From: Diphasiastrum complanatum
Lineage: Eukaryota > Streptophyta > Lycopodiopsida > Lycopodiales > Lycopodiaceae
Direction of reading: 5' to 3'
Length of the DNA stretch: 64,000 nt
Assembly (NCBI GenBank): GCA_029204225.1
Contig: CM055102.1
Span: forward strand, 50,250,426-50,314,425
The notes under the pieces are model-generated. The model had not been told where the DNA came from. It did no database searches and saw only the letters and a program-made list of their open reading frames with translations. Below, one piece after another: positions 1 to 64,000 of this stretch (positions within the stretch are counted from its first letter, which is position 1; each line of letters begins with the position of its first letter). Position numbers and translations under genes: made by a program.

Positions 1-610
1 GTTAAAGAACTCAAGTAGTTCGCGAATATGTTAGAAACAATTATCTTTGTTACTAACACGACTACAGATCAACAACTCAGTTCCTTAGTTAGAAACAACA
101 TACATACTTTTCTATCAGCAATTGTGGAAAAACTGCACCAAGAAGAAGGGATATTTTACTCGAATGTCGAACACAAAGTATTCGCAAAGACGGTCCTGCA
201 CGGCTTGACTTGTCCTTGCATCTCTTGTGGCATCGACAATCTCGATGCTAGTAAGATCCACTTGCTATGGAGCTACAAGTGCGGCCTTCCTCTTTTCCAA
301 CAGTGCCAATTCCCTTGACATCAAAATATAATGCAAGCACAAATGGAAAATGTGGGCTGCGTATGCTGCAAACTTGCCATGCTTCATTGACTTGTGGAAG
401 GCCTTAAAAGCGATGGCAGCAAAGTTAACCTGCTCTCCCTTGATGGCCAAGAGCAGATATTCAATGTTTGTAACTGCGATTGTTGCGTTCGCATCCGTTG
501 CAAAATTTGCAGAAATTCCTCAAAGCCGAGTTTTTGATCATAGAAATTTTATATCCTTTGCTCGCGGCAAGACGCTTGAAGCGCTCGATGTAGGTGTGTA
601 CTAATTTGTT
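1..610 (-). pseudogene. Degenerate transposon-associated ORF fragment, cut by the window edge
   Basis: Read on the minus strand, about 450 down to 1 gives a broken reading with a short stretch around AIKGEQVNFAAIAF followed by a His/Leu-rich segment. This loosely resembles the 'putative plant transposon protein' segments found in large gypsy elements. A frame change near 460 joins it to a second minus-strand stretch (461-778). No catalytic motif is visible and the start lies outside any clear ATG context. The resemblance is weak and by eye only; it could be unrelated degenerate sequence. It lies directly downstream, on the minus strand, of a field of ACTCGCA motifs, the same arrangement seen near 37-38 kb. 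Confidence 0.22.
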
Positions 611-619
611 GCAAATTGA

Positions 620-1340
620 CAAAAGTGACTCACACACCTCAAAAAATGACTCGCACAGGTCAAAAGGGGGTGAAAACCATCTCGAAATGACTCGCACAGC
701 AAACCTCAAGTACTCGCATAGCTGACTGAAGGTTGAGGAACTCGCACAACTCGCACACCTTGTTGCAAGTACTCGCATAGCTAACTCAGGATGACGCTAG
801 GATGATACTAGGTTTCCTTTTGATGAGGTGCTAACATGGTACTAAGGTTCAAGTATTGATGTACTGTTCTGAAATGACTCGCACAAAGGGTAGGCAACTC
901 GCATAGGATTTTAACATTCCAAAAATAGCTTGTGCAAGTACTGTGTGAGTACTATGCAAGAGCTACTAATGGAAAAATTTAAGGATGTGAAATATTTCGG
1001 TCAGAACACAAACTAGTCTTACTCTTTTTTATCTTTTCTGAAAAATTTGACCTTTTCTTTGGTCTTTGGAGGTTGTGCAAGAAATGAGAAGGGTTTTGCA
1101 CAACTGTGCGAGTCTGGTCAAATCTCGGTCAACCCATTTGTACAAAATGGTCAAGTTGGTTAAAAATTACTAAAAACCGTAAAAAATAACTCACACGCCT
1201 AATTTACGGATGAAAAAAGGTGTTTTCCCTCCAAAATAAGGCTGTGCGGGTAGGCTTTTAGGACACTTTGACTGTTAGTCTTAAAAATTCCTTGTGGTAC
1301 CCATCTTGTAGAGAAGACGATTCGCACACCTGAAAATGTT
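620..1340. repeat. Field of iterated ACTCGCA(C/T)A motifs
   Basis: The short motif ACTCGCACA/ACTCGCATA recurs about nine times between 645 and 905, including two adjacent copies near 739-758. Diverged forms (ACTCACACA, ATTCGCACA) and reverse-strand copies (GTGCGAGT) continue to about 1330. Copies are irregularly spaced, so this is not a head-to-tail satellite. Dense short-motif fields like this occur in LTR or leader regions elsewhere in the window (29.4-30.2, 37.3-37.6, 41.5-41.9 and 56.2-57.1 kb). The function is unknown. Confidence 0.6.
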
Positions 1341-3735
1341 GATTAAAATTACCTTTTTGCCCCCTGGGCTGGCTGTACGAATAATCCCCATGATGCCCAA
1401 AAATGACTGTCCAGTGATGGTAGTGTTGAAAAGGCAGTCCTAGCGGCAGAACAGATGGCTGAAACCCGAGTGGTACCGTGGGCTGTAATGGCCGATCAGA
1501 ATGAGCGAGATTCTTCCGATGGGAGAAGCATGCCAATAGACGGCTGCAATATTCGTAAGAAGGATTGCTTGCTTGTCACTAAGCCCAATGCAAGCGAGGG
1601 AGAAAGATGGTTCCAAATGAGATGTACAAAACCGAAGAGCTAGAGTGGCTATCTAGCCATTGCAAACACTGCTCTTCTTCTTGGCTTACAACGTTCCTAC
1701 CTTCGGCAACCTCAGATACTGGATAAGAAAAATTAGCAGGGGAAGTAGAGGTCCTACTGTGAGTATTTTTACCTGACTTGGATTCAGAATGGGATTTCGT
1801 AGAGCATTAATGGCAACAGTATCCAACTCATAGAAGCTATATACTAGTACACCCGTAACCTTATAAAATGTCATTCAAATATGGATGTATGATCTTGAAC
1901 GGACCTTGTACAGGTCACTAAAAGAACTTTGTCGCAATCTTAAGTCCCACAAGGCCGCCCCCTATTGAGAGCGCTGCTGAATGCAGCTGAAAAACACAAA
2001 AAATTCTAGTTTGCGGTAGGCTGATCCTACTGCGAGTGTTGTCTAGCTCGTCTCTGAGCACCTGGTTAAAAGGAACATACAAAAAAACCCTTGGAACGCA
2101 TGTTCAAATTAAAAGGAGACGCCTCTAAAGGTAGTTCTAGTATAGTACACTTGACAAAGTATTCACTGTAATTCAGATACTTTCTGTGCGAGTTTTTCAA
2201 GAGATCACAGAGAGAGTTTGAGTCTTCAAGTTTTCTCTTCTCTCTGCTTTCATGAGCCTTCTGCTTACTGAGTACTTCTATTTCTGACAGTTGGTAAGCC
2301 TCACCTTGTCAGATGTGCTTGTGATTATAACTCTGGTCAGACACTTCCTTAGTCTTGATACTGTCGTATGAGAGCAACTGTAAATTCATTGCTAAGATTG
2401 TCTTAAACTCATTGGTTATGTGATTGGCTGTGTAATCGAATAACATTCGGAATCATTGTTACATTACATTGACGTATATCTGGACTTACACATCCTAAAG
2501 CTTGCTCTGTGTTGTTGTGAATCAATACTTTGAAATTTGCATATGGATACTTGTGCAGTTTAAATTAGTAGTCAGTCGTTCTTTTGAATGCGACCTTCTA
2601 TTGTTGAGGACATATTGTCGGACTACATTTGGATTATGTTGAGACATTTGTATGTTTTTCTGCCTTGCTTTATCTAATGCAACAGACCTCGCTTGTTTGA
2701 CAAACTTTATTAGGTGCATAGATTGATAGATCGGTCTGGTCGATAAGTCGGATACACTAATAGCTAATGCAACATGTTCGATATGAGATTAGTCGGCATC
2801 AATATCTTTCACTTTTGTATGTTTGAAATCACATCGGTGATACTGGTCGCCGATACTTCTAAATGTCTGTTGACAACCAGCTTTTAATCCAAGAACAATA
2901 AATGAGTTGAAGACATCTAAAATTGTAATAATAAAACATGATGACTAAAAAAAACAGAAATGACTTGGAGACCAATTTTTTTTTAAATCTTTTTAGTTTT
3001 TTTTTAAAAATATCCAGATTTAAAATGCTTCAAATAAATATATTGTAATGTTAAAAAAATATTTTTTTTTGCAAGAAAATAATTCAAGGCGCTACAAAAA
3101 TTTGGTCAATAGATTTTCATAAATAACTTAGAATTGGCCTATATGAAATAATAATACTATTCAAAATAAAATCATTAGATACACAACCACTAAAATAGCC
3201 AAAAAATATTTGTTGCTTATTTAAAACAAAAGTTATAGTTTTTTTTTTTGGAATTTTAAAAGTTTTTTAAATTACAATTCTGTATCGAAAAAAATATTTT
3301 TTAAATTATGATATAAATTTTAATCAATATTTTTTATAGTTTAAATTTTTTTAAAATCTTTACTTATACCTACGTAAGTTCATTAAATATTTAAACATTA
3401 AATAAATGCAAATGAAACTATTTTACAATAATTGAGATTAAATGATTTGTGAAAATATTTAAATCACCCTGAAAAAAATCTTTTCATTTCTTAAAATTTC
3501 TAACAATATATTTCTTTACAAAAAATATTATAAAAACACATCCAAAATTAAAATATTATAAACTTGACAAATCGTTACAATTTTAGTTTTTGGTAATGAT
3601 TATCAATGTTAAAATTTTTAAAATATTTCAAATTCTTAATTTTAAATCATTAAGAACATTAAATCAATCAAAAAGATTTCAAAACACAATACATCAAAAA
3701 ATATATACGCAATTATTTTTTGAAACAAAAGAAAA
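1341..3735. other. Unassigned region, AT-rich after about 2940
   Basis: I see no coding region I can support. The stretch 2150-2420 has the look of an LTR R/U5 segment (CT-rich, short), but no partner LTR, primer-binding site or target duplication was found. From about 2940 to 3735 the sequence is strongly AT-rich with many homopolymer runs. Confidence 0.4.
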
Positions 3736-3739
3736 ATTT

Positions 3740-5382
3740 TTATTCCCAAAAATCATCGAGCTCATTTACATCTTTTTCTTTTTCTTGAGTAGCCACTGTA
3801 GTTTCAAGTGACATCTCTTGTATAGTTTCCTCGACTACCGTAAGCACATTATAATCTTGAACCAAGACATCAACAAATTCTCCTGTGTCGTCTACTTTTC
3901 CGCTAGCAGGAGGCTGAGGTTCCTTGGACAAGGGAATTACTAAATTATCGCTATCTAAACTCTTTCCCACTCCCTTGCATATTCTTTCACTTTGATATTC
4001 CCATTTATGTAGGGATTGGCTTCAGAGTTTGAGTGCTGACAACTTTTTTCTTTGACTTTGAGGCACCCTGAGCAGGTTGGCCTTTGTATTTGAAAAATTT
4101 TCCATTTTTCAAAAATTTTATCAACAATGGCCCACAAAAAAAAAAATTTATTTGACAAGGAATTTAAGGAGTATTAAAATTGAGTTAAAAATTTTAATCT
4201 GCTAAAAACAATTTAAAATGATTATAAAATATATTATGACCAGAGCATTCCATGATGAGCATAGCAAAAAAAATTACCTAGTCACTGTGAAAAGAAAGCT
4301 GAAAAAAATTATCATATTTTGTACAAGTTTAAAATATAATGAGTAAAGGCTTTTACTTAAAAGTTCATAGAATTTTATATTTAGTAACCATTATGCTAAA
4401 CATGGAACAAATGTAGACATACATGAATAAAAATATGTTTTATAATTACACACCAAAGTAAGTAGAGCTTTCTCAAAATAGGCAGTCTCCCCTGCCAGGC
4501 TTCTCAGCTAAATGAATAAAAAGCTCCGACATCTTTGTGTTGTTGACCCCTCTAGTGAAGTAGTACATGAATTTTTTCTTATCTTTCAATGGAATATCTT
4601 GAGGTTTACCCGAAATTTTAAAAGAAATCCTCGACATTTCAAAAATTATCAAAGACAATTGAGAATCTGCAGAGAAAAAGATTCTTTAGAAAAATTTAAA
4701 ACACTACCTTAATGTAAATACCAAAAACTTTAATAAGACAAGCAGTTTTTGTGAAAAATCTCTAAAAATCATAACTAAAAATTCAACACATTTTCTTACT
4801 AAAACATTTCAAAAGTTTTTTTTTTCTCAGACTAAGCCTTGTAAAATGGGTAAAATACAAGTAACGACCTATGTTGAGCATGGGTTGTGTTCGTGTCCTA
4901 AGTAACAACCCATGCTCAGCATAGGATGTCGGCGTGATGTTTCTATTCCGGGGACTAGAGCACGTGAGTGACGACCTATGCTGAGCATAGGTTAGAAGAG
5001 GACCAGAGATGCAACCTATAATATTAAAAAATATTGCAACATATTTTTTTTCAAAACAGAAAGTATTAAAACAAATGACAAATTTGATTAATATTTACCT
5101 TTATCATCATTGGTCTTTGCAAGTTGTTCTGCAGACTTTAACAACTCGCAAGTGGAGCATACTGTCATTCGTGATTTTTTGAGAATCTTTACCAGTCCAA
5201 AATCTCTTTTCCAAATTCTAAGAAAATATGAGTAACTCAAATAGGGAACATTTTCTGTTTTGGCAAACTCTTTGTACATCAAAAATATTTCTAATTTTAT
5301 AAAATTATCCGGCAAGTGAAAATATAAGGAATTAGGCAATTTCTCTCCGTGCACATCTATGAAATGCAAATGAGCAACAAGC
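3740..5382 (-). pseudogene. Decayed multi-exon transposase-like gene (DUF7869-like)
   Basis: Coding-like blocks lie in order on the minus strand. The first, 5382-5099, is bounded by an AG acceptor (TTTCTAG) and a GTAAAT donor. It reads through an aromatic stretch into KKSRMTVCSTCELLKSAEQ, with the C-x2-C and preceding Trp-rich segment typical of DUF7869-type plant and animal transposase-like proteins. A second block, about 4660-4473, starts at a CTCTGCAG acceptor. A last block, about 4160-3740, carries a Lys-rich then acidic tail ending in a stop near 3740. Frame changes, for example near 4040 and 4100, and missing middle exons show it is not functional. The family assignment rests on the cysteine-containing exon only; the rest is inferred from order and strand. 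Confidence 0.42.
4864..4998. repeat. Cluster of palindromic CCTATGCTNAGCATAGG motifs
   Basis: Three copies of a near-palindromic 17-19 bp motif lie within 135 bp: ACCTATGTTGAGCATGGGTT near 4867, AACCCATGCTCAGCATAGG near 4904 and ACCTATGCTGAGCATAGGTT near 4974. Each copy is self-complementary, and the first two are also inverted relative to each other. They lie in a probable intron of the decayed transposase-like gene. They could be protein-binding sites or the remains of a small inverted-repeat element. Confidence 0.6.
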
Positions 5383-5427
5383 CTAGAAAGTAATTGGTTA
5401 ATTGAAATTTCCAGCGGCTATCATGCC

Positions 5428-5667
5428 TTAAATACTATTTGGCAGCATCGTTAGGGTTAGGGTTGACCCAAGAGTAGGTTTAGGATTAGGTTTAGGTTTG
5501 GAAGGTCTCGGCTCAGGCTTGAGGTCGGCATGAGGTGAGGTGAGTCGCGGCAACTCGGTCTCGACGCAAGCTCGAGGTCGGTGAGAAGTGAGTTGAGTCT
5601 CATGCTCCAAATCGGCGTGAGGTGGGGGTCTGAAAAAAATTTTATTTAAGGATCGTAGTCCAAGCAT
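5428..5667. repeat. GC-richer low-complexity repeat block
   Basis: A patch of degenerate repeats built around GAGGTCGG/GAGGTGAG and GTTTAGG, more GC-rich than its surroundings. On the minus strand it stays open as a Pro/His-rich peptide with a repeated PHADL segment, which I take as a by-product of the repeat. No gene is supported. Confidence 0.4.
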
Positions 5668-5879
5668 AACTCACCTCATCTATGAATTCAGAAACAGACA
5701 TGTTGCCAGAGCTCTCGCTACGATAAAGTCATGGATTTCTATAGGATATTGCAAATGCAAAAAATGCGATGCTGCATTTTTACACGCAATCTGTGACATG
5801 CAAAAAATGCAAAGGTGCCTTACAAATCCCGAAGGTGCCCTACAAATGCCAAAGCACTGCTGATTGCAACGTCTATTTC

Positions 5880-6700
5880 AAGTCAGTGCAGCAATCCTTC
5901 ATTATCATCACCTTATACGTGGATGATACGTTGCTTTTCAACATTAATATTTTCTATTACTCAACAAAGGTATCTTCACAATGTCCTTATCAGATATAAT
6001 CTGATGAACTGTAAGTTAGCTCACTCACCGATGGATCCAGGCCTGCGTTTGTCAAGGGACCAATGTCCTCAGACCAAGTAGGACGATAAGCTCACTCAAC
6101 CAATATATGGCTAATCCTGGCATTAACCATTGGAATCAAAAGAGTCATAGGTATATTCGAGCTACCATGGACCAGTGCATTTTCTATGGAGAAGTCAACA
6201 ATTACAATTTCCATCAGCTCAGTGGATACTCTGATGCAAGTTGGGGAGGAGATGTAGACAATCGTATGTCCACATCTGGATTTACAATATTCTTCAATGA
6301 TGGTCCTATCTCATGGAACAGTCGTAAGCAAACCTCTCTCGTTCTTTCATCTACAGAAGCAGAATACATCGTTGCTTCTCAATCCATTAAAGAAGCGTTT
6401 TGGTTGAGAAATTTACTGTCAAACATTAGTTTGTATCACAGCCTTACAATCATATTCTATGATAATCAGAGTGCTATTTCCTTATCGACTAACTCTAGAT
6501 TTCACTCTAGGAGTAAGCACATTGAAATCTGATATCCCTATATTAGGGGCAAGGTTCTCAACAAGGAGATAATCTTAACGTATTGTAGAACGCAGGACAT
6601 GGTTGCAGATATATTTACAAAGGCATTAAGTGTTAATGCACACAACAAGTTTTGTGCATTGCTTGGTCTGAAGATCAAGGCATTCACGGATCCAGATTAA
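5880..6700 (+). pseudogene. Copia RT end and RNase H remnant of element A
   Basis: The YVDD catalytic motif (LYVDDTLLF) is near 5908-5935. After frame changes around 6000-6100 an RNase H domain runs from about 6107 to 6532, with the family landmarks SDASWGGD (first Asp), LSSTEAEY (Glu/Tyr) and SKHIEI. A stop at 6530-6532 cuts the domain short; the remaining C-terminal tail (VADIFTKAL-like) can be read to about 6670 in broken frame. The usual function is second-strand DNA synthesis from the retrotransposon transcript. This copy is dead. Confidence 0.8.
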
Positions 6701-6707
6701 GGAGGGG

Positions 6708-7647
6708 TGTTGGATTTATCTCCTTTACTCTCCTAAATCCTATGTTAATCTGTCTCCATTCATGCTGTTGCATTTTTACTCATGTTGTTGCATAGTCTGC
6801 ATATTTCAACTGTTTGTCGCTATAGTTTGCATTTTTTACTCGGGAATTTCCACAGGCAAAACATGTGACACTGCATTTTTACACGCAATCTATGACAATG
6901 CGAAGGTGCCCTACAAATCCTGAAGGTGCCCTACAAATGCTAAAGGTGTACTTATAGAAAGGCGAAGGTACCTTGCAAATCATTTTCTAAGGCATTGGAC
7001 GGAGTGTCGCAATTTTCGCATTTTCATCAGTGTGAATTTTAGTGAAGCCCGACATCGCGGCCTCCTCATGCTCATTCTATGCATTGTGCAATCAGATTTG
7101 ACAACAACATCAGCCACCCACAATCTCTCACAAACAACACAACCACTTTTTGTACCTTTTCCATCTGCACATTTGTAGAAATTATGTATATATTGAATAT
7201 CATCTCAGTATTGACAGAGAAGATAGAACGGAGTATGATTATTTGTAATTCAGAGACAGACATTGTAGATTCCTTTGCGCATTGATTCTTTCAATAGATT
7301 GTTAGTAATAGGTTCATAACCTTTATAGATTGTGATTAGCTTGTGAAGCACACGGTTACGTTCGCTATTATTTCATGCTCACCTGCATTATTGACTTGTA
7401 TATTTCATTGTAGTTGATCTGATTACAGCTCTGTTTGGTTCTGCATTCAGATTTGTGTCAATACTACAATGCTTTTCTACGTTCTGTCTGGCTATCTAAT
7501 TGCTTTGTCTGGCTGTCTGCTCTTCACTTCTGCCACCACTGTGCATTAAAGAATTTAAAATTATCATATTCTTGTGTTCGCCTATTAAGTCACCAGTAGT
7601 GCACGCACCGAGAGAATTGAAGGTCCTGATTCTTTGATTTTTCGACA
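6708..7647 (+). repeat. 3' LTR of copia element A
   Basis: A polypurine tract (AAGGAGGGG, 6699-6707) immediately precedes TGTTGGATTTATC, a standard plant LTR start. The right end is placed at TTTTTCGACA near 7647 because it ends in CA, but there is no second full copy to confirm it. A TATA-like TATATATTG lies near 7186. Confidence 0.6.
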
Positions 7648-7720
7648 ATGTGCTTATTTTTTACGCCATTGCCAGAGATTGCTAATCTGTTGGATTTAAA
7701 TGTTTGTCAATTAAAGATGA

Positions 7721-8272
7721 TTGCCAACTATAGGAAGTAGTTCTAAAGATGAGTGTTTGGAAAGATACAAAGAAGCCTTTGTGAGACTTTTTCAAAAGAC
7801 TTCTACATCCTTTCGGTGTAGCTCATCTCCTTTTACTACTTATCAAGAAGCCGAAGTTTATTTCAATAACTTACTCGATAAATCCGAAACAGAACCTGAA
7901 CCCGAACTTCCTGAGATTGTTGGTAATTCTAATTATGATCTTGAACTAGATCATGATCCCAATCTTGAACCAGACATGGACCCACCTCAACCACGATCCA
8001 ATTCCAGTTCAAAAATCAAGTATGATTACTTCAATGAAACTTCTTCACATGACGTTGATAAATACATCTCCCATTTTAGTGAGGGAACGAATGCAGACAA
8101 ATTATGCATATTTCTTGGTCTGTTGTGGAAACAAGTCCAAATTTGGTACAATCAAATGGATCATGTAGTTGTTAATAATTGGGACCTGCTGAGAGAAGCC
8201 TTTCTCACTCAATTCTGGGAGATTGGTTACTCTACCCCCTCATTTTCCTCTCAAAGAGTCCTGTTTTTATGA
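7721..8272 (+). pseudogene. Ty3/gypsy gag-like fragment
   Basis: An open stretch of 183 codons. An acidic Pro-rich segment (about residues 60-95) is followed by a helical block with KYISHF, ADKL and NNWDLLREAFLTQFW, matching the general shape of the Retrotrans_gag domain of gypsy elements (capsid-like assembly domain). No zinc knuckle, protease or LTR is attached. It breaks off where element B begins. Probably a fragment of an otherwise lost element. Confidence 0.5.
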
Positions 8273-8278
8273 AGGTGG

Positions 8279-8560
8279 TTTGCATCATCTTCTTTTCAAT
8301 TAGATCCCTGATCAGGTGATACTTGATCGCAATGTGCTTCATTCTAAAATGGAACATGGGACCTCTCATCAAGTGTATTGTAGAGGTGTTGTCCATCTAC
8401 AAGACTAATGGCTCGTTCCTTGTTTCACCCAATTCGTCCAGGAACTGTCTTAACCAAATTATTTCGTTGGCCATATTCATAGCTGCTACGTACTCTGCTT
8501 CGCAGGATGACTAGGCTACAACGGTCTGCTTCTTGCTGACCCAGAGAACTGCTGCTCTTG
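8279..8560 (-). pseudogene. Copia RNase H remnant of element B
   Basis: Minus-strand translation gives VSKKQT followed after a stop by SSCEAEYVAA, an IIWLRQFL helix, and KHIAIKYHLIR, which are the middle and end landmarks of copia RNase H. At least two in-frame stops are present. It is joined directly to gag sequence upstream. Confidence 0.75.
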
Positions 8561-8616
8561 ATGCAATGGTGCATCCTCTTGAGATGCTTTTACAATCGTC
8601 CTTGAGAGATGCCCAG

Positions 8617-9270
8617 CTAGCCTCTTGACTTGATCTTGGAAAAGTGAGGTTTGCCATAACCACCATTCTTCCTTGAAAGTGTGTTGATCTTCAGCAGCTT
8701 GTTCTTTTGCCTACATTCTTCAGCAATAAGAACATCATGCCGAGCCTCCAAAGATGGTAGCTCCTCCATGATAGCATAAGTTTGCACAACATTTGCGTAC
8801 TCTTTCCTAAGTCCATTAAGGACTACTTGAACTAGTTCACAGTTCTCTAGAGTATCACCTATGCATGCTATCTCACTGTGAAGATCTTTAACTCTCATTA
8901 CAAAATTGAAGCACTTTCATCAACTCTTTGGAAACTAGAAAAGATCTTATTTCTAAGAGTAAAAAGTCTTGATGTGATTTTTGCTTCGTGAATGTTTTTA
9001 AGAGTTTCCCAAGTCTCCTTGGCTGAGGTGCATGAACTTATTTCTCTCAACATCTCATCAGAGATGTTGATCTTGATGATATAAAGAGCAATTTTTGCTC
9101 TCTTCTTGAATCTCTGAGCCTCATCATAAGCTTCAGGTTCAACTTCAATTTCTGATACAACGTCCATTACACCATAAAGAATCAACAAAGATTATATCCT
9201 TCCAAACTGAATAGTTGAAGGTATCTAGTCTCTCACTAAATTCAACGAGTAAATCTCCTACAGATGCCAT
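8617..9270 (-). pseudogene. Copia gag (DUF4219/UBN2) of element B
   Basis: The ATG at 9270-9268 opens MASVGDLL, followed by a RLDTFNYSVWK motif typical of DUF4219. After a frame change near 9190 the UBN2 region runs with REISSC, AKETWETL, LFTLRNKIF and, after a second break near 8898, ELVQVVLNGL and a Lys-rich end. Gag forms the virus-like particle and binds RNA. Two frameshifts make this copy non-functional. The zinc knuckle is missing because of the deletion that joins gag to RNase H. Confidence 0.8.
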
Positions 9271-10021
9271 GAATGTGAAGACTCTTGTAAATTGGACAAC
9301 AAAAAATGGAATTGAATGTGTTGCTTCTCTTTCACTATAGGAACCAAAACAATTGGGTATACTACCAAATCCTATGTAAAATCTTGGAGCAGCTATGTGA
9401 GATCTTGCTCACAAAAGAAAACCAATCAACTTGAATTTGGATCTAGCCTCTATCTACTGATGAAGCACTTACAATTCTGATGTCAAATTTTTCACGAGTT
9501 TCAAATAAATGAAAAAAAACTCAAGAAACACACATTCAACTCAAAACACAACACTTTGTGTGAAATGATGTGTCTATGACCCAATTCAATCTCAAATTGA
9601 GTACTAGAACTGTGAATGATGAATCATGCATGCAATATATTCAAATAAAAAAGTGTCCACTTAGGTTTTGGGTCTCTCCCTACCCTCTTTAAGAGCTTAT
9701 AACTCCTACCAGGATCATCAAAATGAATTGAAGCCAATTGCACTGGAAAGACGACTCTCCTAGCTTTCCAACAAGCTATAATGTCAATATCTTTGGATCT
9801 AACATAGAGGAGATAGAGTCAAGTGATGTATTCTAGTTTTCACACGTGTGAAAAGTCAAAATTTTGTATATCCTCTGTTCTAGACTGAAAATATTAGTTC
9901 TAACCTCATTCACCAAAAAACTGTTCAAGAAAAGATAGCAAAACATTGCTAAATAGTTCCTAGCTTGAATTGACAGAAAAATCTTCATACACCTGATGTT
10001 ATACCATTCAAAGCATGGTAT

Positions 10022-10034
10022 GGCTCTGATACCA
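10022..10034 (-). promoter_or_regulatory. Primer-binding site of element B
   Basis: The minus strand reads TGGTATCAGAGCC, the standard complement of the 3' end of plant initiator methionine tRNA. It directly abuts the LTR end at 10035, which fixes the element's strand. Confidence 0.9.
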
Positions 10035-10984
10035 TGTGAAAAATCCAGCAACTTCACATGTGTGGAAAACTACTTCACATGTGTGGAAAACTACAACACA
10101 TGTGTGAATGATCTTGACCATGCTTTGTGGTGGCACACAAATCACCTGTAGAGCAATCCTGCAATCTATCACAAGATCTGAGGCTAGAGCACAATCTAGA
10201 AAGCTACAAATCAAAACAAAGCAACACAAATAGAGATAATACATAAACAAAATAATGTATGAAGCATGCCTTCTACTCGAGTTAGAGACAGAATATCAAA
10301 ACAAGCAAAATAGCATGAGATCAAGTTTTGACATTATGTCATTACCAAAGCTTGATTCTTCATTAGATATGAATGAGAATGATATGTACATATATAGGAG
10401 AGCCAAAATTCGTGGTACTCCTTGCATTTAATGCAGTCCCTACACCTAATCAAGTGTAAACTACTACCATATTGACACCTAGCAGCTTGCATGTTGAAAT
10501 TGCACCTAGCTCCTACCTACTTTGTCCAAATGTCAAATAATCAACTATGAACCTACAAAACTACATGCATGTGTCAAATAGTGTTTGCATGTCTTGCATG
10601 TGACTTCCCTAGATGACTTGGACATGTGTAGAACATGTATATTGACTTGCATGTTGCATGCAGTGATTGCATGTTGCATGCATGCACACTAACTGATTTT
10701 GCATGTCATCTAGTTTTATGCATGTCATCAAATCTAGATCTACCTAACTCAAACTCGCCCTAATCTACAAGGTCATGTGCTTAATTCACATACCTTTGAT
10801 ATATACAATGGAACAAAGTGAAATATGACCATCTAGACATTGTGCATGTCATGTAGCTCGAGTTTGTACATACTAGAGAATAATATTGACAACCTGTAAA
10901 TGCACAATCAAGATGATTTCCCTCATCAACCCCTATAGACAAGTTGGATAGCTTTTTATTCTTCACAAGCGCCAAATTTTAACA
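10035..10984 (-). repeat. 5' LTR of copia element B
   Basis: About 950 bp. On the minus strand it starts TGTTAAAATTTGG and ends GGATTTTTCACA, next to the primer-binding site. A TATA-like stretch (TATATATG) lies near 10390. Upstream of it (10486-10850) are 12 copies of the RY core CATGCA, and near the 3' end three CACATGTGTG motifs (10056-10107). No second LTR is present in the window. Confidence 0.8.
10486..10850 (-). promoter_or_regulatory. Cluster of 12 RY (CATGCA) motifs in the U3 of LTR B
   Basis: Twelve TGCATG hexamers on the plus strand (CATGCA on the element's own strand) lie in about 365 bp, some overlapping (TTGCATGCATGCAC near 10675-10688). At equal base composition well under one is expected. 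RY motifs are the known targets of B3-domain regulators of the ABI3/FUS3/LEC2 group. Their position about 100-450 bp upstream of the TATA-like box fits a promoter role; activity is inferred. Confidence 0.6.
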
Positions 10985-11252
10985 GATTTTCTGCTTGGGA
11001 GGATCCTTTTACTAGTTATTCTTCTTACTTACAGGTTGTGTTTGTGCTTTGCCTGTCAACAGAAACTACGGGCACTTGTTTTAGATTATCTATCTTGTTT
11101 CAGAGCCCAACTCAGGCAGAGAAGATTGGTTATCATTGTAGTATTGTCTTGCCTATCAGAGGACACTCAGATTTGTCAGTCTTGCACTGAAGCACATGCA
11201 TAAACAACCACAATCAGTCAATCATGCATGCCAAAATGTTCAACCATCAAAT
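10985..11252. other. Short spacer between LTR B and the solo LTR
   Basis: No gene or repeat family recognised. Bases 11138-11170 resemble, in reverse complement, the sequence just right of the LTR at 51978, suggesting both LTRs may have landed in copies of one older repeat. Confidence 0.3.
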
Positions 11253-12073
11253 TGTTGAATTTCACATGTGTGGATTGTCTACAACATGTACTTGTAATCT
11301 CCTAAGGTGTGTAGATGCACCAAGATGACTAGATTGAGATTCAAGATCTATCTTTGATTCTATGGCAAAAACACACTACTACATGCATTTAATCACTTCC
11401 AACTCTCACTCACACGTGTGGGAAGTGTTCCAAAAGTAGTCTAAGTAAAAACAAGTTGCTCTCCTCGGGTAGAGAGAGAAAATCATCAATAGCTCTCGGA
11501 TAGAGAGAGAAAGCTAGAAAATCACTTACACTCAAAATCCACTCAATCTCAAAATCAATTAGATCCAAATGAGAAGTACAATGATACTAATAGATCCATG
11601 AGCTACCACAATACTCAATCATGATTGGACCACACTTTTGCCACCTCTTAATCCTATTGGACCATTGATCCATTCACCTCTAGATTCTATTGGACATTTT
11701 CAAGCAAACCTCAAATTCTATTGGACCACTCATGGTTCCACCTCTAAATCCTATTGGACCTCTTAAACTTCATAAAAAAAAAACATTACACTTGTCTACA
11801 CTCTAATTGGCACAAGTTTGGCCTCCTACTCTATTTTGGCTCAATAGTGGCATTACAAGTGGAAATGGATAATTTGCCATCTATGCCAAATTTGACCCTA
11901 TCAAGATCCTACACCTAAATGCTTGACTATGAAATTCTATGAGACCCCTATATCAAACATTTTTATTTACTTTACAATTCTCCACACATGGGAACATCCT
12001 CCACACATGTGAGATTCACTTACAAACTTCTATCATAAAAAATACCAAGCTAGATTTTTGCCAATTTCTCACA
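11253..12073 (-). mobile_element. Solo LTR of the copia G family
   Basis: An 821-bp LTR in minus orientation, matching the 3' LTR of element G (51152-51978) in reverse complement throughout by eye. The plus strand begins TGTTGAATTTCACATGTG and ends TTTCTCACA. It is flanked on both sides by CAAAT (11248-11252 and 12074-12078), a perfect 5-bp target duplication. No internal sequence is present, so it arose by recombination between the two LTRs of a complete insertion. Confidence 0.9.
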
Positions 12074-12990
12074 CAAATCAGCATACAAAATCATTGAACA
12101 ATGATTGAAAGCCTACTCTAATGCTGCAAAAATGAGTTACAATCAGATCCTTACAACTAAAATAAATCTACACATACATTCCACAAAACAAAAACAATAA
12201 ATGAACTAAACTAGACAGCATTTTAGAAGTCCAAGAATCAAGAAACCAACCGGTTTTCTGATTCTTGGACATCCCAAGAACATCAAAAATAGGGTTGTAA
12301 TGGGATATGCAAGAATTACATCACAAACCCAACCTATTTAGTTTACCTGAATGCTGATTCCTACATTAATCCACAAACAAGAAATGAAATCGAATCCACT
12401 CTAAGAAAGCAGAAAAACTAATCCACTCCACTATCCACAACCACACACAAAGGATGGAAGGGCATGAACATAGGAGCATCACTCAAGAAAACTACCATAA
12501 TCAAGGAGCTTAGTGCTGTATCAAACTCGTGGAGGCTCTTCTCATTTGGACATGGAGTAGATACAATGCATAAAAAGCTCATCTTCTCAAAGAGGAAGTC
12601 TCTTAAATAAGCAAGAGAGCTCCTTAGGTGGCATCCTAGTGGCATTTCCACATTTCACAAATAACAAGTGGAATTATGCTCTCCACTAGAGGTCACCATC
12701 AAAAGGTGGCTCACTCTACTTTCTTTAAGAGGGGTCTACTTGCATTTATTACTTTGCCTAGAAATACTAGTTCCTACATGGTCATTCCATATTCTGAGAT
12801 TCACCACGAGGCTTACACAGTTCTTGCTTGTCATTACTGACAAGTATTCCTTGGCTCTCATACTCGGCTCTCAGTCTTCATTCGTCTCATCTTCTCAGAG
12901 ACCTCCTCGGTCTAAGGTGAGAGGTGCACTTGGTTAGCTCTGGTCAAGTATTTTGGAGATTCGTCAGAATCAGCCAACATTTGTGTTTTT
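12074..12990. other. Unassigned region
   Basis: No gene supported. It contains a 39-bp hairpin (12230-12268; 18-bp arms TCCAAGAATCA(A)GAAA(A)CC) and some open but featureless frames. Confidence 0.35.
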
Positions 12991-13261
12991 TGAATTTTTA
13001 TAGGATCTGACTGTTGGTAGTGCTTTGGAAGTTTTGATGGATTCTTGGTAGTAGATCCCTCAGTCAATCTGATGATCTACTTCTTTTTTGACTCTATCAA
13101 GATCTGGATCGTCCTTGGATTCTGATGGATTTTCCCGATTCTGTCAGATCTGGCTGAATCTTGATGGATTTAGCTTGAATTGGCTTGATCTCCTTAGATC
13201 TAGCAGTGATGGTTGAGCATGTTAGCTTTTTGTAATGTGCCAACCCCAATCTGGATCTGTC

Positions 13262-13894
13262 CTACTGTGGTGGCCAGTACTTGTGCAACCGGCTACCGTT
13301 GATGGGTGTGTCGAAGGGCTTTCCATCAAGCTGTTCTAAGTTCATGGCCCCATGATTAAGAATTTCCTTGATCCTATAAGGACCTTCGCTCGTAAATTTT
13401 AACTTCTTATTGATCACCTTGGTTTTATACATCAGGACCAGATCTCCTGAATGAAAATCCTTCTTTTGTAATCTGTGATCATGCCAAGCCTTGCATCTTT
13501 CCTTTTCAGCTGCCAGTGCATGCACAGCTAGTAAGCGTGTTTCATAGAGTTTATGCAGAGCTTCGTGGCGTAGCTGTAGAGATTTGGACTCATTAAGACG
13601 TTGCGTAGTGGAAATCCATAATGAAGGAACTAAAAACTCTACTGGAATCACAGCATCCTGACCATATACCAATTGGAAGGTTGTTTGATCAGTGCTCCAT
13701 TTATATGCTGTCCTGAATGTCCACAGTGCAGCATGCAACTTGTGTTCCCAATCTGATCTACTAGCTTCAACTATTTTCGTGAGCACGCCACACAAGATCT
13801 TATTGGATGATTCTGCTTGCCCATTACCATGAGGATAATAAGGCATACTTGTTTTGTGAATTACGAAGAATTCCTCCAACAGGACCTTGATGGT
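13262..13894 (-). pseudogene. Integrase C-terminal half of gypsy C
   Basis: This continues the integrase core interrupted by copia D. It carries the last acidic residue of the DDE triad in a YYPHGNGQAESSNK context (the E of AES), then the C-terminal module with GDLVLMYK, EGPYRIKEIL and NGSRLHKYW. The 205-codon frame is open to a stop at 13262. In an intact element it would join the host-DNA-cutting core on the other side of D. The break is exactly at D's target duplication (ATGGT), so the break is due to the insertion itself. Confidence 0.9.
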
Positions 13895-14576
13895 TGTTAA
13901 AAATTCACAATTCTAGCTTGACTAGTTTTGGTCATATGACTTGTAAATAGTTAGATGGTCATGATGTGGCTTGTCACACGTGCCAAATAGCATAGGATTC
14001 CATTCATAAGGATGTTCTCAAGTAGACCTAAGTGTTAGAACCTTTGGAATGAGTCCAAATTATGCTTAGATACAAGGGAGAAAAAATAGGAGCTATTTTT
14101 GGTAGTTTTTGCATTGTTGAGGGATCTCCAAGATTCCAACCCTAACTTGGTAGGGATGAAAGATCCACCAAAATTAGCACTAGGGATAGGTTTAGGGCTA
14201 CTCATACCTGCCCAAAACCGTGATGGATCATGTATATATAGGTGATGATATCTCACCAAAATCAATCAAGCAATTTCATGTTTTTTCTCTCATAATGGTG
14301 CAATTGCTCTCTATGTTCATAATTGTTTGAGTACTTGTGATTACTAATGATTATAGGATTGAATATAGGTCTTGTGTACAGTACTCAGACTGTGGGAGGC
14401 CGTACTTTCACACGTGTGAAGCCTTCTTCAAGGATTTGGGCCATTTAGTGAGGTTCAAGCATAGATTTTTGATGGATTTTGATGGTTCAACTTGTGCTAA
14501 TCTTATGAAATCATAATCTATTGTTTCCCTCATCATTTCAAGTGTTTTAGGATCCTTATTTGCTGTAATTTTTACA
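13895..14576 (+). repeat. 5' LTR of copia D
   Basis: A 682-bp LTR with TG...CA ends. A TATA box (TATATATA, about 14233-14240) precedes a TTCACACGTGTGAA palindrome (14407-14420) lying in the probable transcribed part. It is followed without gap by the primer-binding site. Confidence 0.95.
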
Positions 14577-14589
14577 TGGTATCAGAGTC
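14577..14589 (+). promoter_or_regulatory. Primer-binding site of copia D
   Basis: TGGTATCAGAGTC, one base from the usual plant tRNA-iMet complement, directly abutting the LTR. It is followed by an 800-bp leader before gag with no ORF of note. Confidence 0.9.
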
Positions 14590-15387
14590 TAAAGGCTGAA
14601 ATGAGCTAAATCCTTGGTTTTCATTCAATTTGATCACAATTTTTGATCTAAATCTTGTGTAGATTGGATCTTAGCATCTAGTATTGATTCTAGAACTCAA
14701 AGTGAGTCAAATACATTGGAGATTGATGTTGTGTGACTTCATTTTCAGGTGTTTAGGTGTCTAAAACCAGAGGCAAAGTTGAATTCAATTCACATTACCA
14801 AGATAGCAAGTTTTGCTTGCTCCAAGCATTGATTTCTAAGCGAGTTTTGGAGATGATTTCATAGAGGAGGCTTTCTAGCATTCAAGGAGAGGGAAGATCA
14901 GAGTTTTGGGGACTCTTCAAGGCTGTTCTAAGGTGTAGTAGGCACCTCCTAAAGTGATTTAGGTTCAGTCCAACCATTGCTTGACTTATGCACCAAATTA
15001 GATCAATTTTTCATCAATTTTGATCATTTTTTGCTTGTGATTGGATAGTAGATTGTGTTGCATCCTCATTAAGTTCCATTTAGATCTTTTACAAGTGATT
15101 TTGGAAGTATATTAGGTTGCTAAAATTCACTCTTGATCAGATCATTTGGAAGCTTTAATGTTCTTTATAGAAAGAGGGGCAATTCTACTAGTATTGTCTA
15201 CTTCAATCAAGCAAGTGCATTGTTTCTAGTATTCTATGATTTGATTTTGTTAGAAATCATTCTTAGATCTTTATAGGAAGTCTATTACTGATCTTTTCAG
15301 GTCCCTAAGAAGTGGGATAAGGTAGACCTTCAATCAAATCAATAGAAGTAACCTTCATTTGTGTCAAGTCCTTGATTAGGAGACTAG

Positions 15388-16137
15388 ATGGCATCTATAA
15401 ATGCATATCTTTTGGATACTAATGAAAGGCTCAACAAAACTAACTATTCCATATGGAAAGTTAGAATGGAATCCATCATGATCATTCAAGATCTGATGGA
15501 AATTGTAAATGGTAAGGAGGGTGAACCTATTCATCCTCAAGAAAAAGCCAAATACATCAAGAGGTGCAATGTTGCACTACATTGCATAAAAATGAATGTT
15601 GCAAATGAACTCTTAAGAGAGGTAGGAGATTGCACTTCAGCTCAAGATGCTTGGGAGACTTTGAAAAAGGTCTATGAATCCAAGAACCAAACTAGAATGT
15701 TAGCTTTGAAGAATCAAATCTATAGAAGCTATCAAAAGAAAGGAGAGAGTGCACATACTTTTGTCCTAAGAGTAAAGGAATGGAACAAAGAGCTAGTCTT
15801 TATAGGTGATCCTATCAAGGATGAAGAGCTTGTTCAACTCATATTGAATGGACTAAGCTTTGAATTTGACAATTTGGTTCAGGGATATGCAATTATGGGT
15901 AAGCTACCCATACTTGAAGAACTCCAAGGCACACTCATGGCCGAGGAATCAAGGAGCCAAATGCAAGAGAGGATGGATAGGCTTTCCATCCAAGGTGGAG
16001 ATGACCAAGATCTCTTCACCAAAGGCAAAGGCAAGTCCAAAGGCAAAGTATTAACATTCAAGAAGTCTACAAAGCTTGAGGACCCTCAAAGGCATCTCCA
16101 TCAACCACCAAAGTCAAGAAGGACAAATCAAAGGTGA
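15388..16137 (+). CDS. gag: Gag of copia D (DUF4219-UBN2)
   Basis: A 249-codon frame with ATG at 15388. Residues about 12-30 hold the DUF4219 motif (LNKTNYSIWKVRMES). UBN2 follows, with KMNVANELLREVGDC, AWETLKKVYESK and ELVQLILNGLS. The end (about 205-249) is Lys-rich. Gag builds the particle in which the RNA is reverse transcribed. The usual zinc knuckle is not in this frame: it begins the pol frame, which overlaps the gag stop (16135-16137). Reading the other frame upstream from pol shows a matching Lys-rich linker, so gag and pol were probably one frame before a one-base change near 16080. A programmed shift is the less likely alternative, as no clear slippery site is seen. Confidence 0.9.
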   Translation: MASINAYLLDTNERLNKTNYSIWKVRMESIMIIQDLMEIVNGKEGEPIHPQEKAKYIKRCNVALHCIKMNVANELLREVGDCTSAQDAWETLKKVYESKNQTRMLALKNQIYRSYQKKGESAHTFVLRVKEWNKELVFIGDPIKDEELVQLILNGLSFEFDNLVQGYAIMGKLPILEELQGTLMAEESRSQMQERMDRLSIQGGDDQDLFTKGKGKSKGKVLTFKKSTKLEDPQRHLHQPPKSRRTNQR

Positions 16138-19100
16138 AGTGCTACTATTGTAGCAAGATGGGGCATTATGCCTCGGAATGCTTCAAGAGGAAGCAAGATA
16201 AAAGCCAAGCCAACATGAGCAAAGAGGAGGAGGAGGAGATTTCACATGAGGACTCTCTCATGATGTCCATATTTTCTTCAACAAGCTTCAAAGGAGAAGA
16301 TCCTTGGTGGATTGACTCGGGTGCTAGTTCACACATGACTAGTAAAAGGGAGTTTTTCTCTTCTCTCTTATCTTATGATGGACCTATAAAGTCTATCTAT
16401 ACAGCAAATGATGAAGCTTGTAAGATTGAAGGAGTTGGTAGCATTCCCCTTTGCTTAGGATCTTCCAAAAAGATCAACATAGAAGGTGTTTTGTACATTC
16501 CTACAATAACAAAGAATCTACTAAGTGTTGGCCAAATGGTAGACAATGGTTTCAATGTTGACTTTGCTTCAAATGAATGTTTCATCAAGAAGAAGGGTAA
16601 GATAGTGGCTAAGGGCACTAGACTTGGCAAACTTTATAAGTTGGATGCATTTGTGGATACTAATGTTGTCATGTTGGCCGAGAAGAGCAAGATATCTACC
16701 TTTACTTTATGGCACAAAAGACTTGGACATGTCAACTCGGGTTCCATGGAGGCTATGATCAAGGAGGAGTATGCTTTAGGCCTACCAAGGTCTATTGGGA
16801 AGGAAGACAAGGTTTGTGAAGCTTGTGCCTTATCCAAGGCACATAAGAAGGTGTTTCCTAACTCCATCACAAAGTCATCTCATCCTCTTAAACTCATACA
16901 CTCGGATGTGCACATTGCTAGCACCAAATCTAATGGAGGTTCATCCATGTTTTTAACCTTCATTGATGACTACTCAAGATATTGTTGGGTGTTCTTACTT
17001 TCCTTCAAGTCTCAAGTATTTGATACTTTTGTAAAGTTCAAGTTGTTTGTGGAAAAGCATCATAATCATAGCATCAAGATTCTTAGAAGTGACAATGGTG
17101 GAGAATTCATCTCCAATGAGTTCAAGGCCTTTTGTGAGGAGGAAGGGATCAAGAAAGAGACTTCTTGTCCTTACACTCCTCAACAAAATGGAGTTGCTGA
17201 AAGAAGGAATAGAACATTATGTGAATGTTCTAAGGCTTTAAGATTAGATGCTTGTTTGCCCAAATCCTTTTGGGGTGAGTCTCTTGTATGTGCAAACTAC
17301 TTGATGAATAGGGTGTCTTGCAAAGCCATTGAAGGCAAAACTCCTTATGAGATGTTGTATGGAAAGAAACCCAATCTTAATCACTTGAAAGTTTTTGGGT
17401 GTATATGTTATGTGCATGTGCCATTGGAAACAAGAACCAAGGAGGATCCATCTTCCACAAGAGGGATCATGCTTGGATATGCAAGCTCAAGCAAGGGCTA
17501 CAAAGTCTATCTCCCATCCTTGAACAAATTTGTTGTTTCAAGGGATGTCATCTTTGATGAACATCATATGCATATGCTTGAAGAAGGCTCAAGTGCTCCA
17601 ACAATCAAGAAGAAGATGGCCGAGGAGCAAGATCTTGGTTTTGAGGAGGAGCTCATGGAGGAGCAAGCACCAAACCCACCTATCACACCAAGGAGATCTT
17701 CAAGGGCAAAAGTGGAGCCATCAAGGCTCACATATCAAGGCAAAGGACAGCAAGTTGAGAGTATCTCATCCACTTCTTATGCTTTATCTAGTTTTGAAGA
17801 ACCGTCTAATGTTGAAGATGCATTGAACTCCAAAGAATGGTATAAAGCTATGTTGGATGAGTATGATGCCTTGATTGAGAATGAAACTTGGTTGCTTGTT
17901 GAGAGACCTCAAAGGAATGTAATAGGATGCAAGTGGGTCTTCAAGCTTAAGTTGAATGCAAATGGGAGTGTTAACAAACATAAAGCAAGATTAGTTGCAA
18001 AAGGTTATGCTCAAGAGAGAGGGATAGACGATGAGGAAACTTTTGCACCCGTGGCCAAGATGGTCACAATAAGACTAATCATTGCACTTGCATCACATTT
18101 TGGATGGATTCTATGTCAAATGGATGTCTCTAATGCTTTCTTGAATGGTTTTTTGGAAGAGGATATCTATATGGAGCAGCCACAAGGGTTCATCAAGCAT
18201 GGAATGGAGAACAAAGTATGCCATCTCCAAAGAAGCATCTATGGCTTGAAGCAAGCCTCGAGATCTTGGAATTCAAGACTACATTGCTATCTTATTTCAC
18301 TTTATTTTGTTAAAAGTGAATATGATCTCACTCTTTACATTAAGTTTGATGATGTTGGTATTGTACTTTTACTCATTTATGTAGATGACATCATCATTAG
18401 TGGAAATAGTGTTGATGGTATTGAAAAAATCAAGATAGATCTATCCTTAGAGTTCAAGATGGTAGATCTAGGGTTTCTTCACTTCATCTTAGGCATAGAA
18501 GTACTTAGAAGGTCTGATTTTATCTTTATAAGTCAAGTAAACTATGCTCAAAGTCTTTTGAAGAAGTTTAAGATGGAAGTATGCAAAAGTGTTGACACAC
18601 CAATGGAGCAAGATGTAAAAGTGCCAAATGAAGATGATGAAAGATCCTTCATGGACATCACTTTGTTTAGGCAACTTATAGGTTCCTTAATGTGGATCAC
18701 TATAACTAGACCAGATCTTAGCTTTAGTGTATGTAGGTTGAGCCAATCCATGCAAAAGCCATTGAATATCCATTGGAAAAAGGCTAAGAGGATTCTAAGA
18801 TACATCTCGGGTACATTGGATTTTGGGATTCTATATAGAGGAGATGTGATTAACCTTCATGCATTTAGTGATTCAGATTTTGCAGGGGACAAGAGGGATA
18901 GGAAATCAACAAGTGCCTATTCAACTTTCATAGGAGAAGGTGTGGTTTCATGGCTTTCAAAAAAGCAAGAAACTATATCTCTATCTTCAACCGAGGCCGA
19001 GTACAAAGCTTTGACAACCACTACAAAGGAGGTACTTTGGATCAAGAGATTATTGGTGGAACTAAAGATCATGGATTCAGAGGAGGCACCAATTATCTAC

Positions 19101-19343
19101 AATGACAATATATCAGCCCAACACCTTGCGTCTAACCCAATCTTCCATGCAAGATCTAAGCACATTGAGATATGCCATCACTTTGTGAGAGAAATGGTGC
19201 AAGCCAAGGAGATTGCTTTGGAGCATGTTCCAAGCAATGAATGTGTAGCTGATCTACTTACTAAACCACTTCAAAAGACACCTTTTATGAAGTTCAGATC
19301 ATCACTTGGAGTGATTAGTAAAGCAATGATTGAACCAAGCTAG
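16134..19343 (+). CDS. pol: Pol of copia D: zinc knuckle, protease, integrase, RT, RNase H
   Basis: A 1069-codon uninterrupted frame (first codon shown is GTG; the true upstream frame is discussed under gag). Domains in order: CCHC knuckle C3-C6-H11-C16; aspartic protease with DSG at 61-63; integrase zinc site H194, H199, C228, C231; integrase core D258, D320, E356 with the classic 35-residue D-E spacing; LGY/YVDD reverse transcriptase with YVDD near residue 750; RNase H with first Asp near 910, SSTEAEY near 950 and SKHIEI near 1010. All key residues seen are present. The stop is 15 bp before the polypurine tract. The product would copy the element's RNA and integrate it. Apart from the gag junction it appears able to encode a full enzyme set. 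Confidence 0.95.
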   Translation: MKCYYCSKMGHYASECFKRKQDKSQANMSKEEEEEISHEDSLMMSIFSSTSFKGEDPWWIDSGASSHMTSKREFFSSLLSYDGPIKSIYTANDEACKIEGVGSIPLCLGSSKKINIEGVLYIPTITKNLLSVGQMVDNGFNVDFASNECFIKKKGKIVAKGTRLGKLYKLDAFVDTNVVMLAEKSKISTFTLWHKRLGHVNSGSMEAMIKEEYALGLPRSIGKEDKVCEACALSKAHKKVFPNSITKSSHPLKLIHSDVHIASTKSNGGSSMFLTFIDDYSRYCWVFLLSFKSQVFDTFVKFKLFVEKHHNHSIKILRSDNGGEFISNEFKAFCEEEGIKKETSCPYTPQQNGVAERRNRTLCECSKALRLDACLPKSFWGESLVCANYLMNRVSCKAIEGKTPYEMLYGKKPNLNHLKVFGCICYVHVPLETRTKEDPSSTRGIMLGYASSSKGYKVYLPSLNKFVVSRDVIFDEHHMHMLEEGSSAPTIKKKMAEEQDLGFEEELMEEQAPNPPITPRRSSRAKVEPSRLTYQGKGQQVESISSTSYALSSFEEPSNVEDALNSKEWYKAMLDEYDALIENETWLLVERPQRNVIGCKWVFKLKLNANGSVNKHKARLVAKGYAQERGIDDEETFAPVAKMVTIRLIIALASHFGWILCQMDVSNAFLNGFLEEDIYMEQPQGFIKHGMENKVCHLQRSIYGLKQASRSWNSRLHCYLISLYFVKSEYDLTLYIKFDDVGIVLLLIYVDDIIISGNSVDGIEKIKIDLSLEFKMVDLGFLHFILGIEVLRRSDFIFISQVNYAQSLLKKFKMEVCKSVDTPMEQDVKVPNEDDERSFMDITLFRQLIGSLMWITITRPDLSFSVCRLSQSMQKPLNIHWKKAKRILRYISGTLDFGILYRGDVINLHAFSDSDFAGDKRDRKSTSAYSTFIGEGVVSWLSKKQETISLSSTEAEYKALTTTTKEVLWIKRLLVELKIMDSEEAPIIYNDNISAQHLASNPIFHARSKHIEICHHFVREMVQAKEIALEHVPSNECVADLLTKPLQKTPFMKFRSSLGVISKAMIEPS

Positions 19344-19345
19344 AT

Positions 19346-19357
19346 AGTGAGGAGGAG
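19346..19357 (+). promoter_or_regulatory. Polypurine tract of copia D
   Basis: AGTGAGGAGGAG directly before the 3' LTR, where plus-strand DNA synthesis is primed. Confidence 0.85.
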
Positions 19358-20039
19358 TGTTAAAAATTCACAATTCTAGCTTGACTAGTTTTGGTCATAT
19401 GACTTGTAAATAGTTAGATGGTCATGATGTGGCTTGTCACACGTGCCAAATAGCATAGGATTCCATTCATAAGGATGTTCTCAAGTAGACCTAAGTGTTA
19501 GAACCTTTGGAATGAGTCCAAATTATGCTTAGATACAAGGGAGAAAAAATAGGAGCTATTTTTGGTAATTTTTGCATTGTTGAGGGATCTCCAAGATTCC
19601 AACCCTAACTTGGTAGGGATAAAAGATCCACCAAAATTAGCACTAGGGATAGGTTTAGGGCTACTCATACCTTCCCAAAACCATGATGGATCATGTATAT
19701 ATAGGTGATGATATCTCACCAAAATCAATCAAGCAATTTCATGTTTTTTCTCTCATAATGGTGCAATTGCTCTCTATGTTCATAATTGTTTGAGTACTTG
19801 TGATTACTAATGATTATAGGATTGAATGTAGGTCTGGTGTACAGTACTCAGACTGTGGGAGGCCATACTTTCACACGTGTGAAGCCTTCTTCAAGGATTT
19901 GGGCCATTTAGTGAGGTTCAAGCATAGATTTTTGATGGATTTTGATGGTTCAACTTGTGCTAATCTTATGAAATCATAATCTATTGTTTCCCTCATCATT
20001 TCAAGTGTTTTAGGATCCTTATTTGCTGTAATTTTTACA
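19358..20039 (+). repeat. 3' LTR of copia D
   Basis: 682 bp, same ends and length as the 5' copy. The seven differences are all substitutions, five of them transitions. It carries the same TATA box and CACACGTGTG palindrome (19870-19883). The duplication ATGGT follows. Confidence 0.95.
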
Positions 20040-20660
20040 ATGGTCTCGTTGATGAAATGGCTTTCGCGATCACTGACTAGTTCCACCGGGCACCCCAAGC
20101 GCACAATGATATTTTTATAAAGGAACTTGGCAGTGGTCCTAGCATCAGCTACTCTTACTGCCTTGGCTTCGACCCATTTGGTGAGGTAGTCTGTGGCTAC
20201 GATTATGTATCGAGCCTGGGAACTCCTTGTTGTAGGGTGAATTGGATCAATATAATCCAATCCCCATTTTCTGAACGGTGTTTGGGCTAAGACTGGGTGC
20301 AGTAGATCATAGTTCAATCTCGTTGGTTTCCTTGCCGTTTGGCACACATCGCACTTTTTCAAGTATTCATCCTTGTCTTTATGAATCGTTGGCCACCAAC
20401 ATCCTGATTGTAGGATCTTGCAAAATGTAATGTCAGATGCAAAATGACCTCCACCCATGCCTTCATGTGAAAGCAAAATGATCTGGGTCTTCGGTACAAC
20501 TGGCCGGCAATCAGCTGATAAGGTCTAGCCTTCAAGATCAATTTTTGATGTTCCACCTTTGGTAGTGATTTTTTTGGTTGGCTCCGCATTAGATATTCAA
20601 CAATGTTGGCAGCCCATTCTGGTACTATATTTATGTAAAACAAGGCAGCATCTTCTAGAT
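20040..20660 (-). pseudogene. Integrase N-terminal half of gypsy C
   Basis: Minus-strand reading gives the HHCC zinc region (LSHEGMGGGHFASD, GCWWP, KKCDVCQ) and the core with GLDYIDPI (first Asp) and ELVSDRESHF (second Asp, in an SDR context). The frame runs into the ATGGT duplication and copia D. A frame break near 20480 separates it from the tether region. The sequence reads almost identically to the integrase of element H, which lacks the D insertion and so shows the original site. Confidence 0.88.
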
Positions 20661-21130
20661 CATTGTCGGGTTGGGTTGCAATCTCCTTTCCCTTGATTCA
20701 TGACACATGATCTGCCATGTAGTGTTGTTTTCCCTTGCGAACTACTATCCGAAAATTAAATTCCAACAACAAAAGGAGCCATCTGGTGATTCTCCTGGTG
20801 TTGCAAGTTTTATTAACGAGATATAGCAAGGGTTGATGGTCCGTATAAAAAGAAAAATGTGTGGCCATCAAATAGTGTCGAAAATTCTTAACTGCATAGA
20901 TCATTGCCAGTGCTTCTCGCTCTGTGCTTGAATAATTCATTTCGGTATCACTGAGTTGTCGGCTTGTAAATCGGATTGGAAAATCTTTTTTGTGTTCACC
21001 TGGTTGGGTTAAGACTGCTCCAACTGCATACTTCGATGCGTCCGTATGCACGTGGAACTCAATGGACAAATTGGGTGGTCATAGGATTGGTGCTGAGGCC
21101 AATGCATCCTTAATCTTCTGGAAAGCCTTT
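20661..21130 (-). pseudogene. RNase H of gypsy C
   Basis: A 123-codon frame (21069-20698) with HVHTDASKYAVGAVL (first Asp), NYSSTEREALAMIYA (Glu) and FYTDHQPLLYL (Asp), the gypsy RNase H signature, then the tether with RKGKQHYMADHVS. A stop in the tether and breaks before integrase show decay. The role is removal of RNA from RNA-DNA hybrids. Confidence 0.88.
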
Positions 21131-21562
21131 AGAGCTTTCTCATTCCAATGTGGATCCGTTGTGAGCTTGTAAATTGTTCTGGCTAACTCCGCAAAATCAA
21201 GAATGAAGATCCTATAATAGTTAGCATGACCCATGAAAATGTAGACCTCGTAGATCATCCTTGGTGGTGGTAGATCAACAATGATCCTGATCTTTGATAG
21301 ATATGTGGCGATCCCGTGTCTTGACACTATATGGCCGAGTATCAAGCCATGCGTCATCCAGAATTCACATTTTTCTGGATTTAGGGAGATCTGGTATTCA
21401 CGGCATTTTTGTAGCACCTTCTCCAAATTGGATAAGTGTTCTGAATCTAGTCCATGCACGCACAGATCGTCCAAGAAAATTTCCAGAAATTTTTGCAAAT
21501 AATCTTTGAATGCCGCCTACATGACTCGTTGGAAAGTGCTTGGGGCATTGCAAAGTCTGAAT
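21079..21562 (-). pseudogene. Gypsy C reverse transcriptase, C-terminal part
   Basis: Contains the catalytic box as IFLDDLCVHG (the usual Y/F-x-D-D, intact here), NPEKCEF, LILGHIVS and GHANYYRIFI. The N-terminal half is on the other side of copia E (25300-25610). Together they form a normal gypsy RT split by E. One stop lies near 21520. Confidence 0.88.
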
Positions 21563-21807
21563 AGTTAGAATTAAAGAAGAATCACTATGTTACTGTACTG
21601 TGGGTCCTATCAGTGGATAAGGATCAGTTGGCCTCACCACGAGGCAAGTCGATGGGACACACGTCCCACCAACGGCAACCTGGGGCATGTACAATGTAAT
21701 TTCATTTTGAGAAATACAGTTGCTATGTGAGCTTGCTGTGGAGAGTGTTTTTTGTCTGTGTTACTATGTAGCATGATATGTGTTCATGTGCAAAGCAGAT
21801 TCTAAGT
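21563..21807 (+). repeat. 5' LTR of copia E
   Basis: Starts AGTTAGAATTAAAG and ends GATTCTAAGT immediately before the primer-binding site TGGTATCAGAGCC (21808-21820). Ends confirmed against two other copies (25027-25299, 31577-31850). Confidence 0.85.
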
Positions 21808-21820
21808 TGGTATCAGAGCC
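21808..21820 (+). promoter_or_regulatory. Primer-binding site of copia E
   Basis: TGGTATCAGAGCC, an exact tRNA-iMet complement, directly after the LTR end. Confidence 0.9.
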
Positions 21821-22850
21821 ATACAGGGAGTGTACACAGTACAACATCGCCGTTGAAGAGAGCTTCGGGAGAACTGTCTTCTGAGAGTTCGGGGTTTACA
21901 GCGGGTTGAAGACGGAAAGAGAAGCACTAGTGCACGGTTTCTAGTTTATAGAGGCTTGCTAAGCTCAGTAGAGGGATTATTAGCCTGTGCATAGCATCAG
22001 ACAGGGAAAAATTTGGTGAAAAATTGACAATTTTGAAGCCAGCTGAAAATTGAAACCGGGTTTGGGGTTACGATTTTTATACATAACTGATGATTTCTTC
22101 ACTGTTTGTGCACCATTTTGGATGCCGTAAGAATAGGAAGGAAGCTAATCACATTGTCAACTAGCCATGGAGAGATTTTGAAGTTTAAGTCTCCAAACAG
22201 TTAACCTAGCAGATTTGCGACAAAATGGTGAAAAAAGCCACTTTGTCAAGTTGAGCTAAAATCACCGTTTCTCCATGGAATTTCTTGACTGAACACTCTA
22301 CAGTCTTGGAATCAGTAGGGCGATCCTGCTCCAGGCCTAAGATCGTGCTCAAATTGATCCACAGGCAAATTAGATCAAGAAAATTTGCGTGTGGGGAGGC
22401 GCGGCCGCAGACAAGGAGGTCGCAGGCTATTCGCGCATGGAACCAGAGTGAGAGCATAGCGTCTGGAAGGCCATAGCGATTGTAGGAGCGTGGTTCAACG
22501 CCCAGATGCAGTTTGGACCTTTGGATGAGGTGTCAAATGCATCGAAGGTCCAGAACTTGTGATGGGAGAGAAACGTGGACCACAAGATTTGCTTCAGCCA
22601 TTGGATGGGCTTTGAACAGGGCCCTGAAGAAGTGAAGTGCATTTTGGCCTTCAACTTCATTAAAAATTTTCATAGTAAAAGTTGAGTTGGGTTTCTTCAC
22701 AAGTGAAGAGTGAAGTTTCTTCAAGGTGAAGAAACAGTTCAAAAACTAGAAAAGTCCCTATTTTTGGGTCCTTTGCCCGTTTTGACCCAAACGAAAGGCT
22801 ATAACCTCCAAACAAAGGGCACTCGGACTGTACCTGCAAGTATGGTCCAG
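21821..22850 (+). other. Leader of copia E with gag lost
   Basis: About 1 kb between the primer-binding site and the zinc knuckle. No gag domain can be read in any frame, so gag has been deleted or replaced. Open frames on the minus strand here have no recognisable features. Confidence 0.5.
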
Positions 22851-23110
22851 TAAAACTAAGAAGAAAGACAAGTGCTTCCATTGTGGTAAAAAGGGCCATT
22901 GGAAGACTGAATATCGCAAATTCCTGGCGGAACAAGACAAGGGGAAACCAAAACAAGCAGGTAACCTTGTCGATGAGGGTGAGATTGAAGACTCTAGCAT
23001 CTTCATCTCTGCATTGTCATCTAATCAAGATGATCAAGCATGGTATATTGACTCGGGAGCCACAAGACACATGACAGGTAACAAGAATTGGTTTGACCTT
23101 CCGAGTGATG
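22851..23110 (+). pseudogene. Zinc knuckle and protease remnant of copia E
   Basis: Reads CFHCGKKGHW with the last Cys of the CCHC replaced by Tyr (KTEYRK), then an acidic linker and the protease site AWYIDSGATRHMTG. The reading then jumps near 23100 into the linker before RT, so the protease end and the whole integrase are missing. Confidence 0.85.
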
Positions 23111-24178
23111 AACATGAGGATACATCTCAAGATACTACTACTCAACCTCAGGAAACAGGTTGGAGAGGTAGGGACAAACCTTTTGGTGCAAGAAGGATTG
23201 AAGTTGCATGTGACAAACGCAAGGAGAAGGATGTACCGTGAGATACATTTTCACCAGGAAGCCGATCACCTGACAGGAAGCTCCCTAAGTGGTTTGAGAG
23301 ATTGTTGGAGAGCCGCGACATAGATGACTTTCTACGATCATCTAACTAGGTAGAGCTACGAAGATCAACAAGAGAGAAGACACTACCTGAAAGGTATGAA
23401 GCAAATTATGCTCTCTTATCCAGCATTATTCAAAGCAAAGAACCTTCGACTTATGGTGAAGCGAAAGATGATGACATTTGGGTCAAGGCCATGGGAGAGG
23501 AGATGGAGTCAATTGCTAAACATAGCACATGGGACTTAGTAGAACCACCAGTTGGCAAGAAACCCATTGGTTGCAAATGGGTATACAGGACTAAGTACCA
23601 TGTAGATGGAAGTACAGCAAAGCACAAAGCAAGATTGGTGATCAAAGGGTACGCACAAAATAAAGACATTGACTATGAGGAGGCCTTTGCGCCGGTTTGT
23701 AAGTGGAATACTCTATGTCTACTTATTGCTTTAGCTTCACATTTTGGTTGGCCTTTGTATCAGATGGATGTGAAATCTGCTTTTCTAAATGGTGAGTTAG
23801 AAGAAGAAGTGTTCATGGATCAACCTGAAGGCTTTGTAGCGAAGGGACAGGAAAATAAAGTATGTCGCTTGAAGAAAGCGCTTTATGGTCTTAAACAAAC
23901 ACCACGTGCGTGGTATAGCAGGATTGATGCCTACTTTCATTCAAAGGGGATGTGTGAGAACACATTCTGATCCAAATCTATATGTCTTATGCTTTGATGG
24001 TATGGTTGCTTTGATTGCTCTTTATGTTGATGACTTGATTATTATGGGAAATAATCAAGAGATGATAGACATGATCAAGAAAGACCTCATGGAACAATTT
24101 GAGATGACAGATCTCAGCCTGATGCATTACTGCCTTGGAGTAGAAGTGTGGCAAAAAGGACATGAAGTGGGTTGAACA
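23111..24178 (+). pseudogene. Copia E linker and reverse transcriptase
   Basis: The 159-codon frame at 23491-23970 carries KWVYRTKYH, HKARLVIKGYAQ, YQMDVKSAFLNGELEEEV and YGLKQTPRAWY, the RT fingers and palm. A frameshift near 23960 leads to LYVDDLIIMG (the YVDD box, about 24025) and a stop at 24173. The family role is reverse transcription; this copy is inactive. Confidence 0.88.
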
Positions 24179-24972
24179 CAGGTGAAGTATATCAAAGAGT
24201 TGTTGCACAGGTTTAGGTTGCAGGATTGCAAACCAGTAAACACTCCTATTGAACCAGGTAAAAAGCTTTCTAAGCTTGATGAGTCACAGTCATTTGATGC
24301 TACGCTGTATAGACAGTTAGTAGGGAGCTTGATTTACCTTACCACGACTAGACCAGATATATGCTATGTTGTTGGCATTGTAAGTCAGTTTATGGCAGCA
24401 CCTACGGAAATGCATTGGAAGGCAGCTTAACGCATTTTGCGTTATGTGAAAAGCACTTTAGAATATGGCTTGATTTATAGGAAGCATGATGGTTTACCTG
24501 AGTTGTGTGGCTATGTGGATGCGGATTGGAAAGGTGACTATGATGATCGTAGATCCGCCACAGGGGATGTATTCCAGTTTTGTGGTAGTTGCTTTTCTTG
24601 GTCTAGTAAGAAGCAAAGTACAATTGCTCTTTCCACCACAGAAGCAGAGTATAAGGCAATTGTAGTGCAACACATGAAGCTATATGGTTGAGACAAATAT
24701 TGGAAGAAATTGGCATGAAGCAGAAAAATCCCACGACTTTACATAGCGACAGTCAGAGCGGCATTCAGCTAGCAAAGAATCCAGTGTTCCACGTGAGAAC
24801 TAAACACATTGAGATTCCATATCACTTTATATGTGAGAGACTGCTGAGTCGTGAAATTTATGTTGTTCATTGTAGCACAGAAGAATAACTAGCTGATATT
24901 TTCACTAAGCCACTTACTGGAGAAAAGTTTGATAAGTTAAGATCAAAGCTTTCTATACTTAAAGTTTGTTGA
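24179..24972 (+). pseudogene. Copia E RNase H
   Basis: Begins in the RT thumb (LVGSLIYLTTTRPDI) and continues to RNase H with GYVDADWKGD, LSTTEAEYKA, SDSQSGIQLA and TKHIEIPYHF. Breaks: TAA at 24428-24430, a frameshift near 24685 and a stop near 24886. The tail LADIFTKPL-like is followed by the polypurine tract AAGGGAGAG before the 3' LTR. Confidence 0.88.
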
Positions 24973-25026
24973 CTTTAAAGCTATGTATATGACTGTATAA
25001 AAAGTAGACTCTACTTTAAGGGAGAG

Positions 25027-25299
25027 AGTTAGAATTAAAGTAGAATCACTGTGTTACTTACTGTGGGTCCTATCAGTGGATAAGGATCAGTTGGCCTCGC
25101 CACGAGGCAAGTCAACAGGACACGCGTCCCGCCAATGGCAACTTGGGTCATGCATGTGTTGCCTGAGTGAACAACTATATGTATACTATAATTTCATTTT
25201 GAGAAATACAGTTGCTATGTGAGCTTGCTGTGGAGAGTGTTTTCTGTCTGTGTTACTGTCTCGCATGATCTGTGTCCCTATGCAAAGCAAATTCTAAGT
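25027..25299 (+). repeat. 3' LTR of copia E
   Basis: 273 bp, AGTTAGAATT...ATTCTAAGT, preceded by the polypurine tract AAGGGAGAG and followed by the flank CGAAT. It contains a 28-bp stretch missing from the 5' LTR. Confidence 0.85.
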
Positions 25300-25750
25300 C
25301 GAATGACATCACTTTATAGGCATAAGTTCCCCATTCTGTGGCAAATGTTGTCTTGTGCTGGTCCTGGGGGGCTATTTTCACCTGGTTGTAGCCACTATAG
25401 CCATCCAAAAAACTGTAGGCTTCGTCGCCAGCTACTCTATCGAGGACACTTTCCGTAAATGGTAAAGGAAAATGGTCCTTTTTGGTGACTACATTAAGCG
25501 CCTTCAGGTTCACACAGATACACATTTTGCCATTCTTCTTGGGTACTATAACTATTGGCAATACCCATTCCATATGCTCGATTTTGTAAATGAAATCTGC
25601 ATCCATAAGTTTCTACAACTCTTACTTGATCAGTTTTGTATAATTTGGGTTGCAGCGGTAGTAACGGCTTACCTTGGGGACCGCTCCGTCCACCAAAGGT
25701 ATGGTGTGTTGGACTACTGTTGGCAGAATGCCCTTAGGATCACTATAGCG
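25300..25750 (-). pseudogene. Gypsy C reverse transcriptase, N-terminal part
   Basis: Reads VIVPKKNGKMCICVNLKAL, FPLPFTESVLDRV, FLDGYSGYNQVKIA (the first RT Asp, in a GYSGYNQ context) and TTFATEWGTYAYKVM, ending at copia E. An in-frame stop lies just upstream of 25606. Element H shows the same region uninterrupted by E. Confidence 0.88.
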
Positions 25751-26776
25751 TCAGGCAAAACAGTCTTTATATTCCACCAACAAGGACCGTAGTCTCTTGA
25801 ACTGCGTGGGTGTTAACTGCTCTCCCACATGCACTATCCTTTCTTCTTCTCCTAGTTCTGCAAGATTCATCGGTTGTATTTGCACAGGTCCCTTGAAGAC
25901 TTGTTCTGCTAGTGCCTGACTTTGATCAGGTTCTCGTTGGGCTTGCGGCATCATGATTACCACGTCATCCAATGTATAATTCTTGAAAGTATCAGGCATC
26001 TCATGAACTGGAGCTCGTCGAGATTCCTCTTTTAGCATATTGATCTTGGCCCGACTAGTCATTTTTTTATTTTCTGTCACCTGTGTAGAAGATGACACTG
26101 TATCTGAGTCCAACTTGATTGACTTCAAGAAATCCAACACCTTATTTTTGTTCTTTTTTCTCAATTTGGTGGGTTCATCCTTGTTGTCTTTCTTTGGGAC
26201 TACTGTGACATTCGCCTCATGGTTGTGAATATCAACGTCTACTGTAGCTATTGCCTCTTCGAGTAGGTCACTCCATCGGATCACCTGGTTGTAGCATTGC
26301 TTCAACTGATTCTTCTTATTCGCAGGTGCCTTGGGTGGTTCGATCCTTGAGACTTTCGCCATAACAGACCTTTGTGGTGGTTGAGCTGGTACCTTCTTGG
26401 TTCCGTAAAGATTTTGGTGTAGGACTTGTTCATCATTCAGCTCAATCTCCTTATTATAAGCTAGAGCATGTTGCCACGCGACTAGATCATCGTCCACTGG
26501 GTTCTCAATTGGCTCCGTTGACAGCCATGCTACGTTTATCATATTCACCCCAAATGTGATTGGTGTGTCCATAGTGTAACATTTGGATGAAGATGTACTC
26601 AGTTCTGGATCTGATTCATATTGACATGTCTGGCAGTCAATAGTTGCTAATGCATCCGTCCATCTCATGACATCCGTCTCTGAATGATAGTGACCTCCCT
26701 TGGCTGGCCTTGGGTGGTCAATCGTATGATCTGTTGTGGATGATCCATCATCAGCTTTGGGTGCAATAGGTTTCAT
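25751..26776 (-). pseudogene. Gypsy C linker between protease and RT
   Basis: A 341-codon open stretch rich in charged and polar residues, without a recognisable enzyme motif. It includes repeated Lys-rich runs (KLRKKNKNKV) and ends in GEQLTPTQFKRLRSLLVEYKDCFA, the usual entry into gypsy RT. Element H has the same linker broken into several pieces. The long open frame suggests it was part of the polyprotein until recently. Confidence 0.7.
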
Positions 26777-26806
26777 CGCCCATGTGGTTGGATTTACCTT
26801 TACAGC

Positions 26807-27690
26807 TTATTCTCTATTCTCGTAGGTGAGTTTCCCTGTACCCCAGTTGTGTACTACTTGCACAGCCCTCAACCATGGTCTTCCTTGTAAAATACGGTAT
26901 GCAGATGGAGATTTAGGTATATCCATGACGATAAAAGTAATCACATACTGCATGCCTACTATCTTTACGGGAATATCAGCAACTACACCTTTTGGTTTCA
27001 CATGGGATTGATCTGCTAGCTGGATGGCGAATCTAGTTAGCTTCAATCTTTGTAGTCCTCATTTTTTGTACAAAGTAGTGGAGATCATATTGACACCCAA
27101 TCTTCCATCTACCATTGCCGCCTCGTCCTCGTATCTCTTGTGTTTGATTGGCAAAGTGATGTTGTGTTCCTCACTCTCCCATGCTGCTCGATGTGGAGGA
27201 CGTTACTTGTTTCATCATAGCCCGCACAATATATGGGCTCAGGCGCTACTGGCTCCTCATCCACTTTGGCCCATTCAGCTAAAAGGCTTTTCGCTTGTGG
27301 TGCAATTCGCAGTAGTTCTCTGAGGGGTAAACTAACGTGGCTTGACAACAAGAGTATGAGCCTTTCAATGCGTGGTTCCTCAGGCTCCACCATGTAAAAA
27401 GGTGGTTCATGTTGGTGCAACCGATCATTCTAATCAGTGTGTAGTGGTGAGCCCGTTTGTGTTTCCTGTTCGATGTTGACTGGAGGTTCTATGGGAATGT
27501 TTTGTTCTTGTTTTTTTTTCTTCTCTTGTGCTTTTTGTACCCAGTGTCTTATTTTCTGGTACTGTCTTCTCTCTTCCCTCACATTTGGATATGGCGCTGA
27601 AGTTGAGGGTTGGTCGTCAGTGACCGATGGTGGTGGTGAGGGAGCCACTTCCTTCCTCTTCTGTGCTCGCGTAACAGCTAACACAGGAGT
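26807..27690 (-). pseudogene. Gypsy C protease region
   Basis: Three minus-strand frames cover an N-terminal Pro/Ser/Lys-rich piece (27684-27430), a middle (27420-27109) with LLSSHVSLPLRELLRIAPQA, and the protease with MVDGRLGVNMIS, where the active-site D-S/T-G is now DGR, followed by the flap and ILQGRPWL (26880s). Element H has DGGSGVN at the same place. Frame changes near 27425, 27110 and 27050 disable it. The usual role is polyprotein cleavage. Confidence 0.75.
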
Positions 27691-27846
27691 GTGGTCGTGT
27701 CAACCTTTCGATGGCATCCCCACTAGAACTGCTGATTGCTATATGGCAATGAGGTTAAGAGGTGCACTTGTTCCAAGTTTAAATAGACAATTCTTGAAAC
27801 AGTGTCCATAACCGCAATCCCGGCAGGAGGTTGTATATTGTCCTTT

Positions 27847-28455
27847 TTAGGGACATTCTGCAATTCTGTGTCTCTCACCGCACCCGTAGTAGCCGTAATT
27901 TCCTCCACCTTGACGTTGAGTTTGAGCTACATAGGCCGAAACATATTCATTTATGGCAGGATCCATAAATGGTTCATCTGGTCCGTACCATTGCTGCTGC
28001 TCATATTGAGGTGGCATTTGCATTTCTTGTTCTGTTGTTGTCACATTTACATGGGCCACTTGTTGATTGGCTGGCCCTGGTGGAGCAAGTAAGGCCATGC
28101 ATTGTGGTTGATTGGGTGCGCCGTACCTTGGTGCCACGCTAGGTGCCCCTTGATGATAAGGATAAGAAGTCTGATAAGGACTTATCTTCTGTTGAACAAC
28201 CCTGGGGTTAAACAGGCCAAATGCCGTCTCGTGCGATGTTGCATTGCACAGATGGTAGAATCTATGTGTCAGTCTCAGATTTTGCTTTAGGACTGGACAC
28301 TCCTTCGTTGTATGGTTTTGCGTGCATACTAAACACCATACATTTTCTCGTCGAGGATATTGTAGCTGGATTGGTTTCGGTTGATGTGGAGTTACTGCTA
28401 CAGTTCGTTGTAAGGCCTTCAGTTTTTGGTCAAACTGCGTCATAAATTGCTCCAT
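27847..28455 (-). pseudogene. Zinc-knuckle part of gypsy C gag
   Basis: In the same frame as the gag capsid region but after a single stop (28461-28459). It contains WCLVCTQNHTTKECP (C-x2-C-x3-H-x4-C) near the start, a Gln/Pro-rich middle, and a second partial knuckle GCGERHRIAECP at the end. The knuckles would bind element RNA. Confidence 0.75.
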
Positions 28456-28458
28456 TTG

Positions 28459-29226
28459 CTATTTGTGTAATTTTGTCATTTGCTCTAACAGCAGTTCTAT
28501 GGATCGAGCTGATGCATTTGATGATGATGATGCGATCAAGGGAGTAGGAGTGTGGGTGGAAGGATATTCGTCGTCAGATCCCTCATCCTCTTCCCTGATG
28601 GCAATTTTCATAGCTTCTTGCAAATTAGCATACTGCTCCCATCGTTTCAGTTCTCTTCTGATGCTTCGTGGTAATCCAGCTAGCAACCACATGATCACCG
28701 CATGATCAGGAGTCAGGGCTGCACTGCACTCGGATCGTAGATGTTTGACCCGTTCAATATAGTCCCAGACCCTTTCTCGTTGTCCCATCTTGACTTTGCT
28801 CAGCAGGAGAAACGGGTCTTCCAAGAACTTCCTTGTCTTAAAGTGCGTAATGAGAGCCGCTTTAATTGCTTTCCAGGTGGATTTCTCTTCCTCTGACAGG
28901 TTGAAAAACCAATTCCGAGCCACTGCAAGTAAGGACATAGGGAATATCATCAGCTTCTCTGCAGGTGTCCGTTCGCCGTAGATTTCAGAAGCTTGCTCGT
29001 AGATCTGGAGAAATCGGATGGGATCTGATGATCCGTCATATTTTGGTCTCTCCATCCGTGGTGCTCTCCGAACTGCATGCAAGGGTGCGACAGATACGGG
29101 TTGGCCCATTGGATCCATTGGTGCTGGTTCCAGTTCTGCCTCTTGTTGCACAGTTGCTAATCTGGGAAGGTGTGGTGCCTGATTTGCTATCCTTCGTGCT
29201 ACTGATCGTCCCAATCTCAGATTCAT
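28459..29226 (-). pseudogene. Gag capsid region of gypsy C
   Basis: A 255-codon open frame with the Retrotrans_gag pattern: a PKYDGSSDPIRFLQIYEQ entry, AEKLMIFPMSLLAVARNWFFNL, WKAIKAALITHFK and RVWDYIERVKHLRSEC. It ends at a single stop followed in the same frame by the zinc knuckle part. ATG at 29226 is the first in the frame. The capsid region itself looks intact. Confidence 0.85.
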
Positions 29227-30515
29227 CTGATGGTGGGTTCCAAAGTGATTGGATCTTGCTTATACAGTAGGATGCAGTCTGGATCTTCAAGGATTTGATC
29301 GATGTGATCGGCCGAAATGAATTTTAGGCCTTTTACGGTGGTTTTTCCTTGATAACTTTTTACTCCTTGCACTGATTGACCTGAGATTTTGACAGTAGCT
29401 GGATCTGATACAAATCTTTCCACTGATCTGGTCTACGAGGGTTATCTTGTGCGAGGGTTGGCTGTGCAAGGTTCTTTAGCTGTTTTGTAGGTAAAAAACT
29501 TGATATCTTTCAGATCTCTGGGAAGTAACTCTCGCAAGCTTCATAGTAGCTGAATCTAGGTCAGATCTCACTATAGAATTCTATGCAAGAGTTAAATCTC
29601 GCAAGAAGTGAGAATTTCACTATTTGCGAGGGTTCAAAAGCACTTTTTGTGCTTGATCTTCACCAGATCTTTATACTAACTCTCGCAGGCTTCATCATTG
29701 ATGTAATTTGACATTCTAAATCGATTGAGAGGGTCTGCGAGAGTTCTCACTGAAAGGATTTGCTGGATCTTCACTTTTTAGTGATTTTTTAGCACTTAAA
29801 TCCAATTTTTTGCTCACTGGAATCAAAATAACTCTCGCAAGCTCTTTTGTGTCCTGGTCTTACTGAGATGGAACTTCAGAATCCTTTGCAAGAGCTCTTG
29901 ACCACTGGAACTGAAAATTTCACTGTCTGCAAGGGTTCACTGGTACTTTTCCGTCTTTTTTTTTCACTAGGAAATCTCACACAGGAACTTAATCATCAAA
30001 CTAACTCTCACAAACTTATCTGTGTCCTGGTCTCACTGAGATGGAACTTCAGAGGGCTCTGCGAGAGTTCTTATGAAGATTTGAATTTTTTTTGGATTAT
30101 TCAAGTGTTTTTTGTATTTTTTATGATTTTTCTTTGAGTTTTACAATCTGCTTGGAACTAACTCTCGCAGGCTTCTATGCAGGTCTGGGACAATACCTTG
30201 GAGTTGCTGCCAGTCATGCAAGGGTTAATTCCCACTAGTTCTGGAGATATAGAAATCTGATGAGCTCTTTTTCCCTCCAAAATGCAGATTGGTGTGTTTT
30301 TTGAGTTTTTTGGATGATTGATTTGGGTTTCGAGCCCTTAAAGGTTGTTTAGGACCTCCTCTACCCTCTCACACCTCCTCCACTAGCTGTGAACAATCCA
30401 AACACAAAAAAATATAGAAAACTAACTCTAAACTCCCAAAAATCTACCTAAACTACTCTAAAAAGCAAGAAAATAGCTAAAATACAACTAAACTAGTTAG
30501 TGGAAGCCTATCCTA
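29227..30515 (-). repeat. Leader of gypsy C with iterated CTCGCAAG motifs and tandem units
   Basis: Between the primer-binding site and gag, the motif AACTCTCGCAAG or its complement recurs about a dozen times (29450-30225) with variants. Two longer units (about 29850 and 30026) share TGTCCTGGTC...ACTGAGATGGAACTTCAG about 175 bp apart. No ORF is supported. It is a long untranslated leader. Confidence 0.65.
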
Positions 30516-30528
30516 GGCAACGGCGCCA
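30516..30528 (-). promoter_or_regulatory. Primer-binding site of gypsy C
   Basis: The minus strand reads TGGCGCCGTTGCC one base inside the LTR, the primer-site type common in plant Tat/Athila gypsy elements (commonly assigned to tRNA-Asp; I did not check the tRNA). Confidence 0.85.
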
Positions 30529-30529
30529 C

Positions 30530-31345
30530 TGTGGGGTCAAAGATCTCTCGTGGTATAGCCCTTCCGCCTGTCAACAAAGGTTAGATCACTAGATAGGTGC
30601 CTAACTATGCATAGATGCTACTTTTAGTTAATTCCTACTTTCTCCCTTAACTCTACTCACCACTATACACCTCTTTAACTCTACTCCTCTATACTAACAT
30701 TCATCATAGTTTGGTTGAAGGAAAGGAATGGAGAAGAAGAGATTGAGAAGAGAAGATAAAGAGAGAGAAAGAGAGTGAGGGTGGAGGTTAGCTCAAATGC
30801 TCCTTATGCTTGCTAATGGAAAAACATTCACTATTGGCAAACAATAAACATGGAAATAGAAAGCAAGAGAAAACACAACCAAGAGCATTAGCAAGTAGTG
30901 AATAGCAAATGAGGATGCTTCTCTTCCAAAAATGGTAGAGTTTTCTCCTTTTCATTAAGCATGAAAATAGTGTACAAATGGTGCCTTTTTATAAAATGGG
31001 GAAGGCCCTTGACCCTCAATCTTATTGGCTAACATTCACAATGATCCTAACCATTCATCTTGGACCCAACTTGATCCAAGGTTCCACAAAAAGTACATTA
31101 GAAATCACAAGATTCATGTGAGTCCCAATTTGGACCAACTCTAAAAAGTGATCTTTAAGTTTAAAAATGACATTGGGCCTCTAGTTTTATTTCAATTACA
31201 AGGCCCAAGTCAAGTTTATTTTATTTATAACTTCAATTGCGTGCTCATTGGGCCATGGGCTTATACACACATGATGCCATGCCCTCGCAACACATTTTAT
31301 TGGAGGATTTTATTTATTTACAGTTTGTTGGGAATACCCCCAACA
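30530..31345 (-). repeat. 5' LTR of gypsy C
   Basis: 816 bp. On the minus strand it starts TGTTGGGGGTATTCCC and ends GACCCCACA. The outer end abuts copia RNase H sequence (AGAACTAAACACATTGAG), so C inserted into copia I. The matching 3' LTR and target duplication are absent from the window. Confidence 0.75.
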
Positions 31346-31850
31346 AGAACTAAACACATTGAGATTCAGTATCACTTTATACGTGAGAGGCTGCTAAGTT
31401 GTGAAATTCATGTTGTTCATCGTAGCACAGATGAACAACTAGCTGATATTTTCACTAAGCCACTTGTTGGAGAAAAGTTTGATAAGTTTAGATCAAAGCT
31501 TTCTGTTCTTAAAGTTTGTTGACTTTAAAGCTATGTATAAGACTGTATATAAAGTAGACTCTACTTTAAGGGAGAGAGTTAGAATTAAAGTAGAATAACT
31601 TTGCTACTGTACTGTGGGTCCTATCAGTCGATAAGGATCAGTTGGCCTCGCCATGAGGCAAGTCGATGGGACACGCGTCCCGCCAACGGCAACCTGGGTC
31701 ATGCATGGGTTGCTTGAGTGAACAACTATATGTACAGTGTAATCTCGTTTTGAGAAATACAGTTGCTATGTGAGCTTGTTGTAGAGAGTGTTTTTTGTCT
31801 GTGTTACTGTGTAGCATGATCTGTGTTCCTGTGCAAAGCAGATTCTAAGT
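31346..31850 (+). mobile_element. 3' end of copia I (same family as E)
   Basis: Starts inside RNase H (TKHIEIQYHFIRERL), continues in an open frame to LADIFTKPLVGEKFDKF and a stop at 31520, then the tract AAGGGAGAG and a 274-bp 3' LTR (31577-31850; AGTTAGAATT...ATTCTAAGT). Very similar to the end of copia E. Everything upstream was separated by the insertion of gypsy C. Confidence 0.88.
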
Positions 31851-32410
31851 CAAGGAAATTCGTGCAAGAGAGAAGAGGGCTCTACAACTGCTTCAAGAAA
31901 CAAGCAAATGGGACTTTGACACATGTAACAGGGCTTCATAGACCAATGGAATGCTGCCAAATAGTTTTGTCAGTTAGAAACAAAGTTTTGATGGAGATAT
32001 CTACAAAGTGCCTTCAGAGATGGTGCCAAATGTTTGTAGACAGCCACAACAGTGTGCAAGAGGGAAGAGGCACTTCAAACTATCTAAAGAAAGAAAGCAA
32101 ATGGCCATTTGCCATGTGGAGCAGGACTTTCATAAGCCAATAGCATACTGTTGGAAATGCGCTAGAAATGCGCTGGCTTCTGCGTTCACTGCCCATAGAA
32201 ATCATTTACAAACTGCCTCTAGAACTGCCACTTGAGATGAAAGGTGCGATGGCTACCAGAGATCGTTGACCTGTGTAAGGAGAGAGAGAGAAAAAGCGCG
32301 AAGGTGGGCAGGCTGCAAACTGCCCAAAAACTAGCTGTAGGATGTTGCTGGCTGAAGGTGCGATGGTGGCTTCTTCGTTGCCCTAGCAGTATAAAGTCAA
32401 AAACTTAAAT
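31851..32410. repeat. Unassigned spacer with a diverged duplicated unit
   Basis: Two related units start near 31865 and 32053 (GTGCAAGAG(A/G)GAAGAGG, then a Lys-rich-coding stretch ending AAGCAAATGG). A GA-rich patch lies near 32280. No gene supported. Confidence 0.4.
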
Positions 32411-32423
32411 TAATGTCGAAACC

Positions 32424-33275
32424 ATGCCACCACATGCTCCCTCAACACCACCATTGGTCATTGATGACCATCCCTCAACTTCAGTGCCATATCCGAATGT
32501 GAGGACAGAAAGAAGACAATACCAGAAAATAAGACACTGGGTACAGAAAGCACAAGCGGAGGAAAAAGAGCAAGAAAGAGATAATACTACAGAACCTCCA
32601 GTTGGCGTCGAACGGGAACTGCAAATAAGCTCACCACTGTGCACTGATCAGAATGATCAGTTTCACGAACATGAACCACCTTTTCACATGGTGGAGTCCG
32701 AGGAATCACGCACTGAAAGGCTCACACTTTTACTGTCAAGTCATGTTAGTTTACCACTCGGAGAACTACTGCGGATTGCACCACAAGCGAAAAGCCTTCT
32801 AGCTGAATGGGCCAAAGTGAATGAGGATCCAATAGCACCTGAGCCCATATATTGTAAGAGCTATGAAAAAACTAGTAACGTCCTCCACATCGGAGCAACA
32901 TGGGAAAGTGCTGAACACAACATCACTTTGCCAATCAAATGCAAGAGATACAAGGACGAGGCGACAATGGTAGATGGAGGATCGGGTGTCAATTTGATCT
33001 CCACTACTTTGTACAAAAAATGAGGTCTACAAGGATTGAAGCCATCAAGATTTGCCATCAAACTAGCAGATCAATCTTGTGTGAAACCAAAAGGTGTGGT
33101 TGTTGATATCCTTGTAAAGATAGCAGACATGTAGTTTGTGATTACTTTTGTAGTCATGGATATACCTAAATCTCCATCTACATACCGTGTTTTACTGGGA
33201 AGACCATGGGTGAGGACTGCGCAAGTAGTACACAACTGGGGTACAGGGAAACTCACCTTCGAGAATAGAGAATAG
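32424..33275 (+). pseudogene. Protease region of gypsy H
   Basis: The 199-codon frame (32424-33023) covers the polar N-terminal piece, LLSSHVSLPLGELLRIAPQA, and the protease site TMVDGGSGVNLIST. A TGA at 33021-33023 and a TAG near 33132 interrupt the remainder, which continues to GRPWVRT and the tail near 33275. The motif DGGSG differs from the usual D-S/T-G. Confidence 0.75.
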
Positions 33276-33305
33276 GCTGTAAAGGTAAATCCAACCACAT
33301 GGGCG

Positions 33306-34290
33306 ATGAAATCTATTGCACCCAAAGCTGATGATGGATCATCCACGACAGATCACACGATTGACCACCCAAGGCCAGCCAAGGGAGGTCACTATCATTC
33401 AGAGACAGATGTCATGAGATGGACGGATGCATTAGCAACTATTGACTGCCAGGCATGTCAATATGAATCAGATCCAGAACCAAGTACATCTTCATCCAAA
33501 TGTTACACTATGGACACACCAATCACATTTGGGGTGAATATGATAAATGTAGCATGGCTGTCAGTGGTGCCAATTGAAAACCCAGTGGACGATGATTTGG
33601 TCCCTTGGCAACATGCTCTAACTTATAATAAAGAGATTGAGCTGACTGATGAATAGGTCCTACACCACATGGACCCAGATTGTTATGGAATCAAGAAAGT
33701 ACCAGGTCAACCACCGCAAAAGTCTACTATGGCGAAAGTCTCAAGGGTCGATCCACCCAAGGCACCTACGAATAAGAAGAATTAGTCGAAGCAGCGCTAC
33801 AACCTAGTGATCTGTTGGAGTGATCTACTCGATGAGGCAATAGCTACAGTGGATGTGGATATTCGCAACCATGAGGCGAATGTCACAGCAGTCCCAATGA
33901 AGGATAACAAGGACGAATCCACCAAGATGACAAAAAAGAGCAAAAAAAAAGTATTGGAATCCTTGAAGTCAATCCAATTGGACTCAGATACAGTGTCATC
34001 TTCTACATAGGTGACAGAAAATCAAAAAATGACCAGTCAGGCTAAGATCAATATGTTGAAAGAAGAATCTCGACGAGCACCAATTCAGGAGATGCTTGAG
34101 ACTTTCAAGAACTATACCTTGGACGACGTGATAATCATGATGTCGCAAGCCCAGAGAGAACCTGATCAAAATCAGACACCAACGGAACAAGTCTTCGAGG
34201 GACCTGCGCGAACACAGCCGATGAACCTTGTCGAGCCAGGTGAAGAAGAAAAGATAGTGCATGTGGGAGAGCAGTTAGCACCCACATAGT
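33306..34290 (+). pseudogene. Linker of gypsy H between protease and RT
   Basis: Corresponds to the 341-codon linker of element C but is cut into frames at 33306-33656, 33807-34010 and 34011-34289 by stops (for example TAG near 33654, 33784 and 34008). Same acidic and Lys-rich composition; no enzyme motif. Confidence 0.7.
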
Positions 34291-35270
34291 TCAAGAGACT
34301 ACGATCGTTGTTGGTGGAATATAAAGGCTATTTTGCAAGGAGTTATAGTGATCTTAAGGGCATGCATTCCACCAATAGTAGTCCAACACACCATACCCTT
34401 GGTGGACGGAGCAGTCCCCAAGGTAAGCCGTTACTACCACTGCAACCTGAATTATACAGAACTGATCAAGCAGGAGTTGCAGAAGTTGATTGATGCAAAT
34501 TTCATCTATGAAATCCTGCACACAAAATGGGTATCACCGATAGTTATAGTACCCAAGAAGAACGGAAAAATGTGGATTTGTGTGAATCTGAAGGCGCTAA
34601 ATACAGTCACCAAAAAAGACCATTTTTCTTTACCATTTACAAAAAGTGTCCTCGACAGGGTAGTTGGTGCCGAAGCCTACAATTTTCTAGATGGCTTCAG
34701 CGGCTACAACCAGTGAAGATAGCCCCCCCAAGCCAACACAAAACAACATTCACCATGGAATGGAGAACCTATGCCTATAAAGTGATGTCATTTGGACTTT
34801 GCAATGCCCCAAGCACTTTCTTGGGAGTCATGTAGGAGGCATTCAAAGATTATTTGCAAAAATTTCTGGAAATTTTCTTGGACGGTCTGTGCGTGCATGG
34901 ACGAGACTCAAAACACTTATCCAACTTGGAGAAGGTGTTACAAAAATGTCGTGAATACGAGATCTTCCTAAATTCAGAAAAATGTCAATCTTGGGTCACA
35001 CATGGCTTGATTCTCGGCCATATAGTGTCAAGACATGGGATTGCCACATATCTATCTAAGATCAGGATCATTGTTGATCTACCACCACCGGGGACGATCT
35101 GTCTACATTTTCATGGGTCATGCTAACTATTATAGGATCTTCATTCTTGATTTTGCGAAGTTAGTCCGACCAATTTACAAACTCACAACGGATCCACATT
35201 GGAAGCCGAGGAAGCCCTAAAGGCTTTTCAGAAGCTTAAGGATGCATTGGATTCAACACCAATCTTACAC
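34290..35270 (+). pseudogene. Reverse transcriptase of gypsy H
   Basis: Reads VIVPKKNGKMWICVNLKAL, FLDGFSGYNQ, then after a short loss KIAPPSQHKTTF and VMSFGLCNAPSTF, then the catalytic box as IFLDGLCVHG: the second Asp of the F-x-D-D is Gly. Stops and frameshifts occur near 34716, 34832, 35100 and 35215. Inactive. Confidence 0.85.
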
Positions 35271-35845
35271 CCACCCAATTGGTCCATTGAGTTCCACGTG
35301 CATATGACGCATCAACGTATGTAGTTGGAGCAGTCTTAACCCAACCAGGTGAACACAAAAAGGATTTTCCAATCCGATTTGCAAGCCGACAGCTCAGTGA
35401 TACCGAAATGAACTATTCAACCACAGAGCGGGAAGCACTCGCAATGATCTATGCGGTTAAGAAATTGATTTTTACACAAACTATCAACCCCTGCTCTATC
35501 TGTTAATAAAACTTGCAACACCGAAAGAATCACCAGATGGCTACTTTTGTTGTTGGAGTTTGATTTTCGGATAGTAGTTCGGAAGGGAAAACAACATTAC
35601 ATGGTAGATCACGTGTCACGAATCAAAGGAAAGGAGATTGCAACCCAACCCGATGATGAGCTGGCACATGTTGTCTTATTTTACGTGGACACAGTACCAG
35701 AATGGGCTACCGACATTGTTAAATATCTAATGCGGGGCCAACTAGACAAATCTTTACCAAATGCGGAACAACAGAAATTGACCTTAAAGGCTAGACCTTA
35801 TCAGCTGATTGATGACCAGTTGTATCGAAGAGGTCCAGATGGAAT
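35271..35845 (+). pseudogene. RNase H and tether of gypsy H
   Basis: Matches the RNase H of C (RQLSDTEMNYSTTEREALAMIYAVKK) but a deletion of about 35-50 bp near 35465 removes the stretch before the TDHQP motif and changes frame. After this the tether (LLLEFDFRIVVRKGKQHYMVDHVSR) is open. Confidence 0.8.
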
Positions 35846-36948
35846 TCTTCAGCAATGTATTTTTCCTCATGAGGCCACCTAGATCATATCGCTTTCACAT
35901 GAAGGCATGGGTGGGGGTCATTTTGCATCTGACATTACAGTTTGCAAGATCCTGCAATCAGGATGTTGGTGGCCAACGATTCATAAGGATATGGAGGAAT
36001 ACTTGAAAAAATGCGGTGTGCCAAAGGGCAAGGAGACCAACAAGATTGAATTATGACTTACTACACCCAGTCTTAGCCCAAACACCATTTAAAAAGTGAG
36101 GATTGGATTATATTTGTCCAATTCACCCTGCAGCAAGGAGTTCCCAAGCTCGATACATAATCGTAACCACAGACTACCTCACCAAATGGGTTGAAGCCAA
36201 GGCAGTAAGAGTAGCTGATGCTAGGACCACTGCCAAGTTCCTTTATGAAAATATCATTATATGCTTCGGATGCCCGGTGGAGCTAGTCAGCGATCGCGGA
36301 AGCCATTTCATCAACGAGACCATCAAAGTCCTGTTGGAGGAATTCTTTGTGATCCACAGAACTAGTATGTCTTATTATCCTCGTGGTAATGGGCAAGCAA
36401 AATCATCCAATAAGATCCTGTGTAGCATGCTCACGAAAACAGTTGAAGCTAGCATATCAGATTGGGAACACAAGTTGCATGCTACACTGTGGGCATTCAG
36501 GACAGCATATAAAGGAAGCACTGACCAAACACCCTTCCAATTGGTATATGGTGAGAATGTTGTGATGCCAGTAGAGTTTCTAGTTCCTTCATTAAGGATT
36601 GCCACCCCGCAACGTCCTAATGAGTCCAAATCTCTACAGCTACGCCACGAAGCTCTGCATAAACTCTGTGAAACATGCTTACTAGCTGTGCATGCATTGG
36701 TAGCTGAAAAGGAAAGACGCAAAGCTTGGCATGATCGCAGATTACAAAAGAAGGATCTTCGTTTAGGAGATCTGGTCCGGATGTATAAAACCAAGGCGAT
36801 CAAGAGAAAGTTAAAATTCACAGGAGAAGGTCCTTATAGGATCAAGGAAATTCTTAATCATAGAGCTGTGAATTTGGAAAAGCTCGATGGGACACCATTC
36901 GATACACCCATCAACGGTAGCCGGTTTCACAAATACTGGCCACCGTAG
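35846..36948 (+). pseudogene. Integrase of gypsy H
   Basis: The HHCC part (about 35880-36050) is frame-shifted and has GVPK where C has DVCQ. The core and C-terminus form a 281-codon frame (36103-36948) with DYICPIHP, ELVSDRGSHF, NGQAKSSNK (the catalytic Glu position reads Lys), GDLVRMYK and EGPYRIKEIL. It shows the continuous sequence at copia D's insertion site (INETIKVLLEEFF). Confidence 0.85.
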
Positions 36949-37249
36949 TAAGATAGATCCAGATTGGCGATGGCATGTTACAAAAAGCTATTCTACTAAA
37001 CCATCACCGCTAGATCTAAAAAGGTCCATTAGAATCCAAGAAGGATCCAGATCTAGATAGGATCAAGAAGGAAGCAGATCATCAGACTGACTGATGGATC
37101 TACTACCAAGTATCCATTAGAACTTCTAGAGAACCACCGACAATTAGATCAAGCATGGATGAAGCTGATTACCAGTTTACAAAAGTTAAAAATCAGAACA
37201 TCTTGAGATCTCATCTAAAAACACTCTAAAAGAGCACTTTTTCATGATT

Positions 37250-37620
37250 TTTTGAGATCTCCTAAGAGATAACTCTTGAAACTTGGACAGTCACCAGATC
37301 TGACTTACATGCATCCATGAAAATCTCTACGAGAGTTCCTAATGGAGGAATCATCATTTTTTAGTGTATGCGAGAGTTTCCAGAAGCTGAATTTTCAGTA
37401 CCCTTGTAGAGCCTCAAGATCATCTTACCAACCCTCGCAAGGTGCCTAAATGTAATCAGAGCAGTAAAATTAGTCTGACTACATGGTTTGATCTTGAAAA
37501 TTCAATCACAGAAACAAGTTGTGTGAGATATCACTTCCTGCAAGAGTTGAACCCTGAACCCTCGCAGAACCTTCGCATAGCAGTCAAATCACCTTTTGAA
37601 CTCTTGCAGACTTCCCTGAG
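37250..37620 (+). repeat. CTCGCAAG/GCGAGAG motif patch downstream of gypsy H
   Basis: Variants of the motif seen in the leader of gypsy C (ACGAGAGTTCC, GCGAGAGTTTCC, CCCTCGCAAGG, CTCGCAGAACC, CTCTTGCAGAC) recur about seven times in both orientations. The patch precedes the ORF at 37975. Confidence 0.5.
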
Positions 37621-37974
37621 GTCTTAGAATTTTGTGAAGAAGGTGCCTGCCAAAATTTGGATGGAACTGAGGAAGAGAAAGTGGATTTCACCTAATATGC
37701 ACTCTACATTCCACTATATAAGGGCTGAATCTGAGTCATTTGTCACCTTTACTAGCAAAGCTTTGTCGAAATTTACATTGAAATTACCAAGTTCTTCGTT
37801 TGCGACCAAACTTCTTACCAACTATCATCTGATCATACTGAACATCGATCTGCGCTCTGAACTACACTTCTTGTCATTCAACACTCGTTATTCACAGTTT
37901 TCTGCCGTTTTCACACTCTTTTCTATTTTCCACCATTCTTTCCATTTTTCTGACCTCTAATCATCACTGCTAGC

Positions 37975-38481
37975 ATGGCCTCCTCACCCTCTGAAGACTC
38001 TGGTGCCAAACAGGTGATCCAGTGTGACATCCCCGAGGCCACACAGATTTGGCCTCTACTCTTTGACGCTCTGATCCAACCATGGCTACAGACAGTTGGT
38101 CCACTTCTAGCGGCAATGGATTTTTACCCGATGCTCTTCCATTCTGAGATTAACATGGGCCTTGCCCTTCACGCTTACGCCACCTGGGACGAGGAAACGA
38201 CTCATTTCCACTTCCTGTACCAAGGTACCACGTACAAGGTCAAGATTAATGTCGACTCGATGATTACCATTGGCATTATGTCTGGTGATCGTCAGTCCTT
38301 CTCCCATCGCAACGCCAAAACTCTGATCAAGCCTTTCATCACCCAAACCGCACCAGAAATCCCCATACATACTAACAATGGTTACTTGATAGAGGCTATC
38401 ACGGAACCCGTCATTCAGACGGCTGCGCATCTATTAAATAACTTTCTGGTTATTTTAACCTTTTGCAAAGACAGAATCTAG
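37975..38481 (+). CDS. ORF of 168 codons downstream of gypsy H, unknown
   Basis: ATG at 37975 in a CTAGCATGGCCTCC context and stop at 38479-38481. Residues 1-12 are Ser-rich (MASSPSEDSG). The middle is hydrophobic/aromatic (WPLLFDALIQPWL, MDFYPMLFHSEINMG, TTHFHFLYQGTTYKVKI), then an LIKPFITQTAP segment. No catalytic motif is recognised. The general shape recalls the 'putative plant transposon protein' domains found as extra ORFs near gypsy pol, which fits the position about 1 kb after H integrase on the same strand; this is inference. It may instead be the start of a larger split ORF continuing in the Ser/Thr/Pro-rich stretch at 38598. Confidence 0.4.
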   Translation: MASSPSEDSGAKQVIQCDIPEATQIWPLLFDALIQPWLQTVGPLLAAMDFYPMLFHSEINMGLALHAYATWDEETTHFHFLYQGTTYKVKINVDSMITIGIMSGDRQSFSHRNAKTLIKPFITQTAPEIPIHTNNGYLIEAITEPVIQTAAHLLNNFLVILTFCKDRI

Positions 38482-38597
38482 TCTAAGCTGTTGAGTCAAA
38501 TAATAGAATCCTTTCTAGAATTCCCTGGTCCCTCTGTTGAAGATGCACCTCCACTACCGCACTAACCACCCCATCAACAACTGCCACTTCTTCTTCC

Positions 38598-38917
38598 ATG
38601 CAATCCCCCACTCCGATTTCTGTTGTTGCCACCTCTCTTCCTGTTCCATCCACATCTATTTCTGTCTCCATCCCCATTTCTTCTGTTGATACCACTCCTA
38701 TTTCTCTTCCAGTATCCACTACTCCATCCATCACCATCGCATCTTCCATCACTCCTGTCGCCACCATTGCTTCCATTCCATTCAATCCTTCTGATTCTCA
38801 ATTGTCTCCCGACACTCTAGCGTGGATGCAAGTCATCAATTTTTCACCCCCACGCCAGACGCTTTCTGCTCCATACTCACTTCTATTTCTCACGCTTTCT
38901 TCTGTTGATACCACTCC

Positions 38918-38925
<8 letters not shown>
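38598..38925 (+). other. Ser/Thr/Pro/Ile-rich open stretch before a CT tract
   Basis: A low-complexity reading (repeats of ISVSIPISS, TTPISLPVS) open from 38598 and running into the CT microsatellite. The phrase TTCTTCTGTTGATACCACTC occurs twice (near 38678 and 38898). It may be the low-complexity C-terminal region of the ORF at 37975 after frame breaks, or non-coding. Confidence 0.35.

Positions 38926-38987
<62 letters not shown>
38923..38987. repeat. (CT)n microsatellite
   Basis: About 65 bp of uninterrupted CT dinucleotides. Confidence 0.95.
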
Positions 38988-38990
<3 letters not shown>

Positions 38991-40127
38991 TAATTATTAG
39001 AGGCCAACTTTTTGTTATGTTTATATCCCCTACTTCATACTATATGTAGTAGATAGCAATTGGGGATGGCTCCCATAAGAGTTCATTTTAGAGCAAGATC
39101 AAACCTCTTGACATTTCCCTTATTCTTTGTGTATACATATACAATTGTCTATGATAAAATGGTATAAGCTGGTTTTGACACCCATAAAGAAAGTATGGGA
39201 TTGCATAAATTCATAAAATCACTGGAGTGTTCGTATAGATCATATGCAATTTTCCTGCTACTTGTACTCGACTCACACTCAAGTACATAGTCAAAGCACT
39301 TGACTCACAAAGTATCAACCAAACACCATGCTCTCAACAAGAGTCTGCCACACTCTGAACTTGACTTGTTCCCCATCCAACTTGAAACACAAGCGGACCA
39401 CATGAGACACAAGACTCACACCGAGGAAACCTCACTGCCACCATGAGATTATCATCCTCCATCTTACTAGACTGACATCCTATCATACGCTTACAAGACA
39501 AACTCATAACGCTGATAACAATGAGCAACTATGGCTCAACCTGAGGAAATCTTACTGCCACTAAGATTATACCCTCGCCAGAAAATCAGCTAGTAGACAT
39601 GTCAACAAGTCACTGAGCATCAAATAAAAACTTTATTTATCTTTATTTTTTTCTTTCAGTATCAAATGCATAACCAATCAAACTCCAACTCTGATCTACG
39701 TCTAGTCACAAAGACTCTTATGACAAAGTCACATGTAAGCAATCACATTAATGCGACCAACACAAATGACAAACAGATCAACTGATGATCACTGCTTACT
39801 GAAGAAGATATCCTCCTATACCATACACCTTTGTCATAGGTAGATCCACTACTACAACAACCATGCGTCCAAAGCTCCACGCATATGTCCTGAGATGTCC
39901 TCCAATGCACCATGTACCTCCCAGAGATACATCACTGTCCAAGTGTCCTATCCAACCATCCATTCCACTTTGCCTTGCCTTGCCAAGCTATCATTCATCC
40001 TTCATGCACCAAGCATACAAGGCTACCAAGGACTCTGATGAATTCCCTACATTTCATGAGCTTTCTCCTGTAGGTTACACGCTTTGACAAGCATCCACAA
40101 AAAATATGGATCACATATCAACTTGGA
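38988..40127. other. Unassigned region
   Basis: No gene supported. Contains short repeats of ACTGCCAC(C/T)A(T)GAGATTAT (near 39435 and 39550). An open frame of 74 codons at 39863 has no recognisable feature. Confidence 0.35.
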
Positions 40128-41010
40128 CTACTCATTCATGAGTGGAGTAAGGACTCTTGAAGTGTTTTTAGACTCATAAATGGATTGAAAAATACTCCAT
40201 GCTTCTTGAGCATTGACACAAGAACTAATCTCTCTTAGAACTTCATTAGAGACATTTAGCTTCAAAACAGGAAGAGCAACACGTGCCCTTTTCTTGAATT
40301 TGGAAATTTCTTGAGGATCAGTAGGCTCCTCATTCCCATTCACTATATCTATTAGACCTTGAAGTACAAGAATGGATTCTATCCTCACTTTCTATGTACC
40401 ATAATTTGTAGAAGTGAGTCTCTCACTTTGCTCTAATAGATAAGATCCCATTGAAGTCATGCCTAGAAAATTGATTTTGGCTTACTAAATGAATGTTTTC
40501 ATAGGTTCAAAACTAATCAAATGTAAACTATTGATCATTTGGATTCAAGTAACAAATGATTGAGAACTCAAAGAAGGCCAAAAATAGCAATTTCTAGGTG
40601 CTAGTCAAAATTTGCACTTAATATTTCAAAGCAAAGGTGGATGACGTAAATCAAAGTTCACACGTGTGAAATAGCTTAAAAACGTCAGATTTATCATTTA
40701 GAAAGTTTCATCCATTCATAGGATCATAGATCCAAACAATGCTTCTTAGATTGGAGAAAATTGAAAAATAGTGAAAATTTGCTATTTTGACTCCTACAAT
40801 AAAGGATCTTTGATAGTACAGCCTTCAAGCATGTAAAACTCTATTTTTCTTCTTCAATATGCCTCACTTTGAGTGCAAAGAACTCTCCTTAGGATCCACC
40901 AATCCTCTTGAGGTCACTTGCATCACAATCTACACTTGATTAGCTTTCCATTCATATGCAACATGGATGGAAAGGATGAGAAGTAACTTGATTAGAGGCC
41001 TCAAAACTCT
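40128..41010 (-). pseudogene. Copia gag start with leader, truncated
   Basis: On the minus strand ATG at about 40461 opens MTSMGSYLL, then SERLTSTNYG before a stop, followed by KVRIESILVLQ and LIDIVNGNEEP (DUF4219), LKLNVSNEVLREISS and AWSIFQSIYESK (UBN2), ending at 40128. Upstream (40462-41010) is leader sequence holding a perfect TTCACACGTGTGAA palindrome (40657-40670). LTR and pol are missing. Related to gag of elements B and G. Confidence 0.7.
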
Positions 41011-41060
41011 ACTATGACTGCCATCGATACCATCTCATCACCCTCATCATCTGTTATAAT

Positions 41061-41406
41061 GTGGCCTTGGCACATTATAATGCCATTGTCCAATATCCAT
41101 CCATCCACCATCCTTGCTCCATCTCTGACTTCCCCTTCATTGCATCCACCTCCATTATCGACTACCAACAGCTCCAACTAACCTTGCCTCATTTCGACCT
41201 CCAAACTAGCGAAGACCGCACCTTCGACCAAGATCTCCAGTACGTTGCTCAGGTCGAAGCCACCACCATATTTCCAATTGATCTTAACATTACTCCTCTC
41301 GAGTTCGCCACCTCACCACCTCACGCCATATTGCCTTCTGCCGCTTCCTCACCACCCCCCATCATTTCTTCTCCCCCCAAATCTAATCTTCCATCCACCT
41401 CCATCA
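41061..41406 (+). other. Pro/Ser-rich ORF interrupted by LTR F, unknown
   Basis: A 116-codon open stretch (MALAHYNAIVQYPS start, Pro/Ser-rich end SSPPPIISSPP) whose last codons are supplied by the start of LTR F, so the original ORF was longer or is accidental. No domain recognised. Confidence 0.25.
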
Positions 41407-42377
41407 TGTAGAACAACTGATCAAACAGATCTTGATTCTACTAATAAAACGCACAATTTACTTGACAAAGGATGAGGAAGAAACGAACGCAAACTTGAAC
41501 CATTTCTATTCATGACCAACTCGAAAAGATTTGCAAAGGATTCACGAAATTTGTCTTGCAGTCAGCTCGAAAGATTCACGAAACAGGTAGAAGCTCGTGG
41601 CTTTCTTGTTGAAGCTCGAAAGATTCGCAAACAAAATCTTGTCGCAAAATATTCTATTTTTTGTTCAAGCCTCAAATGTCGCAAAATTGTCGCGAACAAT
41701 TTGCGAAATCTTCTAGGTTGTTCTTCAAGCTCACTTGTTGCAAAACTATCTCGAACAGCTCATGGAATATTCTAGATTTCTTCTTCAAGCTCAAGAATTG
41801 TCATTTGTCACGAACAATTTGCGAAAGACAAAATTGTCGCGAAGAGACAGTGTCGCAAACAATTCGTGAAAGACGAAGCTGACACAAAGAGATGGACTGT
41901 CGCGAATAATTCTCGAACAAAATTTATTCGAGTCTGAAAACATAGCATCTATTTAAATATCAACTGTCGTAAATGGTTAGATATCTACTATTACAGCATT
42001 GAAGGCCAAAAGACCTGTAAATAAAAGGTCAAAAGACCTGTCTTGTAAGAATATAAATACATGTGCACTACTCATTGTAACACACTCACTCAATCAAAAA
42101 CACAACAATGAGATAAGACAACAAGAGATGTATATTGATGAATCAGATTCAGAGTTATAAAAGTACGTTTTTGATCAATAGTTTCTTATTGTCTAAATTG
42201 TTTTAAGTTGTCTCTTACTGCCGCATATAATTTTTGCACGCATATTTAATCAGAACAAATACTGTTCTATTAGTAGATAGATCAAATAAAATCTCGATTG
42301 AAGACGTTGATAATAGTTTAATTTATTCAAACTTGCATCGTGTTCTCTATGGAAGAATAATTACTATTTTTCCTACA
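41407..42377 (+). repeat. 5' LTR of copia F with TCGCGAA motif field
   Basis: 971 bp with matching ends TGTAGAAC...TTTTTCCTACA. TATA box TATAAATA at 42052-42059. The U3 part (41515-41930) carries many variants of TCGCGAA/TTGCGAAA/TCGCAAAA, for example near 41691, 41834 and 41898. A 20-bp phrase around AAAAGACCTGT is duplicated near 42010-42040. Confidence 0.8.
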
Positions 42378-42378
42378 G

Positions 42379-42390
42379 TGGTATCATAGC
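42379..42390 (+). promoter_or_regulatory. Primer-binding site of copia F
   Basis: TGGTATCATAGC, one base different from the usual TGGTATCAGAGC, one base inside the LTR end. Confidence 0.85.
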
Positions 42391-42492
42391 TTACGGAAAT
42401 AAAGTTGATATAGTGGTATCTTCACATCCCTCTCAGCATTCTTCATACATCCATTAGTAAGCCGCTATCTGGAGGTTATTCAGAATTAAAAG

Positions 42493-43410
42493 ATGTCATC
42501 AATCACCAATATTCAAGCTAAGATCACTACAATATTGGACCCAGAAGGTTCAAACTACTTGATTTGGAGATTAAAGACTTCACTCTTGTTGAAGGGCGAA
42601 GGTCTATGGCAATGGATAGAGCCAATTGAGGAGAATCCAGACACTACTCTTGGCAAAGAACTTCAAGAATGGAGTTTAAAAAATGACAAAGCTGTAGCAA
42701 TTATTGCTTCTTCATTGCATGACAATATAATGCTAGATCTTACATCAATTTCAAATGCAAAGGTTTTATGGGAAGAATTGCAAATCAAGAATGAGACTCG
42801 ATCTCGTAATCAGATCATGTTCTTGGAAGACTAATTAATATACCTACAGTGGGACGGCAAAGACATGAACACATTCGTGCGAAAGATTAAAGATCTGTTT
42901 ATTTTCTTAGTCTATCCAAAGCAGTATGTCTGGTCAGCCAAACACTGCACAGGTACCTTATAGACAAAAACCTATATGGTGCCCACACTGCCGGGCTACA
43001 CATTCTGCTGAAGCTTGTCCTTCATATCAGCCTATTCATGCACATACAGTTCAACAGTATGACGAACATCCATCAGAGTCTAGACATTAATTTTCCTATC
43101 CCGAATACCCACCTGAAAGTCTAGAACCATTAGCCATACAAGATGGCTATGCTGTTATACAAGGGCCATTGCACACCAGAAGTTTCATCTGTGGTGAAAC
43201 TGGCCACTTCATGGTTGATTGTCCAGTCAAGACCCAGTACCATGCTGAGTGTCCTAACTGTATCAGAAAACACAGTTTCAAAGATTGTCCAAAACAACCA
43301 ACTAAGATCCTACCTGCCCGTCACGTCAGTTATGACTCACGATAGGATCCTCACGACAACGCAACAGGAGCACAATAGCAACCAACAGTTAAACCTGCTG
43401 CTTACTTGAG
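42493..43410 (+). pseudogene. Gag of copia F
   Basis: ATG at 42493 opens a 113-codon frame with DPEGSNYLIWRLKTSLLL (DUF4219-like), WIEPIEENPD, AIIASSLHDNIMLDL and AKVLWEELQIKNE (UBN2). After the stop at 42832 the reading continues in pieces to a degraded knuckle region, FICGETGHFMVDCP then ECPNC...FKDCP, near 43180-43290. The first Cys of the CCHC is lost. A different gag lineage from B, D and G. Confidence 0.75.
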
Positions 43411-43450
43411 AAGTTTCTTTCAAACTTCTACATTACCAAACAATACACCA

Positions 43451-43859
43451 GTTTTATAATGAAAAAATGACAATATGAAATGAGTCCTTGTCGAAAGAAA
43501 GTGAAACTGATATTCAGTCATCTACTACAATGTCCAACCAAGAGCAACCTCCATAGGGAATTGACAGTTTTTCTCCACTTCTAAAACCTCAAATCTATTT
43601 GTCTTTCCACATGCTGATAAGATTTCCATGGTGCAAATACACAATAAATCTAGGATTTGAAAATCTAGATAGAGATTTGGTTCTGAATCTCTTGTTTAAA
43701 GAGGTCCTCAGGACATAGTACCTCAACCATACCTGCATCTCAAGCTATATCTTACATCATCTGCTATCACTGATGGTAGATTTTAGTCTCACCAAACATG
43801 CCTTGTTTTGACAAGGCCATGTCAGAGTAAGAATTATTACTCTACAAAACAAAATGAAT
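43451..43859. other. Unassigned junction between copia F and G
   Basis: No domain recognised; may be decayed F sequence. Element G begins abruptly near 43860-43890 in mid-gag. Confidence 0.35.
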
Positions 43860-43882
43860 ATTGCAATTGTCAAAGTACATTA

Positions 43883-44268
43883 TCAATGTACATTAAGATG
43901 AATGTCTCTAATGAGATATTGAGGGAGATTGGTGATTGTTCTACATCCAAGGAAGCTTGGGATTGTATCAAGTCCATCTATGAGGCTAAGAACACCTCTA
44001 GGCTCCTCACTCTTAGAAATCAAATATTTCAAAGTAGTCAAAAGAGTGATGAGAGTGCATCTAATTATGTTTTGAGAGTCAAGGATATTCATAGGGAGCT
44101 TGCATGTATTGGTGAATCGATCAATCAAAGTGAGCTAGTCCAAGTCATTCTCAATGGCTTGAGAGATGAATATGACAACCTTGTCCAATCCGACGCCATT
44201 AAGGAGGAGCTACCAAGTTTGGAGGCCCTTCAAAGTGTGCTTATTTTTGAAGAATCAAGACAAGATTA
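43883..44268 (+). pseudogene. Gag (UBN2) of copia G
   Basis: Open reading with IKMNVSNEILREIGDC, AWDCIKSIYEAKN, LLTLRNQIF, ELVQVILNGLRDEYDN and EELPSLEALQ. The N-terminal third and start codon are missing. A stop at 44267-44269 separates it from the following knuckle frame. Confidence 0.85.
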
Positions 44269-44303
44269 AAAACTCTTGAGGATGGACAAGCCATCACTCA
44301 ATC

Positions 44304-44750
44304 ATGATGATGGCAAAGTTCTATTTTCCAAGCACAACGAGAGGAGTAAGAAGCAACACCATCACTTCTCTACTGAAAAAAGCTAAAGACCAACATGAAG
44401 AGGAGGAGGAGGATACCTCTCATGCTTCTACTTCAAATCTCAAGAAGAAGAAGATCAAGTGCTTTTATTGTGGCAAGAAAGGCCATTATGCCACCAATTG
44501 CTTCAAGAAGAAGAATCAACTCAATCAAGCCAACATCACCAATGAGAAAGAAGACTATATTGCAAGTGATGGAGAAGGCTCTCTTATGGCATCAAGCTTC
44601 TCCTCTTCCACCTTCAACAAGGATGACTCATGGTATATTGATAGTGGAGCATCTTCACATATGTGTGGCTCCAAGCACTCTTTTTCATCTATTATGTCTT
44701 ATGATGGAGTCAAGAAGACCATATACTTTGCAAGTAAGCATGAGTGCAAT
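44304..44750 (+). pseudogene. CCHC and protease start of copia G, cut by J
   Basis: Reads a Lys/Glu-rich linker, CFYCGKKGHYATNCF (intact C-x2-C-x4-H-x4-C), then the protease site SWYIDSGASSHM and the strand after it (KKTIYFASKHE). The apparent continuation past 44750 is LTR J sequence, not protease. The rest of protease is at 49510. Confidence 0.9.
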
Positions 44751-45978
44751 TGTAGCGCAGGCATCCCAAAGGGAGCCGGGAACCACGACTTAGCTTCCCA
44801 GCCTTCAACTCTTGCCATCCAAACCCACTTGACGTACAAGCAGCCAACTCGCCAACAACGATTAGACTTAACCAACTTGAAGTTTCGAAAACCAACATTG
44901 AGATCCAACCTGGCGCCATGCCAAATCGGGGGTCCCGATGTGGGTGTCTTCCCTCCAAGCAAGCCGCCCGACATACATCAAACTTGACCAACTCGAAGCT
45001 TCGTTACAAATGAGTAACATCCATTCCAAGCAAGCGGTCTGACTTACATCAGACTTAACCAACTGAAAGCTTCGTCACGAGCGTTGGAAGCCAACCTGGC
45101 GCCACACCAGACTGGACAGCCATAAACAGGTAACTTCCACCCAAGCAAGCCATCCAACTCATCCGACAGGTTAGAGCCCATTCCCCAAGAGCTTAACTCA
45201 TTCACGTTCATGCAAGGAACACTCAGAACCACAAGCCACGACAGATATGGAAACAACCAGTTCCTGGACCAAATGGTCCCGACAGCATACCGCTGGCGTC
45301 ACGGACCGAATGGTCCCGACGACATACCGCTGGTGTCCTGGGATACGACCCTCAGCTATGTGCCAACTTAAAAATTTGGAAGCGGCCTTACAACTAGCGC
45401 TTTTACCGAACATTGAAACTCAGAAGGTAATCAGAGTCAGTTTGAGAAAAATCCCACTTTATTGATAAATTTGAGAAGGTTACATTTCAAGTGTGTGACC
45501 GACCCTAGTCTTCGGGGCGCTAGCATGCCAAGGCGAGAGCCATGACAACATTCCAGCAAGGGAGGCTGAGACTTGGTTGCAGCTCGCCCTGAGTCGCAAC
45601 CCGCACTCCCCTATTGTATTGGTGTGATTCGGCACCCCCCTCATACCAAGCACTCTACCCAAGCTGGTAAAGCACGTTTTTCTATCTCTAGGATTTTCTC
45701 TTTCTAGAAAGTCATTTTCTCTCTCTAGATTTTATTGATCCCCAGGCTTCCTTTAATCATGCCTAGATTGTGTGAGGTGATTGCACATCGATCTGAGCTC
45801 TCTGGACTCCGCTAGAAACGATCAAAGATTTTCAGCCATAAAAACTTGGCGCCGGCTGGATTCTGGTCACAGTGGCGCCGAGAGCGGCGCCGGGAGCAGC
45901 AGGGGCGCTACTGGCACCGGGGACATAGCTGGCGCCGATGGTGTCGGAAGTAAAGCTTGTAAAGGTAGCTTTACAACA
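44751..45978 (-). repeat. 3' LTR of element J
   Basis: 1228 bp. The plus strand reads TGTAGCGCAGGC...TTTACAACA. It contains a duplicated 36-bp unit (about 45265-45340) with the GGACC-N4-GGTCC palindrome and CATACCGCTGG in each copy. Confidence 0.92.
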
Positions 45979-48289
45979 TCCACCCCACCTTTATAAAATC
46001 TGATGTCCTCATCATATGTCAGATTAAAGTAAAGGTGTCTCCCAATTAAAATAACTATACATTTAAGCTACTTGGCACAATACTCAATTTACTGGCCACT
46101 TTTTATTAACGTTGAAGCTGGTTCACCACAAGTCGGAGGCTCAGCTCTTTGTACTGAAAGATTACATAACTTGAAAATATATCTTTGTTTGGGAAAAGCG
46201 TAGATTTGATATCGCTTTCGTAAAATCCAAAAACCTTATTAACTGGTGACATAGGTCTTTCTTTGAAATGTTTGCCCCTGTCGCTTCTGACTTTCGACTT
46301 TGGAACTCCTTTGAGCTCCTGATTTGTCCTTAATGCACTTTGTGTTGAGCTCCCTTGAGCTCCAGATTTGTTCAGTTCCGCACAGGTATCAAGGCTCCCT
46401 GAGCCAAAGGATTTATCGTTTGATTGACCACTTTATGGTCCACTCCGTGCCTTGTTGCTTCTGCACCTTGATTTCTCTCCTTGTCCCAGCCTGATCTTGA
46501 TACTTTTACATCTTGGCTCTTTAAGGTAGGCAAAGATTGAGTACTCCACAATGCACCTCTCACTTAGCTTGAAGTAGCTCTTTGAATCAGCCCAAATGTA
46601 ACCATTGACCTTGTGGAAAGCCAAAGGGTCGCATTAGTTTGATCCACATCTGAACTATCTCTTCGCGTTTGTTTGAAGCACCATGTTCGTCACGCAAAAC
46701 TTGACTTTCACAATTCCATCACTGGTCAGTTGCCTCACAGTCAAAACAAGAAGTGTACATCAAGCTTGGCTTCAAGTAGTTCTCTTTGAATCAGACACAT
46801 GCACCCAAAGTTTGCACTAGTCCGATCTCAACGTAAACTGTCCCTTAGCGTCCGTTTGAAATACCAAGTCTTCCATGCAAGACGCAACTTTCACAGTTCC
46901 TTCATTGATCAGCTGCCTTACACGTAACACAAGCCAGCGTACTCATATGTTTCCTCATCATTGTTGGTCCAGAGAAAGCCTATAACAAACTTTCCTTTCC
47001 ACAACAAAAACTTGTCAACTTATTAGGTCCAAAGTTCACCAGTCTCCTCGTGTGAGTATGGCAATGTCACCTTGAATTTGCCCCCGTTTTGATCAACTTT
47101 CATTCAAAATTTGCCCCAAGAGAGAGGTGTGTGTGATGGTTCCCCTCCACTTATAAAATCAGCTGATCAGACTTAGAGTAGAGTTTTTCGGACAAAAAGC
47201 CTTTCCAACACTTTGCTTCCCATCTGCTAGGATTATGGCTCGATCCAACTTGTTGCCAATCTCTGAAGAGGATCCTAGTCTTTCCCCTAAGAGGAAAAAC
47301 CCAACTGATACTGGATATCACCCATGCTCAGTGAGTTTCAATTTTGAAGGTGGCTGTCCCAAATTGAAGACCAACTACTCCATAGAAGATCTCCCCTGAA
47401 ATTGCCAACTTTTGACTTCCTGCTTGCATTTGGTGGGCGTTGTCGCAAATGAAACTAACCCAAGAAACAGGCTAGCCATCCATCCTTTGCAAACATTGAG
47501 TCGTTTCGTTGCCGTTCACGTGCGAGTACTTGAGCTGCAAATCTGCCCCACAGATTCTGTAGTCCTTTTTGTTTGATGGTATCAGCCTTCAAAAGAAAAG
47601 GTTCCTTCTCGAGCCATCAGCTCATTGTATCACAAGCAATCATGCAAACCAGACAAAGCACAAGTACTAAGACTCACCACGAATACATACAAGTAAGACA
47701 CTCAGGCAGGTTTACTAACAAGTAACAAAGACAAGGTCCCCCTTTGAGATGGTCCTGCCAACGGACCTTTGCCTGGCCGCACCCATACAAATCGACGATA
47801 GAATCAGCCCACATAGGACACCCCTCCAACTATCTGTGCTATCCCCATTAAGCAGCACATTGCCTCAGTCATGCCCCACCACTTTTTGGTCGATAGCCCT
47901 TATAGCTAAACGATCGGCAGTTATCCCGCATCGGCAGCTAACCACCCGTGCTTTACACCTGAATTCAAGCAGCATCTCTGTATCAATGGTTAACCCGTAC
48001 AGTTCGAATATGTCGCCCCACACCCCACAAGGCACAGACTGTGCTTACACCAACCTAATGGCAGTACACTGCCTCATCTGTCCTACATGTAGACAGTGCT
48101 AGGTCCGAACCGCGAGAACTGACCGTGCTTACACCTCAAGGGCAGCACCTTGACTCTGCCGACCACCCCGACCACCCGTGCTTACATTGTGGGCAGCACC
48201 TTGCACAACAGTTGTCTTGATGAACCCCAAAATGTGGCCATTTTCATGAGATCCGCATAGCTGACCGGCCAGTCGGCTTTGATACCACA
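45979..48289 (-). other. Interior of element J, non-coding
   Basis: Contains a diverged tandem duplication of about 200 bp (46565-46750 and 46780-46935; shared landmarks AAGTAG(TT)CTCTTTGAATCAG, GTTTGAA, CTTTCACA(A/G)TTCC and CAGNTGCCT). No protein domain was recognised. Open frames such as 47749-48102 are featureless. Confidence 0.7.
48275..48287 (-). promoter_or_regulatory. Primer-binding site of element J
   Basis: The minus strand reads TGGTATCAAAGCC, one base from the tRNA-iMet complement, two bases inside the 5' LTR. Confidence 0.88.
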
Positions 48290-49509
48290 TGTAGCGCAGG
48301 CATCCCAAAGGGAGCCGGGAACCACAACTTAGCTTCCCAGCCTTCAACTCTTGCCATCCAAACCCACCTGACATACAAGCAACCAACTCGCCAACAACAA
48401 TCAGACTTAACCAACTTGAAGTTCCAAAAACCAACATTGAGATCCAACCTGGCGCCATGCCAGATCAAGGGTCTCGATGTGGGTGACTTCACTCCAAGCA
48501 AGCCGCCCGACATACATCAAACTTGACCAACTCGAAGCTTCGTTACAAACGAGTAACATCCATTCCAAGCAAGCGGTCTGACTTACATCAGACTTAACCA
48601 ACTAAAAGTTTCGTCACGAGCGCTGGAAGCCAACCTGGTGCCATGCCAGACTGGACAGCCATAAACAAGTAACTTCCACCCAAGCAAGCCATCCAACTCA
48701 GTCGATAGATTAGAGCCCATTTCCCAAGAGCTTAACTCATTCACGTTCATGCAAGGAACACTCAGAACCACAAGCCACGACAGATATGGAAACAACCAGT
48801 TCTTGGACCAAATGGTCCCGACAGCATACCGCTGGCGTCGCGGACCGAATGGTCCCGACGGCATACCGCTGGTGTCCTGGGATACGACCCTCAACTATGT
48901 GCCAACTTAAAAATTTGGAAGCGGCCTTACAACTGGCGCTTTTATCAAACACTGAAACCCAGAAGGTAATCAGAGTCAGTTTGAGAAAAATCTCACTTGA
49001 TTGATAAATCTGAGAAGGTTACATTTCAAGTGTGTGACCGACCCTAGTCTCCGGGGCGCTAGCATGCCAAGGCGAGAGCCATGACAACATTCCAGCAAGG
49101 GAGGCTGAGACTTGGTTGGAGCTCGCCCTGAGTCGCAACCCACACTCCCCTATAGTATTGGTGTGATTCGGCACCCCTCCTCATACCAAGCACTCTACCC
49201 AAGCTGGTAAAGCATGTTTTTCTCTCTCTAGGATTTTCTCTTTCTAGAAAGTCATTTTCTTTCTCTAGATTTTATTGATCCCCAGGCTTCCTTTAATCAT
49301 GCCTAGATCGTGTGAGGTGATTGCACATTGATCTGAGCTCTCTGGACTCCGCTAGAAACGATCAAAGATTTTCAGCCATAGGAACTTGGCGTCGGCTGGA
49401 TTCTGGTCACAATGGCGCCGTTGGCACCAGGAGCAGCAGTGGCGCTGCTGGCGCCGGGGACATAGCTATGTAAAGCTAAAGTAAAGCTTGTAATGGTAGC
49501 TTTACAATA
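48290..49509 (-). repeat. 5' LTR of element J
   Basis: 1220 bp; plus strand TGTAGCGCAGGC...TTTACAATA. The outermost dinucleotide is TA where the partner LTR has CA, a point change after insertion. Same duplicated 36-bp unit as the partner (near 48804-48880). Confidence 0.92.
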
Positions 49510-51041
49510 GCAATATTGAAGGAGTAGGGATTATTCCCTTGAAGCTTGCATCTTCTAAAGATCTCTTTCTCAACAATGTTCTTTTTGTCCCAAAGCTTAC
49601 AAAGAACATCTTAAGTGTTGGCCAACTTCTTGATAGTGGCTTTGATGTCAATTTCAATATTGATAATTGTGTGATCAAGAAGGATGGTGAGATCCTTGCA
49701 TATGGATCAAGATTTGAAGGCATCTTCAAATTGGATCCAAGTGAGAGTGCAAACTCTCTTGATGTTTCTTATATGTCCAATATTTCAAAGGAGGATGATC
49801 ACACAAGATGCACATATCTTCTCTCCTCAAGTATTATGGTGTATGATTATTCCTTATTATTCAAAGCATATGTTGAGAAGAAATTCTCATTGAAGATCAA
49901 AGCTTTGAGGAGTATTGGAGCTCTTGAAGGAATAGCACCATATGAAGCTTTACTCAAGATGAAGCCTAAGGTTGATCACCTTAGTGAACTTGGTAGTGCT
50001 TGCTTTGCACATATTCCCTTGGAAACAAGAAGGAAGGATGATCCAAGCTCATGGATCATGATTGGATACTCATCCATCAAGGAGGCCTTTAGTGTCTTTA
50101 CACTCTCTATTTCAAAAGTGATTGTGAATAGAGATGTCACATTGCATGAAGGTTCAATCTTGGAAGTGGCCGAGATCAATTCTTCTCAAGAGGCATCACA
50201 AGTTATCTTTTTTGAAGGTATTCAAGTTATGATGGGGCCAATGTGTGAGGAGGAGTTTCTTCCTCATATGATTTCAAGAAGACCTTCAAGATGCATGGCC
50301 AAGTCTTTATGGCTCACCTTACATGGCAAAGAGGGGCATCTTTCATGTTGTATCTACTACAACACATTCATATATGCTTCTCTTCCTCTACTTGAAATGC
50401 TATCTTGCTTCATTGAATTTTTTGGATCTCAAAGTTCAAGAAAAGCTATACTAGTTTTGTATGATGCTTATGATATGGACATGTTTCTTGTCATTATTGA
50501 CTTAGATGTGTTTCCAATATTTTTTGAAAGCAAGATATTGCATTGTCAAAAGTATGCTCTTGGTTCTAGTAAGAACAAGATTGAGCTTGGTACTCACTTT
50601 TTTGAAAATCATGTTTTCACATGTTTTGAGGCAAATTGTAAACTCCTCTTGAGATTAAGTGAAGCATCCAAAGTGGACACTTACATCCTTGAGAGAGTAA
50701 CTAGCCTAAAAAATATCAAGATAGTCTTTGATATCAAGATTAGATCCATCATGGATATAGTTCATTGTATGTGGACTAGTCAAGCTAGAAAGCATAATCT
50801 TGATAATCATCATTGTTTCACATCTTATGATCTTGATCTCCATGATCCTTATGAGGCTTGGAAGCCTCAGATTTCTCTATTTATGGTGCATCCATCATGC
50901 AAGTGGAACTTTCAAAGCAAAGATCATCATCAAGCATGGAAGAAGCCCATGATCATAGTGGCATATTGGTGGAGCACTCTTCAAAGGCATTGGCAAGAGA
51001 TCTCTACCAAAGACATGGATATGGTGAGGGTGCTGCTATGA
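49510..51041 (+). pseudogene. Rest of copia G pol: protease end, integrase remnant, novel tail replacing RT
   Basis: About 500 codons open to a stop at 51039. The first part reads the protease end (LTKNILSVGQLLDSGFDV, IKKDGEILAYG). A short piece near 49870 matches the integrase middle (AYVEKKFSLKIKALRS) and then jumps to the integrase end (EGIAPYEALLKMKP, HIPLETRRKDDPSS, VIVNRDVTLHE), so the catalytic core is deleted. The linker RRPSR follows. From about 50345 on, where RT and RNase H should be, is an open stretch of about 230 codons with no RT motif (no YVDD, no STEAEY). Either foreign coding sequence was captured or this is a diverged internal deletion; the former seems likelier because the frame stays open. 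Confidence 0.7.
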
Positions 51042-51151
51042 TGGATCCCTTGGTGATCTTCACTTCTTATGCATACCAAAGGATCCACTCAAAAAGATTT
51101 ACAAACTTCTCAAGTGATCTAGTACCTTTCCAAGCTATTTTTTGAGGATGA

Positions 51152-51978
51152 GTGTGAGAAATTGGCAAAAATCTAGCTTGGTATTTTTTATGATAGAAGT
51201 TTGTAAGTGAATCTCACATGTGTGGAGGATGTTCCCACGTGTGGAGAATTGTAAAGTAAATCAAAATGTTTGATATAGGGGTCTCATAGAATTTCATAGT
51301 CAAGCATTTAGGTGTAGGATGTTGATAGGGTCAAATTTGGCATAGATGGCAAATTATCCATTTTCACTTGTAATGCCACTATTGAGCCAAAATAGAGTAG
51401 GAGGCCAAACTTGTGCCAATTAGAGTGTAGACAAGTGTAATGCTTTTGTTTGATGAAGTTTAAGAGGTCCAATAGGATTTAGAGGTGGAACCATGTGTGG
51501 TCCAATAGGAATTTGAGGTGTGCTTGAATATAGTCCAATAGAATTTAGAGGTGCATGGATCAATGGTCCAATAGGATTAAGAGGTGGCAAAGTGTGATCC
51601 AATCATAGTTAAGCATAGTGGTAGCTCATGAATCTACTAGTATCATTGTACTCCTTTTTTGGATCTAATTGATTTTGAGATTGAGTGGATTTCGAGTGTC
51701 ATTGAATTTCTAGCTTTCTCTCTCTACCCAAGAGCTCATGATGGTTTTTCTCTCTCTACCCAAGGAGAGCAGCTTGTTTTTACTTGAAATACTTTTGGAA
51801 CACTTCCCACATGTGTGAGTGAGAGTTGGAAGTGATTGAATGCATGTAGTAGTGTGTTTTTGCCATAGAATCAAAGATAGATCTTGAATCTCAATCTAGT
51901 CTTGATCTTGGTGCATCTACACACCTTAGGAGATCACAAGTACATGTGGTGGACAATCCACACGTGTGAAATTCAACA
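51152..51978 (+). repeat. 3' LTR of copia G
   Basis: 827 bp, TGTGAGAAATTGG...GTGAAATTCAACA, preceded by the purine stretch GAGGATGAG. Contains CACATGTGTG or CACACGTGTG motifs near 51216, 51231, 51807 and 51959. Direct repeats of GGTCCAATAG followed by GATTTAGAGGTG recur at about 60-bp spacing (51465-51590). Confidence 0.85.
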
Positions 51979-52960
51979 AAGAGTGACCCATCCAGATGTC
52001 CTCTGACAAGCATGACAATACTACATCGATATTCAGTCCCTTTTGCTTGATTTTGGGCTTTAAATAAAAAAGAGAAACTTAATCCAAAGCCCACCGTCTC
52101 TGCTGATAGGCAGAAGAAGAAAGAAACAAAGAAGAACTAGTTAACAGATTCTATAGGCTCTAAATCTGTAAACAATGCTTCAGCGAGTAATGTTTCAATC
52201 TGAATAAAGAATTCAAAACATTGGCCATCGTGGATCAAATTCTCTTATACCAGACCTACCATCGTCTGTCTACCATGTCATTCGTCAATATAGCGAGGTT
52301 GAAAAGATGGTTATGACAGATTTCCTGGGGAATATGCACCCGACGTTTGGCCCAATCCGCTCGCAATCCATAACGCGCAGTACATGGTGGTCGTGTTTCG
52401 TCTATGTAGTTACTGAAACCCACCGTAAGATCTGTGATGCCGAAGATATGAAGGGCCAACAACTAGAGAAGGCTCCCTGAAGCATGTCTCCACACCTCAT
52501 TAGAGTAGTTCCAAAATAAAAAAAAGACCCTTTGTAAAGATACTTTTATTTCTTTTCTCTAGTTTCGACCATCACCTGGCCCAATCAAAATGCACAAATT
52601 TGAATTCTATGTAACATAGCTCAAATAAACTGAGAAATAAAAATACATTATAGAAAACTTTGAAATTTGTGTCTAGGCAACATGGACTCATCCCATCGGT
52701 TTGCTCTTCTTGCTCGCCGACACGTGTTAATCTGCCCGACGTCAATACCTCAAGTTAAATTTACTTAACTATGCTGGTTAGTATAATGGAATTTGCTAAC
52801 CATACTAGTTACAGTTATAGAAATATAGTATGCACAGTTACTTAAAATATAGTATGCACAGTAACTGTGGCTACGGTGGCATTCACATTAGATTAAATGT
52901 GATACGAAAAATTAAAATGAAGTATCATATAAGAGAGATTTTTGGCGTCCAAGCTTTCAA
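51979..52960. other. Unassigned region left of the convergent gene pair
   Basis: A GC-richer open frame of 68 codons on the minus strand (52462-52256, reading ITDLTVGFSNYIDETRPPC) may be an exon or pseudogene remnant; family not recognised. A duplicated phrase TATAGTATGCACAGT(T)A lies near 52826 and 52850. No terminal inverted repeat was found. Confidence 0.3.
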
Positions 52961-54263
52961 AATAGCAATGGCAAGGAGACCAAAAATCTATAGTTGAGTC
53001 CGTGATTTTTTACAATGAGAAAGATGAAGCTGATAACTGGAAGCCAACAAAATATACGAAGAATTTGTGGTTGTTGTTGCATTTATCATCAAAGGGCAAT
53101 TTTTGACATACAAATCTTATTGGAAAGCAAAAATTTTAGATTTTAAGACTACTCCGGGAGGTCACTCGATATCAGAAGTTCTAGTACAACATGTACATAT
53201 GCATTCAAAAATAAAAGTGCAAGATATCAATCCTCATAATCATCGGAAATGTAACTGTAAGTATATCAAAATGTATGCACTATACTACAATCATAGGTGT
53301 TTTTTTTTTATTGATGCTCTTCAAATTACGATTTAAATGCTTCAACCTTTTTCTTCTTTCAGATTTATATCCATCATGCATAAGTGAATGAGAGCCAGCA
53401 CAATCACTTGCAGGAATATTGGACGTGATTCACTCTGATGTTGGAAAGCTACAATACAGAGGAAGAAGTCCAAAGGAACTTGTAGATTGTGGTATATATT
53501 TTTATGAATATTTATGTATGCCACAAATGGATGGAGATTTTTGCAAGCTCAAAGCAATTCCATTGCCTAGTTTTTAGAGTGATGAGTGGCCTACTCTTGA
53601 CAATATTGTTTCTGAATCTTTCAAATGCAAGCTACTCATTGATGTTAGAAATGCTATGAAGGTAAGTACGGGCTTGAAAATTGTTCACCTAAGTTGGTTT
53701 ATCTCATTGCATATATTTGTTGATTTTTTCTCAAGTGCTAGTGTTCGAAGACACCAAGTTTATTTGTTTACAAGGATTTATCAGATGAGACTTTGTCAAA
53801 TCTCATGGATCAAGGTTGGCATAGTAAAACAAATAGTGATATAGAATGAAGGATTAAAAAGTCGTCAATGATCTTTTGTTATCATGTCAAAAAACAAATG
53901 CTCAGTCTCACATTTAGCTATCAGAGATACAAAAAAATTGAAGGTACATGGCTACCACTGGATCAAGACTTTGAACTAAATGGTCACTCAAACCAAATGG
54001 AGATAACCATTATCTACAATGAAGAATATTTGACTACGGTTGAGGTGGAAGAGCATTGGAAGCTTGATTTTATTAGAGCAGAGTCATGCTATTACAAACC
54101 AATCTACCAACATATTTTACATTTATCATCACCGGAAGACTTGTAAGTACTCTATGTTTATTGCCATTTCAAAATAGTACAAAATAATTGAAAATGACAT
54201 AATTTACAATTGCACACTCACTAATATTTGTCATGTCACAGATGCGAAAAAGATAGGAGCTGA
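52960..54263 (+). pseudogene. Spliced gene relic of unknown function, convergent with the H3-Ulp1 gene
   Basis: Four exon-like blocks have consistent phases: exon a to 53256 (donor GTAAGT, phase 1), exon b 53363-53661 (acceptor TTTCAG, donor GTAAGT, phase 0), exon c 53742-54142 (acceptor GTGCTAG, donor GTAAGT, phase 2) and exon d 54242-54263 (acceptor GTCACAG) ending in TGA. The protein has aromatic-rich stretches such as YKSYWKAKILDFKTT, DVIHSDVGKLQYRGRSPKE, VDCGIYFYEYLCMPQMDG, LSDETLSNLMDQGW and EHWKLDFIRAESCYYKPIY. I do not recognise the family. Three in-frame stops (two in exon b, one in exon c) and a frame change near 53055 show decay. Its stop lies 248 bp from the end of the gene on the other strand. 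Confidence 0.55.
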
Positions 54264-54511
54264 TAACGTGCTGCAATGATTTACCTACAACAATCACCAT
54301 TGTGGAAGAACAATAGCTTCAAATAAAGTTTAGTAAAAATCTGTGTATAGACTCTTTCATTCAATAAATGAAAGCCCAAGTTGGGCATCAGTACACGTAT
54401 TTTGTGCTCCCAAATTCATAAAATATAGCAACATTTGATATACCAATGTATATTTTTCTATCGGTTCTATACATGTGCAATCTATATCTATTATGTGCTA
54501 TCTATATTTTT

Positions 54512-56242
54512 CTAATCTTTATATAATATAATAACATCATCCTTAACACCATCATCAACAATGGAAGGCTGAAGCCTTGCCCTCGCCAGTATGCTTAGGA
54601 TAATTTCTTGTCTAAATTTGTACACCTGGCTTGATGTGTATTCAGGAAGTGTAAACTGCAAGATAGAACATTCATCTATTAGTAACGGCTAAAAAAATCA
54701 ACAGAATGAAAAACTAATCACGAATCTAAAACCAAGAATAAACAGAATTACCTTTGAAATATCAACATCCTCCTGAAGGTTGAACCACTCAAAAAATAAC
54801 TTTGCATTATATAAAGTGTACCACCCATAGCTGAATGAATCATTTTGCTGGGGTGACTGCAAAAAAATTCAGCACACAAAAAATGAATTAAGAAACATAA
54901 TGAATTAGAATGAAACATATACATTAGAATACAGATTTCAAAATGTTGTTAAGAAAGACAGAATTTACCTCCAAATTGACGATCTGCCAGTCAACTGATT
55001 GGGAAACATCTGCTGGAATATATTTACTTAAATATGACAAGTACATATCTACATCCTTATGCGTATTGCTAGCCGAGTTCATCTTGGCACAAAATACTTT
55101 AACAGTATTGTCTATAGATCTTTTAATAGAGATCAGGTTTAAACTCCAATGCTCACTACAAAATAAGATAGAGAGTCCATTAGCTGCAATTCTAAAAACT
55201 ATTTCCATTTATAATGCCAATGATAAAGCTTTAAATAGCAAGAAGCATTTAACATATCTTACTTGGTATGATAAGGCACAAGCAGGTATTTTGTTGCTAG
55301 TGTGAATCCACTAGTCAAACACTATGACAAAGTGTCGTTATTTTCCTTGAAGGCCTAAAGCAAAAAGTTACTTAGCACCAACAATTTATTGGATGAATCT
55401 CTTGCAATGTCATATTGCGAGAGTGTAATCCCAGACTCCAGCACATGATCACTGATAGAAGCTCGTCTATTTTTGAGATCCAAACAATTAATAACTCTAT
55501 AGTTTATATTGAAGTCAAGCTCCTCTAATCTAAAACAAAATGGAACTCCAATTCTATCTACAACATCGGCTATGTCACTCTCAAATTTAAGATAATCATC
55601 CAAATCTATATATGTATAAAAATTTAAACAAGGAGGAGGAGGTGAATGAGCAGTATCTACATGAATAGTAGGATTATCCAAAATGGATGTAGCTATATTT
55701 ACAATCGTATCTAGTGCAACAATATCTACATTATCAATGGGGTTAGGTTGAGGAAAATCTGTGCTATTGGCCCTCCTAACTTTCTTTGGGGCTCTCTTGG
55801 GGGCTGGCTGCTTCCTAGGCCGCTTGGTAGGGAGGTTTGTCCTATCTAATGGATTAGGTCTGGGAGCTGCCGGCTGAGACATGTGTAACTTGGAATATCT
55901 TTCCCGCATCCTCATCAATAGTTGAAAATCCTTAGGCATAATGGCATGTCTAGCTAGCAAAAATGAATCTTAAGGAAAAAGGCTCATATAGTCCTTAGTA
56001 GCCTCATGAAGGCACTGAAGAGCCGAGGGAGTGAATCTGACAAAATGACCAAGATCATTCCTAGTAATGTGGCAGACAACATGGTAGAATGGAGCTCTCT
56101 GAATCAGCAGATTGGTTGATCTCTGATACTTACAAATATCAAAGAGCCATCTAGTTCGAACGGGAGGGGTAATGGCCACGGTAGGGGCTGAGGATGCACC
56201 AGCAGAGAAGAATTCCCTCTTTATCTGTTTTCTCCTCTCCAT
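54512..56242 (-). pseudogene. Histone H3-like fold fused to a Ulp1-like (C48) peptidase domain, spliced
   Basis: Exons on the minus strand: 56242-55263, 55155-54969, 54856-54752, 54655-54512. All junctions are GT-AG and phases agree (471 codons plus stop). ATG at 56242 follows an in-frame upstream stop. Residues 32-115 follow histone H3: CKYQRSTNLLIQRAPF (alpha-N/alpha-1), RFTPSALQCLHEATKDY (alpha-2) and AIMPKDFQLLMRMRER (alpha-3). A linker rich in Pro, Lys and Arg follows (about 122-165), then an acidic stretch. The C-terminal 180 residues fit Ulp1: YLLVPYHTNEHWSL with His329 formed across intron 1, SPQQNDSFSYG with Gln393 six residues before Tyr399, where Ulp1 has its catalytic Cys, and YKFRQEIIL. 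In-frame stops at codons 91, 296 and 307 mark decay. It may be a transposon gene that captured a histone, or a host fusion gene. Confidence 0.68.
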
Positions 56243-56254
56243 AGAGGTATTTTG

Positions 56255-57065
56255 AGGGATATCGCACTTGTGCGTGATCAGCAAGATAGGAAGGGGAGGG
56301 GTCCAAAGCGTTCATAGAGGAGCAATATGTACGCAAATTTTGTACGGTATATCGGACTTTACGAGGGAAGTGTAAGTGAGATCAGTCAATATAGAATAGA
56401 GGCGCACAAGTGCAATATGTGGAGACACGTATGCGGGGATATCGGACCTGTGCGTGGGGAAGGCAGTATGTAGAATAGCAAATAAGAAGATGGCGCACAA
56501 GTGCGATATGCGGAGGATAAAAAAAGTGAATATATCGCGGTACACACGTGCGAAAGAACGTCTTGTCGCACGTGCGAACTATCAAATCGTATAAAATTGA
56601 CAAGTGGTGATTGTCCCCCAATGATCTGGTGACACATGTCAAGGTGTCATCTCTCACGTGTGCGATTGTACGTACAAATAGAAAAATGACACTTGTTGTC
56701 CATCCAACCAATGAACACCAGACACGTGTCCTGATGTCCTTTCACACATGTCCAACTGTCACATCACACGTGCCAAAGCGTGCGAACGAATTGGGAGCCA
56801 ACACGTGTCTGTTGACCCGTTGACTACATGTGTGAAAAAACTCCCTATAAAAGACACGCAACCCGATTAATTTTTTTTTCCTCGAATTTCATGGCATATC
56901 ACTCTTGTGCGCGCACTTTGTGTTGCCTGTTATTTTTTGATCTTTACCTGCGCATAAGTGCGATATCCCGATTCTATATGTCGTACATATCCCTCTTGTG
57001 CACGCTCTTTACAATTTCTTTTTTCATATCATCTCCCTCGCGCACAGGGGCGATATCTATCGTAG
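56255..57065. repeat. Iterated GCGCACAAGTGCGATAT-type motifs upstream of the H3-Ulp1 gene
   Basis: About eight copies in both orientations, for example ATATCGCACTTGTGCG (56259), GCGCACAAGTGCAATAT (56402), GCGCACAAGTGCGATAT (56490), GCGCATAAGTGCGATAT (56950) and GCGCACAGGGGCGATAT (57040). The core CGCACAAGTGCG is itself near-palindromic. The middle section (56530-56830) instead holds ACACGTG motifs. The copy at 56259 lies within 20 bp of the proposed start codon. Confidence 0.65.
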
Positions 57066-57149
57066 TACCATGGCCTCATCCTCAAAATCTACCCGCGATT
57101 CCAGCCTAAGTGCATTTCTTATTGAATTTGGGACACAATAACATATCGC

Positions 57150-57480
57150 GCAAATTCCGACGTATGTTCGAAAATTTCATAATCTATCGCAATTCGACAC
57201 GTCGAAATACAACATCTCGGTAAAAAATCCGAGGCGGCAACCAATTTTTGCAAGGCACGTTGGAATATGACATGTCAGATTCCGACATTCAAACGTGGAT
57301 ATGACCTGGCATGGTTTTTCAAAAAAAAAAAATACGTGTAACCTGACGTACGTCGGATTTTGACGTCCACGTCGGCAATCTGAAAGTCTGTCCATGGCAT
57401 CTGGGACTTGTCGTCCGGGCCTGAATGGGCACGAACGTCGGATTCCGACGTATTTTGAAGTCATCGGATTCCGACATCTG
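57150..57480. repeat. Iterated TCGGATTCCGACGT-type palindromic motifs
   Basis: About six copies or half-copies: ATTCCGACGTATG (57160), AGATTCCGACATTC (57272), ACGTCGGATTTTGACGT (57345), ACGTCGGATTCCGACGT (57440) and ATCGGATTCCGACATC (57465). The core CGGATTCCG is close to palindromic. It adjoins the previous motif field, further upstream of the H3-Ulp1 gene. Confidence 0.6.
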
Positions 57481-57559
57481 TTTGGTTTTACGTATTTGCG
57501 CGATTCAGCGCCTTCTCTCTCAGTCTGTTTTTTTGCAAGGTGAAACATCTTTGGAGCGA

Positions 57560-57720
57560 TTGAGGGCGATTGAAGATCAGTATTTGAGGGCTTGAAGATC
57601 AGTGCTTGAGGGTGCTCAAGATCAATGCTTGAAAATCAGTGTTTGAGGTTGGTGCTTGATTTTTGTTTGTTTTGCTTTTTGTTTGTTTGTTTGAGGTTGG
57701 TGTTTGTTTGTTTGTTTTGA
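57560..57720 (+). repeat. Degenerate tandem repeat (GAAGATCAGTGCTTGAGGG)
   Basis: Four to five imperfect copies of a roughly 20-bp unit (57570-57655), followed by GTTTGTTT runs. No gene supported. Confidence 0.6.
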
Positions 57721-58021
57721 GAAGAGATAGAGAGTGTGAAAGATAGAAATAGATAGAGAGAGAGAGTGTGTGTATTATATGTGTATGTGTTTTTAAATTT
57801 TTCATTGATTTAAAATGGTTTTGAATATTGCTAGTATGAATATGGTTTTGAGTGGTCTTTTAATAGATTATTAGTATTATTTAGGATAGTTTGGTAATAA
57901 TATATTATTAGATTTGTAATTCGTGAGAGAGAAAGAGAGAGAAGAGGTGGAGTGTAGATGTATGCTTGAAGATATTGAAAGATTTTGGAGTTTATGTTTT
58001 GTTCTTTTTTTGAAAAATAAA

Positions 58022-58028
<7 letters not shown>

Positions 58029-58111
<83 letters not shown>
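58029..58111. repeat. (GA)n microsatellite
   Basis: About 82 bp of uninterrupted GA. Long open frames across it on both strands are artefacts of the dinucleotide. Confidence 0.95.
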
Positions 58112-58113
<2 letters not shown>

Positions 58114-59499
58114 TGAATTGATAACCAATTTGAAAATAATAATTGTTTTCAATACTACATTTAAAAAACAATGCAAAGTTATTGAAATATATGCTACAGG
58201 TAAACAAATTCAGCACTCTCTAAGATTTCTAGATCTAAAACGACACTTTTTACACTTTCTAGCACACCTTATTCACATTTTTTAATGGTCTATCACTTGT
58301 CTACTCCATATACATTCCTTGAAATATGCTCTAAAATCAATCACTTATCTAAATATTCATTGATAGAATTAAAAATTTAACTAACTTGTTTTCAAACGTT
58401 TTCCGTAGTTAAATGCTAGGAACTAAATTCTAATTTTGCCATTTATTTTTTGCAATATCTAACACTTCTAAAAATCAAAACATCATTATTTGCAATAAGA
58501 ATAGAATTTTATCAAGTCACTATCATTAATACATCTCTCTTACCCAGTTTGTTGTGGCTCTCCCATATATTGAAATATTAATTGTCAAAGATATTGTTGA
58601 GAGTTGTAATTATCATTCATAAGATATAAACAAACAAATTATTACAAAAATCAAATATAAAAAAACAAGAGATGTGTAAAGATCTATAATTTTTTGAGAT
58701 GTAAACTTGTCTTGTTTTTAATGTTTTAAATGAAAGTTTGTAACTGAATTAGTGTGATTGTTTCTAAAATTGAGAAAGTCTTGGCTATAAGTACTCTTCA
58801 ACAATCACAAGATGATAATAGATGGACAATAGGACAATGTTGCAGAAACTAGAATAAATTATTTTGTGGAATTTTAAGTTTTGCTCCATATAGCTAATAT
58901 TGTGAAAATTTATAATTTTTTTAATAGCGCTTCTTATTGTGGTTAAGGACCATGCCAAACTTGAGGTCAACATCTATATTTAGTTTGAGATGTATCAAGT
59001 TAATCCCAATTGACCAGGACTTGACCATGGGTGCCAAGAATAGTCCACTTGTTGGTTTAATTTCACAATAGCTACTATTATTAGCCATAATGAGTAATAT
59101 TGGTTTTGGAAGCTAGGATTAGAATTCTTGGAGGTGGCTACCTACCTATACTTAGGCATAATTTGAAATACCTTGCCTAGGAGGGCATGGTAGGAACATA
59201 CTCAAGGAATGTCACGATTCTTGTCATTTTATTCAATGTATCTTGTGCTAGAGTATCATTGATACTCGTTAACTAGTACTAGTCCTTGTGCTACTCATAA
59301 TTGGATTTAGTCTTGTGAGTGGTTATGGTACTACATGATGCCTTAATCAAGAACCTACTAACAAACGGTATTGTAATTCTCATCATTTGGAATGAGTTGT
59401 GTTGATCCAGTCTACATCTCAATTTCATTGGATTGGTTTGTCTTATGCATAAGGTCGATAGGATTTTGATATCTAATTCATCCTTGGGAGATGTTATAG
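58112..59499. other. AT-rich region, probably including an unplaced 5' LTR
   Basis: No gene seen. The part just left of 59500 should be the end of an LTR because a primer-binding site follows, but I cannot place the LTR start without a second copy. Confidence 0.35.
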
Positions 59500-59512
59500 T
59501 GGTATCAAAGCC
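59500..59512 (+). promoter_or_regulatory. Orphan primer-binding site
   Basis: TGGTATCAAAGCC, one base from the tRNA-iMet complement, about 740 bp before a gypsy RNase H-like relic on the same strand. Confidence 0.6.
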
Positions 59513-60239
59513 ATGGAATGTGTATTATATTGATTTTGATCAATGTGATACATTTATTTCTAGAAATAATCAATAGTAACTCTATGGGGTAGCAAAACTA
59601 GTTATTAAATTTGCTCTTTTTTATTTTTTCCTAAAGTATAATTTTTTCAGTTACCAATTTATCAAATATAATAAAGTAACTAAACATGTGTACTAAAATC
59701 GATAAAAGTAGTGGATACTTTATCATTTGAACTAAAATTGTTGATCTTCTCAATTTTTGTATTGTTTTTTATTCTGTTGATGCAAGCTATTTCAAGAGGA
59801 TGATTATATCAAGATTTTAATTTGCAAATAGACAAGGGCCAATATTTAGGGCTCAAACATTTTTCCAAATTCTACTTTGTTAATGCATCAAAGGCTACAA
59901 ACATTGATTGATTTGTAAAACCAAAATAAGATACCGGAATCTCAAATTTAATAGTTATATTTGTAGTTGTTGTTAGTATTCACTAGTAAATTGTCATATC
60001 AATCTAACTCAGGACAAGAAATCGAAATTGTTGAATGATTGTATTAATCGATAGTCAAGCTACTTTAAATTTTAAAGGATTCAAAAGATAATTGAACTGA
60101 TGAGTTATTGTATCTTGGACATAAAATAATATCATGGATTGATAATTGATTGTGGTAAAATCAAGACAAACTTAGAACTATCAAATAATTAAAGTCTTTT
60201 TTAGGCTTTTTTATTAAGGAGTGTGCAAAATGGTAGCAC

Positions 60240-61180
60240 CCCTCCATTCGCTTCTGTACATGGTGAGAAGTACGAAGAAAGGCCTACTACTTCTATTGTA
60301 ATGAACAATTAGCTAGATGAAACCTTTCGAGCTCTTAAAGATTTAGTTGTTTCACTCCCATTTAAGTAATTGCAGATTCAAATAAATTGTGCGTTGTAAA
60401 GATTGATGCAAGTGATTTTGCAATTAAAGTAGATGGAAAAATTAGTGGCTTTCAAAAATAACAAATTAATTGATTTTCAAACAAGATATACAACTTAGGA
60501 CATGAGCTTAAAATTTGGCATATTATCTTTATTCAGAAAGTGTGCATCGGTCATCACCCTCTAAAATCTTTTGCAATCAACTTAATATAAGAGGTCGTAA
60601 GGCCATGTGGGAATTCATTATAAGATCTGATATATTAAGCTACTAATTAGGTGGTTGATGTTCTTCAGCAAATAGGAAATTAATTAGCTTTCCTTTGTTA
60701 TAAAACTTTGTATCACTCTTTACCTTTTATTAAAATGACCTTGTAAGATAGAATCATACGTCGTTCATTTATGGCAGGAACTAGAAACATGTATAATGTT
60801 CAACAAAAAAATAGTAAGAAGAATAAACAAATAGAAAATTTTCATGAAAAATGAACCTTTGATAGATGGAAATGCATATGTGCAACATGATGGTACTATT
60901 AAGTGTGAAGTTTTGTATGCCCCGTGTGTTAACATAGGTAGGACTTGTGATTTGGTGCAAAGGGACTTATACTAGCCAAAGATGAAATCTTTAATAGAAT
61001 CATGTGTTTTGAATCATATATGTCACCCTGTCAAAACATTTGTACATTCCAACATCATTACCTATATTGCCTAACAAATCATACAAACCATCTAAAAGGT
61101 CCCAATCAAAACCAAGTAGGAAAAAGCCATGAAAGACCAAGTGGAACCAAAGTCAGGCCATTTGATCATCACTAAGGTGT
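60240..61180 (+). pseudogene. Strongly decayed Ty3/gypsy RNase H/integrase relic
   Basis: Broken plus-strand reading shows FRALKDLVVSLPF, KIDASDFAIKVDGKISGFQ (an RNase H first-Asp context, DAS), FSNKIYNLGHELKIW, IGHHPLKSF and later a DGTIKCEVLYAP stretch typical of the integrase entry. Stops occur every 20-50 codons. Probably the remains of a chromovirus-like element together with the primer-binding site at 59500. Assignment by pattern only. Confidence 0.45.
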
Positions 61181-61233
61181 GTACATCCATTAAATTTTTT
61201 TAGAAATCATCCTCCATTGTAGATAAAAAAATA

Positions 61234-61240
<7 letters not shown>

Positions 61241-61310
<70 letters not shown>
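61241..61310. repeat. (TA)n microsatellite
   Basis: About 70 bp of TA repeats directly abutting the hairpin at 61312. Confidence 0.95.
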
Positions 61311-61311
<1 letters not shown>

Positions 61312-61584
61312 CTAGCCAATGATGATGATTATTGTTTTCTCTCTCCTCTTAGAGTTACTTGGATTTTTTCTTTCTAGTCATGCTCTTTCTTATAATCATG
61401 ACCAAAATGTTGATCTTGGAATTAAATTTAGTGTTCGACAAAATATTTATCAAAGTGTCGAACACTAAATTTAATTCCAAGATCAACATTTTGGTCATGA
61501 TTATAGGAAAGAGCATGACTAGAAAGAAAAAATCCAAGTAACTCTAAGAGGAGAAAGAAAACAATAATCATCATCATTGGCTAG
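61312..61584. repeat. Near-perfect long hairpin (129-nt arms, 15-nt loop)
   Basis: Arms 61312-61440 and 61456-61584 are reverse complements with only two internal mismatches by my reading; the spacer is AAATATTTATCAAAG. The outer end reads CTAGCCAATGATGATG. Both strands therefore show nearly the same small open frame. Could be a fold-back MITE inserted in the TA tract or a hairpin-RNA locus. No clear target duplication. Confidence 0.85.
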
Positions 61585-64000
61585 TTTTGAATGACAAAAA
61601 AAATTCTCTTTGCCAACTATCATATACACGAACAGACAGTTATGCCAAAAAAAAATTTAGGGAAATAAACAATATGAAGAAGGACTCACCCTTAATAACA
61701 AGATCAATTTTGGGTAGACAATATGAAGAAGGATTCACCCTTATCTTTGATATCACCAAAGAAGGTAAGGAACAATAGAAAACTCATGTTTTTTTCTATC
61801 TGCTATTTTTTGGTTTTGCTAGATTTCTTGCTTAGTGATTTTCTCTTCATTTTAGATGTTATGAATAAAAAAGAAGGAAAAAGATGATTGAAAATTATTT
61901 CCAGATGTGAATATTTTTTATTGTATGTTCTAATCGTTATTGAAGTGCAAAGATTAGATGATCCAAATGTTCAGGATTATCTTCTTGATAGGCAAGGATT
62001 CATAGATTGGATTGATTGCCCTTCGTGCAAAATCCTTATCAAGCATGGATCGTAGGTGAAATGGATTTTATAGAGAGAAAAGAGGAACATTGTTCATGTC
62101 ATGCTTCAACACTTGTTCCAACTTTAATACACCACAATGTATTTACATGTATCAATTTGATCATGTTAGACACATTGCTAACCCTCTTCATACATGTCTT
62201 TTTTCAAATACCAAAATCTACATCTAAATGCCATCATATGCATGGGTCTGAGGATGGGCATTTTTCTCCAATATTGATAGGAGTGGGTGCACCAAAGGAG
62301 GAGGACAAGAATGGGGTTGTTTTGTAGGGATGAAGACCTGTACCATATTTATAGAAGACATGTGAAGACGTGCTAGTAATTGATCTACAAAAAGTTTGGT
62401 TAGCATCACCCCACCAAAGATTGTTGATCCCAAAGCTATAGTTGCACAAAATATAGTCAAAAACCACTATCTAAAACTAGAGATTTTGGGTCCGTTGTAT
62501 GGGTCATACTACCCATTGAAGTTCCCAATGTTAGCCAAATTTTCACATGAAAAATCGGGATTTTATAAATGGTGATTAATCTTTCCCTCCCTACAAAATA
62601 CTAGGAGTTGACCCTAAACCCCATGCCAAGTAAGACAACTACCTAAACAAGTGACTTATGGACTATGGGGTCAGACCCTCCCCGTACACCTCCCTAAGAA
62701 GCCTTGTATGGTTTTTTTAAATGGCCCAACAACAGTGTCCCTTGTGAACTACTTAAGGGTACCTTGCCCCTTACACATCCTTTTCCGCTTAGTGTGCCAA
62801 TTTTGAACCACTTTCACAAAAATCACTCATTAGGGATTGCCTTACAAGGAGGGAAGGACGTACCTCCATGAAAGAGAATGGAAACCCCAAGCAATGATCC
62901 GAGCTGAAAGCAGCAACTCAGCTGGCATCAACTTGGTCATTAAGGAGATGAGATGGGGTCTTTTAGGGAACCGAATCGCACATATTTCCAAAGACCTTCA
63001 TTAAGGAGGTCGATTGTTGTTGACAAAGGAATTGAGGAACAAGGGAACTACGAGCTACAATAGACAGCATTTTGGTTGCAAGAGGTCTACCCGACATACC
63101 TTCTCGTGAGCTGTTAACGTGTTCCCCAAAGTCTAGAAAAACTAGGCCATCTATGATACAACCTCTTGCTATAAATGGATTGAACTCATTTATCAACGAT
63201 CAAATTATCTTAAACTTCTCTCTCAAATATGTGAAGCTTATATAATCTTCCACTAATTCTAGACTTTATTCTTCATTCCTTTCAAGTCCAATTATGTAGA
63301 AATGAAGTGAACTTCAAAAATCTTGGTACTATTCACTTAAAAGAAAGAGGACATCCATGATCTTGAAATAAGTGTCTACTATCCACGTGAAAGAAAAAGA
63401 TAATATGTTTCCTAAATAGCACTTAACCACAAGACCATCCCATGTTGTAACTATTTATGGAAACTTGCCTAAATGTAAACATCAAAAAGGGAGCCACAAA
63501 ATTGAAACTCTTTGCCCGATCACAAATCTGAAATTCTTTGCAACCTTAAGATTTCTCTTCTTAAATAATGTACATTACTTAATAGCATAAAAAGAATTTC
63601 AACTAAGTACCTTCTAGGCTTCTAGCAATCTATGAATTGCCTGTTGACATGCTTTACCAGTTGCCTACTAACAAAGTGTACTTGGGTCCCTTCATTATCA
63701 GACCTTTGTAATGTTATGTTTGTAAGTCTATGGAACGATCTCCTTCATAGTGATTGTCGTTGTTCCCTAACAGTGTGCCCTAACAATTGTGACACTTGAT
63801 GTATGTTGTGACACTTAATCTGATGCTAAAACTCACAAACTTGGCCAACTTTAAGATTGAACGCTGGATGTAGCTGGCACATTTAAGATCTCATAAGCAC
63901 AAAATCTTTCTGAGAAAAAGCTCGTTACCAATCTGACAAGCTAGGCTCAGCTAAAATAGAAACATAGTACATGCCATGTGTAAACAAAAAACAAATTATC
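61585..64000. other. Unassigned region
   Basis: No gene I can support. A 25-bp phrase (ACAATATGAAGAAGGA...) is tandemly duplicated with a 50-bp period near 61669 and 61719. A 103-codon frame at 62016-62327 has no recognised domain. Confidence 0.35.

Follow-up and report, generated by a model that had tools for sequence, protein, structure and literature searches.

A terminal-inverted-repeat transposon gene that joins a histone H3 fold to a Ulp1-type domain

Transposons are already known to carry Ulp1-type (C48) peptidase domains and to encode enzymes that act on chromatin. VANDAL elements are Mutator-like transposons without terminal inverted repeats (TIRs), and KIU genes are VANC genes with Ulp1. 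As described in the passages compared, silencing of VANDAL transposons is lifted by VANC proteins, which bind arrays of short motifs in them (PMC5735166, PMC10398659); some VANDALs carry Ulp1, and plants frequently show gene capture (PMC13317346, a review whose main text does not contain the word 'histone'). A C48 domain also occurs in CACTA-ULP and MULE-ULP, cut-and-paste elements of grapevine, melon and rice, and 'histone' is again absent from the main text of the paper on them (PMC2528002). In Ginger1, which bears Ulp1 or OTU domains, excerpts of PMC2836005 place the Ulp1 domain in a fusion with a Gypsy-integrase-like transposase. Chromatin-modifying cargo thought to aid escape from silencing is described for the fungal TET/JBP transposons in the relevant part of PMC12730594, and HarbingerS elements with a SET domain are known to us from a title cited there. 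In both of these cases the cargo is an enzyme and not a histone, and hosts and transposases are different from those described below. A full-text literature search, mostly of papers outside subscription, returned no report of a histone-carrying transposon or of an H3-Ulp1 fusion, and we know of no transposon-encoded core histone.

The gene described here belongs to a TIR transposon and encodes an H3-like tail start, an H3 fold, a linker rich in Lys, Arg and Pro, and a Ulp1-type domain. It was found in a 64,000-nucleotide stretch of the Diphasiastrum complanatum genome (C11:50250426-50314425, hereafter the window), where it occupies positions 54512-56242 on the minus strand. Its four exons of 980, 187, 105 and 144 nt make up 472 codons including the stop, and the introns of 107, 112 and 96 nt are all GT-AG, with phases 2, 0 and 0 as derived from exon lengths. 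Exon 1 (55263-56242) runs from the start ATG through tail, H3 fold and basic linker to the lead-in of the C48 match; exon 2 (54969-55155) holds, within NEHW, the His that we take to be catalytic; exon 3 (54752-54856) encodes PQQND and, in the window copy, a Tyr at the Cys position; exon 4 (54512-54655) ends with the stop codon. This agrees with an earlier note, made from the letters of the window, which had proposed the same start and end, four exons with three GT-AG introns in consistent phase, and three premature in-frame stops. The latter are a TAA ending at 55970 and TAGs ending at 55355 and 55322, all inside exon 1. A stop-free frame of 204 codons begins where the H3 fold ends, spans the linker and reaches the region ahead of the C48 match; since none of 2000 first-order Markov sequences of the same composition contained a frame of at least 204 codons, a chance open frame was rejected.

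Profile searches of the stop-masked protein confirmed the fusion that the earlier note had read from the sequence. The Histone family PF00125 matched residues 29-113 (55904-56158, minus strand) with 4e-9 and 37.2 bits against a curated Pfam cut-off of 26.4 bits, and Peptidase_C48 PF02902 matched residues 316-435 (54623-55297, minus strand, spanning introns) with 3.4e-7 and 30.8 bits against a cut-off of 20.7 bits. In the PDB, histone H3 was found with 2e-11. As the fusion recurs in other copies, two unrelated pseudogenes lying side by side were also rejected. What the window preserves is a decayed version of a gene carried by a DNA transposon.

Relatives were sought in the same genome (1.745 Gb, 5,176 contigs). 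A histone family search yielded 6,325 first-look candidates; 150 of them underwent scoring, and 153 matches were reported. The best 13 scored 163.7-165 bits, and the eight of these that were examined are canonical H3; the remaining matches among those listed scored about 83-110 bits, many of them with long open frames. Twenty loci were picked for long frames and good score and then split into two families: seven carry the H3-Ulp1 fusion (Fam1) and 13 an unfused H3 (Fam2). Hence the two domains are not always separate genes, as Fam1 demonstrates, even though the related Fam2 does carry H3 by itself. With the window included, four of eight aligned Fam1 copies (window, E018, E014 and E017) have all three introns, GT-AG and of nearly equal length. 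Seven of the eight are broken by stops, frameshifts, insertions or deletions. The exception is E018 (L018, gene 2929 to about 4658), with introns of 107, 111 and 99 nt and no premature stop, whose frame ends two codons short of the aligned end of the window gene. The predicted intact relative thus exists, in an element with perfect TIRs. Its protein matches PF00125 (1e-27, 97.3 bits) and PF02902 (1.1e-10, 42.2 bits) in one spliced frame, and in the PDB finds H3 at 1.3e-22 and Ulp1-type proteases at about 1e-3; H3 is the best PDB match of the window and intact copies alike. In viral and prokaryote contigs the search for relatives gave pattern matches only, none of them confirmed by tblastn.

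Fam1 homology stops sharply at ...TCTAATG in five loci and in the window, the six sequences that reach this end; in the window the stop lies at position 52498, and 52498-52533 is a degenerate copy of the right TIR, CATTAGAGGAGTTCTCAATATCAAAAAGACCCTTT, recovered by gapped alignment. The intact gene lies inside an element of 8,681 bp (L029 7990 to L018 6670) bounded by identical 35-bp TIRs, CATTAGAGGAGTTCTCAATATCAAAAAGACCCTTT. A second element, E028, has both ends (one and three mismatches) and contains about 5 kb of inserted sequence. Genome-wide, the TIR matches at 968 + 1019 = 1,987 sites with up to two mismatches, while the reversed control pattern matches at none. The guess that the gene belongs to a transposon was therefore correct, and this is almost certainly a multi-copy TIR DNA transposon. 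Only its right part lies in the window, between 52498 and about 57133, the remainder being absent or too diverged, and a 14-bp TIR scan of the window by itself gave no result. Among the exact TIR matches listed for contig C1, 41 of 80 are clustered at about 65.1-66.7 and 95.0-100.7 Mb, in all about 7 Mb of 101.6 Mb, stretches that could be centromeric or other heterochromatin. Six pairs of ends were compared for target-site repeats (E018, E028 and four pairs matched by distance alone): one pair shares 3 bp and five share none. The pair L044/L045 was left out of this count as a large palindrome; its two TIRs lie 32 kb apart with flanks that mirror each other, which represents either a large palindrome or an assembly artefact.

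The intact element contains, in order, a probable transposase gene (plus strand, about 533-2455), gene X (minus strand, about 4165-2595), the H3-Ulp1 gene (plus strand, 4940 to about 6670) and gene B (minus strand, about 8318-6997). Pieces of the probable transposase occur in the expected orientation at five of the seven Fam1 loci and are partly reversed near a sixth. By eye, this candidate displays D, D and E motifs (LDESEI or LDEAEI, GDLK or ADLK, GMEKSH). Pfam searches with it and with gene B returned nothing above cut-off, and a PDB search with gene B gave no match. In the window, a decayed, spliced gene B convergent with the H3-Ulp1 gene was located at 53041-54074 on the plus strand (matches 53041-53258, 53362-53574, 53572-53661 and 53745-54074; 73-85% identity to the pieces of the intact element by tblastn). 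Tblastn found no gene X in the window, and DNA homology to the other copies stops at 57133; a weak, possible start of this divergent neighbour, read by eye, lies at 57067-57138 on the plus strand (MASSSSKSTRDSS.. compared with MASSSSSSRESD.. in the intact element).

The element is similar to VANDAL/VANC in being a plant DNA transposon with accessory genes, a Ulp1 domain, motif arrays by the genes and a proposed escape from silencing. It differs in its perfect 35-bp TIRs and in a transposase without Pfam match. According to the passages compared, DUF1985 and DUF287 are VANC domains (PMC5735166), and no histone fold is mentioned there for VANC. In the gene, the linker and the other frames scanned, Pfam matched neither these two domains nor a Mutator-type transposase, and VANDAL/VANC membership was rejected on these findings together with the perfect TIRs. 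Ginger1 shares a Ulp1 domain in a transposon protein, but in the present element this domain is fused to the H3 fold and stands apart from the transposase. CACTA (EnSpm) elements have CACTA termini and a 3-bp target-site duplication. Since the TIR starts CATTAGAG, no Pfam transposase matched and a 3-bp repeat occurs in only one of the six end pairs, CACTA membership was rejected as well.

In front of the H3-Ulp1 gene, at 56258-57057, lies an array of the near-palindrome GATATCGCACTTGTGCG in both orientations. It comprises seven matches with up to three mismatches compared with 0.06 expected, and 11 of the 12 window matches with up to four mismatches fall into this interval. The array recurs at the same place in five other Fam1 loci scanned (of seven), with six or seven matches each at up to four mismatches. 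It may be a binding site for an element-encoded protein, and resembles the short motifs bound by VANC21 in non-coding parts of VANDAL21, as the compared passages of PMC5735166 describe them. A second array, of the palindrome ACGTCGGATTCCGACGT (57272-57477, six matches compared with 0.01 expected), is missing from the five other loci scanned; it was dropped as a part of the element and may belong to another repeat.

The 13 Fam2 loci (L009-L013, L016, L019-L023, L025 and L026) encode a protein with the tail start MSEEMARTKQTARD, a long Gln/Pro-rich insert and a C-terminal H3 fold. The candidate transposase gene is common to both families, with Fam2 homologues at seven of the 13 loci (38-57% identity), and gene B has homologues at 12 of 13 (27-46% identity). 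In the 10 kb examined per locus, neither a C48 domain nor gene X was matched. The H3 folds of the two families have the stretches LIPRAPF and FEDSFL in common, and each is about 54% identical to canonical H3; a joint tree is compatible with one capture or with more. These comparisons indicate that Fam1 and Fam2 are related transposon families that have both retained H3.

The tails deviate from canonical H3 at position 9, the site of the K9 silencing mark. Canonical H3 of the same genome starts ARTKQTARK and Fam1 starts MDRRKQTRRD. Position 9 is Asp in six, Gly in one and Glu in one (the window) of the eight Fam1 copies, and Asp in 11 and Gly in two of the 13 Fam2 loci, the latter read in an alignment of DNA made without prescribing any residue there. 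K4 is thus present in all 21 tails and K9 in none. In six of the eight Fam1 copies K4 is the sole lysine ahead of the fold; a stop codon occupies position 2 in one Fam2 copy. As the 13 Fam2 copies are close relatives, their shared tail represents one or a few conserved states and not 13 independent events.

Between Fam1 subfamilies the H3 fold is under purifying selection, with dN/dS of about 0.1 (0.08-0.14 in four comparisons, at dS 0.45-0.55); the same comparisons gave 0.45-0.59 for the linker and 0.40-0.59 for the region reaching into the C48 match. For the window copy, whose H3 comparisons have dS above 1 and are saturated for E027, the respective values for H3, linker and region into C48 are 0.13, 0.39 and 0.18 against E018, and 0.09, 0.50 and 0.22 against E027. 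Constraint is weaker in close Fam1 pairs (exon 1 0.63-0.86, H3 0.22-0.53, linker above 1 in three of three pairs), and the Fam2 H3 folds have a pooled pN/pS of 0.45 over 13 copies. Because all loci of both families other than the window copy were picked by histone score and open frame, the sample is biased to conserved H3. The synonymous divergence of E018 and E027 is uneven (0.45 in H3, 0.08 in the region into C48), so that these copies may be recombinant. The window H3 is identical to canonical H3 at 19 of 31 family-invariant sites vs two of 12 variable sites. The mean BLOSUM score of its replaced residues is the same as in a neutral simulation (1035 of 2000 runs at or above), and at most one stop appeared in 246 of 2000 runs of the neutral simulation of this fold.

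The fold possesses the alpha-N motif and the histone fold of canonical H3 and CENH3; it differs from canonical H3 in about half of the fold residues (48 of 89 identical), in a tail almost without lysine and in the long C-terminal extension. Loop 1 is longer by one residue than in canonical H3. Four residues of loop 2 are deleted in the window copy and in none of the five other exon-1 copies aligned, and the intact copy reads KRVTIMPKD here; a general lack of loop 2 was thus dropped, the deletion being confined to one of six. In comparison with the 48 of 89 for canonical H3, identities were 43 of 90 for Arabidopsis CENH3, 41 of 90 for human CENP-A and 42 of 90 for yeast Cse4. With the fold no nearer to these three CENH3 proteins than to canonical H3, an origin from CENH3 was rejected, and nothing points to the action on centromeres that the earlier note had suggested. 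Single-sequence AlphaFold prediction on 135 residues gave no usable model (pLDDT 42).

The PF02902 match covers the later part of the profile only (positions 81-204 of 217 in the intact copy). C48 peptidases have a catalytic His-Asp-Cys triad together with a Gln. The intact copy has the His (NDHW), Cys (FNCGW) and Gln; in the window copy a Tyr takes the place of the Cys. None of the four readable copies (window, E018, E017 and E027) has the usual catalytic Asp at the aligned place, and the Ulp1 domain may therefore not be an active protease.

We consider the H3-Ulp1 protein best explained as an H3 that the transposon encodes, resistant to silencing and bearing a SUMO-protease-like arm, which serves against silencing, a reading to which we assign a probability of roughly 55%; that the H3-Ulp1 protein itself is an anti-silencing factor appears to us an even bet. 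Action on nucleosomes is plausible, given the purifying selection on the fold and a tail with K4 and without K9. The protein would enter or contact the nucleosomes of the element, its H3 having K4 but Asp, Gly or Glu instead of a methylatable K9. Its Ulp1-like arm may act on nearby SUMO-dependent silencing proteins, removing SUMO if the arm is active, and the palindromic array may bind an element-encoded protein and so confine the effect to the element; this mode of work would be VANC-like without membership in VANC. Weighing against this explanation are the weaker constraint in close Fam1 pairs, the pooled pN/pS of Fam2, the neutral simulation of the window H3, the Asp missing from the Ulp1 domain and the five end pairs that share no target-site repeat. 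Non-CG methylation is guided by CMT2 and CMT3 to H3K9-methylated regions in Arabidopsis, as stated in the compared part of PMC10398659. As non-CG methylation follows H3K9 methylation, an H3 lacking K9 would be a direct way to break this loop. In its most specific form, the proposal is a selfish histone: a K4-retaining, K9-less H3 of a plant transposon group's own, in one branch with a SUMO-protease-like arm, which would be wrapped on element DNA, guided by the array, and hide the element from the silencing loop. We advance this version tentatively and hold it to be somewhat less than probable.

Transposon-borne enzymes and DNA-binding proteins that counter silencing are known. Cargo in the form of a core histone would represent another strategy, in which the substrate of silencing is altered and the mark is not removed. 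If true, the chromatin of the element could not take the K9 mark and would be hidden from the silencing loop of the host. It would then be testable whether a dedicated H3 that lacks K9 suffices to keep a single DNA family active, and also what the common, unexplained Ulp1 domains of plant transposons do.

Other roles can be envisaged for the protein. The H3 fold might direct insertion by bringing the excised element, or the transposase, to chromatin of a particular kind, with the Ulp1-like arm aiding strand transfer or repair. H3 and transposase do travel together in one element in two families, TIR copies are clustered on contig C1, and a role of Ulp1 in transposition has been proposed (PMC2836005, in the part compared). 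The H3 gene is, however, separate from the transposase gene, and the clustering could also reflect local hopping, nested repeats or poor recombination; such targeting seems unlikely to us. The protein might instead mimic a histone while staying outside nucleosomes, and weaken silencing throughout the genome by competing for H4, for H3 chaperones or for readers of K4. The similarity of the tail start to H3 residues 1-8 in both families and the match of about half of the fold residues to canonical H3 would fit such a decoy. Against it, R69, R83, K115, R116 and T118, which we take to be contacts to nucleosomal DNA, are kept in the intact copy (R49, R63 and R72, to which we ascribe the same role, are not), and we regard it as improbable.

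A further alternative is that a host H3 and a Ulp1 fragment were captured and carried along with no function, as in many Pack-type elements. Broken genes in seven of the eight copies read, the weak constraint in close pairs and the frequency of gene capture in plants (PMC13317346, as excerpted) are all consistent with this. It is difficult to reconcile with an H3 dN/dS of about 0.1 between subfamilies and of 0.13 against the window copy, with the retention of H3 in two diverged transposon families and with the existence of an intact, spliced copy; we give it very little credence.

Further repeats were observed in the window. Positions 61312-61584 form an inverted repeat with 129-nt arms, 98% complementary, around a 15-nt spacer, a hairpin or MITE-like element. 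An inverted repeat of about 850 bp, in pieces 88-96% alike, is located at 11252-12098 and 51128-51979, with a weaker match (70%) reaching 52122; its two parts are perhaps solo LTRs. At 13895-19657, a Copia-like element with 300-nt end repeats 99% alike is nested in a Gypsy-like element (types assigned by eye), and as its frame is open for 1087 codons, it is probably a young insertion.
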